Shown in pieces: positions 1-64,000 of a DNA stretch of 64,000 bases. Source of the DNA: Sinohyriopsis cumingii (taxonomy: Eukaryota; Mollusca; Bivalvia; Unionida; Unionidae); contig CM068839.1 of assembly GCA_028554795.2 (NCBI GenBank), positions 12,303,220 to 12,367,219 of the forward strand. The letters are read 5' to 3'. The notes under the pieces are model-generated. The model saw only the letters and a program-made list of their open reading frames with translations, was not told the origin of the DNA and ran no database searches. Both the position numbers and the translations under genes were made by a program. The stretch's first letter is position 1; each line of letters starts with the position of its first letter.

Positions 1-855
1 GTGAAGAAAATCGAAGTCAGTCGCGATGGCAAAACCTTGTGTACCCGACCTTTCGAACCTGACTTTAAAGAGAAGAATTACTTGAGATCGTACTTGTCCC
101 TGTACGAAGCCACCGGACAGTTAGGAACCAACACCAGTCACGGTATTACGTACGAGGATTACGCAGGAGGCTATGCTTTGTGGGCTTTCGATTTCACTCC
201 AGACCAAGGCAGCGACGAGGGACATTTCCACCCTATAAAATCAGGCCAGATTCGTGTGGAACTTCAGTTTGCAGAACCACTGAAAGAGACAGTGAACGTC
301 ATCCTGTATGCAGAATTCGATAATACCATAGAGAAGTTTGAGAGAAGTCATCCTAGATTACTAGAAACCATGGAAGACTGTTGTCCCTCTTTACCTAGTG
401 GAGAAACTTTGGAGATGGAATGTGAGGAGACCGTGGAAAAAGAAGAAGTGATCATGATGAAGTCGAGATGGCCAGAACAAGAAGCCCATTTAGTCTCCTG
501 TTTTGCCAAACACTTGGTCGACAAAATGACGGAATTGATCAAGAAAAATTGCTATGGATGTCAAAACGATCATCCCAGTCAAATTCAACACGATAAATGC
601 CTGATGTTGAGCCAAGAAGAAAAATTGGACGAGTATCTGGACGAAGCTTGGAGTCTCATCTCAAACAAAGACGTGTTGCACCAGTGGTATAAAGACTTGC
701 GTGAACATTCTTGTCCACCATTAACTACTCAAGAGATCCATCGTATCGAAGCTCTCCTGAATCAGAGTGAGGAAACAGAACGAATAACCGTTTATTCGTC
801 AGACATTTTCAAGCAAAAAGTCAGGATCGAATTGACGACTTATTATTACCTGTGA
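1..855 (+). CDS. Polinton-like capsid-type C-terminal segment fused to a Cys/His-cluster protein (5' partial)
   Basis: The reading frame is open from the first base of the window, so the true start is probably upstream; the GTG at position 1 is not taken as a start. Residues about 1-112 resemble the C-terminal part of the F54H12.2-like family found in Polinton/Maverick elements, which I take to be the end of a double-jelly-roll capsid protein (recognition from memory, not a search). Residues about 124-284 look like a different protein: an acidic stretch, then a Cys/His cluster C184-x2-C187-x3-H191-x5-H197-x2-C200 that could bind zinc, then a helical acidic tail. An internal ATG at 370 (residue 124) could be the start of a separate second protein. 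The stop at 853-855 lies 19 nt before the protease ATG, so the two genes are packed as in a viral late unit. Confident that it is coding and element-borne; less sure of the capsid role. Confidence 0.72.
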   Translation: MKKIEVSRDGKTLCTRPFEPDFKEKNYLRSYLSLYEATGQLGTNTSHGITYEDYAGGYALWAFDFTPDQGSDEGHFHPIKSGQIRVELQFAEPLKETVNVILYAEFDNTIEKFERSHPRLLETMEDCCPSLPSGETLEMECEETVEKEEVIMMKSRWPEQEAHLVSCFAKHLVDKMTELIKKNCYGCQNDHPSQIQHDKCLMLSQEEKLDEYLDEAWSLISNKDVLHQWYKDLREHSCPPLTTQEIHRIEALLNQSEETERITVYSSDIFKQKVRIELTTYYYL

Positions 856-874
856 AGAAGAAAACCACAAAACA

Positions 875-1435
875 ATGGATACCTGGGAACTTTATTACCT
901 TTTGAACCACAGTTCGTATACGGCTTCTTGGAATCCTGTCGTCTGTGCTAAAGATGAACTCCCTCATCGCAAACCTCAAGACCATCAAGCTTACGTAATC
1001 AACACGGACGACAGTCATCTCCCAGGAACCCACTGGGTAGCCGTTTACTTTCCTCAAGAAGGATGTGTGGAATATTTCGATTCGTACGGATTGCCCCCTT
1101 TGGAAGACGATATCATTGACTTTATGAGAAGAAATGCTCAAACCACCCGATTCAATAATGTGAAATTACAAGGCACAGATTCCTTGGTGTGTGGACAATA
1201 TTGTGTGTATTTTCTGCATCATCGCAGCCTGGGCTATTCCTTAGAACATTTAGTGACTCATTTCGATCCTCGTTCTTCTGCTAGAAATGATGTGAAAGTA
1301 GACCGATGGTTTTGTGACCATTATGCTTATCTTTTGTCTCAAGCTAGGACACGTAGTGTCCATCAATGGCCTAATGATTTCCAACAGTGGAAATCACAAT
1401 TTCATTCACAACGTTGTCAGCCCTGTTTAAAGTAG
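875..1435 (+). CDS. Adenain-type (C5 family) cysteine protease of a Polinton/adintovirus-like element
   Basis: This 186-residue protein has the full catalytic layout of adenovirus-type maturation proteases: His53 in GTHWVAVYF, Asp69 in EYFDSYG, Gln99 as the oxyanion residue, and nucleophile Cys106 in VCGQYC. Gln and Cys are seven residues apart, as in adenain, and the length is close to the family's usual ~200. Such proteases cleave capsid and core precursors during virion maturation and are a hallmark gene of Polintons, adintoviruses and virophages. The start ATG at 875 is the first in frame. No stop or frameshift breaks the gene, so it is either young or kept intact. The C-terminus (residues ~155-186) is Gln/Trp/Cys-rich and not obviously part of the catalytic fold. 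It lies just downstream of the capsid-like ORF and may share its transcript; an AATAAA follows at 1549. Confidence 0.92.
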   Translation: MDTWELYYLLNHSSYTASWNPVVCAKDELPHRKPQDHQAYVINTDDSHLPGTHWVAVYFPQEGCVEYFDSYGLPPLEDDIIDFMRRNAQTTRFNNVKLQGTDSLVCGQYCVYFLHHRSLGYSLEHLVTHFDPRSSARNDVKVDRWFCDHYAYLLSQARTRSVHQWPNDFQQWKSQFHSQRCQPCLK

Positions 1436-1684
1436 TTAGTATTTGAAAAAAAAATATTTGTGATTAGAAAAAGATTGTTTGATGTTATAGTGTTGGATTA
1501 TTGTTAAAAATGTTAGAAATGTTGTTGTTTAGTGTTAAGTGATTTTTGAATAAAAAATGTTGTGTTTAGAAAAAAATGCCTTTGTCTTTTGTTTAGCTAT
1601 AAGAATGTTGGATTGATGCTCTTTCATTTCTTACTATCCCTCTCATGACACTCACTAAACGTTGCGGCTCGAAAACCGTGTGGA
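1436..1684. other. AT-rich spacer between protease gene and cassette A
   Basis: Spacer rich in T/G/A with no ORF. It carries one polyadenylation-type hexamer (1549-1554) and no histone-type hairpin, unlike the 3' ends of the three cassettes that follow. Confidence 0.6.
1549..1554 (+). terminator. Candidate polyadenylation signal AATAAA of the capsid/protease unit
   Basis: Canonical AATAAA 114 nt after the protease stop, in a T/G-rich context. It suggests that the structural genes end by ordinary cleavage/polyadenylation, in contrast to the hairpin ends of cassettes A-C. Confidence 0.45.
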
Positions 1685-1720
1685 GGATGTTTTCCTTCAC
1701 GTCCGCGCTTTGACTTTAAG
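1685..1720 (+). promoter_or_regulatory. Cassette A promoter box
   Basis: GGATGTTTTCC, then TTCACGTCCGCGCTTT and GACTTTAAG. The same ~35-bp block occurs before ORFs B and C with at most a few changes. In A the TATA-like heptamer is altered to CTTTAAG. The block ends 56 nt before the ATG at 1776, nearly the same spacing as in B and C, so I infer a core promoter. Confidence 0.72.
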
Positions 1721-1775
1721 AACAGGGGGTTGTTCCCAGTCTAACCATCCATTGTCGACTCATCCTCCTAAGAAG

Positions 1776-2135
1776 ATGTGCTCGAAACTAGCTAAGCTCA
1801 ACGAAGCCTACGTGAATTTGCATAGGGTCAGACACAGTCTGATACCAAAGCCAGAAGAAATAGAGAATGTGAGAATGCTAAAAATCACTGAAGACCTAAT
1901 AGAAGAGCTCTTCAGAGAAGAAGTGAACAGGGAAAAAGAAGAATGGACAGAGAAGTACAGACTTCAGAGACAGCAGCAACAGCAGCAACAGCAGCAACAA
2001 CAGCAACAACAGCAGCAACCTGAACCTGACAGAGGCTTTGTCGATTGCCGTATCGACACCAAAGAGTTCTTCTTCTCTTTCCGAAGAAGCAGACCTATTG
2101 CCAGAAAGTCTATCCTCAGAGGACATCACAACTAA
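1776..2135 (+). CDS. Cassette A small charged helical protein with polyglutamine
   Basis: A 119-residue protein with no function I recognise. The start at 1776 (AAGAAGATG) was chosen because it lies 56 nt from the promoter box, matching cassettes B and C; an in-frame ATG-less extension to 1662 would run through the promoter. Residues 4-15 (KLAKLNEAYVNL) and the following Arg-rich segment resemble the same region of ORFs B and C. Residues ~40-65 form a charged helix, then a 16-residue Gln run (66-81, mixed CAG/CAA codons), then a basic Arg/Ser C-terminus. No signal peptide or membrane segment is visible. The basic tail could be a nuclear localisation or nucleic-acid-binding segment (inference). 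The hairpin 3' signal follows 29 nt after the stop. Confidence 0.7.
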   Translation: MCSKLAKLNEAYVNLHRVRHSLIPKPEEIENVRMLKITEDLIEELFREEVNREKEEWTEKYRLQRQQQQQQQQQQQQQQQQPEPDRGFVDCRIDTKEFFFSFRRSRPIARKSILRGHHN

Positions 2136-2139
2136 AAAA

Positions 2140-2345
2140 GAATGCCATAGCAAACAAAAAAAACAGCCCTTTTCAGGGCTACCAATACTCTAGAAAAGAA
2201 ATAACGATTAATTTGCCAATGTGTAGGTAGAGTAGTGTGAAAATAAACACTAACTCTTTTAAAAAATGTGAGGGTATGTGTTGGTGTGTTGGTGTTTGTA
2301 AGAACTCAAGTAAGTTGGTGTGGATAGTAGATTAAAATGATGTTT
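2140..2345 (+). repeat. Cassette A 3' flank, near-copy of 2955-3175
   Basis: About 200 bp beginning with the hairpin and continuing through GTAGGTAGAGTAGTGTG, AAACACTAACTCTTTT, a GT-rich stretch and ATAGTAGATTA is repeated almost unchanged after ORF B at 2955-3175. The two ORFs preceding these flanks are barely alignable. Confidence 0.8.
2165..2204 (+). terminator. Histone-type 3' stem-loop and purine box, cassette A
   Basis: Perfect 6-bp stem with 4-nt loop, AGCCCTTTTCAGGGCT (2165-2180), followed by ACCAATACTC and a purine-rich AGAAAAGAAA. The layout fits metazoan histone mRNA 3' ends: stem-loop bound by SLBP, cleavage a few nt after an ACCA-like flank, and a U7-pairing downstream element. 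The outer stem pair is A-T rather than the usual G-C; the second G-C pair and the loop U's expected for SLBP are kept. Confidence 0.72.
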
Positions 2346-2470
2346 TTTGGTGTTTGAGGTGTATATTTGGAGTTAGATTGAATTGAGTTGAGTATGTGGA
2401 TAGTCTATTGAAGTAATTTATAAAAAAATTTAAAATAGTGATGGGTAGCATAAAAAGTGAGTGAGTGTTT

Positions 2471-2575
2471 CTTTTAGGTCCGCGCGTTGTTGTTTTTTTT
2501 GGTCATGATCTAGGTAAGATGAATTTTATGTTATTAGGGGGATGTTTTCCATCACGTCCGCGCTTTCACTATAAA
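2471..2575 (+). promoter_or_regulatory. Cassette B promoter, with a degenerate upstream half-copy
   Basis: The main box is at 2540-2575: GGATGTTTTCC, ATCACGTCCGCGCTTT, then a good TATA box CTATAAA (2569-2575), 58 nt before the ATG. Upstream, GTCCGCGCG (2478-2486) and GGTCATGATC (2501-2510) repeat the layout seen before cassette C, as a partly eroded second copy of the box. Confidence 0.75.
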
Positions 2576-2632
2576 TTGAAACTCGCTGGGCAGTCTAGCT
2601 ACCCTTGTTGATTGATCAACACAGCCAGAAGA

Positions 2633-2941
2633 ATGACTAGCAGAATAGTGAAACTGTTAGAACTCCAGATGCACCTGGAATATGCCAGGCGCATAGTAAA
2701 CGAACTATCAGCGGAGGCTATAGTAGAAGAAGCAAGAGTAAAGAAGGAAGAGGAGGAGAGAAGAGAGAGGGAAGAAGAGGAAAAGAAAAGAGAAGAGAGG
2801 ATGTCGTTAAATATTCCCGAGACAGAGGATTGGGGTGTTGAAGCGAATCATCCTCCCTCTGCGCTCCCCAGAAGAAAGGTGAAAGAAGACTGGGGAAGAA
2901 GATGCGTGTGTGGCGCCAGGCCAGGACGGTGCAACCATTAG
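2633..2941 (+). CDS. Cassette B small charged coiled-coil protein
   Basis: A 102-residue protein of unknown function. The ATG at 2633 (AGAAGAATG) is chosen from the fixed promoter-to-start spacing. The N-terminus (IVKLLELQMHLEYARRIV) aligns with the K-L-x-E-A-x3-L-x2-x-R pattern of ORFs A and C. Residues ~38-62 are an almost uninterrupted Glu/Lys/Arg helix, predicted single helix or coiled coil. The C-terminal ~40 residues are different: Pro-containing, with a short Cys/His/Arg end (CVCGARPGRCNH) that might bind metal. No transmembrane segment. Its hairpin 3' signal starts 26 nt after the stop. I take it as a paralogue of A and C, with low certainty because charged helices align easily. Confidence 0.68.
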   Translation: MTSRIVKLLELQMHLEYARRIVNELSAEAIVEEARVKKEEEERREREEEEKKREERMSLNIPETEDWGVEANHPPSALPRRKVKEDWGRRCVCGARPGRCNH

Positions 2942-2954
2942 ATAGGTGCATCAG

Positions 2955-3175
2955 GAGTTCAAAAAACAGCCCTTTTCAGGGCTACCCAATACTCTAGAAA
3001 AGAAATAACGATCAATTTGCCAATGCGTGTAGGTAGAGTAGTGTGTATATAAACACTAACTCTTTTTAAGATAGTGTGAGGGTATGCGTTTGTGTGTTTG
3101 TGTGTTTGTGTTTGTAAGAGCTCAGGTATGTTTGTGTGAATAGTAGATTATGGGTTTCTTAGCGTATCTGAAGAG
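2955..3175 (+). repeat. Cassette B 3' flank, near-copy of 2140-2345
   Basis: Second copy of the cassette 3' flank (hairpin, purine box, TAGGTAGAGTAGTGTG, AAACACTAACTC, GT-rich run, AATAGTAGATTA). It differs from the first copy by a few substitutions and short GT-run changes. Confidence 0.8.
2968..3005 (+). terminator. Histone-type 3' stem-loop and purine box, cassette B
   Basis: AGCCCTTTTCAGGGCT (2968-2983) followed by ACCCAATACTCT and AGAAAAGAAA. The ACCCA directly after the stem is the classic histone cleavage-site flank, and the purine box sits 13 nt downstream, where U7 snRNA would pair. Confidence 0.75.
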
Positions 3176-3214
3176 CATAGTTAGGGTTTTATTATATGAA
3201 ACGAGAAAAGTAGG

Positions 3215-3318
3215 GGATGTTTTCCTTCACGTCCGCGCGTTGCTTGGTCATGATCGAGGTAAGATCAATTTTATGTTTTCAGGGATGTTTTCCTTCACGT
3301 ACGCGCTTTCACTATAAA
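3215..3318 (+). promoter_or_regulatory. Cassette C doubled promoter box
   Basis: Copy 1 (3215-3240) has GGATGTTTTCC, TTCACGTCCGCGCG and no TATA box. Copy 2 (3283-3318) has GGATGTTTTCC, TTCACGTACGCGCTTT and CTATAAA (3312-3318), 53 nt before the ATG. GGTCATGATC lies between the copies, as it does before cassette B. Confidence 0.75.
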
Positions 3319-3370
3319 ACTAACAGTGTTGGTCATTGGAGCCCATTCTACGGAATAAGCGAACAAGAAG

Positions 3371-3967
3371 ATGCCAGCAGCTTCAGCTTTATACAACGAT
3401 CTTATGGGAAGTTGGTATTGGATGGTGGATGGATTGAGTGTAGTAGAAAGGGTTGAACAAGAATGGAGGTATGCAGTGACAAAAGACTTCGTCTCAAGAC
3501 AAGTAACCAGCCTCCACTTATCCGTAAATATTGTAAAAGAAATGATAGAGGATGAGGAGAAGAGAATCAGAGGTTTAATTAACCCACCGTATGTCAAAGT
3601 GGGTAAGTTAAAAGAAGCGATAGATCATGTGACGAGTGCAAGGTGCTTTCTAGAAGACATTGTAGAATGGACAGATTGGTGTTTCGCGAAGTGGGGGTTA
3701 GAAAAACTTAAGAAAGCTGAAGAACTAATGAGGAATGTGCTGACCGAAGAGGTCAAGAAGATCAAAGAAAAGTGGTCCAAGGAAAGAAAAGAAGAAGAAA
3801 AAAGAAAAAAAAGGGATGAATTCGAAAAACTGAACACAAACTGGATGAAAATCCAAGAGAAGTTCCGGGCCATGGGCCACCCGGACTGGTTGCCGGAAAA
3901 AGAAAAGAAAAAGAAGAAAGGAATGATGGACAAAATAAGAGGATGGTGGAAGAAGTTAAGAAGTTAA
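3371..3967 (+). CDS. Cassette C larger charged helical protein
   Basis: A 198-residue protein, not recognised. The start at 3371 (AAGAAGATG) fits the promoter spacing and leader ending of A and B. The N-terminal ~70 residues (Trp/Val-rich) have no counterpart in A or B. Residues ~77-100 (VGKLKEAIDHVTSARCFLED) match the pattern near the N-termini of A and B. A helix LKKAEELMRNVLTEEVKKIK leads into a Lys/Glu-rich coiled coil, and the last 30 residues are strongly basic and amphipathic, ending IRGWWKKLRS. It looks like the fuller member of the family, with A and B shortened or recombined. Possible roles (nuclear, membrane-perturbing or DNA-associated) cannot be separated from sequence alone. The hairpin lies 24 nt after the stop. 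Confidence 0.72.
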   Translation: MPAASALYNDLMGSWYWMVDGLSVVERVEQEWRYAVTKDFVSRQVTSLHLSVNIVKEMIEDEEKRIRGLINPPYVKVGKLKEAIDHVTSARCFLEDIVEWTDWCFAKWGLEKLKKAEELMRNVLTEEVKKIKEKWSKERKEEEKRKKRDEFEKLNTNWMKIQEKFRAMGHPDWLPEKEKKKKKGMMDKIRGWWKKLRS

Positions 3968-3991
3968 AAGAAGAAGAAGAAAAAACCCAAA

Positions 3992-4029
3992 GGCCCTTTT
4001 CAGGGCCAGCCATATTTCTCGAAAAGAGA
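3992..4029 (+). terminator. Histone-type 3' stem-loop and purine box, cassette C
   Basis: GGCCCTTTTCAGGGCC (3992-4007) preceded by CCCAAA, followed by AGCCA and GAAAAGAGA at 4021. This is an exact match to the usual metazoan histone stem-loop form, with upstream A-rich and downstream flanks also as expected. Compared with A and B, the outer pair changed from A-T to G-C on both sides, a compensatory change that supports an RNA structure. Confidence 0.8.
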
Positions 4030-4078
4030 TAGCCTTTCCATTGCCTACCCCTTTTTAAAAAAATTTAAAAAAAAAAAA

Positions 4079-4340
4079 TCCCATGTTCCATTCCCCTTGT
4101 CCCTAAACAAGCCCAAACTCTATTCCCCATGTTAAATTCCCCTTGTACGTAGAGTGACCCACGATTTATCGCCATGTTAAATTCCCCTTGTACGTAGAGT
4201 GACCCACGATTTATCGCCATGTTAATTCCCCTTGTACGTAATCTGACCCACGATTTTTCGCCATGTTAAATTTCCATTGTACGTAATCTAACCCAGGGGT
4301 GGTCTGTAATGCTAATTCCCATTGTACGTAAAGTGCCCCC
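4079..4340. repeat. 45-bp tandem repeat at possible element end
   Basis: About five to six copies of a 45-bp unit containing CATGTTAAATTCCCC, TTGTACGTAGAGTGACCC and ACGATTTATCG, degrading at both edges. It follows the last cassette directly and precedes a LINE fragment, so it may be a subterminal repeat of the Polinton-like element. No inverted terminal repeat can be tested because the other end lies outside the window. Confidence 0.75.
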
Positions 4341-4399
4341 CTTCACTACTTACCTTTAAAAAAATATTGAAGATATAAACTTTTATCCTGTATTAATAG

Positions 4400-5815
4400 C
4401 ATTGCATACTATTCTGATTTCGGTAACAAGAGTACCTTACCACAGTAATGAAACTACTCTACTAAAAGTAGTTAATGACATTCTCTCTGCTTTGGATAGC
4501 GGCAAGATTACAGTCCTCACCCTCCTTGATTTGTCTGCAGCATTTGACACAATAGACCATGCTATATTACTTCACCGTCTCCAGCATGTATTTGGCATTC
4601 ATGATTACAGCCTTACTGCGGTTCAATTCCTACTTAATCAACAGGATACTGATTATGTCTGCAAATGGAATACACTCTTGCCCAGCTAATCTATGTTGTG
4701 GGGTTCCATAAGGGTATGTAATTGGACCTGTTCTCTTCATTATGTACACTCAGTCGCTCTCAAATGTCATAGATCATCATCCAGTGTCTCACCAACTGTA
4801 CGCTGATGACACCCAAATATACAAATCTAGCCACCCAACTGAAGTTGATGTTACCATCCAAGGTCTAGAGAGGTGCATTTCTGATGTGAAATCATGGATG
4901 ACATGTAACAAGCTGCAGATGAATGATGATAAAACTGAGGCCATTCTCGTCACAGCACAAATACTCAGTTACATCCTTTACCTCAAACAATAAATATCAG
5001 TAACACCAACATTAAATTCACAGTCAGTACGAAACCTAGGTGTCACTCTGGACAGTACTCTCACGTTTCAACAACATGTCATGAACATATGCAAGGCTGC
5101 ATATCTTGAGCTGAGACGCATCAGCTCCATTCGCAAATATCTTTCAGTTGATGTCACTAAAACACTTGTATGTTCATTAGTACTTTCAAGACTGGACTAT
5201 TGTAACTCAATTCTGTCTGGTTCATCTCAATATCTACTTCAGAAACTTCAAAATGTTCAAAACAGAGCTGCTCGGATCATACTTAGAGTACTATGATCAG
5301 AGCACACCTCCCCGCTGCTCTGTACCCTACTCTGGCTATCCATTTGATCCAGAATCAAACACAAAATTTGTTCTCTGTGCTACGTTTCACTGACGGACTC
5401 CAGTCCAACATAACTATCCTACCTCACCCATGTGTACACACCAGCAAGATACTTACGCTTCTCTTTTGACAATCATATACTCATTATTCCACTACGAAAA
5501 TAAAGTCATATGGACAGCGTTCTTTTGCATAGCAGGGCCCAAGCAACGTGGAATGTATTGCCCACTGAACTTAGACACAAATACAGTGATCCCATTCAAG
5601 AGTGCTCTTAAAACTCACTTATTTCGACTGCAAAAACAAACTTAAAGACCTAATAATGTTCCCTACCTTAAATATATACAGCATGTTTTTATGTTTTCTA
5701 ATTTCATTGGTGTTTGTTTTCTGTAATAATATCATTATATCTGTTTTTTTTTATGGTATAGATGTTGTCTAATGTTGTAAAGCGCCGTATTTTTGAGCAA
5801 TAAAGTGATTTCAGC
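4400..5815 (+). pseudogene. Non-LTR retrotransposon reverse transcriptase, 5'-truncated and broken
   Basis: Conserved LINE RT blocks occur in order across several frames: LLDLSAAFDTIDHAILLHRL (palm motif A, 4525-4585), a GVP-stop-G remnant of the GVPQG block (stop at 4709-4711), LYADDTQIY with the catalytic YADD at 4799-4810, the LGVTLDSTLTF block, SRLDYCNSILSG and QNRAARII near 5195-5290, and the C-terminal FKSALKTHLF at 5593. Several frameshifts, stops and an internal deletion (about 4640-4690) show that it is dead. The 3' UTR ends near AATAAAGTGATTT at ~5800. The style is L2/CR1/Jockey-like; the clade cannot be fixed by eye. The 5' truncation near 4400 is typical of target-primed insertion. 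Confidence 0.9.
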
Positions 5816-6052
5816 AGGTAGGCGATATTAAAAGTACCTATAGTAACGTTCTTTTGGAAACCTAGTTATCAATACCTGTTAAATCAGTCATCAAGAAAAT
5901 GTCTTAAAAAATTTAATTTGGAATATATGTTGAGGAAAACTCTACCATTTCCGTACCACTGTGTTAGAATATATTGCATTATTGTACCACTTTGTTAGAA
6001 TATAGTGCAATAAACACAAACTAGCTAAAGATGACAGGTATCGATTTGTTGC

Positions 6053-6067
6053 ACTCTCTCTCTCTCT

Positions 6068-6160
<93 letters not shown>
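6053..6160. repeat. Compound microsatellite (TC)n(AC)n(AT)n
   Basis: Short TC and AC runs followed by about 40 uninterrupted AT dinucleotides. Confidence 0.98.
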
Positions 6161-6162
<2 letters not shown>

Positions 6163-7589
6163 CATGACGATAGTCAGGTATGCCAAAGTTCTACCCTCAA
6201 TCAAAATGAAGCGCGAGCCATGAAACAATTATAATATATGACAAACTAAGGTTATATTACAAAAAATATTTATAGTTAACCTCACCCCCATAACTTTAAT
6301 TTCATGTCCCATGTCTATAAAAAAAAAAAAAAAATTGAAAGCATGACAGATTTCATTACTTTGCTTTTATAACAGATCTGAGAACCCACACTGCATCAAA
6401 ATTCACGAGCCTGACAATACATCCAAAGCGGCCCTTTACACGTAAGTTGATATTAAGTGATGAGCGCTTGTCATGTCACCAATTCTGTTGACATTGTACA
6501 TATTGTTCTAGGACGATTTCACGACTGAAAAGTACGGAAAAGGGATTGTATTATGCATATTTAATCTGCATAGCTTGTTAGTTTTTTTTTCTTTTTCTTT
6601 TTTTAAAATTCATTATATGCTATAGATACTTGTATTTTATGTTTGACTTTGTACAAAATCAAGTTCATTTTCTACCAGACCTGAATCATTGATTTTGGTT
6701 TAGTAAACAACATGCTTATTTCAATCTGAGTCCAGAACATTGGATAATCCCCATAAAATGCCCAGTCTACCTGTTGTTTGCCACATTATAATTTTAGTAA
6801 CACGCCTTCCAATTAAAACAGAGACTTTATCTTGTAAACATTTGGATCCTTCTGGAATGAAATTTTCCATTAGGTAATAATTTTGTTTCGAAAACTCTAA
6901 GCGTGATCCGAGGTCAAGTAGAGGACAGTATAATCTTGTTTGTCTAGAAATTATTCATTCGCACAGTAAGATCTGAGCAGAATGCGTTTCCTTTTTGTTG
7001 TGTCCATTATTTCGTTTGGGCTGGAATTTATTTATTCTAATTTTTTCAGTTATTTTCACTGGAAATACAATGTGCTCGAAAATAACATTCTTGGAAAAGG
7101 AAACTTGGATTTATAGTGAAAGTCAAATGAGGATATATTCTTGGATTGTAATATTGTGATTCAACAAAAGAAAGTTGGCACATCACGACGACCCAGACCA
7201 TCACAGACTCAACAACGCTTCCTGAGTTGGACTTATTTGGGAATACCACTAAAATTTATTCAGAACTGTAATCATTAGGACTTGTGTTAGAACTGTTTTG
7301 GATTATTTATGATTTAATTCGCAATACCGTTAATTTTTACATTTTCAGTTTAAATTTTAGCAAAATATATTGTTTGTAGAATTTACAAAACTGCTTGGTT
7401 TTCGCTCTCGACTGTTACTTTGTTAGGACCATAGGGCGTAATAATTGGAACTGGTGATGGTGAATGGGATTTGATCATTCGCTTAAATTTAAATTTGTAC
7501 ATGTAAAGTAAATTTATGGTTCTGTTTATCGTGAATATATTTCTTCAAATTTGTAATATTCAAGGCTATGTCAACTTCCTGATATTTTT
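6161..7589. other. AT-rich non-coding stretch
   Basis: No convincing exon, RNA gene or recognisable repeat seen. A poly(A) run lies near 6320. Confidence 0.5.
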
Positions 7590-7597
7590 TTTTACAT

Positions 7598-7738
7598 CAG
7601 GCCCGGCCTTATGATGCCAGGGGTCCAAGGCAGCAAGCGATGATCACGGGGCCCCAAGCTAAAAAAAAAAATTGCATTGCGTGTTAGCGTATGGCCCAAG
7701 GCGGTTGCTTCGTTCGCCTTTCCCTAGGGCCGGGCCTG
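7598..7738. mobile_element. 141-bp hAT-like MITE
   Basis: Terminal inverted repeats CAGGCCCGGCC (left) and GGCCGGGCCTG (right). The flanks TTTTACAT (7590-7597) and ATTTACAT (7739-7746) form an 8-bp target duplication with one mismatch, the length typical of hAT elements. The interior is GC-rich, with no coding capacity. Confidence 0.85.
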
Positions 7739-7746
7739 ATTTACAT

Positions 7747-9076
7747 ACATTTGACACGCATTCTAACCTCATTGAACAAAAATATTTAAATACCGCGCTA
7801 TAAGACGCGCCACTATGCATGTATTTCTTTAGTATATTACTAGATGTAATTAAATCATGTCAAACTTTTTCGAAAATACTCTGCTACCAAAATACGTAAA
7901 GAGAAAATAGATTACTACTGGGTGTACGTCTATAATGTTCACAATCGGAAACCACAATCTTTTCAAACCATTGTGAATCAGGCAAGCCATTAATAAATTG
8001 TTTAGTAGCGCATGCGTACCGTATACATTTGTGGCTGTGAAAATAGTTCTTGGACTATCGACGCAAAACATGGGTAAGTTATATACTATTTTGGATAAGG
8101 TCAAACTGTCAATCGGTCTTTGATAGATGACATTTACGAATAAGATAAGAAGCGACAATATTGTTAAATATAACATGGCACAAACTTACTTGTAAACGTG
8201 AAGCATTAGTTTCAGTTGTGACTCCCCCTACAGTACAGTATTAGTATTTGTGATGACTCGTCTGCAGTGTCGTTTTAGCAGGTGTAAATATAAGGTCAGC
8301 GTAAATGGCCTATTTCCGGGTTGTATGTATCACGTAGTACCACATGAGATTACCTTTACAAACATGCATCAGCCGTGCTTCTGTCGTATCGTGTGGACAG
8401 ACATATTTAATAAAACTTTCATGTTACTTGTGCACACAATGAAAATAGGCTGGCGACTGTTCAATTTGTCTACTTTGTGGCAACTTTTACTTTGCCCATG
8501 TGACGAGGAATTTCACCCACCCCCATCTTTTTTATTAATAATTACATTTTATGCAGGCTGATAACAAAACGAACTCTTTGGCCCAGCATTCTCAATATTG
8601 GACTATATGATTTATATGGATACCAGACATTTAGGGTGTGGTGATGAAAAGCTTTGGTATTGAAATGAGTTTTATTTGCCCTCCCCCGCTGCATGTCTTT
8701 CTTACATGCACGTCTTTCCCACTCGTTTTCACTTTATTTTTATTTTTTTAAATTGTATGATGGCAGAATTCTCATTTGATCCTTACCGATAGTAGTACCA
8801 GCTACAAATGAAGCCATAAAACACTTTACTCCAATTGTCTCGGGAATTTCCATACATTCGTTACACATGGAAGCTATTATTAGCAGTATGGTATAAAAAA
8901 TGTACCATCTTGTGTATCACCAGAAAAAATATACTTGTAAACCGATATACTGGTAATAATGTGCACTTCTATAATATCGCACCCTCTCTGCTAGATAAAT
9001 GGGATTTAATGGTCAGGTAAAAAAATTTTATTTCTGGTTCTGGTTACCAGCTGACCCTACTTTTAACTGTCGACTC
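7747..9076. other. Non-coding stretch
   Basis: Open frames of about 100 codons exist on each strand (7850-8176 minus, 8250-8561 plus), but neither shows a recognisable domain, biased composition or splice context, so they are treated as chance. Nothing else identified. Confidence 0.45.
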
Positions 9077-9087
9077 AACATTATTTT

Positions 9088-9334
9088 GGGGGCCCTGAGT
9101 GGCTGAGTGGTCTGAAGCGCTCTCCGTTATGGATCACTGCCATCTCACCTATGTCTGTGTGGGTTCAAGTCTAGGATTCGGCCAATATGGGTATGTGAGA
9201 AAGCTTGTCAGTAGCTTCTCGTGGGCCGGTGGTTCTTCCCGGGGTTTTCCAGGGTTCTTCCTCCACCAATAATACTGGCCGCCATGCATAGCCTATCGTA
9301 TGCTGAAAAATGGCGTTAAACCCCACAACAACAA
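9088..9334 (+). mobile_element. tRNA-derived SINE, family 1, copy 1
   Basis: The head has Pol III A-box-like TGGCTGAGTGGTC and B-box-like GGTTCAAGTCT. The body contains TTCTTCCTCCACCA and ATACTGGCCGCCATG. The tail is GGCGTTAAACCC followed by (CAA)n. A 12-bp target duplication AACATTATTTTG flanks it (9077-9088 and 9333-9344). The central domain is reminiscent of mollusc 'Meta'-type SINEs, unverified. Confidence 0.92.
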
Positions 9335-9344
9335 CATTATTTTG

Positions 9345-10083
9345 AAAACTAGAAAGAGAAATTTGGAGTAAAGAAAATACAAAATTTGGGGGGGTGGAGG
9401 AATAAACAACAGGATGTAATTACTATCAGCGTTAAAAATGGGATGCAAATGGTGCTTTTTTGTAGTTTATGATTCATATAAATCCATCCGGATCAAAAAA
9501 ATGTTTGTACCGACCAACCTATCCTAATTTTTTTCAATGTAACCAGAACCAAACATCTTTTCCTTCTCATGTTTACATCAAAGCAGTCTTGATTGTATTG
9601 TGCTGTTTTTAGAATTTGTGGTTTTAACAGTCATATTTATATTAGCACTATCTTGGCAGTAAGGTACTCTCTATGTGGCCACCAGCCCAGTTTCAATGAA
9701 AAATGGAAAAACATTTAAAATGACCTTTCCAAAACCACTAAATACAACTCGGTCAAATTTAACTAAAATTATCCCAGAATGGATACCTCTCAAGTTCATA
9801 CAAATGATGCAGAGTTCCTATCGAATTGTTATTCATATAAAGCCTTTAAATGGCAGATTCAGAACCACTGAATAGTATTTGGCCATACTTGACAGAATGC
9901 ATCTTTTTTGTACAACTCGTGCTGATCTGCCATAAAATATGGTCACCGTTAGGGGGGAAAAAATGGAAAATCTTTAAGTGTCTTATTCTTCAGATTTTTT
10001 GGTCAGCAGCTCCTGACATTTGACCATGAGACTTCAAATACTGTCAGTGAAATTTCTTAATACCTTTCTGTAGCATAATAGGT
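9345..10083. other. Non-coding stretch
   Basis: AT-rich with no feature I can support. Confidence 0.45.
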
Positions 10084-10475
10084 TATGACTCATTAGCTTA
10101 TGACCTTATTACAAGGTCTTCATCAGAGAAATGCCTTCTGGATTGGTGTCACGTGATCAGCTAAATGTTGACCATGTGACAAAACCCTTCTGTACAGTGG
10201 CAGAAGTTCCAATCCGGAATCATGGTTCAACACTGGCTCCTGGTCCATGATTTCAAAATCTTCTCTTATTTTCCTCCTCAGGGTATTATTCTATCTAGCA
10301 AATACTCAGATATTTTATCCCTAAAAATACTATGCCCCGATTCTTTGCAGTGTTCACCACTAAGAGATTCTCTGTTGGTGTACAAGTGTTCTTTAACTCT
10401 TGTGTCAAGGCTTCTAGCGGTTTCAAGAGGTAATGAATACTGTATTCCAACAGAGAATATTATGTGTTAAAGTTA
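10084..10475 (-). pseudogene. Penelope-like element GIY-YIG endonuclease fragment
   Basis: On the minus strand two frames together resemble the C-terminal endonuclease of Penelope-like elements. SLDTRVKEHL followed by KESGHSIFRDKI (about 10285-10430) matches the region after the GIY-YIG core, and EDFEIMDQEPVLNHDSGLEL followed by LPLY (about 10160-10250) matches the end of the domain with its conserved N-x-D-x-G-x-E-L-P-like motif. The frames are offset by a frameshift near 10275 and the GIY-YIG core itself is lost. A stop follows VTPIQKAFL, then a hammerhead-like motif in the 3' flank. No RT portion is attached, so the copy is strongly 5'-truncated. Confidence 0.75.
10098..10126 (-). ncRNA. 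Decayed hammerhead-ribozyme-like core in Penelope-like element tail
   Basis: Minus strand: CTGATGA (10126-10120), then a perfect 6-bp hairpin GACCTT-GTAAT-AAGGTC, then ATAA where GAAA is expected. This is the CUGAUGA / stem II / GAAA order of hammerhead ribozymes, which are known in the terminal repeats of Penelope-like elements. The mutated GAAA implies that it is inactive. Confidence 0.45.
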
Positions 10476-10504
10476 TGCTCATACAGCTGTCAAAATGGCT
10501 GCCT

Positions 10505-10582
10505 TAATAATAATAAAAATAAAGACTTATTTTAGAGAAGGTGGCTCAGTTAGTTATAGAACTAATTCAGCTTGAGGCCTTG
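10505..10582 (-). mobile_element. Severely truncated LINE 3' tail (family of 60901 and 62447)
   Basis: In minus orientation it carries the same tail as the LINEs at 61330-61480 and 62447-62560: GAGGCCT, an ATTAGTT-rich segment, then CTCTAAAATAAGTCTTTAT and TTATTATTA. Only the last ~80 bp were inserted. Confidence 0.75.
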
Positions 10583-10854
10583 ATCGGCATTCTGAAATTC
10601 TTTATATGGTTATGGATGATCATAGCTCTTCCTACAGACTTAAAACTTTGGGATATGACTGAAAGTCTTTTGTAGATGTGCACAACATTTATTTTTTGTA
10701 GCTCTACAGCAGAAGAGCGTATGGGATGGTCTGTTGTAGATCATCCAATGTCTCTCCATTAGCACAGGTGTATTATTGCTAGCTGGCCTAAAATAGTTGT
10801 AAGATTGCTTTTAAACTTCACACATGCACATCCCATGATCTAGTTGGTCCTAAT

Positions 10855-11100
10855 GAAAATGGTGCTGCTTGCGTATCCATTATGGTTGCTACAGTGACAG
10901 TCTTGAAAATCTTGCTATTGCTTCCCCTCCTGAATGTATTGTTATAAAGACATTGTTCCTAAATGAAAATGGTGCTGCTTGCTTATCCAGTATGGTTGCT
11001 ACAGTGACAGTCTTGAAAATCTTGCTATTGCTTCCCCTGCTGAATGTATTGTCATACTGTATAAAGACGTTGTTCCTAAATGAAAATGGTGCTGATCTAA
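10855..11100. repeat. ~110-117-bp tandem duplication within a dispersed repeat
   Basis: AATGAAAATGGTGCTGCTTG, GTTGCTACAGTGACAGTCTT and GCTATTGCTTCCCCT recur at a period of 110 then 117 bp (2+ copies). The unit belongs to the dispersed family described at 26720-28190. Confidence 0.85.
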
Positions 11101-11164
11101 TGTTCATTACGGCCAACATTGCATCCATCATTAAAATTATCTAGTTGAAATGGATGGAAAAAGA

Positions 11165-11400
11165 CTTTTAAAAAATGGTACTAGGACCTGCCTCGCTTGT
11201 CACTCAACATTAAGAGGTTCGTGTTAGATCTGGTTGGTCTGGTGTCAGGATATGGTGACTGGGTGGGACATGATGCTGCATGTCTGAGGTATGGTGCTCC
11301 AGTGCTAGACATCACTGTTAACTGCCACATTGCAGTAATAATAGCGATATGACTAAAATTGTGAAAGCTACATTAAAAATCAAAATCACACACACACATA
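11165..11400 (+). mobile_element. tRNA-derived SINE, family 2, copy 1 (head lost)
   Basis: Matches the body of the fuller copy at 31546-31812: AATGGTACTA, CTGCCTCGCT, GGTCTGGTGTCAGG, CCAGTGCTAGACATCAC, AACTGCCACA, GATATGACT, then a (CA)n tail. Confidence 0.85.
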
Positions 11401-13243
11401 ATGGATCGCTGTATCAACATTAGGTTGGCAGCAGTATGCATCTTATGATACCTTGTTGACCCTAAATGAAAATGGTACCAATCGTACAAACCACTCTCAC
11501 CATTGATGATCGTTATGTCATGGTTTTTTTAACGATGCCCACTTGGTCTTAAATGACAATGGTGCCAATGTGATATCCAGTATGTATACCAGAGCAGCTA
11601 TTTTTGAAAATCTGTTATTTTTGGATAATATCATAGATGTTTTCAACACTAACACTTAAGAGGAGCACATGGTTTTATCTTGAATTCCTGGAAATGCTTT
11701 TTGCCCAGTAAATCCTCACACCCTTCGAGTTTTTAACTCTTTAACAGTATTTAGAATGTTAAATGCAAATCTAAAAGTTTGTGTGATTCATTTATCAAGG
11801 ATGCGAATGTAAAATATGTAATAATTTTTTATGATTACACTGACAGGTTTTGCTGGAGGAGGGAGTGCCCCCTCCATTATCACTGGGAAACTTTTGAGAC
11901 CCACATGTGTTAACTATCTATAGGTTAAAAGGAAATGAGGAAACAACACCAGACGTGCATCTAATACAGACCCAGGTCATACTCCTGGGGGAGGGGACCT
12001 ATCCTTGGAAATTAAGTTGGAAACTTAAAATTTACACCTTTTGGCTTTCTATACTTTTATGTTCTTAGGGAGATAAATTCACACGTGCATCTAATCCAGG
12101 CCATGGAGTAAGTGGACTTGCATCTGATTCATAACTCTATAATTGTGAAGATCCACACCACATCCAACACATGCACTGAGTCATGCCTTTTGGACATGAA
12201 GAGAGAACCCATGTACTGACGTTCAGTGCTTCATCATTTGCTCCTGGGTCAGGCATTATCCCAAATGGCATAGCTGGAGATACTAGGATATGCAAAGACA
12301 TACCAATAACTACTCGGGGTTCTTTGGGAGAGTTGCCAAATCATATCATGCCATTATCTTAGTTTACAATATCTTTTACAGGCCTGTACAACCAGAGCAT
12401 AATTTATTTGGTCATGTTGGTGGTGAATTTCTGGTGAGTGTAATGAAGAAGCTAAAGAAATAGATATACATGTATATTGCTACTTCTAGCCAGAGCTTTT
12501 TTTTCCCACTTTTATCTTCAAATGTTTAGAAGGTTCTGACTGGGAGAATCTTAAGGTGCTAAATATTTCCAGACTTGTTAGAACAGTTCACACCAGCTCA
12601 GGCTTCTGTGTAAACAGCATTGCTAACTGCTGGTATAACTAAATTCTTCTTATTCTAAGTGGAAAATTGCCCTGCTCAAACTAATTACATTTCCAGACAT
12701 TTAACAAAAAGACTTGTGGCACATGTTGTAGAAGAGTGTGTTAATTCTTGTCCCAGCTTCAAAATGAACAACACAGGTTAGTTTCCTTGATTGTTTGTTG
12801 GTTTCATTAGTACTGAGGATTTGTTCCATTTCCCACACTTTGGAATTGAGGTTTTTCTGGTTTGCTTTGGAAAATATATTTTTTCCCTTATCTAAAATCA
12901 AAAATATATATGCGGTAAGTATACATCTTTTGTAAAAACAACTAGAAACATATATTTATACTGGATGAAAGATTGGTTTTACCAGCAGTTTGCAATCTGG
13001 CTTAAGAACTTAACAGTAAATCAAATGTTTACAATGAGATTAGAATAATGTTGATTTTATCTCACCTCTGCAGAGTAGAAGAAAACTATTTTGTTATATC
13101 CAGCATCTTCACGTATGCATATATTAGTATATACTTATATACAACTTCACTTAATCTCAACAATTCTTTCATGTTAGATTCCAGCAGTTTGGAGTGGGGA
13201 TCATAGCGCTTACCCCATTGGGTGGCAGCCAAAGGGGATACCT
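11401..13243. other. Non-coding stretch with dispersed-repeat traces
   Basis: Traces of the dispersed repeat occur at about 11455-11600 (CTAAATGAAAATGGTACCA). At 12950-13010 a segment (GAAAGATTGGTTTTACCAGC) recurs at 25990-26050. No exon or RNA gene identified. Confidence 0.5.
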
Positions 13244-13244
13244 T

Positions 13245-13314
<70 letters not shown>

Positions 13315-13332
13315 CACACACACACACACAAA
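13244..13332. repeat. Compound microsatellite (GT)n(AT)n(AC)n
   Basis: GT run, then AT run, then AC run. The GT and AC arms are mutually complementary across the AT core, so the whole tract can fold into a hairpin. Confidence 0.97.
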
Positions 13333-15032
13333 TTAGTTTTACATTGTTGGTAAATTGTTGCATTTAAGTAGGTTTTATTTTTGTATACTGTATAAATAAT
13401 CCTGTTCCTGGAATGTTGAATGTACTACGCCCTTTTGACAGAAATAGGTCACTGACCCACATTCGAAACTTCATTTTGGTTAAAGTTTGTTTTTTAAGTT
13501 TATTTCTCAAGCTGTTTAATGCTGGAATAATTAGACAGGATGATTGTGTACATATATATTATTACCACACAAATTACAATAACAGGAAGTCACTGGGACT
13601 TACACTTCACATTTTACGTATGTTAATTTTTGTGTATTTAGCTTGTGACCAATTAGGTCATTTTCTAACCAATATATATCTTGTTATACCTAAATTCATG
13701 GCTATAATGGTATATTTTGATAAATCATAGATTACTTTCAATAAGTTTACTATATTTTACATGTGAATGTGTATAACCATTAGGTGAGTGCACTGTATAT
13801 GCATACTTTTCATGTGAGGCCTCATCTTCAATGGATAATCAAGATAATAATTGCTGCTTGTAATAGTGGCAGTCATTCTAATGTTACTATAAGCATAGCT
13901 TCAGAGAGCACGCTGATAATAGCATTTGAAACAGATTTCAAGAATAATAGTTTTTAAAAATGAGAGAAAACAAATACAACATTAATCTCTGGTTTTTATC
14001 AATTTGTTCTATTTCCACTACTTTTTTACAATTGTTTTATATCATTTTTGCCTTGTCACAGTATGTAGGCAGGTACATTTAGTTAGGTATGGTATGTAAG
14101 TAGTTAGATAAGTATGTACATGTGTATTATGTGGGGTCATGATATGTCGGTACACTATTGACTATAGAATGCCAATTAAGAGTTGCAGTTTTTAAATTGA
14201 AAAAAAAGTATGTAAGGAAAAGGTTTTTTTGAAGAAAAAAAGAAATCTGTTAGAAAAATGGCCACTATTTTTTATTGTCATGATCACTTTAATCTTATCT
14301 TATTTTCTGGACAATAATTGTTGTTTATAATGGCTAACAGCTTTTGATTTTTTTTTATATTTATAAAGTTGATTGTCTTGCCTCTTCTAACAAAAATGTT
14401 ACACATATCAAAATGACAAGTCATGTGCAGGGTATAGGTGCACCTTAGGAATTTGATGAAACTTGCTATGCTTAATGTTTGGCAACTGGGATAGCTTTTT
14501 TCCTCACTCCTCTATTCTCACATAAGGGGAAGAGGCTGTCAAAGGTAAACACTTATTTTGGTTGAATTGTCCTGTCAGATGGAAACATCATTTGTGACTG
14601 TGTTACAGCTTTGTGTTCTTAAGCTACTGTATGTAACAAAGGAAATGAAACCAATGGTTTTATTAAAATCAACAAATAATTTATTTCTCTGAGTTATGAA
14701 GTGAAAATTAAAAGACATTCACAGTAATATGAATGAAATTCCAAATAATCCTAAATGTTCTATCACAAGTCCAAAAGTGTAGAATGTCCCAAAAGGACAC
14801 AATAATCCTGAATCTCCTGATGTATCTCATTGATGTAGTCCAGAATTTCTTTGAATAAGTTCTGAGTAATCCCAAAGTTATGTTTCAATCCCAAAGTCAA
14901 TGAGCACTTTGTAATTCCTGTGAATAATTTAAATAAATATTTCCTCTCAACTTATGTCTGAACACAACTTCAAACTCTGATCATTGATTCCCAAAGACTG
15001 ATATGAAACAGGAATGTATAATTGTTTACTGA

Positions 15033-15036
<4 letters not shown>
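13333..15036. other. AT-rich non-coding stretch
   Basis: No feature I can support. Confidence 0.45.

Positions 15037-15103
<67 letters not shown>
15037..15103. repeat. (TA)n microsatellite
   Basis: About 33 uninterrupted TA dinucleotides. Confidence 0.98.
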
Positions 15104-15105
<2 letters not shown>

Positions 15106-16801
15106 TTTGAGCTAAGGCTTAATACAATTTTCCGAAATTCCGTAAATGTGACAAATTGCCAACGTATTTACTTCCAAGACATTTTAAGATCAAACAAGGT
15201 TAGGCCTTCAACTCGGAATTTAGTAAACACCTTAAACTCATGACAAAAATCAGTTAGGAAAAAAATCTACCCTCAGTCATGGACAAAGGTCAAGCATTAT
15301 AAATTAAATATACATAAAAAGTTACACAACTTTCATATAACAAACATTCCAATAAAACCTCCACCCAGTGTGATCACCAAGAGAGATGTCCAGTGTTTAC
15401 CTAGCATATTTTCTGCATGTTTTTGGATGACAAAAAAAATAATTATAATTTTTGTTGCCTGAAAATGTTAAATTACTTCATTTTGTAAAAGACAGCTTAT
15501 TCTTTTTGAGCTTAAGACTCAGCCTGTGTGTGGTACTATATTAAATTTCAGTAAATGAAGTTTACTGATTGGTTGAAAAGAATTATGTGAAATACATTTA
15601 ATAATAACAGAAGAAGCATGCATGTGGGTAAATTGTACACATTAGTATGCTTGAACTTAAATTTATTTTATTGCTGTGATTACACACAGTACTGGGTGTA
15701 ACCAGGGAGATCTCAAAAATGAGGTGCACATCTTATCATTTTCTTTGTTTAAAGAAGTTTTCTCTTGGATTGACCCTTCATTAAGATTTAGGTGTTATTT
15801 CCCCGTTTTTCGACAGAAGGATTGTAAATTGGGCAAATATAGATGCTATGCACTGTGCCCTGTACTGTAGGAATTGAAATACTTGTATTTTTTTGTTAGC
15901 AACAGATAAGCCACCTTGTTTACATCATAGAATCAAGGCATTTTACATTGAAGATTTTCACCTGTGTTGAATGAAGTATTGTGTATCTCTTTGTTGAAAA
16001 TAACTGCAGTAATAATGCAGTGGTACTTTGCTTTGATATTACTAACCTTAAATGAGTTCAAGTTTTCTCAGATACGGTAATCATGTTAATATCTTATAGT
16101 AAAAGGCCTTAAACCTTTGTGGAGCAAAGGGGTTCTGGCATTGCCTTCAGACAGAATTCCCTCTTTAACCAAACCAGTTTCAGGGTTTAAACAGTTAATT
16201 GGTTTGGATTTCTGTTAAAGACAAAAGACAAATCCACCAATTATAATCAAAAGTTGATGCCAAAATCAAAAGAGGAATAAATAATGTGTGGAAAATTACA
16301 GTATTATGCTAAGCTGAACAAAAAACTAAAATGGATCAAAGATGACCTTGTTGATGTATATTAAGAATTTTTATCTATATTGTGGTAATTCTTTAATGAA
16401 TATATGACATATGCGAATTTATGATGGTTATATTTGTAAATATTTATTAATCTTGTTGTGGGATCACATAAATACTGAGGGCGTGAAACAAAGTAAATAA
16501 AATGGTATTGGATGTACATGTGATCTGGAAGAATGTTACAAATGATGCATAAAGCATGGATGTAAGCAATGTTAAGCACGATATGCACTGTGCAAGTACT
16601 GTACACCATAGTACATGTCTCCTGGTAAATCCTAAGCAGCCTGTGTACATGAGGTCTATATTTAAATTTGTTAAATTTTTTTAGATGCATAGATGTCTTA
16701 GGATATCGAGGAAAAAAAATATTTTCTTGTCCTAAGACTTCGTCAGTATGGTATATGTGTGCCCAAAAGCCTCAGCCATAAATTGGAGTACATAAATGTT
16801 T
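15104..16801. other. AT-rich non-coding stretch
   Basis: Nothing recognisable beyond short low-complexity runs. Confidence 0.45.
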
Positions 16802-16802
16802 G

Positions 16803-17033
16803 AGGGGCCCCAGGTTGGCCAATTAAGTGGTCTAAGGTGCTCGCCTTTACATATCACTGATGTCTTACCTGTTGTGTGGATTTGAGTCTCTGGCTCTGCC
16901 AGTATGGGTTGTGAGAAAGCTTGCCAGCTTCCTGTGGTTCGGTTTGTGTTTTCCTGGGTTCTTCCTCCACCAAATATACTGGTCATCATGTATTGCTTGT
17001 CATGTAAAAATGCCTCCAAACCCTTAACAACCA
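16803..17033 (+). mobile_element. tRNA-derived SINE, family 1, copy 2 (diverged)
   Basis: GGGGCCCCAGGTTGGCC head, GTGAGAAAGCTTGCCAGCTT, TTCTTCCTCCACCA and ATACTGGTCATCATG. It is more diverged than the copies at 9088, 27057 and 56869, and its tail is reduced to AACAACCAACA. Confidence 0.85.
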
Positions 17034-17079
17034 ACATTAATGTTTAATTAATTACAATTCTGTATTTTCATAGTGGAAT

Positions 17080-17400
17080 TATACACAGATTTTTTGCTTG
17101 TAATGAGTGAAAAGCATATATTACATTAAGTGGGTTCAAAGCCACGAGTGAAAATATTGAAGTTTTTCACCCAGGATAATAAATATATCCATTATTCACT
17201 CAGTAGCAAGTAAATTCTGTTTTAATTTTGTGCTTAAGCATATTGGCTAGCAAGATGTACTCTGTGTAATAGATTCAAGTAACAGATTTGTTACTGAATC
17301 CTGTGTGATGTCCATGATTTACTGTTTATGTTCTGCTGTGTCTAGGAGTATTCACACAGAAAATGTAAACAGTTACATAATTCTTCCCATTTAAAAGTAA
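17080..17400. repeat. Unclassified dispersed repeat, copy 1 (pair with 63500-63760)
   Basis: Shares ordered blocks with 63500-63760: a GTGAAAAA/ACTCA-rich segment, TTGGCTAGCAAGATG-like, TTTACTGTTTATGTTCTGC, ATTCACACAG and GTTACATAATTCTT. No TIRs or coding remnants seen. Confidence 0.6.
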
Positions 17401-17914
17401 AATAGCACATTAAGAAAAAAAATCATTTGCGCCATGTTGAATTTTAAATGGAGTCACCTTTAATGTGAGGCAGCCACTTTACCACACTGCCACATAAGCA
17501 TCTAAGAATAACTTTGAATTCCACTCTTATCTTGTTATTGTTGTGGCAGTGAAATCATTTCTTGTAATTTACTCTAGTGAATGATAACTTATATTTTACT
17601 TGGCTTAGCATAAAATAAATGATTGCAATGATAAGAGTAGTGTAGGAATGAAAAACGTGAAGTTCTTGTACTAAAGTTTGTATAAAAATATTATTATGTT
17701 TGGAAAACTGTTTGTTTGATTGTTGATAGCATCAATGTAGGCGAAGTGTATATCATTCAAATGAGTGATCCTGGGTCTGTATTAATCAATGGTTGTTACA
17801 AGATATTCTTTATTTTGAAATACAATGGTTTCCCGCTTTAGAGGTCATCCCTTTTTATAAGGCCACCTTTTCCAACACCAGAATAGTAAATCATTTTGCT
17901 CTCAATGAGGTGCT

Positions 17915-18376
17915 ACAGATTGAACAAGGCCACCTTCCCACTGCAGAAGGGATGGCATCACAAAAGTGGGATCACTGAACAAGGCCACCTTCCCACTGCA
18001 GAAGGGATGGCATCACAAAAGTGGGATCACTGAACAAGGCCACCTTCCCACTGCAGAAGGGATGGCATCACAAAAGTGGGATCACTGAACAAGGCCACCT
18101 TACCACTGCAGAAGGGATGGCATCACAAAAGTGGGATCACTGAACAAGGCCACCTTCCCACTGCAGAAGGGATGGCATCACAAAAGTGGGATCATTGAGA
18201 TTGAACAAGGCCACCTTCCCACTGCAGAAGGGATGGCATCACAAAAGTGGGATCATTGAGATTGAACAAGGCCACCTTCCCACTGCAGAAGGGATGGCAT
18301 CACAAAAGTGGGATCACTGAACAAGGCCACCTTCCCACTGCAGAAGGGATGGCATCACAAAAGTGGGATCACTGTA
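17915..18376. repeat. 55-bp minisatellite, 8 copies
   Basis: The unit contains GAACAAGGCCACCTTCCCAC, TGCAGAAGGGATGGCATCAC and AAAAGTGGGATCACT. There are eight copies, almost identical; two carry an 8-bp insertion (TTGAGATT) that makes a 63-bp variant, adjacent to each other. Confidence 0.97.
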
Positions 18377-19700
18377 CAGTTTTAGAATGGTTGGTATATA
18401 CTAGTATGTGATAACTGGAGTTCATAATAATAAATATCCTTGCACCAAGGAACTGTAATGGTATTGAATCTGTTCAATATTGAATGTCTGCATATATGAG
18501 TCTTTTTTTTGGTGTGTTTGTGTGTGTGTGTTGGGAGGTCTTGTTTATTTAGATTCAATTGCTTGCCATCTGTCACACTGTTGCATTAATACCCATTGGT
18601 TTGGTGGTGAATATTTCATGGCTTCACCAGTTAATGATTTTAGCTGTTAGTGCAGAGTTTTCAGTTTTACCCATGAGATTAATTTCATTGCTGAACCATA
18701 TAGAGTCCAATATAATCCCATTCATTGCTATTGATTTCAATTGGAGCATAATAATCAAATATAACCAATATTTGTTTGAAATGCATCGTGCTTTGCATAA
18801 AAAAAATCGATGTTTCGTGGTTATTATTGAAAGATGTACATGTGCAAGTGTCCCAATTATTTCCTGCCTTTTTTTTCAGTCTCCCCCCATGACACAAAAA
18901 AAAGCAAGAGTCCCTCAGGGGATTGATGCTTTACTGGTTGAAATAATTTAGAAAGAATTCAAGATAAGACCATTTCTTCTATTTAACTGTTGAGATTTTC
19001 AAATTAGCCACTGTGGCAACCATATTGGATGTAAGATCACCACCATTTTCATTTAGGACAAAGTAGATGTCACTAGAAATCTTTTTTTGCATTTCTATCA
19101 AACTTGCACTTTTCTGTTGCTTTTTGTTTTCTATTGACACACAAAATTCAAGTTTAAAATGCAGTAATACATAGCCAATTGCTAGTGTTGCTTACTGTCT
19201 CTTCATGCCCAAAAATCCTTGTCTGTTTGATGTGACTACATCTGTTTAGAGTGGAAGATTGTCAATATGACATGGTCCACTTGTGTACCTTATGTGTCCA
19301 TGTACAAAGATGCCATGTTAATTAATGTGTGTCAGCATTTACAGCATTGCAACCTTCTTTCAACAAATATCCTGATCTTTACATTTATCTTCTCCATGTT
19401 CATTTTGTGTGTTGGTAACTTCCTCTCAGAAATTTTTTATTTAACTGGACCACTTTTTTTCAGCCATTAAGGATTAGGGTACACTCATATTCAGTATTAA
19501 TTATTACTGTACAGGTAATTTTTTTGTGCTAAGGAAAATTATGCAGCATTGTCCCTAGCAGGAATTCCCTTTTCTTAATGTTATTATCTTTGTGTATCAA
19601 TATTTGTTCTCATGACTCAAGCTGTATTGTGATTGTGTGTGTGATTGCAATTGCTCCTAAATAAATACTCAACAATTACAAAGGTTTTACTATACATAGT
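18377..19700. other. Non-coding stretch
   Basis: A dispersed-repeat fragment on the minus strand near 18990-19070 (CCACCATTTTCATTTAGGAC). Nothing else supported. Confidence 0.45.
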
Positions 19701-19734
19701 GACAGGTAAGTTTTCATTTGTGTGTGTGTGATTT

Positions 19735-19990
19735 GGTTGTTGTTGTTGTTTTAGAGTTTAACGCCATTTTTCAGCACACGATAGGCTATACATGGCGGCC
19801 AGTATTAATGGTGGAGGAAGAACCCGGGGAAAACCCCGGAAAGAACCACCGACCCACAAGAAGATACTGGCAAGCTTTCTCACATACCCACATTGGCTGA
19901 ATCCGAGACTCGAACCGGTGCAGACAGAAGTGAGATGGCAGTGATACGTAACGGAGAGCGCTTTAGACCACTCGGCCACTTGGGGGCCCC
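19735..19990 (-). mobile_element. tRNA-derived SINE, family 1, copy 3, nested in SINE family 2
   Basis: Full-length minus-strand copy: (GTT)n tail complement at 19736, GGCGGCCAGTATTAATGGTG, GGAGGAAGAACCC, and head complement CGGCCACTTGGGGGCCCC. Flanked by the 14-bp duplication TGTGTGTGATTTGG (19723-19736 and 19991-20004). That target is the (CA)n tail of the family 2 SINE at 20005-20215. Confidence 0.93.
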
Positions 19991-20004
19991 TGTGTGTGAT
20001 TTGG

Positions 20005-20215
20005 ATTTTTATGTAGCTTTAACAATTTTTCAGTCATATCACTGTGTGACAGCTTATAGTGATGTCTAGCACTGAGATATCATGCAGCAGACATGTTGCA
20101 TCATGTCTCACCCAGTCATATTATCCTAAAACCAGGTCAACCAGTCTTATTACTAACCTCTTAATGCTGTGCATCTAGTGAGGTAGCTGTTAGTACCATT
20201 TTTATGTCTTGGTAA
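20005..20215 (-). mobile_element. tRNA-derived SINE, family 2, copy 2 (minus strand, split)
   Basis: Reverse complement of the 31546 body: GTCATATCACTG, GTGATGTCTAGCACTG, ACCAGGTCAACCAGTC, GAGGTAGCTGTTAGTACCAT. Its (TG)n tail complement lies left of the inserted family 1 SINE. Confidence 0.85.
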
Positions 20216-20303
20216 TTCAGGGTTCTGTCATTCGGAATTGCTTTTGCGCATATTCTTGTCCTGAGTTAAAGGAAGAAGTAGTGGCATACCTCAAGTTACT
20301 GGG

Positions 20304-20683
20304 TAATCCGAGTTTCCTCTGACCATGCCACCAGACATGTTGATTGCGAGATATGTATAGTCATGTTACTCGGGATGCAAATGGGCAGATCCAGGTCAAA
20401 TTTCAGCAATGATGTACTTTTTTCTTGTCTGTCAGTGGATTAAAGATATGCCAAATGTTATGCTCATGATTTCTAAGAAAATAAATCATATTCCAATCAA
20501 TTTCATGCAGGTATAGCTCAGTGAAAGGTCGTTCAAGTTTGCTGGGCCAGCTAGTAAGCGGCTACCCCATGCTGACACCAAATGGTGTCGAATTACATCT
20601 TTTCGATAAGGATTGGACTCTGACCCTACACCCCAACATAAATATCAAAATTGGGGTGACAAGGGTCAGAGGAAACTCGGACT
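20304..20683. mobile_element. 380-bp TIR element with 10-bp target duplication
   Basis: Terminal inverted repeats TCCGAGTTTCCTCTGACC (20307-20324) and GGTCAGAGGAAACTCGGA (20664-20681) are perfect over 18 bp. Flanking AGTTACTGGG is duplicated exactly (20294-20303 and 20684-20693). A 9-10-bp duplication points to a Mutator-like (MULE) nonautonomous element. No ORF. Confidence 0.85.
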
Positions 20684-20689
20684 AGTTAC

Positions 20690-20880
20690 TGGGAATTCCA
20701 ATTCTGCAGTATTTCAGCAACTGAGCAATCCACAGGACCAGGAAGTTTTGTGATTCTGGGTTCTACCATTCGAAATTGATTTTGTGCCCAGTCTTTTCCT
20801 GTGTTGTTGCTTTTCACCCAAATTATATGGCTAGTAGCGGCATACCTCTGATTATTGGCAATTCTGATTTTCCAGTACAC
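20690..20880. repeat. Second copy of the segment at 20213-20303
   Basis: GGGTTCTACCATTCG, AATTGATTTTGTGC and TAGCGGCATACCTCTGATTA repeat the order of GGGTTCTGTCATTCG, AATTGCTTTTGCGC and TAGTGGCATACCTCAAGTTA at 20213-20303. The TIR element inserted at the end of the first copy. Confidence 0.7.
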
Positions 20881-21889
20881 GACAGCTGGCTGATACACAA
20901 TGTTATGGTACAGTCCCTCCATCAGGGCCATACATTTAGCCATTTTTGACTCCTCTCTCTTTGTTGCAATGTGTACTTATTTCTAGCCACCACCCTTGTG
21001 TATACATATGCTTAGTCCCTCCCTCCCCCTTCAAAGATTGTCAGCTTGTTGGCATTTCAAATCAAACGGGAGTCTCTTGTAAAACAATTGCCATGTTTGC
21101 CTGGGCAAGTCTGTGTTTTCAAGCAACAGATGTGATCATTCACCATGTTTGATAATCTCAATGCATACCACCAGAGTTATATCTCTTTGAACAAATGTGT
21201 TCAAGAGTTCATCCTTTTTATTTTTTAAGTTTTTTTTTATAGAAATTTTAACACTAGACAATGCCTATATTGGATGCAGATGTTACAGTTTTGACTGCAA
21301 TGTACTGTTTGGGAAACCAGAAAAGGACACGGTCTTGTATCGATGCTTATAATTTACCTATCAGTCGTGCATGTATTATAAAAAAAAACACTACAAGGGA
21401 GGACACTTCTCTCCATTCTTGCATAACCTATTTAAGAATCGACGATGATATTTCAAGCTCCATTTTGCATAGCATAATAAATCTGGTACCAATGTTTAGC
21501 TCAAGCATTTGACTGTACACCTACCGGTATCCAAAGTTTGACTTGCTGTCTGACCTTCAAGGAATGCCAGACCATTTTCCCACTCTACTGCTTGACATGG
21601 CCATGTAAATGTAATACTGCCCTCTCATTGGCCAACCAAAAAAACGATGTAGTGCACCTATTTATAACTTATTTCTTTGATGCTTTTTGTTTTTAAAATT
21701 GGTAGCGGGGTACAAACAGATTGAAAGGTGTGTGAATACTAATGTTTGTTTGTTGTTGGCTAAGGCAAATAGATTTGACTTGCTGTAGCCATAATACATT
21801 TTGTTATTAGGTGCAAATGTACTACTTAGTCTCCCCCACCCACCACCTCTCCACATACACAAAATTCAACCTCCTTCTCCATGTGTATG

Positions 21890-22235
21890 TACTAAACGGA
21901 CTGCCCGTATGGATTTGTTCTATTGCTGATCTGCATTAACCTGGTTGGGTCTTTTACCCTGCATTGACAAGTCAGAGTTCATTCCATCTCAGGACTTCAT
22001 TTACATGAGGATGAATTGACTCACGAACTAGAACTTAATTTGGGTCCCACAGGATAGATAGAACAAATCCTAATGCTTTTAGAGGTACTATGAGCAAAGA
22101 CAGCTTGCCTTTACCTATCCCTATTGGGAACCTTGAACCTCACTGCAGATCTGGTTCCTTTAGAATGTCTCTCCTTATTGCAAGGTGGAAACCACACAGA
22201 GATTCTCTATTAGCTCTGATTCCAATACATAGTGA
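21890..22235 (+). pseudogene. DIRS-like retroelement, RT C-terminal part (broken)
   Basis: Translated blocks across frames resemble the end of a DIRS-type reverse transcriptase: the segment around SSFHLRTSF (~21975-22000), and RWKPHRDSLLALIPI (22190-22235), a conserved WRPHRD-like block before RNase H. Stops and frameshifts are present. It continues after a ~745-bp insertion at 22984. Confidence 0.65.
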
Positions 22236-22239
22236 TGGG

Positions 22240-22983
22240 AATCTGTCAGAATTTCATAATCAATAATTGGTTCCACTTAACCGACTGATAATCGATTATA
22301 ATTGGCTACTAAGAGCAAATTTTAATTTTCATTTTTCGTAGAGTTATATCTTTACTCAAGAGTTCGAAATGTTAATAAATGTACAGGGGTAAGCTCTTCA
22401 AATGATTTGTACTTTAATCTGATAAAAATATTACATTTTTTTCTATTGTATTATTTTTGCTCCACAACTTTGTTAAATGAAAGCAACTTTTCATGGCTGA
22501 TCAGTCTTGAAATACTGCAGCAATCCTCCAAAATCTTTTCATTCAAATTCTAATTTAAAGTATAGATTCAGGACAAGGTTTTCTTGTTTGTCATTATTTG
22601 CAAATACTACAAAGGATTTTACATTTAAACTGAAACAAATCGGAATGTGATTACATTTATTATCTCAGCAATTTATTAGTATAATCATTTAATCATGACT
22701 ATATGTTCTTAATTATGAAAGTCTGCACCTACGAAATATGGTATGGTTTTATACTTGTAAGTTGTGAAGAGAATAAATAAGTTTAGCTCTATTTAGCTTA
22801 CCAATTATTCTGGAGTTTTACTAACCTTTGTGTTTTGCATGCAGCTGTAAAGAAGTAGTCTCCCTTTACACACTGATGATTATGGAGTTTCACAATTGAT
22901 TATTTTGTTGATTTGCTCAACCAACTGATGATTGAATTTAATTGATAATAAGAACAACACTAGCACCAGATTTTTCTTATCAC
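22240..22983. mobile_element. AT-rich insertion inside the DIRS-like element, possibly hAT-like
   Basis: It separates two adjoining blocks of the DIRS-like protein. The left edge is TAGTGATGGGAATC and the right edge TTCTTATCAC, which could be a decayed terminal inverted repeat. Near both ends lie related AT-rich segments (CGACTGATAATCGATTATAA and CAACTGATGATTGAATTTAA) in direct orientation. No ORF or clear target duplication. Confidence 0.45.
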
Positions 22984-24260
22984 AAATGATGGTGGATGAA
23001 TTGGGACAGATTACCAACTGGGATCCCCATGCATGCACCCAACCCCAACTCCTATCTGTTTGCTGATGCATCAGATTCCTGCTTGGGCACTTATTTAGAA
23101 CCAGAGGATTTAATCCTCCAGGGTTATTGGACTTGGGGACAAATCATCCTAGCCCATCAAAAATATAGGAATGAAAGCGGGACAGTATGGGGCTAATGTG
23201 ACATGGCATATCTCTGATGTCAAGGAGGCACACATGATCCATTTTTGTGGAGGTCTGGGACCTCTGCTGGGAAAACTTGGAGAACATCATTGAGTTTGTC
23301 ACATTCCAAGAAAGAACAATATTTTAGCAGATAGTCTGTTGAGGACAGGCAAAACAGTTTTCATAGACTGTAATTACATAATAAGGTCCCTTTTCACCCT
23401 GAAGGAAAAGCCTCTGTTTGTGACCAGGCTCAGCAATAGTCTTAATGTTTACATTTCTCTAGTGCTGAACCAGAGAGCGTGGGCAAGGGGATGTGTTCAG
23501 CTTCCAGAGGTATCATTAGTTTGCATGTGCCTTCTCACCATTCTGATGCTTACCTCCAGTTCTACAAAAAGTTAAAACTGCAACTGTTCATATCTTTGTC
23601 ATAACCCCACTGTGGCAATGATCTTAGTTCATTGATCTTCTAGACCTGCTGATAAATCAACCCATGACCTACCTCAGAGGATTGATCTTCTGTTGCAATA
23701 CAGGGTCTCGCTGCTGTACAACAGCCCTCACATTCTCCACATTTAGGCTTGGCTTGTGTGTCTGCTAGAAAATGTTTTTAAGCCAGGATGCCAGTCACAT
23801 CTCGATTAAGGTCTCTGTTGTCAGGTGGAGATTTTATGAGTTTGGTGGAGTGGGAATTACATAGATCATATCTGTTCCTTTGCGAGTTCAGTCATGGATT
23901 CCTTTTGATTCTTTTCAGAAATTAAGGATTTTCAGCACTATCATTGGCTACATAGCTGTCATTTTCAACACAATTAAGTTTTCTCTGGGCACAACAGTTG
24001 GTTTGTATCTGCATTATGCCAGTCTCATTAAGTATTTTGAGCTGCAGAGACTGTCTACCACTTTCTTACACCCAGATAGAATTTATCTTGTGTTTTTGTG
24101 TCTTTAACCCAAATTCTCTAAACCATTGAAAGAATGTTTTTACTTGTCTTAGTGTCTGCAAGAAGACAAAGTGAGCAACGTGCCCAATTGACACTGGCTT
24201 TCTCTGGTTTAATGGGAATTAAATTTCTGTTTCCTTTTTCAGTTGTGAATTTTGGCAAAT
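22984..24260 (+). pseudogene. DIRS-like retroelement, RNase H to start of tyrosine recombinase (broken)
   Basis: Ordered blocks: FADASDSCLGTYLEPE (RNase H first catalytic Asp, ~23060), a remnant of the HIP-x-K-x-N-x-LAD-x-L-x-R block (IPRKNNILADSLLR, ~23300-23345), LFVTRLSNSLNVYISLVLNQ then RAWA (~23417-23490), FIDLLDLL (~23625), LGTTVGLYLH (~23980), and LVSARRQSEQRAQLTLAFSG (~24150-24205), which matches the first Arg box of the tyrosine recombinase. The order RH, connector, YR is diagnostic of DIRS-type elements rather than Ty3 or retroviruses. Many frameshifts and stops; the rest of YR is missing. Confidence 0.72.
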
Positions 24261-24954
24261 GACTGATTTTGTGAGAGTTGGTGAAAATACTTTTTAACTC
24301 TATGTTTAGATTTCTAGAATAATACTTAAGTTCATTTATGTCATTTTTATGGATTAATTTTGAATAAACTCTTCTAATTGTATTTCTCCAAAATTGTTTC
24401 TTTTTACATGATTATTAAAATATGACACTATTATCGTGATTGTTTCAGAAGTTTGGAATACTGCGTCTTAATTTAATGGTGACCTTGTCATCATTGGGCA
24501 GTGTGTTGATTATGTGATGTTAAAAGTCTCATTATTTACTAGTATTTCATGGTGCATTTATATACATTACGGTAAGTGCTGTATTTATATACATTGTCTT
24601 CTGGATTTCCTGATAAGGGAAGACTTGTTACACATCTATACTGAAGCTTACAAAGTCTTTCTCATAAATTTGGGCCTTTTCATTATATAAGATAACACAT
24701 TATGAGAATAAGAAATTTGTAAGGAATATTATGCTTCAAGGGAGCATACTCTTCCTTGCCAAATGTGTAAAGTTGCAGAGGAGATAACTTGTTCTTAGTC
24801 AAAGTATTCCTTGATGTTATTCATGTTTAATTTTAAGCTCTTCAGCAGGTTTGGTTCCTTACTATTCCCTTGCTAATGAATCTGATCAGGTATAGCATTT
24901 TGCCCTTTGTTGTTGTTGTGGGGTTTGCCTTTTCTTCATTACCCATCACAACAT

Positions 24955-25745
24955 TTTTTTACTCCCTCTGTATCATGGATCCTGTTTCACCTACAAGTGT
25001 GAAATTAGACATATGAATGCATCTCCTAAAAAACAAGTCTGCCATACCAAAACTTGGTCACTGTGACTTAATTTGCGTGGTTTAGTTTTGCATTTTAAGC
25101 TGTTCATTTCTAAAGTTTTTTGTTGGATGGCAGCTAAAGTTGGCATGCAAAACTTTATGGTGATGGGAACTTGAAAATAATTTCAAATGAAAATTAGCAT
25201 GCAGATACATCAAGCCAAAAGTATTCCACCAATACCAAAAACTAGGTCAATGTGACCTGATCTGCATGCTTGACTGACTAGTGTTTTCTTACTATCTGTT
25301 CATCATACTCTCTTGGACCCTATTTCACTTACACATGATAATTGGCATATAGATGCATCTCCATAAGAGTAACTCAATCGTGCCAATATTTGGTAAATTT
25401 GACTTATTTTCATGCTTGACTGACATGTATTTTAAACCGTTTGTTTTGCTACATCCTAAATAACATGGACCCTATTTGACCAACAGGCAGCACTCATTAA
25501 AATTGGCATGTGTTCACATCTCAGAGAAAGTAACAACAATACGAAAACTAGGTCATTGTGATCTTATTTTTGTGTTGATATGACCTTTGAATATTTAGTA
25601 ATTTGTTTATTACACCCTCAGTATCTTATGTATTTCACCTGCTCTCAAAAATATTTATATGTGGATGCATTGTAATGAGAGTAATTCTACCATACCAAAA
25701 CTAGGTCATTGTTGGACATACTGTTACATCAGTGCTTGAATGACT
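24955..25745. repeat. Degenerate ~165-bp satellite, about 5 copies, with IR3 palindromes
   Basis: Each unit has TGGACCCTATTTCACCTAC, a GGCATATGGATGCATCTC-like block, AGTAATTCTACCATACCAAA, ACTAGGTCATTGTGACCTTA and TGCTTGACTGACT. The copies are strongly diverged. The centre carries a palindrome AGGTCA-n3-TGACCT (perfect at 25244-25258). A single further copy is at 28440-28680. Confidence 0.75.
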
Positions 25746-25984
25746 TTTTAGTTTAGCTCTACAAAGTAGAGAAAAGCTATTATATTACCCCTGGCATTGA
25801 TATCTATACAAATAAAAGCATGTAACTGTGTACATCCTCACTTGAAGAACAAAATTAACTAGGTACATGTATGTATCAGTGTATCCCATAGGAGAGTAGT
25901 AAAAAATCTTGGTACTGAGTAAAAAAACAAACTTTGGTATCAAAACTTTGGGGGTCTCTGAAGTGCAAATGATGGTAAAGGGAA

Positions 25985-26075
25985 ACACTGTATATATTGG
26001 GTGAAAGATTGGTTTTGCCAGCAGACTGCATTGTGGTTTGAAAAATGAAACCTAAATCAGCCTATAAATAAACAA
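25985..26075. repeat. Short dispersed repeat shared with 12950-13030
   Basis: GAAAGATTGGTTTTGCCAGC, AGACTGCATTGTGGTTTGAA parallels GAAAGATTGGTTTTACCAGC, AGTTTGCAATCTGGCTTAAG at 12967. Family unknown. Confidence 0.55.
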
Positions 26076-27056
26076 AAGTACATGTGCAATGTAGTACATG
26101 TAAGATGTAGGCAAAAATTAATTTTAGCGGGACTATATGTAGAAGGTTCTAGGTAGTAATTTTGAGTAAGCTTCTAACACCTACCCATGGAGGAGAGGGA
26201 TGTGATGGATAACTATGTACATACATATTTATACATTAGTTGTACATTCTTGGTTGTTGTTGTCAATTGTTTTGCACACTGTAAATACTGTTATACCTGT
26301 CTTCATGAACTTTTGTGTAGGGATGCACCTTGAAATGTCATGCATCACTGACTTTGTTTATGTTTTGTTTATTTCTGAAGCTCTTTGCATGCTTGAATCA
26401 GCTGAGTAGATGATTATCCATCATTTAATACCACACCTTTACATCACAGGATCTTAGTGAGCATTATTTCAGGTTTTCTTGCATGGACTTTGTATTTAGC
26501 TCATGCCCAGATAAATATTTTCTAGCTTGTGCACATGCTGCCATTGTTGCATCTAGGATACTGTTCCATATCCTACAAATTTGAGGGGCATGCAAAATTT
26601 TTGAAGGAAAAAAATATTACATGCAGGGTATTCGTGTTCTCGAGCAATAACATGATTTTCAAGATGGACACCATGTTGACCATATTGCATGTCAGTTCAG
26701 CTTCATTTTTGTTTACTATCAACTAGACACCATAAGGGGTCTATGGATGAAACCCCACATCAGTATGCCTTTCCATTTTGAAGTAGTAGCTATAACAAGA
26801 TTTTAAAAATGACTGCCATGAAAGAAATCTTTCACTGAAATACCCATATTAATATGACAATCTTTTAAGGAGGAGGAGTATGAAGAAGATTTTCAATATA
26901 ACCATTGTGATGGCTAACTTGGATGTCCAGGCAACACCATTTTCAGCTAAACACCACAAGAAGGCTTTTCATGAAAATCCCATGCTGATGTGAAAATCCA
27001 TTCAGAAGAATAAGTGACAAACTTTTCATTATGTTCAATGTGGCAGACATGCTTGA

Positions 27057-27315
27057 GGGGGGCCTCAAGTGGCCGAGTGGCCTAAAGCGCTCTCCATTGC
27101 AGATCACTGCCATCTCACCTTTCTGCGTGGGTTCGAGTCTCGGATTCGGCTAATATGTGTACAGTATGTGAGAAAGCTTGCCAGTAGCTTCTCAAGGGTC
27201 GGTGGATCTTTCTGGGGTTTTCCTGGGTTCTTCCTCCACCATTAATACTGGCTGCCATGTATAGCCTATCGAGTGCTGAAAATGGCGTTAAACCCTACAA
27301 CAACAACAGCAACAA
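27057..27315 (+). mobile_element. tRNA-derived SINE, family 1, copy 4
   Basis: Good A box (TGGCCGAGTGGCC) and B box (GGTTCGAGTCT), TTCTTCCTCCACCATTAATA, GGCGTTAAACCC and (CAA)n tail. Exact 12-bp target duplication ACATGCTTGAGG at 27047-27058 and 27315-27326. It inserted into the dispersed repeat. Confidence 0.95.
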
Positions 27316-27454
27316 CATGCTTGAGGTCAGATTGGTGTGATTTTAATTCATTTCCAACCAGCTATCATAATCAGTCTTCTGGTGAAAGCACCATGTCAGT
27401 ATAACTTTCCTTAAGGCTGTAATTTTTAAATTAGATTTGTAAGATAAAGTAGCT

Positions 27455-27710
27455 ACCACAATGTCCATACTGGGTTGTCAAATTGGTATTGTCAAGATGT
27501 CTGCCACAGTGTCCACACTGGGTTGTCAAATTGGTATTGTCAAGATGTCTGCCACAATGTCTACACTTGGTTGTCAAATTGGTATTTTCAAGATGTCTGC
27601 CACAATGTCCACATTGGGTTGTCAAATTGGTATTGTCAAGATGTCTGCCACAATGTCCACACTGGGTTGTCAAATTGGTATTGTCAAGATGTCTGCTGTG
27701 ATGGCCATAT
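27455..27710. repeat. 48-bp minisatellite, 5 copies
   Basis: The unit contains ATGTCCACACTGGGTTGTCA, AATTGGTATTGTCAAGATGT and CTGCCACA. It is an expansion of a piece of the surrounding dispersed repeat. Because 48 is a multiple of three, all frames stay open over the array; I do not regard these as genes. Confidence 0.95.
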
Positions 27711-28439
27711 TGGGTATTAGATTAGATTGGCACCATTTTTATTTGGGACCAACTCGACATCATAACAAGTCTGACCATGAAACCCCAGGTTGATATCATC
27801 CATTCAGGCAGAAATGCAATAACAAAAGTTTAAAGATGGCTGCTTTGGTGACCATATTGGATATGCAGGCAGAATCATTTTCATATTGGATCAACTAGGC
27901 ATCGAAGAAGTCTTCTGGTTAAAAGTCCATGTCAGTACGATTTTCCATTAAGGGAGACTAGGAATAACAAGGTTTTCAAGATGACTGTCAGTTTGGCATA
28001 ATTTTTTATTTGGAACCAGATAGATATCATAAGAAGTAGTTTAGTAAAAACACAATATTAATGTGACCATCCATAAAGAAGCAGTAGCATTAACATGTTT
28101 GACAAAATGGCTGTTGTGGTGAATATATTGGATGTCTGAGAAGTACTAGATCATCTAGGATGAACTAGATCTTAGGTGGAACGTGTTTTAATTTTCATGG
28201 CAGTCCTTAAAGTAGTTTAAGAGGAATAACAGTATAAAATTTGTGCTAATGGATGGATGGATGGATCTTGGATGATGGATGACAGACAGAAAACAGGACA
28301 TCCCAAAAGCTCTTCTGGTCTGCAACAAGTAAAAAATATTCCTATACAGAGATAAAATAACAAAATCCTTTATAGAGATACTGTTTATAATAAATGATAT
28401 TTATATTGGAACTTTTTAATTTTTTTTCTTTTTTCTGAT

Positions 28440-28680
28440 ATTTTCTTACAATAGTTTCAAGTGTCAATCAGTGATGCATATCAAATGGCGTAATCTTTCC
28501 ATATTAGAACTAGGTCATTGTTAACTATATTTTACACTTGAGTGACCAGTTTTTACAATTATCAGTTGCATATTTGATACTTTGGACCCTCTTTCACCTA
28601 CACTAGAGAAAGTTAGCTTGTGGATGCATCACATCCGTTATCTGAAGAAGGTCACTGTGATTCTGGGGCTTAAGTGACTC
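28440..28680. repeat. Isolated copy of the ~165-bp satellite unit
   Basis: TTAGAACTAGGTCATTGTTA, TTTGGACCCTCTTTCACCTA and GTGGATGCATCAC match the 24955-25745 unit; the second palindrome half is lost. Confidence 0.65.
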
Positions 28681-28689
28681 TCTACCAAT

Positions 28690-31545
28690 CCGTAAATTGT
28701 CCACTACTCCAGATTTGCTCTTCTTGGTTTGTGGGATTTGTATCTGTAGTAAACACTTGGGTACATTTTAATGACCTGAAATTCTTTTTAGAAAAAGAAT
28801 AGACCGCTGAAAAGAGGCAAACAAACTTAAAATTATGCTAGAAAATGAAGATGTTATTTTAAAAGGTATAAACAGGTGCTTTATACTGTGTTTTAATAGT
28901 TTGTTCATATTTCATCATTTGCTACATGTAGTTGATAAGTAGATAAGTTTTTATTTGCTTTTAATTTAAAGTTAATATATATTTTTTTCTTTCTTTTCAT
29001 GCCTGTGTTTCTTTGATGGATGACAGCAAATCAAACGGGTGTAAGTACTGTATTATTATTTTGGGGGTTAAAGAAAGAACCACTTGCATGTTTTGTTTAT
29101 GTACTTTTCACAACCCTGATTCATTTTATCATTATGCATCACAGTTGTGCATTGCCTGCTTGGATACAATGTGATGCAATACATTTAATGAAACTTGGAT
29201 GATCATATAACACACATGGTATCATGGAGTTATAAAGCAGTACAATACACATTATCACACAGTTGGTACACTTTGCCTATAGTTTAATATTTTTAATATT
29301 AAAATATGTGAACATATCACTTTATGTAATTCTGATTGGTCCAAATAAGCCCATGAAATTATTGTGCAGTATTCTGTTTACTGATTGGCTGCGATCATGT
29401 GAAAACCATTTTAACCCAGCTTTCTGGAATGTTGTGTTTTCAATTAACATTTTGGTGGCCATTTTTCAACTTGACTCGCAAAAGGAAATTGAGGACAAAT
29501 TATCTTGGTAGTCAGAATATAGACAATTTACCACCGCAGGTATAACAATATCATCATAAGAAAAATGGCTTAAAACTCCAAGACAAGAACAAAAGTAAAA
29601 CTAATGGTATTGCTTAATTGATAGCAAGTGTCGGGTGGGGTGGAGGTGGGGCGGTATATCTGTAACACAGAATCTACCCTATATACAAGCATGGTTTAAA
29701 TGATTACTTACAGAAGTAAATAAACTCACCTCTGTTCACAGAAGAATGTGGACATAAACTGGTCTCCCAAGTAACAGAAATTTATCCAACAACAGCATAT
29801 TTACGCAGGTAGGTAGGTCCTAGGCATGATTTCATTCCAGAGATATTGATGAATATCACTCACATGTATCCATCATCAGCCATGCTATTTTCATTTCTTA
29901 TTAGGCCTGGAGAAGATAAGACTGCTAACAGCAACTTTTAACTTAGGTACATTATATTCAGTATCTAAAGCATTTCCTTTTTCTTCCATTTTCCTTTTCC
30001 TCTCTGTTGCTTAATTTTCATTTCTTGCTATCAAAATGATAACATTCTACGATGTATATTGAATCATCACATTCAGAAAAATAGTATTTCCAGTGGCAAT
30101 ATCAGTGCACTGTAATGTGAATGATCTTTCTAAACAGATCATTTGCTTGCTACCAAAATGGAATCAATTCTGTTAAAAAAAAAAAATTGTTGACAATCAA
30201 CCAATTTAGTGATGTGATTCACAATAAATAATTTAACAATAATACTTACTTTATTGACAAATAATTTTGGTATTATTAGTAATGTGTCCATTCCCAAGAC
30301 TCATCATTCACCATGTATGGCATGTAGGGTCACCTCAGTATACATTTATCAGACCATTAAACAAATATCACTGTATCTAACTGTTACATAAAAAATAAAA
30401 CAAACTTGTGCTGTGAAATCTACATGTATATTTTTTTTGTTCTACAATTATGATTTTTAAATTATTTTTAATCACGTACAGGCCAATGACAAGTGTCTTT
30501 TAAAAATCAACTTGCTCGAAATGTCCTTGTCTAATTTTCAACTAATTTTCTTGTCCTTGAGAAACATACTAATTTGGAGTTCTGATACCAGTAATGTACA
30601 ATATATGGTGGAATCATTATTTAATAATATTTTTTAAGTGCAATATAACAATCACCATTTGCAGCTTCAATGTCAGTCCTGATAATCATTCCGCAAATCT
30701 GTCTCCATTACATGTTAGAAATAAACCTTGGATGTAAACAATTGCCTTTATTGAACTGCCTTCATGTCCATGGATGTTATTGCATCATAATAACTTCATG
30801 GCGTCACATTGAATAGATATGTCAGAACAGCAATGCAAGGAATAGTTGCAGAGAGTTCAAAGTTGCGGGAATTGGATTAAATATTAAATGTGCAGATATT
30901 TCATTGATTGTTGAAACATCAAGTGTTATATTCAAGACCTATCATAATATAAGACAGTCCTTTGCACATCCATTTGTCAAAAACTCGTAAATTGGGGAAG
31001 TATCATTATGTATAACTCCGAGTCACTATCAAAAAGTTGAAATTATTCAACTTGCATTGGAAAGAGATGAGAATGTTTTAAATGACCTAGAATGTTTGTG
31101 AACTATTCAGGTCGCTGGGATATTTATGAAACAAGGATTAACCATGAAGTTACAAATGACTGAACTGTTTATTTGTCTTTCATTCATAACTGCTTGGTCA
31201 GTTCTGCAGTTAATCCAGTTTTACAAACAGCCAAGGTGGTCCAGATAGAATTTTTTTCTAAGAAATTTTTGGTGATGAAAATGTATTTTTCTATGTAAAT
31301 TACTTCACTGATGTACAGTCAAGGCATTTTTTTTTTGCTTCGCAGAGCTTGTGGTATTTTTGAATGAATCATAAACATCCCATTTTTAACTCTATGTTTG
31401 GGTAGGGTGCTCCAATTTTCTTTCAGCTTGGATATTTTTTTTTACCTCAAGGCTCAAGATAAATATTTTTTTAACTAATGTACCAGATGTGACAAGTATG
31501 TTTTGTGCTGTAAATCACAGGAAGAATATTTTTTCAAGCTTTCTC
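28690..31545. other. AT-rich non-coding stretch
   Basis: No exon, RNA gene or known repeat I can support. Confidence 0.45.
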
Positions 31546-31812
31546 TGACCGCTTCGGTGGCCTAGTATGTCCACCTCAAAAGCAGGAGGTCGTTGGTTCA
31601 AACCCAGGCGAGTCATACCAAAGACTTACAAAAATGGTACTAACAGCTGCCTCGCTAGGCGCTCAGCCTGGTGGCCTGGTGTCAGGGTAATGTGACTGCG
31701 GCACGATGCCCCAGTGCTAGACATCACAGTAAACTGCCACACTGCAGACATCATAGTGATATGACTGTAAAAATTGTTAAAGCTATGTTCAAAATCCTAA
31801 TCACACACACAC
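31546..31812 (+). mobile_element. tRNA-derived SINE, family 2, copy 3 (most complete)
   Basis: tRNA-like head with A-box-like TGGCCTAGTATG and B-box GGTTCAAACCC. The body includes AATGGTACTAACAGCTGCCT, GGCCTGGTGTCAGG, CCAGTGCTAGACATCACAG and AACTGCCACACTGCAG, with a (CA)n tail. Copies also at 11165, 20005 (minus) and 44290 (minus). Confidence 0.9.
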
Positions 31813-33179
31813 TCAATCTTTCTCAAACTTGCCCCCCCCCCCCCCCCCCGGCGAAAATTGAATGGTCTGAGCCTAACTTTGGTACAGCTTATCAGTAATT
31901 GTCACCTGGAGATTCTGCTTGTTTAGCAACCTGCAGAACATTAAACATTTTCACTACCAGGTATCCGGAGAGACTGTTACTGTCTGAATTTATTTTGTAA
32001 GATATTGATTATTTCAGGGGTAGGGGGCAGGGATTTAAAAATAAGGAAGAAAAAAGACCCCCATGTGGCTTTAAAAATATACTTGCATTTTTATAGTTGT
32101 ATCAGTTTAAAAAAATAAGATGTAAAAGTAAATGTATGCAAATGAAGAAAAAAATATTGTAGGTCGAAAGATAATCCTGGCCCTTTTTCTGAAATTCAGT
32201 ATTATAGCTAGTCCATTAAGCACTTCTCAACAATGTACATGTAGTGTATGATCCATTTGTCATCAGGTATGTACAGCATATATTTTTATAGTACATACCG
32301 TACTATTAGCACGAGTGTTGCTTGTGGAAAACGCCACTAAAAAGGGTATGACAATCGAAGCATCAGACTGTTCCTGTGTCACTGTATTAATGATGAACTC
32401 GTATCGATACTCTAAATTAAACACCATTTAGGTGTAAGCGGATGTTTTGGGTGTATGATAACTGGCAAGTTGGTAGCCAAACAGAACGTAATGTACACAT
32501 TCAAGTACTAACAACTAATTTAAATTATGTAATACAAGAATTTAACAAGCTTTCTCCTTCACAAGATATTTTTGTTTAAGAGTCTTATTTATTGTAGCCT
32601 CCAATTCTTTACATGTATTTAACAGTATTTTATTGTAGAAGTGTTACAGCATTATAATTAATACCGTTAATACACAGATCTCCGGTTGACGAGAGTTCTA
32701 GATTTATGTACCACCTAAGGTTAGCAAAGGTCATGATTAATATCAAGGAAGTAATTTTTTCTTTCTTTCTTCACATCATAAGCCTTTATTGTAATAGTTT
32801 ACGTTGGAAGGTTTCTGGATTATGTGTTTGAATTGAGCATGATTCATCAGCCCCATTGTATCTTTGTTTGGAATCACCCCTGCGTTCAAGTTTTATTGAT
32901 TTTTTTTCTTCTGGTTGGTCTTTTTAAACTGAACTTGAAAATTATATGGTTTACCTGTTGTGCAAAAAAAAAAAAAAAAAAGAAATTAATTAGAGGGAAT
33001 AATAAACATTGTGTTAGCCATAAATAAATAACCTGCGCAGATTCTTAACCCTTTCAGTGAGTCATGTGTTAGTTTTGCAAGTGTTGAATGGCTGGGCTAA
33101 AATCATCAGGAGATAAACAAAGGGCTGCTAAAAGGTACAGCAGGCTGGGAGGCGTGTTCTTGCTAAGTCGGCGTATTAA
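31813..33179. other. Non-coding stretch with poly(C) and poly(A) runs
   Basis: Poly(C) at about 31832-31849 and poly(A) at about 32965-32981. Nothing coding seen. Confidence 0.45.
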
Positions 33180-33437
33180 GGGTTTGAAACAGCAAAGAAA
33201 GCTGGCAGCTGTTCGCACTGTGTGTTTGTGTATATTAATATATTTATATATAGACAGATAAATCCCGGCTAGACTAACATGGCTACTTGTTAGAGGGTTT
33301 ACTGCCTTGAAGTATGCCTACACGCAGCAGCAGCAGCCAAAGATTTTGTTAACTACCCACACTAGTGCTGGTTGCGAGTGCTTGCCTAGTTCTGAAGCCA
33401 TTTCTCTTCAGTTTCCTGTTTAGCTTATCTGGGAAAG
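33180..33437 (+). promoter_or_regulatory. Putative promoter / 5' UTR of the host gene
   Basis: GC content rises sharply approaching the ATG. It contains TATTTATATATAG (~33240), a short uORF (ATGGCTACTTGTTAG, ~33280) and a (CAG)4 run. The transcription start cannot be placed from sequence alone. Confidence 0.4.
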
Positions 33438-33809
33438 ATGGCTGCTAACATGGGGAGCACAGGAGTGGGTCCCAGTCCCGGAACAGGGCTGGTTTCTAGT
33501 AGGGGTCCCGCTCCGCCCCTTCCTGAGAAGCCTCCTTCTGTAGCTGAGAGGACACGACTGTTGCGTTCAAGTTTTCGAAAAGAGGAAGCTGAGAAACCTA
33601 GGGTTATGGATAATCGAGCTAGTCCTCTGTCTGAGAAGTCAGTTAGCACTTCTTTGTCAAGTTTAAATGCTGCTAACGGGGAAAAGGAAGACTCTCCCAT
33701 CACTACTCCCAACGGCAGTACCTCCTCCCTTACAGGGGTGGGAGGTGGAGGTGGGAGTGGGCGGTATGGAGAAAAGGCCAGCACACCCACCCTTGACAGT
33801 AATTTGGAG
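33438..33809 (+). CDS. Host gene first coding exon (disordered Pro/Ser/Gly-rich N-terminus), gene unidentified
   Basis: 124 codons starting MAANMGSTGVGPSPGTG in a good Kozak-like context (GAAAGATGG) and running to a strong splice donor GAG|GTAACA (33807-33814) at phase 0; downstream of it the frame closes after 13 codons. Composition is markedly more GC-rich than the surroundings, codon use is varied, and there are no stops. The protein is low-complexity and probably disordered: a Pro-rich PAPPLPEKPP (possible SH3/EVH1 ligand), a basic RTRLLRSSFRKEEAEKPR stretch (~39-56), Ser-rich SVSTSLSSLNA, SP/TP sites, and a Gly run. These features suit the N-terminus of a large cytoplasmic or cytoskeletal/signalling protein, but I do not recognise which one. 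The rest of the gene is not visible. Confidence 0.78.
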
Positions 33810-34884
33810 GTAACAAAACCTGTTGTTAAGTTTTTACATTCCAATGAATAGTAATCCACTGCTCACAGCATAGATTGAAAATAATAGAAAATGTTCATAT
33901 TTTTAAAAAATATTTTTTTATTATTCATAATTCAAGTAACTACTGACTACCAAAAAATTTGTGTATGTGTTTATTGTTTTGCATATTTCACCATTAAAAT
34001 TTGATCATGATTTAAATTGTAGGGAAACACTTTTTGTTTATTATATTCATAACCAACTGAAAATCCAGCCCTGATTTTTCTGAAAATTAATTGCCCACAG
34101 AACCAATTTATAGAGTTTGCATACTGGTAATAAACACGAGGGGAGTCAGATAAATCATACCCCCAAATCTGTGTTCATTCTGAAGGATGATTTGTGGGTA
34201 TGATGTCAACTGTTTATTAAAACATGCAAACATTTAATGCAGACAGATTTGCCCACACTATATTGGTGTACGTTTTAGACACTGGTATTTCTCTTGTCTC
34301 TTGAGTTAATGTTAGTTGAAGGTTCTTTTGTCAGTAAGGTAATAGCATGTTTGGATCAAATCCAATGTTTGACAACTTGTAATTCACATGGAATAGCATG
34401 ACCCTGTGTCATGTGTCCAATTTGAATTTTATGCTAGATATATCAGTGTGTCTGAACTGTACGCAGGTGTGTTCTGGAAAGATTTGAATGCAGCAAAATT
34501 GTATATTTTAATTAACAGGTGGCATCATACCCACAAATCAGTATCAACACAGATTTGGAGGTTTGATATATCAGACTAACACTAAGTATGAAATGAACAC
34601 CAAATATTCAAATATTAATTGAATATATTTGGATAGGATTCGGATATTCATCAGTCTTAGTTAAGTTATCAAATCCATACTCTTTATTTTGTCTACTTTT
34701 TTATGTGTTGACCCCCCCCCCATACCACCTAGTTGCTTTGAAAACAGTGAACTCAATAAACTTAAGATAATTTAATTAAGTTTTAGGGATCTCTGAGTAA
34801 AGTTTTCAGGGACTTAGACTAAAATTAGACAAGTTTAGGTCTTAATTTTTTTGTTTATCTTTAAACTCAGTGGTGCATGACTAT
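33810..34884. other. Start of putative first intron
   Basis: AT-rich, with poly(C) near 34712. Nothing else recognised. Confidence 0.45.
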
Positions 34885-35356
34885 GCACATTCATTTAGTG
34901 CTGACGATGGACAGTAAAGAAAACAGTCATTTAGTGCTGACGATGGACAGTAAAGAAGACAGTCATTTAGTGCTGACGATGGACAGCAAAAAAACCAGTC
35001 ATTTAGTGCTGACGATAGACAGTAAAGAAAACAGTCATTTAGTGGTGACGATAGACAGTAAAGAAGACAGTCATTTAGTGCTGACGATAGACAGTAAAGA
35101 AGACAGTCATTTAGTGCTGACGATGGACAGTAAAAAAAACAGTCATTTAGTGCTGACGATAGACAGTAAAGAAGACAGTCATTTAGTGCTGACGATGGAC
35201 AGTAAAGAAGACAGTCATTTAGTGCTGACGATGGACAGTAAAGAAGACAGTCATTTAGTGCTGACGATAGACAGTAAAGAAGACAGTCATTTAGTGCTGA
35301 CGATAGACAGTAAAGAAGACAGTCATTTAGTGCTGACGATGGACAGTAAAGAAGGG
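34885..35356. repeat. 36-bp minisatellite, 13 copies
   Basis: The unit contains AGTCATTTAGTGCTGACGAT, GGACAGTAAAGAAGAC. Thirteen copies differ at a few recurrent sites (ATGG/ATAG, GAAGAC/GAAAAC/AAAAAC). It leaves a 168-codon frame open on the plus strand solely because the unit is 12 codons without a stop. Confidence 0.97.
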
Positions 35357-35407
35357 CAGAAACTTAATTATTTGTTTGGTTAACTGTGGGGACTACATCT
35401 TTGCTAC

Positions 35408-35819
35408 CCAAGGTTCCAGTATGTTAACCATATCTAAGCCTTGGCAAATCAAGCATATATTTCTGTGCTATGGGTCTGTGAATTTCATTAGATGCGGTGT
35501 CTGCTGCATCCAATCAAAATTAAGTTGTTCAAATTTGAAAACTGTTCCTACATGATTGAGACAAGGGGTGCTCACAACTTGAATGGACTCAAATACACCT
35601 GTAATAGCTTCTGCCTTGTATGTAGTCATAATTTCGATGTTAAACTTAGAAAGTAGACAGTTGCCTGTACCATTTTCTACCGATTTACAGTGCACCACTG
35701 TTACTTGCTGTTGGTTAGTTGTCATTACTTCCTGCAGTGTGCAACTCATGAAATCCAATAGATGTCACTAGGATAAAGCACTGATATATGTAAATAGGGT
35801 TAACATATTGGAACCTTGG
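35408..35819. mobile_element. 412-bp TIR element
   Basis: Terminal inverted repeats of 22 bp beginning CCAAGGTTCCAGTATGTTAA (left 35408-35429, right 35798-35819) with one mismatch. No clear target duplication; the right flank GGGACTAT resembles GGGACTAC 18 bp before the left end. An ~93-codon frame on the minus strand (starting ATGAGTTGC) fills much of the interior but has no recognised domain. Confidence 0.75.
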
Positions 35820-36023
35820 CAGGGACTATCTTGAAACTTTTTATGTGAAATGGTTTGTTCACAAAGTCTCACAGACATGTGGCTGTTTTCGGTAAATATG
35901 GATATGTTGATTGCAGCCTTCTGGAGTTGTGGCACACATACACAGCTGGTCGTCTAAGCCTTTACATACCAGGAAAGAAAAGCTCAGAAAAATAATGTTG
36001 GACATTAATTCCATGGAGGCAGT

Positions 36024-36169
36024 TATAGTTAATCCTGCATACTACAGTTATAGTCAATCCTGCATACTACAGTTATAGCTAATCTGCATACTACAGTTAT
36101 AGCTAATCCTGCATACTACAGTTATAGCTAATCCTGCATACTACAGTTATAGCTAATCCTGCATACTAG
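36024..36169. repeat. 25-bp minisatellite, 6 copies
   Basis: Unit TATAGCTAATCCTGCATACT plus ACAGT, with one 24-bp variant. Confidence 0.95.
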
Positions 36170-36321
36170 TATCATTCTGCACTCTATCTCATCATCATGC
36201 CGCAGAAAGTTTACTCCAGTATATTTTCAGGTTTGGTCTTTTAAGTAATTACATAGATCAAAAATACAAGTTCGGTTAGACTCGGAGACTGCCATGTTAT
36301 TTATTTTTTTCTAAGTAATGC

Positions 36322-36408
36322 AGATGTCAGCCTCATACCTCCAAGATCCACATGTCAGCCTCATACCTCCAAGATCTACATGTCAGCCTCGTACCTCCAA
36401 GATCTCAT
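36322..36408. repeat. 28-bp tandem repeat, 3 copies
   Basis: Unit ATGTCAGCCTCATACCTCCA plus AGATCTAC, three near-identical copies. Confidence 0.95.
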
Positions 36409-36949
36409 GTGCTACTCTTTTGTTCTAATGCCTCTCTGAAAATGACTAAACTTTTTCATGGGATTACCTTTTTACCCATGAAACTGAAACTTGATTGAGG
36501 CAGGGAACTAGTTCACTGGTACCTGGCCTTCGGTTTCATTATACTGTTTACAGAATCCCCGAAGTAATTTCACACATATTGCAGATGATGAGCATTGTTC
36601 TCCCAGCAACCAAGAACAGTAATTAAAACCTGCACTGCACATCCAGTACATGCACCAGTTGCATAGTTTCTTGTGAAATCTGACTACATGTATAGTAGGA
36701 AAAATATGCTTATTACAGTTTGGACAAAATTCTTAAAATTGAATTTTTTGCATAATTTGAATGCATTTGATACCTTTTTCCCCATTAATTTCTTTGCTTA
36801 AATGTTGCGAAACATAGCTTATTAGAGCTCTGAATTTTGACTTACAATTTTTTACTACAGCAACTTCTTCCATGGCTTGCCTAGGTAAATCCGCATACTT
36901 TTTCCTTACATATCCCACTCTTTCCCTCCATTTTATATTATTTGTCTCC

Positions 36950-37200
36950 TCCTGCTATGAATGCATCTTTGAAGTTTGGTTAAAAGAATTTGAAAAAATA
37001 TTCTACTTGCAGTTTTGGTATATTTTACATTTGATCCCAACCTACCGATCCTGTGAAGACCAAATATTTTAATCTTTTTTCAAATGTTGACCACATGGGT
37101 AACCTGTGTATTAAATTTGGTGAATTTCCACCCTTTATTTTAAGAGGAGAAAGAGTTATAAACAGATGGACAGATGATGAAGATATCACAGTATCTCACT
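36950..37200. repeat. Probable decayed dispersed repeat
   Basis: AATTTGGTGAATTTCCACCC, AGGAGAAAGAGTTATAAACA and GATGGACAGATGATG have the style of a common mollusc/echinoderm dispersed repeat ending in GACGGACGGAC-like sequence. Only one copy in this window, so low certainty. Confidence 0.35.
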
Positions 37201-37739
37201 TCTACCCTCACCCCACCCCACAATCCCCATTGTTGTTAAAGTATGGCAATCAGTGTCTCTTGACCAGACTTGATACATTCAGTCTGAGCCAGAAGAAACA
37301 TAATACTGTCATACTGTTTCACTGACCACATGCATGCAAGTACATTACCACCTGTATATGGTTTCATTTTTACATGTGTTAATGATAAATGTTTACCAAA
37401 CTTCCTGATATTTCATTGAGAAAAAAATTATTAGCTTTCCTGTATGTTTTGTTTTGCGTAAAGGTGTAACTTTTGGGATGGTCACAACTGCTTGGTGCGA
37501 GAGCCACTGACTAAACTAGTGAAAATAAAAGAAACCTTTACATATAATTTTCATTCCATATTTACAAACTATTTGCTTGTAAATTCTGGGGCACTGAAAT
37601 TTGTATGTTTCTGCGTTATTACTGAGTAATATGTTTGTGTGCTCAGTCTTTTTTTTAAACTTTAGTCATGGAATATGCCTTGTGTGACTGATGTTTAAGA
37701 AAATATATGCAGCAGAACAGATGGTAATATTACTGATTT

Positions 37740-38350
37740 GATATAAGTATGGCTCCATGGCATCCATCTTGAAAATCTAGTTATTGCTATTTGACCTTAG
37801 TGGAAAGTCATATTGACATGAGGGTTTTGCCAGAAGACTAATGATAATGTCAAGTTGGTCCTGCCAATTTGATCTCAAATATGACTACCATGGCAACCAC
37901 CTTGAAAATCTTCACTCCTTTTCCAAAGTGGTAAGATGTATGAGCACTGGATTTTCAGCAGAATACTTCTTATGGTATCTAGTTGCTCCTGATGAAAAGT
38001 GATGTAGACCTGCCATTCATTATGGCTACCATGGTAGCTGTCTGAAGGTCTTTTTACGTGTATTGTTACTCCTATAGAATTAATAGTCATAATGACATAG
38101 GGTTCTCACCCAAAGTCTTCAAATTATATTTAGTAGTCCTAAATGAAAATAGTGCCCAGCAAACATCCAAGATGATTTCCAGAATGAACAATGTGAATGG
38201 ATGGTCACATTGGCATGGAATTTACACCTAAAGTTTTCTAATGCTGTCTGGTTTTTCCAAATAAATGAAAGTTGTGCATATCTTACATACGATATGTTTG
38301 TCACAGTGGCTAATTTGAAAATCTTGTCACTCAAGAATATCAGAAGTCAG
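37740..38350. repeat. Dispersed ~140-bp repeat family, degenerate units
   Basis: ATGGCATCCATCTTGAAAAT, CATATTGACATGAGGGTTTT, CTACCATGGCAACCACCTTG, AGTCCTAAATGAAAATAGTG: four or so units of the family described at 26720-28190. Confidence 0.65.
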
Positions 38351-40289
38351 CAGTTAAAAGGAAGAAATAGTCTTGTCTTGAATTCATGTAAATCATGTCA
38401 GACAGTAGAGTATCATTCTATTGAGGCACTCTTGTTTAGAAATTATGGTGAATCACACAATAGCTTCCTAGAATTAACCCTGATGTGCAAGCAGACGAGC
38501 TTCTACTGCTGTTATTAAGATTGCAAATTAAGTTTTTCCAAGTTCCAAGAGACTGCCAACAAACATAAAGTTCTCCACAAGTAGGGATTGTGCCAGAAAA
38601 GAAAGCCAAAGACATCGTTTCAAACTTACATTTTCGATGTATTAAGAATTCTGTTGAAATTGAGTGTCACTCTCTCAACTATCTAAATGTTATTGACACA
38701 TTGGTCCAAGAGTGTGGGAAACTTAGATACAATCTTCTGCCATTTTGGGCCTGTTTGCTTCTTAGAGTCACCTGTTGATTGGATTGTGATACCTGGTGAA
38801 CTCTTTGGGACTTGTACCTCAGTCATTGCGATCAGAAGGCGGTGGTGCCCTTTGATATTTTCAAGTACATTGCAGGGAGAGGTTGCTGTCTCATTTGAGA
38901 GTAAAACAGCATGTCATCACGGTTTGTATCAGATTTGTGCAGATAATTAAATTGCAACCGTCTTATTTATGTCAGGGCCCAGGTGATTTGCTCAGTTGTA
39001 TGAATGGAAGGACAATGGAGATGTTCTCTTGGATAGGTCTTTGTAATGTGGTGGTGGTGGTTATCAATAGATAGAGAAAGATTGACCTTGGTGTTATAGC
39101 TGAGATCAAATGAATAATAAAAGTTTGACGTTAATTGATGGTATAAATGGAGATGTGAGCATGAGATGTACAGTAGAAAGCCCTGGAAACAGAATACAAT
39201 TAAATCAACATGATAAAATTGTACAAGACACTTGAAGGATACGCTTCTACTAGAAAATAATTACCAAAAGTTTTAAAAATGCAATTAGCAGCTCTGATTA
39301 CACAAATGTGCAACATATCATCTTAAGTATAGTGAGCCGTATGAACTTAATTGTCCAGCATGTCTACGTAACATTATAACTGGTTGCAGGTCATTCCAGA
39401 TTCAATAGAGGTGGTAGGTTGTGAGTGATTTATTCCCTCTGGCTTCCCATATGTTGCTGCCTACAGTGGCCCCTTTCATGGATCCAGCCTCTTATGGGTT
39501 ATTAACTGCTATATGGATTGTCTCTCATACATACCATGGGGCAATTTCATTTTAAAATAAGATATATGTAACCTAAATATTCTGTTTGGTCTTTTATTTC
39601 TTCAACAGAATACTCCTAACTTGTTACTATAGAGATAGTCATGGTTTTCTATATAAAAAAAATACATGAACTGCTAATATGGTTTCAGGTCATAGCCTTT
39701 CATTTGATAAGATATAAATTTTAGCCTATTTTTTTTCCATAAACTAAATAATATTGCACAGGAAGATGAATTGATTTCCCCAACATAACGACTTCCAAAA
39801 TGTTCTTTTGGACAGTTTTTATGAGAAAACCTACTTGTTACTTTCCTCAAAGTCATGATCTCAACATTAGTCTAATTTTTGAGGTGGTGGTAAGCCATTT
39901 ATAAAACATGAAACTGCATGGAAATAAACCTCAAGCCATTCCTTATCCAATTGGAATTTAGGTTTATCTTACTTATGTTATTAACAGACGTGCTTTTCAC
40001 CATAATTTTTCAAGCTGATGTGGCAGGGTACATTTCAGCAAACTAGTTTTAAACAAAATGTCATAAAATGTATTTTCATGTCAGAAATTAAAATTGTATG
40101 TTGATATATTTTGACCTGTAAAATCTTTGAAGTTTTTCAATTGAGGCATGCATGTAAATCATTAGAATTGGGATTTTAAAATGAATTGAGATGTTTGTAT
40201 ACAACGGGTATACATGTATTGTGTTTGTACAGTACATGAGTGTATACAGTGGATATACATTGTTATGCATATTTAATTGTGTACTTAAC
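38351..40289. other. Non-coding stretch
   Basis: Several 60-100-codon frames overlap here on both strands without recognisable domains or consistent composition. No feature supported. Confidence 0.4.
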
Positions 40290-40730
40290 TTTTGTTCGTG
40301 ATTGAAAGTTTGAAATTTTTTACATTCTTCCCACCTTCCTTAATAGCTGATCTCTGCAAAGTTTAAACTTAGATAAATATTTCAACAAGTAACAATGCTG
40401 TTTCGGCAACATTTCAACGATTGGGCATGCTGAATAAAATCATTTCATCCTCTCGTGACCAGTTCCCTGTCACATTTATAAAACAGAACCTAATTAATGA
40501 TTAAACATGCCTGCACCAGACCTTTTAAAGTACCATATCCTTACACATGCCATGGATTATTTGTCTGTGTAAAATCACATACATTAATTTAATGTTACTG
40601 TATATCACAATGACACCTGCACATTCAAAGACATCTTTCAGAATCATGATGTTACAGTTTTGATTGGTCAAGTGAAATTCATGTTTTATTTCTAGTTTTA
40701 AATTTGGTTTGAGTGTAATCATCATAAATG
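40290..40730. repeat. Unclassified ~400-bp dispersed repeat, copy 1
   Basis: Shares an ordered series of blocks with 49030-49390: CTGATCTCTGCAAAGTTTAA, AATGCTGTTTC, ACATGCCATGGATT, ACATACATTAATTTAA, ACAATGACA. No TIRs or coding sequence. Confidence 0.7.
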
Positions 40731-40980
40731 TAGTATGTTCTCTTGTATCCCAAAATGAAAAATGTCATTCTGCCATTAGCTGTGTCTGTGATGGTTTCTG
40801 TGAGAACCTAATTAAATACTGATCGTGTTTTGATGTCTGACTTGTGGAAGTATTTGTTGTGTTGTTTCATGCAGTTAAAAGCAGACCATCTTTGTATTGT
40901 TACATTATCTTTGTATTTTGTATCAAATCAAAAAAAGGGTGGTAAATAAAAGAAAAGTTAACAGGTATGCACATTCTAGC

Positions 40981-41120
40981 TGTCATGGATATGTGTCAGA
41001 TCAACTCATTTCAATTGGTCATGTGTCAGATCAACTCATTTCAATTGGTCATGTGTCAGATCAACTCATTTCATTTGATCAGTGGTCATGTGTCAGATCA
41101 ACTCATTTCAATTGATCAAT
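40981..41120. repeat. 30-bp tandem repeat, ~4 copies
   Basis: Unit TCATGTGTCAGATCAACTCA plus TTTCAATTGG; the third copy carries a short insertion. Confidence 0.95.
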
Positions 41121-41550
41121 CAAACTGTTATAAATATTATTATGTAAAAATAAAGTAATATAATTCAGCTACCTTAAATTAGGCTGCATATTCGCAAATG
41201 TGATCAAAGATATCAAGGCAACCAAGAGAAATGAGTGCTTGGTGAATAAAAACTTTTTCACATATGGTTCATTTTGGAGAAATGAGTCACAAAGTTAATT
41301 AGTATACTTATATAATCCAGAATTTGCACTTAGAGATTTCCTCAAAGATGAGTTTCAATATTACTTGCATTGAAATCCTGGCATCAATAATTTACTTATA
41401 AAACATTTGACAAAATCAAATATTGACATTGAAAGTTGTTTCACAAAAATGTCACTTGGTTTTGAAATAAAAGGAATCTTGTTTTGTTTTAAAGCAGCAT
41501 ACAGCAGTGATGTAATACACAGTTTTTGCAATCACATTATGGTTGTTGAA

Positions 41551-41756
41551 ACTGCTTAAGGGTCATGTTCTGGTGACTATGTTATTAACATAATCGCTAA
41601 TTTTATTAGCCAGTCAGATGAAGTCTTGTATCTTTGCTTTTGGGAGTCTGAGTTTGCATCAATATGTGCCAAATGATTTGATTTACTTTCAGCTTTCTGA
41701 AAGCTGCTTGTCTGTTGGCTAATTAATAGGTCACCAGAACGTGACCCCTAAGCAGT
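41551..41756. mobile_element. 206-bp foldback MITE
   Basis: 27-bp terminal inverted repeats beginning ACTGCTTA-RGGGTCA, then YGTTCTGGTGAC (left 41551-41577, right 41730-41756), two mismatches. Complementarity continues inward (TTATTAGCCAGTCAGA against TCTGTTGGCTAATTAA), so most of the element can fold on itself. No target duplication recognised. Confidence 0.82.
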
Positions 41757-42409
41757 CACTGTTTGATCTTCACATAGGACATTGGAGATTTGATTTTATT
41801 CAGATTAAAACCTCCAGCATCTGCTTCTTAATTTCTCTAAGGTCCATTGGTATGTCACTCCCTTCTAGTGCAGTCTATGTTTTTTGCACCCCATTTTGCA
41901 CGAGTTATTAAGGGAGAGGTGTAATTTAGCACGTTATGCCCTTATTGAAATAAATGGTCACCATGACAACAGTACATAGAAAATGCAAAACAGAATGAAG
42001 CAGAATAAAATAAACAGGATATAGACACAATTTTTTAATTATTGCCAGAATGTTTTACTGACACTGCTTTCTTGGTGCATACCATTTGCTTCTACCTTAT
42101 CACTAGTGAATTTTTTTTTAGAGAAAATGAATCAGTGCATAAAAAGAATTAAAAGATATACCCGCACTGACTTTTGCAGAATTAGAAAGTTCATTGGTAA
42201 CAGAATGGATAGACAACATGAGAAATTGGCCAGATGTCATAGATGGTGACATTACAATTATTTTGTTTCATCAAAATAAAAAACTGCAGAAGTTTACAAA
42301 ACTACAATTGCTTTTAAAGTAGCAATATTGATAGGACTTTGAGTGTTGTGTGCAGAGAAAACATGATCCTGAGAGCAGATACAAGTATACATTCTGACCA
42401 GAGTTGGAA

Positions 42410-43010
42410 AGATGAAAGGAAAGTTACAAAATGATACAATGACACAAAGTAAAGTAACCAACTGGAAAGATGAGGAAAGTTACAAAATGATACAATGACA
42501 CAAAGTAAAGTAACCAATTGGAAAGATGCAAGGAAAGTTACAAAATGATACAATGACACAAAGTAACCCATTGGAAAGATGCAAGGAAAGTTACAAAATG
42601 ATACAATGACACAAAGTAAAGTAACCAATTGGAAAGATGCAAGGAAAGTTACAAAATGATACAGTGACACAAAATAAAGTAACCCATTGGAAAGATGCAA
42701 GGGAAGTTACAAAATGATTCAGTGACACAAAGTAAAAGTATCCCTTTGGAAAGATGCAAGGAAATTACAAAACGATACAATGACACAAAGTAAAGTAACC
42801 AATTGGAAAGATGCAAGGAAAGTTACAAAATGATACAATGACACAAAGTAACCCATTGGAAAGATGCAAGGAAAGTTACAAAATGATACAATGACACAAA
42901 GTAAAGTAACCAATTGGAAAGATGCAAGGAAAGTTACAAAATGATACAATGACACAAAATAAAGTAACCCATTGGAAAGATGCAAGGAAAGTTACAAAAT
43001 GATACAAGGA
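42410..43010. repeat. 58-bp minisatellite, ~11 copies, with higher-order block
   Basis: The unit contains GGAAAGATGCAAGGAAAGTT, ACAAAATGATACAATGACAC and AAAGTAAAGTAACCAATT. A 53-bp variant lacks AAAGT. The order of variants from ~42507 recurs from ~42793 (period ~287 bp, five units). Minus-strand open frames across it are artefacts. Confidence 0.95.
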
Positions 43011-44289
43011 AAATCGGGATTACTGCAGCAGTGCACACAAAATTCCCATAAAGGGTTCCACTGTTTGCACAAATTTTAAAAGAACATTATCATTCCAGCT
43101 TTGTTGGAAGTAAACTCACAAACCATGGACTTCAGAGGGATATGTCAGCAAAACAACATTTTAATTCAAATGGATAATCTCTTATTGATAAAGGAGTGCA
43201 TTTTTATCTGTAAGAAAACTGGTTGTCATATAGCTATGATGGAATTTTAAATGAAGTCACATTGCTTGAAATTAAAATTTTCAATGGACCATATTGGATG
43301 AACTTTTTTCAAACAAGAAATATGATGGCCAGAAGAGTGAAAATGACAGTTTGATTTTTAAGAAGAAAGGGAATGGAGGGTTCTGTTTGACAATGTTTTC
43401 CTCTGGTCTTTGGAATGTAAACTCCTTGTATGGCTTGGGTTAGATGACTGCAAGTTTGTGGATGTAAATTATGATAAAAATTATGTAAATGGCTTTATTA
43501 CCAGATTTTGTACATTTTATGCAGAGAAAATTATGTCACACATATTTGATAAAATAGAAGACTGCTTATTGTTGAGTAAGACTTTCAAAACATTTATGTG
43601 TTTGTGACTAAATTTCCACAAATATATATTTTTTTGTTGGTTTTGATTTTAGTCCTGAGGTTAATGAATGTGCCATTTGTTTAAATTACACATTAGGAAA
43701 AATGTCATTTTATGTATCAGTTTGCGTATTTACTTTTCATTGGCCCATCTAATGACATATCCTGAAATGTAATGGAACCAAACACAATCTTCATGCACTT
43801 GTCTGAATATTTCACACATTAAATTCTTCCATAACTTTAACAGTTATATAAACATTCATTGACAGCACACGATCTGCCTCCAACTTTTTATATTTTCCAT
43901 TGCTATTCATGTCAATATTTAAGAGAAAATAAGCAAGGATAAAATAAGTTGTAAACAGAATATTTACAAAGTATATTGTTTTGATCACAGTATGTGTGTT
44001 ATTTAATGTCCATTTCACTATCTTTATCACTAACACATCACATGATTGGTTAATGGCTGCAGTCATAAAATGGGTGGGGGGTTGGGGTGAGTGGGGTCAA
44101 ATATTGTCACAGTAAGGGTGTCTGTATGCTGAGAGTTAAAAATGCAAAATAAAATAAACATCATATATTAATAGAAAATTCATGCATACAGTTGGCAGTA
44201 AGCCCCGTCCAAATCTTACCATTCAGGAGTCCAAATTTGTTAAAACTTGGCAGTTTTGCCGTTATCATTAAGATCTAATATGAGTTTGA
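43011..44289. other. Non-coding stretch
   Basis: No supported feature. A CATATTGGATG trace of the dispersed repeat lies near 43290. Confidence 0.4.
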
Positions 44290-44470
44290 TGTGGGACATC
44301 ATATCACATTATCCTGACACCAGGCCAACCAGTCCTAACACTAACCTTTTATTGCTGAGTGCCAACCAAAGCAGTTGCTTGTACCATTTGTACAAGTCTT
44401 TGGTGTGATTCAGCTAGGGTTTGAATCTGTGACTTCTTGCATCCAAGGCCTTAGGTCACCAGACTGGTTG
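44290..44470 (-). mobile_element. tRNA-derived SINE, family 2, copy 4 (minus strand)
   Basis: GACATCATATCACATTATCC, TGACACCAGGCCAACCAGTC, TTGTACCATTTGTACAAGTC, and a tRNA-like head complement (GGGTTTGAATCTGTGAC, GGCCTTAGGTCACC). 3' part missing. Confidence 0.8.
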
Positions 44471-44921
44471 AAGACAGGTGAGTAATATTAGGCTAGCTTG
44501 GGTCTCTTGTGAAACAATTTATACATACTGCAGTCATTATCAAAGATATATATGTTGATCAGTCATTGTTCTCACACAACTGGGCATTTTCCTTTTTTGG
44601 GCATAGATTTATTTCATTCGTGGAATATGGGTGGGATGTGGAAGAGGCAGGGGTATATTTACATGAGCAAATTCCTCCTCATTCATCTGTTTTTTTCTCT
44701 CCCATACAAAGGCATCAGTTGTACTGGAATACTTACTTTCACATGTTAATTACTCCCTTACCTGAACATCAGCAAATGTTAAGTGACATTCGAAAAAGGG
44801 GATAAAAACCATAGAGCAGTGCTTGTGACTGGAAATATTGATTATAAGTTTGATATTTGAGGCAGATATGAAATTATTTGTGAATACAGGTTGGATTTGA
44901 GGCACAGTCCAATGCAGAATT

Positions 44922-45085
44922 ACAGTATTTGTCTCATTATAAGGCCAAGGAACAAGCCAAATACTTTCATTTTAAAAAAGAGTATGGGGAGGGCTTATTT
45001 TCATACATAATAATCTTCAGTAATGTTATCCAAAATTTAACTAAATGGGATGGAGGTCATGGATTTGTCATCAGATAAATATGGT
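44922..45085. mobile_element. Possible ~164-bp MITE
   Basis: TACAGTATTTGTCTCATTAT at the left and CATCAGATAAATATGGTA at the right are imperfect inverted repeats, with AAGGCC / GGGCTTATTTTC inside as seen in many small TA-flanked elements. Weak. Confidence 0.35.
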
Positions 45086-45984
45086 ACACATACAATAAGC
45101 TTTTTTTTTACACATTTGCTAACTTTAAACATCTGACTGATCATCTGATGGTCAAAAATGTTTTGATTTCTCTTAGCAACAACTTTGTCTCTTTAATCAA
45201 CTTGTGCCTAATTCAAAGTCAAGGTATATAGTTAAGAAATAAAATGGAATGTGCTGACTACATGTCTTATCAGAGGCTCCATCCAACAGCTTGTTGGAAA
45301 GAGGCTGTGGTTTTCAAAGTTCCATTTGACAAGAAACCATACATATCGGAATATTTTCTTTAGTGCAGCATTTATCTGGAATGCCTGTGCAATCATGAAA
45401 ACTAGCAAAGGGTGAAGAAAGGAGATAAGGATAGGGAGCATTTTACATTTATTCTGGTAATGGTTTCTGTTCCCTGTATGTGTACCTCTTGACAGGGACA
45501 TGTGGTTTCCATTAAACTACTGCTCTAGTTATACTCCCCACCTCCATCTATATGGGGAGGGGGTTATATAGGAATTCATGTTTTTTTTCTTCTGTCTGCC
45601 CCATCTATCATCGCAAACTTGTGAATGTAAATAGTAGTGCAGTTTTTGTCTGACCATTTATGGACCAGGAGAGCTTATGACTAGTCCTTTTGTCTGGTCA
45701 TCAGATGTCAGCTCATCTGTTAGCACAAGTTTTTGTTATCTAGCTGGCATAAATGATAATTTTGTCATTCAGACATACAATAACCATGCTTGCTCCTCTA
45801 ATTTGATTGGAGCCACTCTGAATTACTGTATATATTCACATATACGTCTGTTTACGTATAAGCCAACCTCCCCTCACCCCAACTGAAAACTTTTCCTTAA
45901 TCCTGGTTTCTAACACTGTCTGTTTCTGCTATGTAATCTTTCTCACAATCATTACATTTGATATAATAAGCCACATCATATTTT

Positions 45985-46338
45985 TTTCAATTTTTAGTTT
46001 TGTCCTTTACATGTATAAGTTGTTGTCTTTAAGAGTTGTATGGTTGGTGATATACGTTGATCCAATGTTGTCTGAAAAAAGTTCATGTACTGGTCAGTGA
46101 GAGTTGGTTTTCTATACACAGTGACTTTGGTTGATCCATCATCATTTACATGTATACAATTGTCCAAGAATGGTAGCTTGCCATTTTCTTGTTCAGAAGT
46201 GAGCTGGATATGTGGGTCAGTGGAGTTGAGATGATCAGGGAACTGAACATGGTACTCTGTAGTTCAGTCAAGGCATCATCCATATATCTTAACCACATTG
46301 ATGGTGGATTTTTGGCCAATTTCAAGGCCTTTTTGTAT
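45985..46338 (-). pseudogene. Penelope-like element reverse transcriptase fragment (inverted)
   Basis: Minus strand: [20 protein letters not shown] with the RT catalytic Y-x-DD at about 46285-46296, then blocks across frames that match the Penelope-type RT C-terminal region, including HSWT (PFLD position) and VYRK-like [18 protein letters not shown] (~46085-46125). Frameshifts and stops are present. It lies back to back with an endonuclease fragment on the other strand, so the copy is internally rearranged. Confidence 0.75.
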
Positions 46339-46344
46339 ATAAAA

Positions 46345-46601
46345 TAATCTATTGATCGCGAGAAAAATTACATCGGAGAAACAGGTATAGTGTTAGACAC
46401 CGGGATTAAGGAACACATCAGTAGATAGTTGTCGGTCATACTTTAAAATTGAAGGAATATGGGACATACCATCGTCTCCAATCCAACCAAGGTGATCATA
46501 TCAGAGGACATATGGACAAGGAAGGTTAAGGAGGTGATCAAAATATGACAGCGGAAGCCAATGCTAAAAAGGGATGAGGGGCTTGAATTACCACCCATCT
46601 A
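46345..46601 (+). pseudogene. Penelope-like element GIY-YIG endonuclease fragment
   Basis: Plus strand: KNYIGETGIVLDTGIKEHIS (second half of the GIY-YIG motif plus the Arg/Glu-region helix; a Gly replaces the usual Arg before IKEH), then after stops and a frameshift NMGHTIVSNPTKVI and KPMLKRDEGLELPPI, the usual C-terminal block. In an intact element this would follow the RT on the same strand. Confidence 0.75.
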
Positions 46602-46639
46602 AACCAGTCTCCTTGTATCATGTGGCCATTATAACCAGT

Positions 46640-46760
46640 GCTTAAAAAAATATAATAGCCCGACACCTGGGGCCCCTCAAATTACAGATTCCCCCCCCCC
46701 CCCCCCGTATTATAAGTGAGGTGTTCATCGGGTTTGTTAAAAGACAAATTTACACAAGAA
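46640..46760. repeat. Poly(C) tract in imperfect palindrome
   Basis: CCCGACACCTGGGGCCCC on the left and GAGGTGTTCATCGGG on the right flank a ~17-nt C run (46689-46706). Possibly a small MITE; weak. Confidence 0.35.
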
Positions 46761-49029
46761 AACTTAGATCGTGCAGAAGAAATGCAGAAATTTATTTTCA
46801 GGATGTTTACCTGCCATAACATGGTGTTTCTTGCTAAAAACGGGATATGTACTCACAAAACCCATGATACAGTAATGTTTTAAAAAATATGATTTTCAGT
46901 AATCTTCAAAAGTAGAACAAAAACCCCACTTCAGTGTACGTCCGTTACACATAGCATGCATAATCAGTTGATAGTCGTCATTGGAGCTGATGTTCTACTA
47001 TCTTTGGGCAGTTTAAACAGAGACATTTAAAAGGCAAAGAAGCCAGGTATAAACCACCATTTTATGTACAGTATTAACGCTCTCACAATAGCTAGAGTAA
47101 TTGTTTGAAGACTGTAGTGGGTGAGCACACTTAGAAATTTGCATAGCTAACGAAGATCATGATGTGGAATAACTGAATATAGGTAAATCAAACAGATGCT
47201 AGATTCATGTAGGGGAACAGAAATTATTACATATCATTGCCTTAAATGAGAATGTTTAAGCCATCTGTTCTAAGATAATTTACAAGTTTGTGAATATCGG
47301 CAACGTTTCTTTGAAGTCAATTTTACCCCATATATATAATATGGAACATGATTATTTCATTTGTTGGATTAATGTTTAAGTGTGACTCATTTTTTAAGGC
47401 AGTTTAGGAAGTAAGGCAAGCAAATATAAAGTTCAGAACTTGACAGTTTTTCTTTGTGAAGCATGCTAGGAGAAAAAGGGAGGGGGTTGATTTGATTATT
47501 TGCATATTTGGCAAACTACATATCGACATGCATCATTCCTATGTGTACCATCTCTGTCGAAATGGGAACATTTGTATGTAACATATTTGACACGCTGAAT
47601 TGAACATTCTGATTAATTCTCTTTATTATTATTCCTTATCTTAATCTTGTTAAAATATTAACTGTTAACTGACCTTCGCTTTTTGGGATGATTATAGCCA
47701 TGAAATAGATCGAAAGACAAAGAGTCTTTAAACAAATGTTCATAAGTCACGTAATCAACAGGAAGTTTGGTATTGCTGAAAATTACGAACTCTTACGATA
47801 TTTATGCTCTGAGCAAGGGAAATTACTAATGATCATGAATATCCTAGTCATTTTATTGCATCATGGGTTGAGGTAAACAAAATTATTCATTCCTGTTTTA
47901 CGTTCAGTATGCGGAATCATGTTGTGTTCAGATATAATTTGAGATGAATCATTTTAATTATTCGTTGGAATTACAAAGTGCTTGTCAGTTGGGGTTGACT
48001 TGCACATGAACGCACTTGTTCTCTCTGGCCTACTCTTGCATCACTGCTTTTAGTGGCCTCTTTTGGACATCAAGTCTCTTACTGAAATTTCACTCTTATA
48101 TTCAGTCATGGAAGCAATTTTCTAGATAAAATAAATGCGGCTTTACCCTTTGATCGTTTTCTATCACAGTGAACTGAACATACATCCCACTCTCCATTAC
48201 CAAGAATAATAAGTATCATATTTCACAATAGGTCACTACTGCAAACTGGATTTAGGTCATAATATTGCATTTGAGCACTTGGGTGCGGTTTTTTTTATAC
48301 ATACACCCAATTTTCTCTTTCCATAGACAATTAACATGGTACAGGAAATTTAATGTATTTCTTCATTAGAACTAGTTACCAATACTAATTAATCAGGAGC
48401 ATAGTTTGCTGTTGCTTAATGACAGTTATGCCCCCAGCAGTGTGACCTATTAATCACTATCTTGACTGAAATGTCTGACACATGCATACATATGGCTGAT
48501 CGGTACTTAACTGTATAGCCCCAAAAAGCTGCTCAAATGTTAGTACACCCAGTTCATAGGTTAAAAGAATTCACATTGGACTAAAAAAAAAATTCTTATC
48601 TTATACTACCTATTGCTAACTAACAATCATACGTCATAAAGCATCTTGCAGACCTACTAAAGATCAATCCATTACAAATTTAATATATCATTTAAGACAA
48701 ATCAATTCAAATACTTATCTTAGGACTTGTATCAAAGAAAATTGTATATGAAATTAAGACAGTAACTTTTTAGTGTTATGGTTTTCCCTTTAACAGAACA
48801 TTCTCCTTACTGCATGGTTATGTGTCTCAGATTCTCGACCTTAGTCAATTTTTACAAAGGTTTCATTTCCCCCATCTCATGAGTTAAGACCTCGTGCAAA
48901 AACTGGACTGCCATTTTTGAAGTCTAATTCACTCATAAACATGAGACTTTGCCTTTACATCATGATCTGTTAACATATCCAGTTGGAACAAAGGTTTATC
49001 TAACTGACATATTAACACACACCTCTCCA
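46761..49029. other. AT-rich non-coding stretch
   Basis: No supported feature. Confidence 0.45.
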
Positions 49030-49390
49030 GGTTTTGAAAATTTTACATTCCTGCGTTATTTAATATACTGATCACTGCAAAGTTTCAACTTATGATAAAT
49101 ACTCACGCAAGTATAAATGCTGTTTCTGTTGTATTTCAACCCTTGGCATTTCAATAAATAAAACCCATTCTTCACCCCTTGTTAACCTGACACTGTTATC
49201 AAATGGAACCTCATTAATAACCAATCATGTCTCAGTAGCATTCTTAAACATGCCATGGATTTAACCCAGTGTTCAATTACATACATCAATTTAAAAATGC
49301 CAAATGTTACAATGACATCTCAGAATTCACTCTGTTACAGCAAGTTTATCAGTTATTTATTTTGAAACAAAACCCACACATTATTGACTA
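49030..49390. repeat. Unclassified ~400-bp dispersed repeat, copy 2
   Basis: Counterpart of 40290-40730: CTGATCACTGCAAAGTTTCA, AATGCTGTTTC, AACATGCCATGGATT, ACATACATCAATTTAA, ACAATGACATCT. Same orientation. Confidence 0.7.
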
Positions 49391-52077
49391 CACAGTTGAA
49401 AATCTCAGTCTGTACTTAGTATACTGCTTCCCATTAATGCAAAGTGAAATATGGCTTGAATATGACAACATCTCTTTTATAGCAAATGTCACATGATTTT
49501 ATTAATCTTTAAATAGCACCTCTCAAGGAAGTATTTTGTGAAATTGCATACATGTGCTGCCAAAGGCTTACGAGAAATATTGACGCCAATTTTATGGATT
49601 GTCTCTGCAGCCAATTTGACAATATTATTGCTGAAGAATATTAGACGTGGTTTGAACACTTCCACATTTTAAAAAGAAATGATTTTAAATTCCTGGAAAT
49701 AAAAATTTTGGCCAGTAGAGCTCTGTTTATTTCATATAGCTTTCATATTTTATCTTTTATATGCTGCTTGTGTATGTTCATTTGGAAGGGTTTATCTTGC
49801 TAAAGGTTTTTGAAGTTATTTTATCTTTTTTTTAGAATTTATCTTTTTAATGGTACCTTGTAGCTATTATTGTGCTGATGTGCTATTAAATCATGTGCAT
49901 ACATGTTCACACATATCAACAATGGGCTTTAATTTAAAAATTAAGCTTATGCTAATGTTGCTGTATCTAATAAGTAATGACCCACTACATTTTATGGGAC
50001 AGTTGTAGTAAGGATTGATAAAGTTTCCAAGAGCAGGCTGATTTTTATACTAGACTTTCACAGTATTGTTTTTCATAAAACTTAATATTTGTTGGTGAAA
50101 ATTAAGGTGAGTAAGTGAATTATTTGACAAAACAGTGCTCACCCTTCAATCTTTCTGTATGTATCAAAATCGAAGCAATTACCTGTAATCTCATTTTACC
50201 ACACTCTATAAATTATATCATCTCAGGCTGGCTGGAATTAAAATTTTCTTTAGTATGAAAATATATCCCTAGTATTTTGTGGCATACTTAACTGTTTACC
50301 TCGGCCACCCTTCTTTTATTTTTCAAGCTTCAGCATCATGGTACCAGTTTAACTAAAAGTTATGAAGGGAAGTTAGGTCACAGGGTAGCTTGTGGCACCC
50401 ACCCTCCTGCTTATTAATATGAGAAAGAGCAGATGTACTGGTCAGTTGATATCCCTTGAGAGGGTCTATTTCCTGTGCAATTTATACCAGTAATGCATTT
50501 AATATTGTTGTTTTGGCTTCATTGCTGGTTGATGTAGACATGTTGTTTTTAATTTTATATAGTTATTTCTCACAAAGAGTTATGTCCCCTTTAATACGTA
50601 TTTTCAGACTTCATTGCTGTACATCACACATTTAAGTCTGAGGGATATTCTGTATATTATTGAACTTGTATTTAGCTTGTACTATCGAAAATTTTTAAAT
50701 ATCAACAGTATTCATATGTCAAAATGCATTGTTCATTGAAACAACACATGAAATCGGGAGAGGGGAGGTATATATATATATATATAAAACACCAGAAACC
50801 TATGGGAAATTTTTTCTTTTTCTTAAGCTAGTTGGTTCAGGGTTTGTATTCCATGAGGAAGTACTAAACTGCTGTCGACAAGCAGAAATATTTCTGTTGT
50901 ATATGTTGTCAAGGCAACATCATGCATGTCAGCAAGATGGTAAGTTTGTTGACAATTATAAAGACATGACAACAAATTTACATACTTTTGTTGCTATAAT
51001 GTGGCAACATGTCAGTAAGACTACATAGATATACTATAGCATCATCATATGAGTCAACACATTACAATTGGTAAATCATCTTGTAAAATACTGATCGTAT
51101 ACGATATGATATAGAAATGTCTCATTATTACAGTGGCAGCTTGATGCATAAATATTGCCTAAACTTGTGATTAGCCTTCATGTCTCACCAGTAGGTCTTT
51201 ATCAAACATTCATGCATGTTGAAATTTGTTGTGATCAAAATGACGGACTGATAGGAATACATACTCGGTATATTCATGTAATAGGAAAACCTTGGTATCT
51301 AATCAAAATGCACAGCCATTGCCTTAAAATTACATACAGTATATACTTACTTATAAGTTGGATCCCACTGCAAACTGCATGGGCCCAGATCTGCCATCAT
51401 ATAATGTGCCAGTGGATGAGGGCATATGCAGTTCATTAGGAATAATTAGTGGAACACACAGCATAAACCCAGACCTGACAGTAAATTATGCATTAGCAGA
51501 TTAAGGTCTATATTGTTTGCAGTTGAAGCTGCCTTTTGAATACATATGGTAGTAGTTGTAGATAGATATGGTATAAATAACACCTGTAAAATGAACATTA
51601 TAGCTTCTATTACCCATGAAGATATGAAGCCACTAAGTCAATGCAGGTGCCATATATTAGATTAAAAGGTGCATTGGACATCTAGATTGGATGGTAAGAA
51701 ATATTTAAAGTAAGACTTTACATTTAATTGGGAATTATAATTATTTATTTGGCAACTTGTATATGTAAGTTTGTTTGAAGGCCATTGTTGTTAATGTAAA
51801 TGTAAATAAGAATTAATAGCAGTGTATCAATACATGTATATGCACAAATATAAAGTTTTACTGATAGGTTTACCATACATAAAAATGAATATGTACTAGC
51901 ACCCACAACAGTGTCACCACAGACAAAACAAACTGTCATCATTTTATTCCAGCACAAAGTATTATTAAAATTAAATTCCACAAACATGTAACATGAATGA
52001 CAGTCATCAATGAGGAATGGTAAGATAGATATACTAAAACATCATTCAGAACATGTTTTTAAAATAAAAGTAACACC
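49391..52077. other. AT-rich non-coding stretch
   Basis: A short (TA)n run at about 50770. No exon or RNA gene supported. Confidence 0.45.
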
Positions 52078-52200
52078 CACAAGTAGCTTGGTTGCTAGAG
52101 CATTGAATTCGTAAGCTAAGAGTCATGGGTTGGATGCCCATGCAGGCCTGCACAGGATGGCTGTTGTGGTGTGTCTTTGATAAGTCAATTGGCTATTTTC
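52078..52200 (+). mobile_element. tRNA-derived sequence (tRNA-Thr-like head), probable SINE remnant
   Basis: TAGCTTGGTTGCTAGAGCAT resembles a tRNA 5' half with A box, TTCGTAAGC an anticodon loop (CGT), and GTCATGGGTTGGATGCCCAT a T-arm with mutated B box (GGTTGGATGCC). The acceptor stem does not pair, so it is not a functional tRNA. A non-tRNA body follows. Confidence 0.55.
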
Positions 52201-52574
52201 TATGGTAGATCTTCTAACTTGATTACATGTATGCTATGCTCTTTTACATATACAAATGATTAGTATCCATCCGTTGTACCCAGAAGTTTATATAAAAACA
52301 AGCAATGTGGCACAAATTGAATATTATTCATTTATTATAAATGGCATTAAAATGGAAGCATATAAATCGAAGTGGCATAAATTGAGTGTCACCTGTAATG
52401 TACCGGTATTTAATTTTTTGTATTCATTAGTGTTGTTTGACCAACATGCTTTGCATTGCCATTTCATAGTTAGCAGTCAGGAAAAGGCAGAATCTTTAAA
52501 CTCCTAAATGAGCGATTGTTCTTTGAAAGAAACTATCACTAAAGGCACTGATGTCATGACAAAATCTTGAATCA

Positions 52575-53264
52575 TGTCAATTTTGTCAATCCTCTTGACA
52601 CTTAATTTGTTAGTGCCTGAGGCTGCCATGTATGGGCTTGGTAAATTTTTTCACTTAAGTGCATAGTAAAAGTATTATCCCGTTTTTCCTTCATTAATAT
52701 GCATAGTAATCAATATCGGTTAAATGCATAAATCTTTTAATTGCATACAATTTGCTGGTCTCAACCATTGACTTTATACGTATTTGACACTGCTTAATTG
52801 CATAAACATGGTCCAGACATCTAATGTGGAGGTCAAGGTAGGGTTGTATACGTACGTATAGGCTGCTATCCCAAAGATCGTAGAAAATTGTAGACTGGTG
52901 CCCAGGCCAACCTCTGCACTCATCAGCTAAAGCGGTATTAATGCCGTGCATTGGCTCTAGAGCTAGAAATTATTGCCAGCTGGCAGCAGCCAGATGACCA
53001 CCTGATGAGTCATTAGCCACAGTAACCTCAGTGGTTTCGGCAATAACAGTTTATAATGTTTATCAGAATTTACATATATTGTGGAATTAAATGTATACGT
53101 AAATGTTTCGTACACTGAAACACATTTGTATAGCATATGAGTTTTGTTTGTATGATTTTCCATTTTATAAGTACATGTACATTGTAAATTTCGCTTAAAT
53201 GCATACTCCGTTTATATGCATAGCTTGGGTCCAGTCCTGAGGCTATGCATATAAGCGGTGTTGA

Positions 53265-53268
<4 letters not shown>
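52575..53268. mobile_element. Possible pogo/Tigger-like nonautonomous element
   Basis: The right end, read outward-in on the minus strand, is TACAGTCAACACCGCTTATA then TGCATAGCCTCAGG, a Tigger-style terminus ending at a TA dinucleotide. The left end is poorly preserved (TTGACACTTAATTTG...GCCTGAGGC near 52595-52625). Several TTAAATGCATAA motifs occur inside. No transposase remnant recognised. Confidence 0.45.

Positions 53269-53328
<60 letters not shown>
53266..53328. repeat. (TA)n microsatellite
   Basis: About 30 TA dinucleotides directly abutting the right end of the Tigger-like element. Confidence 0.97.
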
Positions 53329-53329
<1 letters not shown>

Positions 53330-53330
<1 letters not shown>

Positions 53331-54289
53331 TGTGCCAGTCAACCAGCCATCATTAGCACAATTAATTATATTGTTTTTGATGGATTGCCCTGGAACTGGG
53401 TGAATATTATGCATGTCAATTGAAGATGCTTATGTTGACTAATAACCATTTTTAGTGCTACTGGTCATTGACTTAAAAAGACAGTGACATGGAAAATTGC
53501 AAAAGCACATGTGCCATCAAAATTGCAGTTTATTTCACGATTCTGAATCTTAGTAATGTGTTTTTTTTAATTACTATAACTGTTAATTACCTTGAAAAAA
53601 ATTAATAGGAGATGGAGTCGCACACTTTCTTTCATTTAGAATAAATTGCTTCCTAAAAAAAAATTCACATATTGAAGTGATACTCATAAAAACTGGTTTT
53701 CAAAAACCTGACAGTATCCAATATGCTTTGCTTCCAAGTCAAAACAGACCTTGCAAACAGCTTAAAACCTTAATATTACGGTAAAATAATACAATTTTGG
53801 GTGGTCTGTAATAGATACTGCTTTACATTATGCCGTATGCAGCAATAGATTGAGCTTCCAGAAAACATTAATTTAGAATCCAGAACAGGATACCTGGTGA
53901 TGGCAGGCAAACACTTTTGTTGTTGGTATCTAACAGCAGCTATAATCTGTTAACTTTCAGCATCATAAAGTTCTTATATAAACTCGTGGAATGGTGAGCA
54001 ATTTGGTCATGTAAATATGCACCCTCCCCTCATGCATCCCACCCCTATGAAATACACAACTTTTTTGGAGAAACAGTAAATTGATTTCAGCATGCACATC
54101 TGATGATGATGACCATAATATGTATTTTCACTGCCATTCTTTCATACAGTACACTGCACCCAGATGTTAGTCAAAAAGGACCCCAAACTCATAAAATTAG
54201 CATCACCAAGATTTGTCGATATCTGCATCTTAGATTTTGGCCATAATAATAAGATAATTTTATGATGATCCATAAAAGATAAAAGTAGG
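53330..54289. other. Non-coding stretch
   Basis: No supported feature. Confidence 0.45.
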
Positions 54290-54305
54290 GAATCTGTTTA
54301 GCTAA

Positions 54306-54380
54306 CGAGATTGTGTTATACATTGAATCGAGCTTCGAAACAGAGATTGTGTTAAACATTGAATCAAGCTTCAAAACAAA
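54306..54380. repeat. 36-bp tandem duplication
   Basis: GAGATTGTGTTATACATTGA plus ATCGAGCTTCGAAACA, repeated once with four changes. Confidence 0.9.
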
Positions 54381-55365
54381 CAAGGGTTATAACTTAATCA
54401 GAAATTTGGAGCAAAATGGTTTGTTGAGATGTGCATCTTCAGGTGATAATGAGTTTTAGAATTGGTACCACCTGAATTTTCATATTGTGATATCATTACA
54501 ATGCAGGACTGTGCATTGCAATATATTTGGATAATATTAAATAGTCAACAAGAAATCTAAGTTTCATCTAAATTTAATTTCTTTTGAATTGGTTTAGATG
54601 AACAACTTCGGGAAAACTTTGTATGTAGTGGATTCCATGCTACACAAGATAAACTCCTGCTTAATTACCAAGGCTAAATTGGTGGCTAGGATAGGATGAT
54701 GTCCAACATTATCAGTCAGGTTTATCATATGTCCCATGAACTTCACCACCATACTAAATTCCTGACAAGTAGCATAGTATTTTATTAATTATCCATTTGT
54801 CTTGGAGAATTTCAGCCAAAACTCTGCCAGATGAGCAATTTTACTTTTGTTAGGCATCAGCTCATGCAAGACTTAGGTTCAGTATCCGCCATTTTTATTT
54901 CTTACAATGCAACATGCAGGACATGCAGTTCAACTATTTTCTTGGTAGGTACATCTTTCAGAATTTTGTTCTTGCTTTTTGAACAGCAGATCATGAAAGA
55001 GACAAAAGCTTTTAAATCAAGCAAATGAAGGCTCACATAAGCGGCTGATAATTGATGTACTGCATGCATTACATGTACTGCCAGGGTCCAGATCACGTCA
55101 TACTGATATACCAGTAAAACCTCACATACCTGCAAAGTCTCATGGCAATCCCTCAAACATTGCAGGAATAGTTGCACTCACAAGATTGTGTCATTGGCTG
55201 CAACACATAAAGGACAATAACTGTAACAGAAGTTATGGCAGCAAGTGAATGGCTGTATGCACATTTTCAGATGATGACCACAGTATTTACCAATTTTCAT
55301 GGCAGTGCATAAGAAACTAGGACTAGTTGTGCTAACAAGATTGCGACATACACCGTATTAGTTAC
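54381..55365. other. Non-coding stretch
   Basis: No supported feature. Confidence 0.45.
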
Positions 55366-55592
55366 AGGTGCCCTGGATGGTTGAGTGTTCTAGGCACTTG
55401 ACTTAATTGATCACTGACATCACAGCTGTGGTCTCCATGCTAGTGTAGGTATGTGAGAAAGCTTGCCATTGGCTTCCTGTGTGAAGGTGGTTCTTTTCAG
55501 GGTTTTCCTGGGTTCTTCGTCCACAAGATATGCAGGCCTCTATGTATAGCTTATCATGCTGAAAAATCGTGTTAAACTCATAACAACCAACA
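55366..55592 (+). mobile_element. tRNA-derived SINE, family 1, copy 5 (diverged)
   Basis: GTGCCCTGGATGGTTGAGTG head, GTGAGAAAGCTTGCCATTGG, TTTTCCTGGGTTCTTC, CGTGTTAAAC and an AACAACCAACA tail. Same degraded subtype as 16803. Confidence 0.82.
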
Positions 55593-56235
55593 TGACAGAG
55601 GTACAAACTGGAGTAGCCTCCCTTTGCTGTAGTGGCATGCTAGTTAGTTCCATGTTTGTTTGATTTTTCTTTACTTTGTTCCCATTTATGCAGTGATAAA
55701 CAAAAAAACACATGAAGAAAGTTCTGTCTCCATAAGAAAAATACACTTTAAAACTTTATGAAAGTCCTTGACAAGTACTTAAAATGAAATAACAATTCAC
55801 TGGGGCTGTGTGAACCATGTTCATAAATAAAACCTTTGAGTTCAGGCCTGGCTGTATCAAAGCACTCATCTGAACAGCACATACATGTACTTGTGCAAAA
55901 CCAATCATGAGGTTCAGAAACTTGACGGGAAGGTCATTTATTTCCATTATTCACATAATGCAAACTTTTGAGTGATTATGATATCTGCATCATCCGGATG
56001 TATGTTTACATATACATGTCATAATGTTTTTAAACACTGGATAAATAATTGTATACCATATATAACCTATTTGCCTTGCATGCAAGTACTTCCTTCCTCT
56101 GAGATGAGTTTTCCCAGTGTTAAATGTCTTGAGGACATTTAGCGGACATACATAAATGTAGGGGGACATAACAAAGATAGGAAGCAGAGTGTTGTTAAAG
56201 TAATTATAAAGGACTTCAGTTGAATTGTGTTAATA

Positions 56236-56337
56236 ATGTCTGATCGAGAGGGAGAAGAAGCCTTTCTCACAAGCGATGGGGGAGTTGTAAATGTTAAGCA
56301 GTATTGTAACTGGCTTGCTGAGCACATAGACGACAAG
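56236..56337 (+). CDS. Candidate alternative first coding exon (34 codons), gene unidentified
   Basis: The frame MSDREGEEAFLTSDGGVVNV then KQYCNWLAEHIDDK begins at an ATG with an in-frame stop 15 nt upstream and runs to a good donor AAG|GTACAG at phase 0. The peptide is acidic and well-mixed in composition, unlike the chance frames around it, and local base composition is more balanced. An upstream acceptor is not convincing and cannot give the same frame, so a first exon fits better than an internal one. It shares strand and end phase with the exon at 33438-33809, so both could splice to a common second exon beyond the window. I do not recognise the protein. Confidence 0.5.
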
Positions 56338-56779
56338 GTACAGTATGTACAAAAATGCACCTGTCTTTGCTGCAGACAAATGTCATTTCTGTTCCAACTT
56401 TCCATTAGGTTTTTCACATAAATGAGTTTGTTATGCAGAAATATATGGCTAGAACATTGCAGTTTTGGGAAAGACTCCTGAGTTGTTAGGTTTTATTTAA
56501 TTATATGGCAATTTTTCAACAATATATGAGGTAGTTTCAGCAACTGGATGTTGGGGGTTATGTGATCTTTGAGAAGGAGGGTTGTATTTTTCTGAGCATC
56601 ATAAACCTCGGTTCCTTGCAGCCAGGAAGAATTAGAATCAATAAAATGTTTTGATTCTTTGCAGCATCAGCAACAGGACTTTGTCCTGTCAATCTGTCCA
56701 GCTATTCTCCTGACTTGAAAAACTTGTTAACAAGATTGCATAAAAACCCACTCAAGAAAGACTAGTGGAATTCGGTTAT

Positions 56780-56857
56780 CTTATTCTTTAATTCATATGT
56801 AGATGAGCTGATTATTATGATACCTAGTTGATCATAAATGAAAATGGTGCCACTTGT
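56780..56857. repeat. Dispersed ~140-bp repeat family fragment (continues after SINE to ~57210)
   Basis: TACCTAGTTGATCATAAATG and AAAATGGTGCCAC, resuming after the SINE with ATATGGCTGCCATGATGACT and CTTGAAAATATTCTCATTGT. Confidence 0.65.
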
Positions 56858-56868
56858 ACATCAGATAT

Positions 56869-57118
56869 GGGGGCCCTGAGTGGCCGAGTGGTCTAAAGCG
56901 CTCTCCGTCATGGATCACTGCCATCTCACCTCTGCCTGTGTGGGTTTGAGTCTCGGGCTCGGCCAATGTGGATATGTGAGAAAGCTTGCCGGTAGCTTCT
57001 CGTGGGTCGGTGGTTCTTTATGGGGTTTTCCCAGGTTCTTCCTCCACCAGTAATACTGGTCATCATGTATAGCCTATCTTGTGCTGAAAAATGGCGTTAA
57101 ACCCTATAACAACAACAA
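56869..57118 (+). mobile_element. tRNA-derived SINE, family 1, copy 6
   Basis: Intact A box (TGGCCGAGTGGTC) and B-box-like GGTTTGAGTCT, full body and (CAA)n tail. Exact 13-bp target duplication ACATCAGATATGG at 56858-56870 and 57118-57130. Together with copies 1 and 4 it is among the best preserved. Confidence 0.95.
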
Positions 57119-57359
57119 CATCAGATATGGCTGCCATGATGACTTGTTCTCACTATTCCTCACCACAGCTGCAATCTTGAAAATATTCTCATTGTTTCCC
57201 CTCCAACCCGTTGATAGGAGCCATCCATGGGAAAAGGCCACACTGGCCTCTATACAAAGGTGACCCATGTGTGCACGTTCACCCCTCATACTTACTTTAC
57301 AAGCAAATACATACATGTACCATATGCCAAATACAGTTATCATTATTATTACTAATTAT

Positions 57360-57470
57360 TGTTGTTGTTGTCCTGCTTCTTCTTCTGCTTCTTCTTCTTC
57401 TTCTTTTTCTTCTTCTTCTTTTTTTCTTCTTCTTCTTTTTCTTCTTCTTCTTCTTCTTATTATTATTATA
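57360..57470. repeat. Polypyrimidine (CTT)n tract
   Basis: About 100 nt of almost pure T/C on the plus strand (CTT/CTTTTT units), followed by (TTA)n. Capable of triplex (H-DNA) formation. Confidence 0.95.
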
Positions 57471-57542
57471 TTGGCACTATAATAATAGTTTAGTGCACTG
57501 TTCAACAAATCATAAAATTCATGTATATGTTGTCCTTGCCCA

Positions 57543-57650
57543 AAATTATGTTCCACACAATATTACCGTGTCATCCTATAATTATGTTCCACACAATATT
57601 ACCATGTCATCCAATAATTATGTTCCACACAATGTTACCGTGTCAACCAT
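57543..57650. repeat. 36-bp tandem repeat, 3 copies
   Basis: Unit AATTATGTTCCACACAATAT plus TACCGTGTCATCCTAT, 3 copies with scattered changes. Confidence 0.93.
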
Positions 57651-58506
57651 TACTTCTTCCCAAAAATTTTTGCTGATCTTAGTTTGTTTCCTGCATTGTG
57701 ACAAAAAACTAATTCAACTACTAATTGACAGCATACCTATGACTGAAACAGAGGATTGAATCTTTGTTCACCAGCTTGTATAATTGGGCCTAAGAGCTGC
57801 GGCTGTTCACATTTCAAATGATTTTTTGAGTAAACCACTTGTTCAGCTCAGAGATCAAAGACAGCTTACTTAAGAGGCAGGTGATGAATAGAGAATGAAA
57901 AGAAGCTTAATGTGACTGTTGTTAGTTAATCATGCACTGAAACTTTGCCTTCCTTCACAAAAACAAGCATTTTAAATATTGAATGACCTTGGTCCCCGTA
58001 AAAAGGGATGTAACTCTATAGCATCTACTGGAAAGTTCCATTTTTTTTATAATGTCCTGAGGTGTATAGGAAACACCTGGCTGCTGACTATTGACTGCCT
58101 AGGGATTTTTAGTGTGTGTGAATTGTTCAGCATTAGTATTACTTTTTTTTGTAAGAATGTGAATCAAACTTAGATTTTAAAGAGCACATTTAGTTTTTGT
58201 CTGAACTTTACATAATTTCTAAAGTCTGAGATATATTTTCCTGTTTGTTGAGCAAATGTGTTTTGTGTTTACTGGCCCTCTCTGACAAATATCTACTCTG
58301 GGTGTTGGCATCCCACTCAAAAGTTTCCCTGGCTAATATGTCAATATTGTGGCTAGAAAACTGTAGGCTTCAGTATCAATGCTTCCTATTTTTACTTCAG
58401 TATCAATGCTTCCTATTTTTATCAACAGGCTCTCTAATGCCAGTATAATGACTTTGACAGTATCACCTTTAGTGTCATCTTAATCATCCCACTTTTATCA
58501 CAGCTT
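57651..58506. other. Non-coding stretch
   Basis: A 27-bp duplication at about 58368-58421 (TTCAGTATCAATGCTTCCTA). Nothing else supported. Confidence 0.5.
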
Positions 58507-60900
58507 TTAGATTGCCACTTCTACCATAAGTAACATCCACCTAACCAATTCATCAGCTACAATAAGTAACATACACATAACCAATTCATCAACTACCATA
58601 AGTAACATACACATAACCAATTCATCAACTACAGTAAGTGACATACACATAACCAATTCATCAGCTATAATAAGTAACATACACATAACCAATTCATCAG
58701 CTACAGTAAGTAACATACACATAACCAATTCATCAACTACAGTAAGTAACATACACATAACCAATTCATCAACTACCATAAGTAACATACACATAACCAA
58801 TTCATCAACTACAGTAAGTAACAAACCCATAACCAATTCATCAACTACAGTAAGTAACATACACATAACCAATTCATCAACTACAGTAAGTAACAAACCC
58901 ATAACCAATTCATCAGCTACAGTAAGTAACATACACATAACCAATTCATCAACTACAATAAGTAACATACACATAACCAATTCATCAACTGCCATAAGTA
59001 ACAAACCCATAACCAATTCATCAACTACCATAAGTAACAAACACATAACCAATTCATCAACTACCATAAGTAACATCCACCTAACCAATTCATCAGCTAC
59101 AATAAGTAACATACACATAACCAATTCATCAACTACCATAAGTAACATACACATAACCAATTCATCAACTACAGTAAGTAACATACACATAACCAATTCA
59201 TCAGCTATAATAAGTAACATACACATAACCAATTCATCAGCTACAGTAAGTAACATACACATAACCAATTCATCAACTACAATAAGTAACATACACATAA
59301 CCAATTCATCAACTACCATAAGTAACATACACATAACCAATTCATCAACTACAGTAAGTAACAAACCCATAACCAATTCATCAACTACAGTAAGTAACAT
59401 ACACATAACCAATTCATCAACTACAGTAAGTAACAAACCCATAACCAATTCATCAGCTACAGTAAGTAACATACACATAACCAATTCATCAACTACAATA
59501 AGTAACATACACATAACCAATTCATCAACTGCCATAAGTAACAAACCCATAACCAATTCATCAACTACCATAAGTAACAAACGCATAACCAATTCATCAA
59601 CTACCATAAGTAACATACACATAACCAATTCATCAACTACAGTAAGTAACATAAACATAACCAATTCATCAGCTACAGTAAGTAACATACACATAACCAA
59701 TTCATCAACTACAGTAAGTAACATACACATAACCAATTCATCAACTACCATAAGTAACATACACATAACCAATTCATCAACTACAGTAAGTAACAAACCC
59801 ATAACCAATTCATCAACTACAATAAGTAACATACACATAACCAATTCATCAGCTATAATAAGTAACATACACATAACCAATTCATCAGCTACAGTAAGTA
59901 ACAAACACATAACCAATTCATCAACTACAATAAGTAACATACACATAACCAATTCATCAGCTATAATAAGTAACATACACATAACCAATTCATCAGCTAC
60001 AGTAAGTAACATACACATAACCAATTCATCAACTACAATAAGTAACATACACATAACCAATTCATCAACTGCCATAAGTAACAAACCCATAACCAATTCA
60101 TCAACTACCATAAGTAACAAACGCATAAACCAATTCATCAACTACCATAAGTAACATACACATAACCAATTCATCAACTACAGTAAGTAACATAAACATA
60201 ACCAATTCATCAGCTACAGTAAGTAACATACACATAATCAATTCATCAACTACAGTAAGTAACATACACATAACCAATTCATCAACTACCATAAGTAACA
60301 TACACATAACCAATTCATCAACTACAGTAAGTAACAAACCCATAACCAATTCATCAACTACCATAAGTAACATACACATAACCAATTCATCAACTACAGT
60401 AAGTAACATACACATAACCAGTTCATCAACTACAGTAAGTAACAAACCCATAACCAATTCATCAACTAAAGTAAGTAACATACACATAACCAATTCATCA
60501 ACTAAAGTAAGTAACATACACATAACCAATTCATCAACTACAGTAAGTAACATACACATAACCAATTCATCAACTACAGTAAGTAACAAACCCATAACCA
60601 ATTCATCAACTAAAGTAAGTAACATACCCATAACCAATTCATCAACTACAGTAAGTAACATACACATAACCAGTTCATCAACTACAATAAGTAACATAGA
60701 CATAACCAATTCATCAACTACAGTAAGTAACATACACATAACCAATTCATCAACTACAGTAAGTAACATACACATAACCAATTAACCAGCTACAATAAGT
60801 AACATACACATAACCAATTCATCAACTACCATAAGTAACATCCATCTAACCAATTCATCAACTGCAAAAAGTAATACACATAACCAATTCATCAACTGCA
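58507..60900. repeat. 36-bp minisatellite, ~65 copies, with 540-bp higher-order repeat
   Basis: Unit AACCAATTCATCAACTACAG plus TAAGTAACATACACAT, with recurrent variants (CAGCTAC, CTACCATAAG, CTATAATAAG, AACAAACCCAT, CATCCACCTAA). Block 58561-59040 recurs at 59101-59580 with two substitutions, and 59461-59760 recurs at 60001-60301, both at a period of 540/541 bp (15 units). On the minus strand a hydrophobic 12-residue repeat stays open for 544 and 226 codons; the two frames are parted by one extra A near 60128. The array is interrupted on its right by a LINE insertion, beyond which one more unit remains (61484-61527). Confidence 0.97.
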
Positions 60901-61480
60901 ATATCTTTCACCAAAGAGATGCTGATGGCACTCCAAATTTAAGGGCCATAAGAAGTAAAAATTACATTATACCAAGGTCAAAGAAGGAATTGTTTAAAAA
61001 AAGTTTTCAAGATACTGGTCCACTGGTATGGAACAACATTCCCAGTGACATAAGGCAGGCTCCTAACATTTCTTCTTTTCATAATCAATGTCTTAAATGG
61101 ATGAAATCTTTAGAAAATTGAACAGTTCTAGTACAAAAAAGACCTGCTTTTCTGTAATTTTGCATAATTTCATAGTTGAATTTTTCAATGCAGGATATTT
61201 TATGTTTTCTATATATTTATGTTTTCACAGATGCCTGTGCATGTGTTCCAGGCTTGATATTTTGAATTTTAAAATTATTTAATTATTTAGTGTCAAGCCA
61301 GACTCTTCACATCATGTTGTATATACTGTAAATATTGTATATAACAGATAGAAGGCCTCAAGGTAAATTAGTTCTGTAACTGATTGAGTTACCTTCTCTA
61401 AACAAAGACTTTATTATTATTTATTATTATTATTATTTATTTATTTATTATTATTATTATTTCTATTATTATTATTATTA
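60901..61480 (+). mobile_element. 5'-truncated LINE inserted into the minisatellite
   Basis: Codes for the last ~73 residues of a non-LTR RT (60902-61121: RDADGTPNLRAIRSKNYIIP ... PLVWNNIPSDIRQAPNISSF ... stop TGA at 61119-61121), an intact frame, followed by a ~360-bp 3' UTR with GGCCTCAAGGTAAATTAG and AACAAAGACTTTATTATTAT, ending in a (TTA)n/(ATT)n tail. The left junction falls in a minisatellite unit (CATCAACTGCAATA), and minisatellite resumes right after the tail (ACTACAATAAGTAAC), giving a likely imperfect 9-bp target duplication. Confidence 0.9.
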
Positions 61481-61483
61481 TTA

Positions 61484-61527
61484 CTACAATAAGTAACATA
61501 CACATAACCAATTCATCAGCTACAAGT
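61484..61527. repeat. Orphan unit of the 36-bp minisatellite
   Basis: ACTACAATAAGTAACATACA then CATAACCAATTCATCAGCTA immediately after the LINE tail: the part of the array displaced by the insertion. Confidence 0.93.
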
Positions 61528-61899
61528 TACTAGTCATTTAATGTTTTTTGTGGAGGGGCTGTTATTTTCTTTTGAGCTGAAATATCTTCTTTTCTTTTAT
61601 CCCAAGATAATGAATATTTATTTTGCAAATAATATCAATGTTATAATAAGGTGTTATTTTGCTATAAATAGATATTTTTCCAGCTATTGACAGACGGAAA
61701 TTAAACAAAAAAGAATCCGGTCCCAGCCACAGAACATTGAAATTTTAGTTCCTAATATAATTGCAGTGTACTGTGGCATGTATCACAGTGTGTTGAGAAA
61801 TACCACCACATACCATAGTACAAAATATTTTGTGCTATGCAGTTCTGATTCATATACAGATGACCTAATTTGATCTGGTTGGCCATTAAACAGTTTTTT

Positions 61900-62036
61900 T
61901 AATCCTACTGGTCATAACTGACCTGTTATCTGTCATCCTACTGGTCATAGGTGACCTGTTATCTGTCATCCTACTGGTCACAGATGATCTGTTATCTGTC
62001 ATCCTACTGGTCATAGATGATCTGTTATCTGTCCTC
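61900..62036. repeat. 33-bp tandem repeat, 4 copies
   Basis: Unit CATCCTACTGGTCATAGATG plus ATCTGTTATCTGT. Confidence 0.94.
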
Positions 62037-62089
62037 CTGTTTATTCACATGAGTTTTATCACTACTCTTCCTGCTAAATGACTTGGAAG

Positions 62090-62440
62090 ATTGCCTGAAA
62101 CTTTACACACACATTCATTCTCAGATGGAAATGGTGTTGCTCAGACATCCACTATGCCCACCACTGCAACCATATTGAAAATCTTGTTATCACTAATCAT
62201 CCTTAATCATGTCTAGTTGGTCCTAAATGAAAATGATTCTGATTTGATATCTGTTATGACTGGTATAGTATCCATCTTAAGAAATCTTGTTGCAGCTACT
62301 GCTGTTGAATGAATCAACATAGGGTTTTCACCAGAATACTTCCTATGGTGTTATGTTTTGAAAATGGTTCTGTTTGGACATATAGTATGGCAGCCACATT
62401 GGCCTTCTTGAAAATCTTGCTATAGCTGCTCCAGAATAGT
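62090..62440. repeat. Dispersed ~140-bp repeat family, degenerate units
   Basis: CATATTGAAAATCTTGTTAT, AGTTGGTCCTAAATGAAAAT, CATAGGGTTTTCACCAGAAT, GGCAGCCACATTGGCC: two to three units. Confidence 0.65.
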
Positions 62441-62444
62441 TTTA

Positions 62445-62446
<2 letters not shown>

Positions 62447-62493
<47 letters not shown>

Positions 62494-63515
62494 CTTTATT
62501 TAAAGAGGGTAACACAATTAGCTAAATACTAATCTACCTTTAGGCCCTCATACAAAGGAATTTATTTTAGCCGCCTCTCTGGTGCCACTGGATATATTGG
62601 GATTGGAAGAAGGAAATATAGTGGACATTTCTAATCTCAACTGGAATACTATTCCAGAGCAAAGTTCCAAAGTATTGGAAACTTTTTAAAAATAATTCCT
62701 TATTTGGTTTGGGAATTTTATATTGTTTGGTAGACAGTGATCGCAGGTGGGGAGTATTGCCAGGCAGCCTATACTGGAATAGTGATTGTAAATATTCAGG
62801 AGCACTATTATTGGATATCCTGTAGTTTAATTTGGCTTTTCTCAAACAGATTCCATCTATAATAGGTAATATTTTTAACTTAACAGCTAAATTTTCCTTG
62901 CTTTCTTTCTGGATTGATATTAGCCCAAATGCTCTTTTTTGAAGATGTGCCAGCATTGTTATGTTTTTATCATTTGAATTACCCCACACTGTATTACAGT
63001 AGTCTAAATAGGGTTGTATGTAACTGTTATAAAATAGTTTTCTGTGCCTCTCAGGGAGAAAATGTCTTATCCAAGTCTTGTTACATGTTTAGGCTCTAAT
63101 AAACAGTAACAAAACAAAGATCAAAACAACAAGCTATGAAAAATTTAACTAATAATTTATTTCCCTGGAAAAACTCTGTAAAAATGAAAAAATAAGAACT
63201 TACGGTTTTAAGAATCAAATCCAAAAATAATCCAAGAATAATCCACGAATTAAATTTTAGAAGTCCTAGTAATGAAATGTGAACAAAACTACATTATTTT
63301 GACATGTAATGAAATTAAAAAATAAAAAGATTTTAAATCTTACAATTTAATTAAATCAAATATAAATTAAAGGAAATATATGTAACACTACTAAGAAGCC
63401 ATAAACTTTAATTGCCTTTTTTACTGATATGTTTGATATGTTCAGTCCATGATAGGTTATTATCTACCAAAACACCAAGTAGTCTATGACAACAGACCAT
63501 TTGCAAATCTTTGAA
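62447..63515 (-). pseudogene. LINE RT C-terminal part and 3' tail, minus strand, with internal insertion
   Basis: Minus strand: RLLGVLVDNNLSWTEHIKHI (~63425-63495), then after a ~300-bp AT-rich interruption (about 63095-63400) RHFLPERHRKLFYNSYIQPY and LDYCNTVWGNSNDKN (~62960-63080), LAHLQKRAFGLI, PHLRSLSTKQYKIPKPNKEL and LLWNSIPVEIRN, ending at ~62567; then the 3' UTR and the (TTA)n tail at 62447-62490 (AAT on plus). Protein and tail match the LINE at 60901-61480, so the two are the same family in opposite orientation. The main frame is open from 62989 to 62567. Confidence 0.87.
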
Positions 63516-63760
63516 TAAATACTGAGTGAATCTCGTGGCTGAAAAACTCACCTGATCAATGAACTTTTTCTCGTTCACTCAGAACAAACAAATTTTTATT
63601 TTATTTTCAAATGAGCTGGCTAGCTAAAGTGCATTAAGAGTTTGAAAGTTGCAGATTTATTACACTTAGATAATGTTAGCTGTTTACCGTTTATGTTCTG
63701 CAGTGTTTTGTGTACATTCACACAGTAAATCTCAGTGACATAATTCTTTCTATATTCAAG
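63500..63760. repeat. Unclassified dispersed repeat, copy 2 (pair with 17080-17400)
   Basis: GAAAAACTCACCTGATCAAT, TTGTTCACTCAGAAC-like, CTGTTTACCGTTTATGTTCT, ATTCACACAGTAAATCTCAG, TGACATAATTCTTTC. Confidence 0.6.
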
Positions 63761-64000
63761 ACAATACAGCGTACAATAAAAAGAAGGAAAAATCACAATG
63801 GAATTTAATATCTTTTGCATAATAGATAGGTTGTAATCCATTGTACTGCAGTGATTGATACAATTGAAGACATTTTGCCTGGGTTATAGCTATCTGAGAT
63901 AGTATCTATCTGGACTGTTAAAGTAAAACTTAATTATCAAACAAAAATTCACTTGAGAAAACCACTAATTCACAGACTAGCCTCTAATTGTTTGCACACT

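Follow-up and report, generated by a model that had tools for sequence, protein, structure and literature searches.

In textbooks, histone-type 3′ ends belong to a single class of genes. Animal replication-dependent histone genes have a six-pair stem closed by a four-base loop of the TTTC type, an ACCCA-like flank, a short gap between the stop codon and the hairpin, and an AAAAGA-type box about 14 nt further on. All of these are shared by the accessory genes described here, and three of them, A, B and C, also share the promoter boxes of the host H2B, H1 and H4 genes. They differ from histone genes in that their proteins have no Pfam Histone match and in that they lie in a dispersed virus-like element. 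This element is a Polinton/adintovirus-like provirus, which shares with Polintons/Mavericks and adintoviruses a putative PolB end, an A32/FtsK-type ATPase, an rve integrase with a chromodomain, a penton-like gene, the MCP and an adenain-type protease, in one block. In the literature searched, histone-type expression signals are not described for these viruses, except that a 2025 paper (PMC12220804) counts six histone 3′UTR stem-loops among the Polinton-like viruses and virophages it collected. Those stem-loops are RNA elements of this kind, detected by scanning viruses of the same broad class; section 16 of that paper gives them as a bare count, with no position, gene or interpretation. The initial annotation of this DNA, which knew of no such description, was therefore nearly right.

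Organization of the element

The window, that is, the whole 64-kb stretch of DNA that was analysed, contains the following genes and sequence features at its left edge:

1..855, + strand: MCP gene, C-terminal part with an extra C-terminal extension, cut by the window's left edge
875..1435, + strand: PRO, adenain-type protease of 186 aa, core gene directly 3′ of MCP
1549..1554, + strand: AATAAA, probably the PRO poly(A) signal
1776..2135, + strand: gene A, accessory, 119 aa, no Pfam family above cut-off
2633..2941, + strand: gene B, accessory, 102 aa with a CVCGARPGRC motif at the C-terminus, no Pfam family above cut-off
3371..3967, + strand: gene C (type C1), accessory, 198 aa, predicted all-helical, without known family
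4090..4340, strand undefined: 45-nt tandem repeats, probably within the terminal repeat of the element

Genes A, B and C are found at one end of the element, and two further accessory genes, D and E, at the other. MCP residues 1-124 align with the MCPs of three Polinton relatives (L006, L007 and L008). The N-terminal MCP part corresponds to L059:9071-10000, where a Pfam scan gave no match. The same locus carries the packaging ATPase (L059:3201-3944; Pox_A32, E 7.1e-8, above cut-off), the rve integrase (L059:6160-7272; PF00665, E 2.7e-14, plus Chromo, 1.1e-7) and, at its edge, the C-terminal 204 aa of a putative protein-primed PolB, which was named by eye. PRO, for which 375 of 391 candidates are homologues, has a weak Peptidase_C5 match in Pfam (E 0.0085, below cut-off) and served as the negative control. 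Many other copies of the element likewise have repeats of the TTCCCCTTGT type, similar to those at 4090..4340, close to genes C and D.

The proteins of A, B, C1, D and E gave nothing above the Pfam cut-offs. A PHROGs scan of A, B and C1 matched gene A to phrog_332 (E 4.2e-5), which was discounted because the match overlaps a glutamine run. Gene C1 has nine database homologues at 45–54% identity and a helical structure model (pLDDT 82.9), for which searches of PDB and BFVD gave no fold match at E≤1e-3; the model of gene D (pLDDT 49) is useless.

Histone-type 3′ ends of genes A, B and C

Each of the three accessory genes in the window is followed by a hairpin and a purine box:

2165..2180, + strand: gene A histone-type hairpin, AGCCCTTTTCAGGGCT (RF00032 at 2160-2204, 31.6 bits, E 3.8e-5)
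2192..2201, + strand: gene A purine box, AGAAAAGAAA, candidate U7-binding element (AAAAG 13 nt past the hairpin)
2968..2983, + strand: gene B histone-type hairpin, AGCCCTTTTCAGGGCT (RF00032 at 2963-3008, 31.0 bits, E 6.4e-5)
2996..3005, + strand: gene B purine box (AAAAG 14 nt past the hairpin)
3992..4007, + strand: gene C histone-type hairpin, GGCCCTTTTCAGGGCC (RF00032 at 3987-4032, 35.6 bits, E 1.2e-6)
4021..4029, + strand: gene C purine box, GAAAAGAGA (AAAAG 14 nt past the hairpin)

Direct reading confirmed the spacing that had been proposed, a hairpin 24-29 nt past each stop and a purine box 11-13 nt on: the gaps from the stop codons (at 2135, 2941 and 3967) are 29, 26 and 24 nt for A, B and C, and the boxes start 11, 12 and 13 nt past the hairpins. 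The likeness to histone genes that it had drawn from this arrangement was also borne out, with the stem, the ACCCA-like flank and the purine box in place after A, B and C and a match to the Rfam Histone3 model (RF00032) at all three sites. These are the only Histone3 matches when the 64-kb window is scanned with all 4227 Rfam families at E up to 1. The covariance-model check that it had suggested thus supported the hairpins in part, since only that of gene C exceeds the 34-bit cut-off of the family, those of A and B lying just below it. Exact occurrences of GCCCTTTTCAGGGC number three in the 64 kb, all at these hairpins; with up to three mismatches there are eight, versus 2.27 expected. Around each hairpin, a 61-nt stretch folds into exactly the predicted stem, with z of -2.3 to -2.5.

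Host histone genes and promoter boxes

The host has a tandem H3-H4-H2B-H2A-H1 unit of 8.3 kb. In the one unit examined, all five genes have an RF00032 match above cut-off, with a like hairpin, the box at 14-15 nt and a stop-to-hairpin gap of 27-38 nt, so the comparison with the species' own histone genes revealed the same 3′ layout. The outer pair of the stem is A-U in window genes A and B, in contrast to G-C in the five host genes. The histone unit and the element have exact strings in common: 24 nt in the H2B promoter, 21 nt in the H4 promoter and 17 nt in the H2B hairpin, which are the only shared strings of at least 17 nt on the + strand of window positions 1-4400. Histone-like promoters of A, B and C are an addition to what the initial annotation had described. 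Their elements are:

1686..1709, + strand: gene A promoter element, H2B/H1 type, 23/24 nt identical to the host H2B promoter box
2468..2488, + strand: upstream of gene B, promoter element of the H4 type, 21 nt identical to the host H4 promoter (L079:1356-1376)
2541..2564, + strand: gene B H2B-type promoter element, 24 nt identical to the host H2B promoter (L079:2185-2208)
2570..2575, + strand: TATAAA after the gene B H2B-type element
3214..3238, + strand: upstream of gene C, first promoter element of the H2B/H1 type
3282..3307, + strand: gene C, second promoter element of the H2B/H1 type
3313..3318, + strand: TATAAA after the second gene C promoter element

The box has the form GTTTTCNNTCACGTCCGCGC. 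The string GTCCGCGC occurs four times in the window, always within the promoters of A–C, and is absent from L059. Counted as GTCCGCGC or GTACGCGC within 260 nt upstream, the box is found in 12/15 copies of gene A, 17/17 of B, 6/6 of C1 and 13/13 of C2, and in none of three PRO copies, nor upstream of D (0/48) or E (0/46). No E2F site was seen in the promoters by eye. At the level of sequence, genes A, B and C of the window mimic histone genes at the promoter and the 3′ end alike.

The divergent promoter between D and E resembles histone promoters by eye (CCAAT-type boxes, TGACGTCA and TATA, in five printed rows each). With blastn, the D/E locus L023 matched the histone unit only at the 3′ ends and in simple repeats.

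Conservation of the signal across element copies

In the 2.9-Gb genome, all 75 scored Histone3 matches are above the cut-off, scoring having been confined to the best of 589,472 first-look candidates, and they are dispersed. The 67 of these loci that were fetched all adjoin A–E accessory genes, and at E≤1e-3 no histone protein matches any of them. Histone3 matches in animal genomes may hence mark proviruses, as do all 67 examined of the 75 scored here, a caution for their annotation.

Counting a hairpin when it has at least five of six pairs and a TTT loop, and only those copies with a match reaching the C-terminus, we found it 3′ of 135 of 140 accessory gene copies from five families (A 12/15, B 23/24, C1 10/10, C2 10/10, D 35/35, E 45/46). 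Genes A and B are the fairer test, because the Histone3 matches that recruited the loci sit at C, D or E. The hairpin is absent 3′ of PRO (0/15 copies), where AATAAA is found within 220 nt in 13 of 15 copies. Histone-type signals are lacking in the core genes that were inspected (putative PolB end, ATPase, integrase, penton, capsid and protease), and the 10 kb of core genes in L059 gave no Rfam match. The pairs of the hairpin covary, and the compensatory nature that had been assigned to the outer-pair change is upheld by 21 distinct sequences, 12 with G-C, eight with A-U and one with G-U, although this covariation represents few evolutionary events. The A-rich 3′ regions of these genes, and the fact that two of the three window matches are below the Rfam cut-off, could be taken to mean that the hairpins arose by chance within purine-rich 3′ regions. 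The E values in the window (1.2e-6 to 6.4e-5), the covariation, the match to the host and, above all, the copy counts, which already refute it, leave chance vanishingly unlikely.

The accessory ORFs are under purifying selection, with mean dN/mean dS of 0.11-0.44 (0.24 for 11 copies of gene A and 0.23 for 16 copies of gene B). Diversity within the hairpin is 0.012-0.046, versus medians of 0.082-0.302 in 16-nt windows outside it. For C1, C2 and D, none of the windows outside equals the hairpin in conservation (0/129, 0/128 and 0/129); for gene B, 11 of the 123 windows lying outside the element do. The purine box of gene E is conserved no better than its surroundings (64/144). AAAAG is placed 14 nt past the hairpin in 126 of the 135 gene copies, while the letters in between vary.

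Recombination with a host histone gene may have brought such signals into the element, where they would persist as passive remnants, the transcripts being polyadenylated downstream. The exact matches to the host H2B and H4 promoters and the H2B hairpin would fit a capture, as would the AATAAA at window position 2242, past the hairpin of gene A. Passive remnants, however, should decay, yet the hairpin keeps its low diversity among copies with a median dS of 0.71 (B) and 0.95 (D), and its distance to the box is kept while the spacer drifts. Polyadenylation downstream is also at odds with the scarcity of AATAAA or ATTAAA, which lies within 150 nt past the hairpin in only 24 of 135 copies, that of window gene A included; these 24 in turn weigh against poly(A)-free transcripts. 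We consider passive remnants improbable; capture as the origin of the signals is compatible with the histone-gene mimicry that we favour.

The hairpin could also be a structural DNA or RNA element of the mobile element, acting in recombination, replication or transcription stop independently of the host histone machinery. Its unequalled conservation in C1, C2 and D and the terminal-type repeats near C and D are in line with such a role. What makes it highly improbable is that the loop, the ACCCA-like flank, the purine box, the distance to the stop and the promoter boxes jointly match the five histone genes of the host, and that the orientation of the hairpin follows its gene, also in divergent pairs, with none at PRO.

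Proposed expression of the accessory genes

The cis signals are conserved and keep their spacing, correspond to those of the host histone genes and are missing from the core genes that were examined. They are best explained if A–E are accessory genes of a provirus built as histone-gene mimics, with S-phase-coupled, poly(A)-free expression, which we regard as very probable. The shared start and end signals suggest that the element turns these genes on only while the host copies its DNA. From these signals we infer cleavage, the absence of poly(A), S-phase timing, translation and the roles of the proteins. Host Pol II would transcribe A–E under the histone programme; SLBP would bind the hairpin of the accessory transcripts, and the U7 snRNP would pair with the purine box, the pre-mRNA being cut about 5 nt past the stem. 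In S phase, the resulting poly(A)-free mRNA would undergo translation with SLBP, to be destroyed once replication stops. The accessory proteins would thereby be limited to replicating cells, in which a DNA element dependent on nucleotides and replication factors of the host could multiply.

The same cis elements would serve equally if the 3′ ends provided nuclear export, or evasion of a shut-off that targets poly(A), rather than coupling to S phase, and the lack of the GTCCGCGC box at D and E would agree with this. In contrast, A, B and C have H2B/H4-type promoter boxes, which point to a histone transcription programme that goes beyond 3′ processing, and we hold a role in export or shut-off evasion to be unlikely; its odds overlap those of histone-gene mimicry because the 3′-end half is common to both.

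More broadly, a DNA virus lineage has probably placed at least five accessory families, at both genome ends, under the host histone programme at promoter and 3′ end, so that their messages would come from histone locus bodies, without poly(A) and in S phase only, the core genes remaining outside the programme. If true, such regulation of viral genes would form a class of its own, with the histone mRNA pathway serving to read the host cell cycle. The presence of histone-type 3′ ends and promoter boxes on conserved virus-like genes indicates that the pathway is open to takeover by foreign genes, and for such an element this takeover would be a simple route for sensing S phase.

Regarding the host machinery, neither the Rfam model of U7 nor a U7-like pattern (44 matches versus 59 for the reversed control, no enrichment) identified this RNA in the host genome, in searches run without a positive control. 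A tandem array on C10 was dropped as a U7 candidate because it lacks a clear 3′ stem and is unsupported by Rfam. For SLBP, none of 14 candidates reached E≤1e-3. These non-detections do not amount to absence, given that the SLBP search likewise had no positive control and that an intron-split SLBP domain could escape it.

Relatives outside this genome

The protease alone found nothing in viral_contigs, and an MCP profile found no relatives; a protease profile yielded one locus (L001) and, among bacterial MAG records, five contigs (L006-L010). These six Polinton relatives gave no Histone3 match; L006-L008 barely extend past the protease and its neighbours, and L001, L009 and L010 span about 2-4 kb past the protease match. 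The expectation that the hairpin would recur after short ORFs of other elements thus held for many element copies of this genome and found no match in the six relatives outside it. Four hairpin-pattern matches in viral_contigs (L002-L005) were rejected, none scoring as Histone3 at E≤1.

The only hint of the signal outside this genome is a database protein, P0122, a homologue of D without the usual stop, which reads ...TQKPFSGPLTLLEN.... It resembles copy L018, in which the C1 frame reads TQRPFSGPP across its hairpin.

Histone-type 3′ ends in the window

The element is a Polinton/Maverick or adintovirus-like provirus, whose genes in the window and in L059, the 10 kb directly to the left of the window, are as follows.

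Runs in from the window's left edge, + strand: major capsid gene
875-1435, + strand: adenain-type protease, 3′ of the major capsid gene
1776-2135, + strand: gene A ORF, then 16-nt hairpin, ACCCA-like flank and purine box
2633-2941, + strand: gene B ORF, then 16-nt hairpin, ACCCA-like flank and purine box
3371-3967, + strand: gene C ORF (type C1), then 16-nt hairpin, ACCCA-like flank and purine box
L059:649-1392: BIR-domain (inhibitor of apoptosis) protein, Pfam E 1.7e-23
L059: PolB C-terminus, named by eye
L059: A32/FtsK-type ATPase, Pfam scan
L059: rve integrase with chromodomain, Pfam scan
L059: penton-like and capsid genes, assigned from where they lie and from their resemblance to L006-L008 (Polinton-gene contigs outside this genome), with no Pfam match above cut-off

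The element's right end is adjoined, at 4440-5650, by a non-LTR retrotransposon remnant, judged by eye from reading frames.

The initial annotation had described a hairpin, an ACCCA-like flank and a purine box (candidate U7-binding element) after each of the three accessory ORFs, and direct reading of the sequence found all of them in place. The Rfam covariance model Histone3 (RF00032) bears this out, matching these three places and no other in the window: the gene C hairpin scores 35.6 bits, above the curated cut-off of 34, and those of A and B score 31.6 and 31.0, slightly below it. Predicted folding of each stretch returns the stem described for the hairpin, and the 64 kb contain three exact copies of GCCCTTTTCAGGGC, all of them at these hairpins. 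Within the 10 kb of core genes in L059, a pattern search found no histone-type hairpin and Rfam gave no match at E ≤ 1. In A and B, a second conserved block (~GTAGAGTAGTGTG..ATAAACACT..CTC) lies 3′ of the purine box, as at 2221-2256 in the window.

Comparison with the host histone genes

Among 150 scored out of 662 candidates, most host histone genes are arranged as tandem repeats with a unit of ~8.3 kb. A single unit, L079, was compared with the window; it holds H3, H4, H2B, H2A and H1, and agrees with the likeness to histone mRNAs that had been claimed, with hairpin and box at all five genes, as in the window, and Histone3 scores above cut-off at each (35.0-39.4 bits). The hairpins of this unit read GGCCCTTTT(T/C/A)AGGGCC, that of H1 being GGTCCTTTTCAGGACC; the purine box is TAGAAAAGA in four genes and CGAAAAGG in H2A. 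AAAAG lies 14-15 nt from the hairpin in the host genes, compared with 13-14 nt in the window genes, and the gap from stop to hairpin is 27-38 nt, compared with 24-29 nt.

The likeness extends to the promoters: the repeated sequence that precedes A, B and C proves to be the host histone promoter box. Positions 2541-2564 are identical to the host H2B promoter over 24 nt and 2468-2488 to the H4 promoter over 21 nt, while 2539-2564 differs from the H1 promoter at one of 26 nt. The 64-kb window has four copies of the string GTCCGCGC, all of them in the A, B and C promoters, and L059 has none. Apart from the two promoter strings and the hairpin, window positions 1-4400 share no exact + strand match of at least 17 nt with the histone unit; elsewhere in the window, the 12 longest among the matches listed are simple repeats.

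Spread and conservation of the signals

A Histone3 search of the genome (2.90 Gb in 1138 contigs) gave at least 75 matches, all above cut-off and scattered over many contigs, a lower bound with 75 scored out of 589,472 first-look candidates; the host's own histone hairpins (35-39 bits) are absent from the matches examined. Genes of the A-E set are encoded at all 67 loci examined among these 75, none of which has a host histone protein match at E ≤ 1e-3. The signal-bearing families number five: A, B, C (types C1 and C2), D and E. The order at one end of the element is protease-A-B-C-terminal-type repeats; D and E form a divergent pair adjoining terminal-type repeats elsewhere. Copy L037, with a PolB piece on the far side of E, suggests that they mark the other end. 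Gene F, encoding CCHC zinc knuckles, adjoins E in many copies (L013, L050, L051 and L058 among them); 3′ of gene F, no hairpin of the histone type was seen. Neighbouring or nested element copies occur at several loci, including L074, L078 and L026.

Signals and conservation by gene. Hairpin 3′: copies with the hairpin, among those whose protein match extends to the C-terminus. Within 110 nt: ORFs (coverage ≥75%) with a hairpin ≤110 nt from their own stop. Promoter: copies with the box upstream. As hairpin: equal-length windows outside the element as conserved as the hairpin. As box: windows as conserved as the purine box. dN/dS: mean dN/mean dS.
Gene	Hairpin 3′	Within 110 nt	Promoter	As hairpin	As box	dN/dS
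A	12/15	8/11	12/15	3/119	5/137	0.24
B	23/24	14/16	17/17	11/123	13/141	0.23
C1	10/10	7/8	6/6	0/129	0/147	0.20
C2	10/10	5/5	13/13	0/128	7/146	0.24
D	35/35	42/42	0/48	0/129	0/147	0.11
E	45/46	27/30	0/46	7/126	64/144	0.44
Protease	0/15	1/4	0/3			0.38

Of the 112 A-E ORFs counted in this way, 103 have the hairpin no more than 110 nt from their own stop. A and B provide the fairer test, because the counts for C, D and E include matches used to choose the loci. AATAAA follows the protease in 13 of 15 copies, and the single protease ORF with a hairpin is probably copy L048. In L048, protease and C1 are fused in one 332-aa ORF, which still ends with the hairpin.

Column diversity across the 16-nt hairpin is 0.012-0.046. 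The purine box of E is not conserved above background, as 64 of 144 windows equal it. In 126 of 135 copies, AAAAG stands 14 nt from the hairpin, with varying letters in between. Among 24 hand-chosen sequences (21 distinct; 5 host histones and 19 element copies), all stem pairs are kept and two pairs show changes on both sides. The dN/dS values place the A-E and protease ORFs under purifying selection. Copies of D and E, though neighbours, diverge to very different extents (median dS 0.95 vs 0.095), hinting at cassette exchange or several D lineages.

Proposed mechanism and gene function

Cis signals of the histone programme flank A, B and C on both sides and follow D and E. The histone mRNA pathway is under S-phase control. 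In the available text of PMC7026596, SLBP binds the stem-loop, U7 snRNP binds the downstream element and CPSF73 cuts 4-5 nt after the stem. By analogy with this established pathway, the A-E mRNAs would be expected to be poly(A)-free and present in S phase. A DNA element would presumably gain from confining some of its proteins to that phase. Searches run without positive controls identified no SLBP or U7 of the host. A tandem array at G000:C10:118969412-119022052, in the window's own genome, with 2588-bp spacing and a U7-like core, CTTTTAAAGAATTTGTCTAG, was rejected, because it lacks a clear 3′ stem and Rfam does not support it. The A-E proteins match no Pfam family above cut-off; C1 is predicted to be helical, and its predicted model has no significant fold match.

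Other species and earlier reports

For this virus class, a full-text search found one earlier mention of histone stem-loops, PMC12220804, the available text of which counts six histone 3′UTR stem-loops in a PLV/virophage collection. As far as its available text goes, PMC11071296 mentions histone-like proteins and no stem-loop. PMC7786107, on coronavirus RNA elements, contains 'Histone3' 13 times. What is new here is the class of user; the RNA-processing signal and the promoter themselves are already known.

Histone3 has no match in six Polinton relatives outside this genome; three of these extend barely past the protease, and the other three continue for 2-4 kb. Databases hold nine homologues of C1 (45-54%) and two of D (78-79%), all on short contigs, so that, judging from these sequences, these genes are probably not confined to this genome. 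The Polinton genes of L006, L007 and L008 lie within bacterial MAG records (Nomurabacteria; Escarpia laminata endosymbiont), where they probably represent eukaryote contamination.
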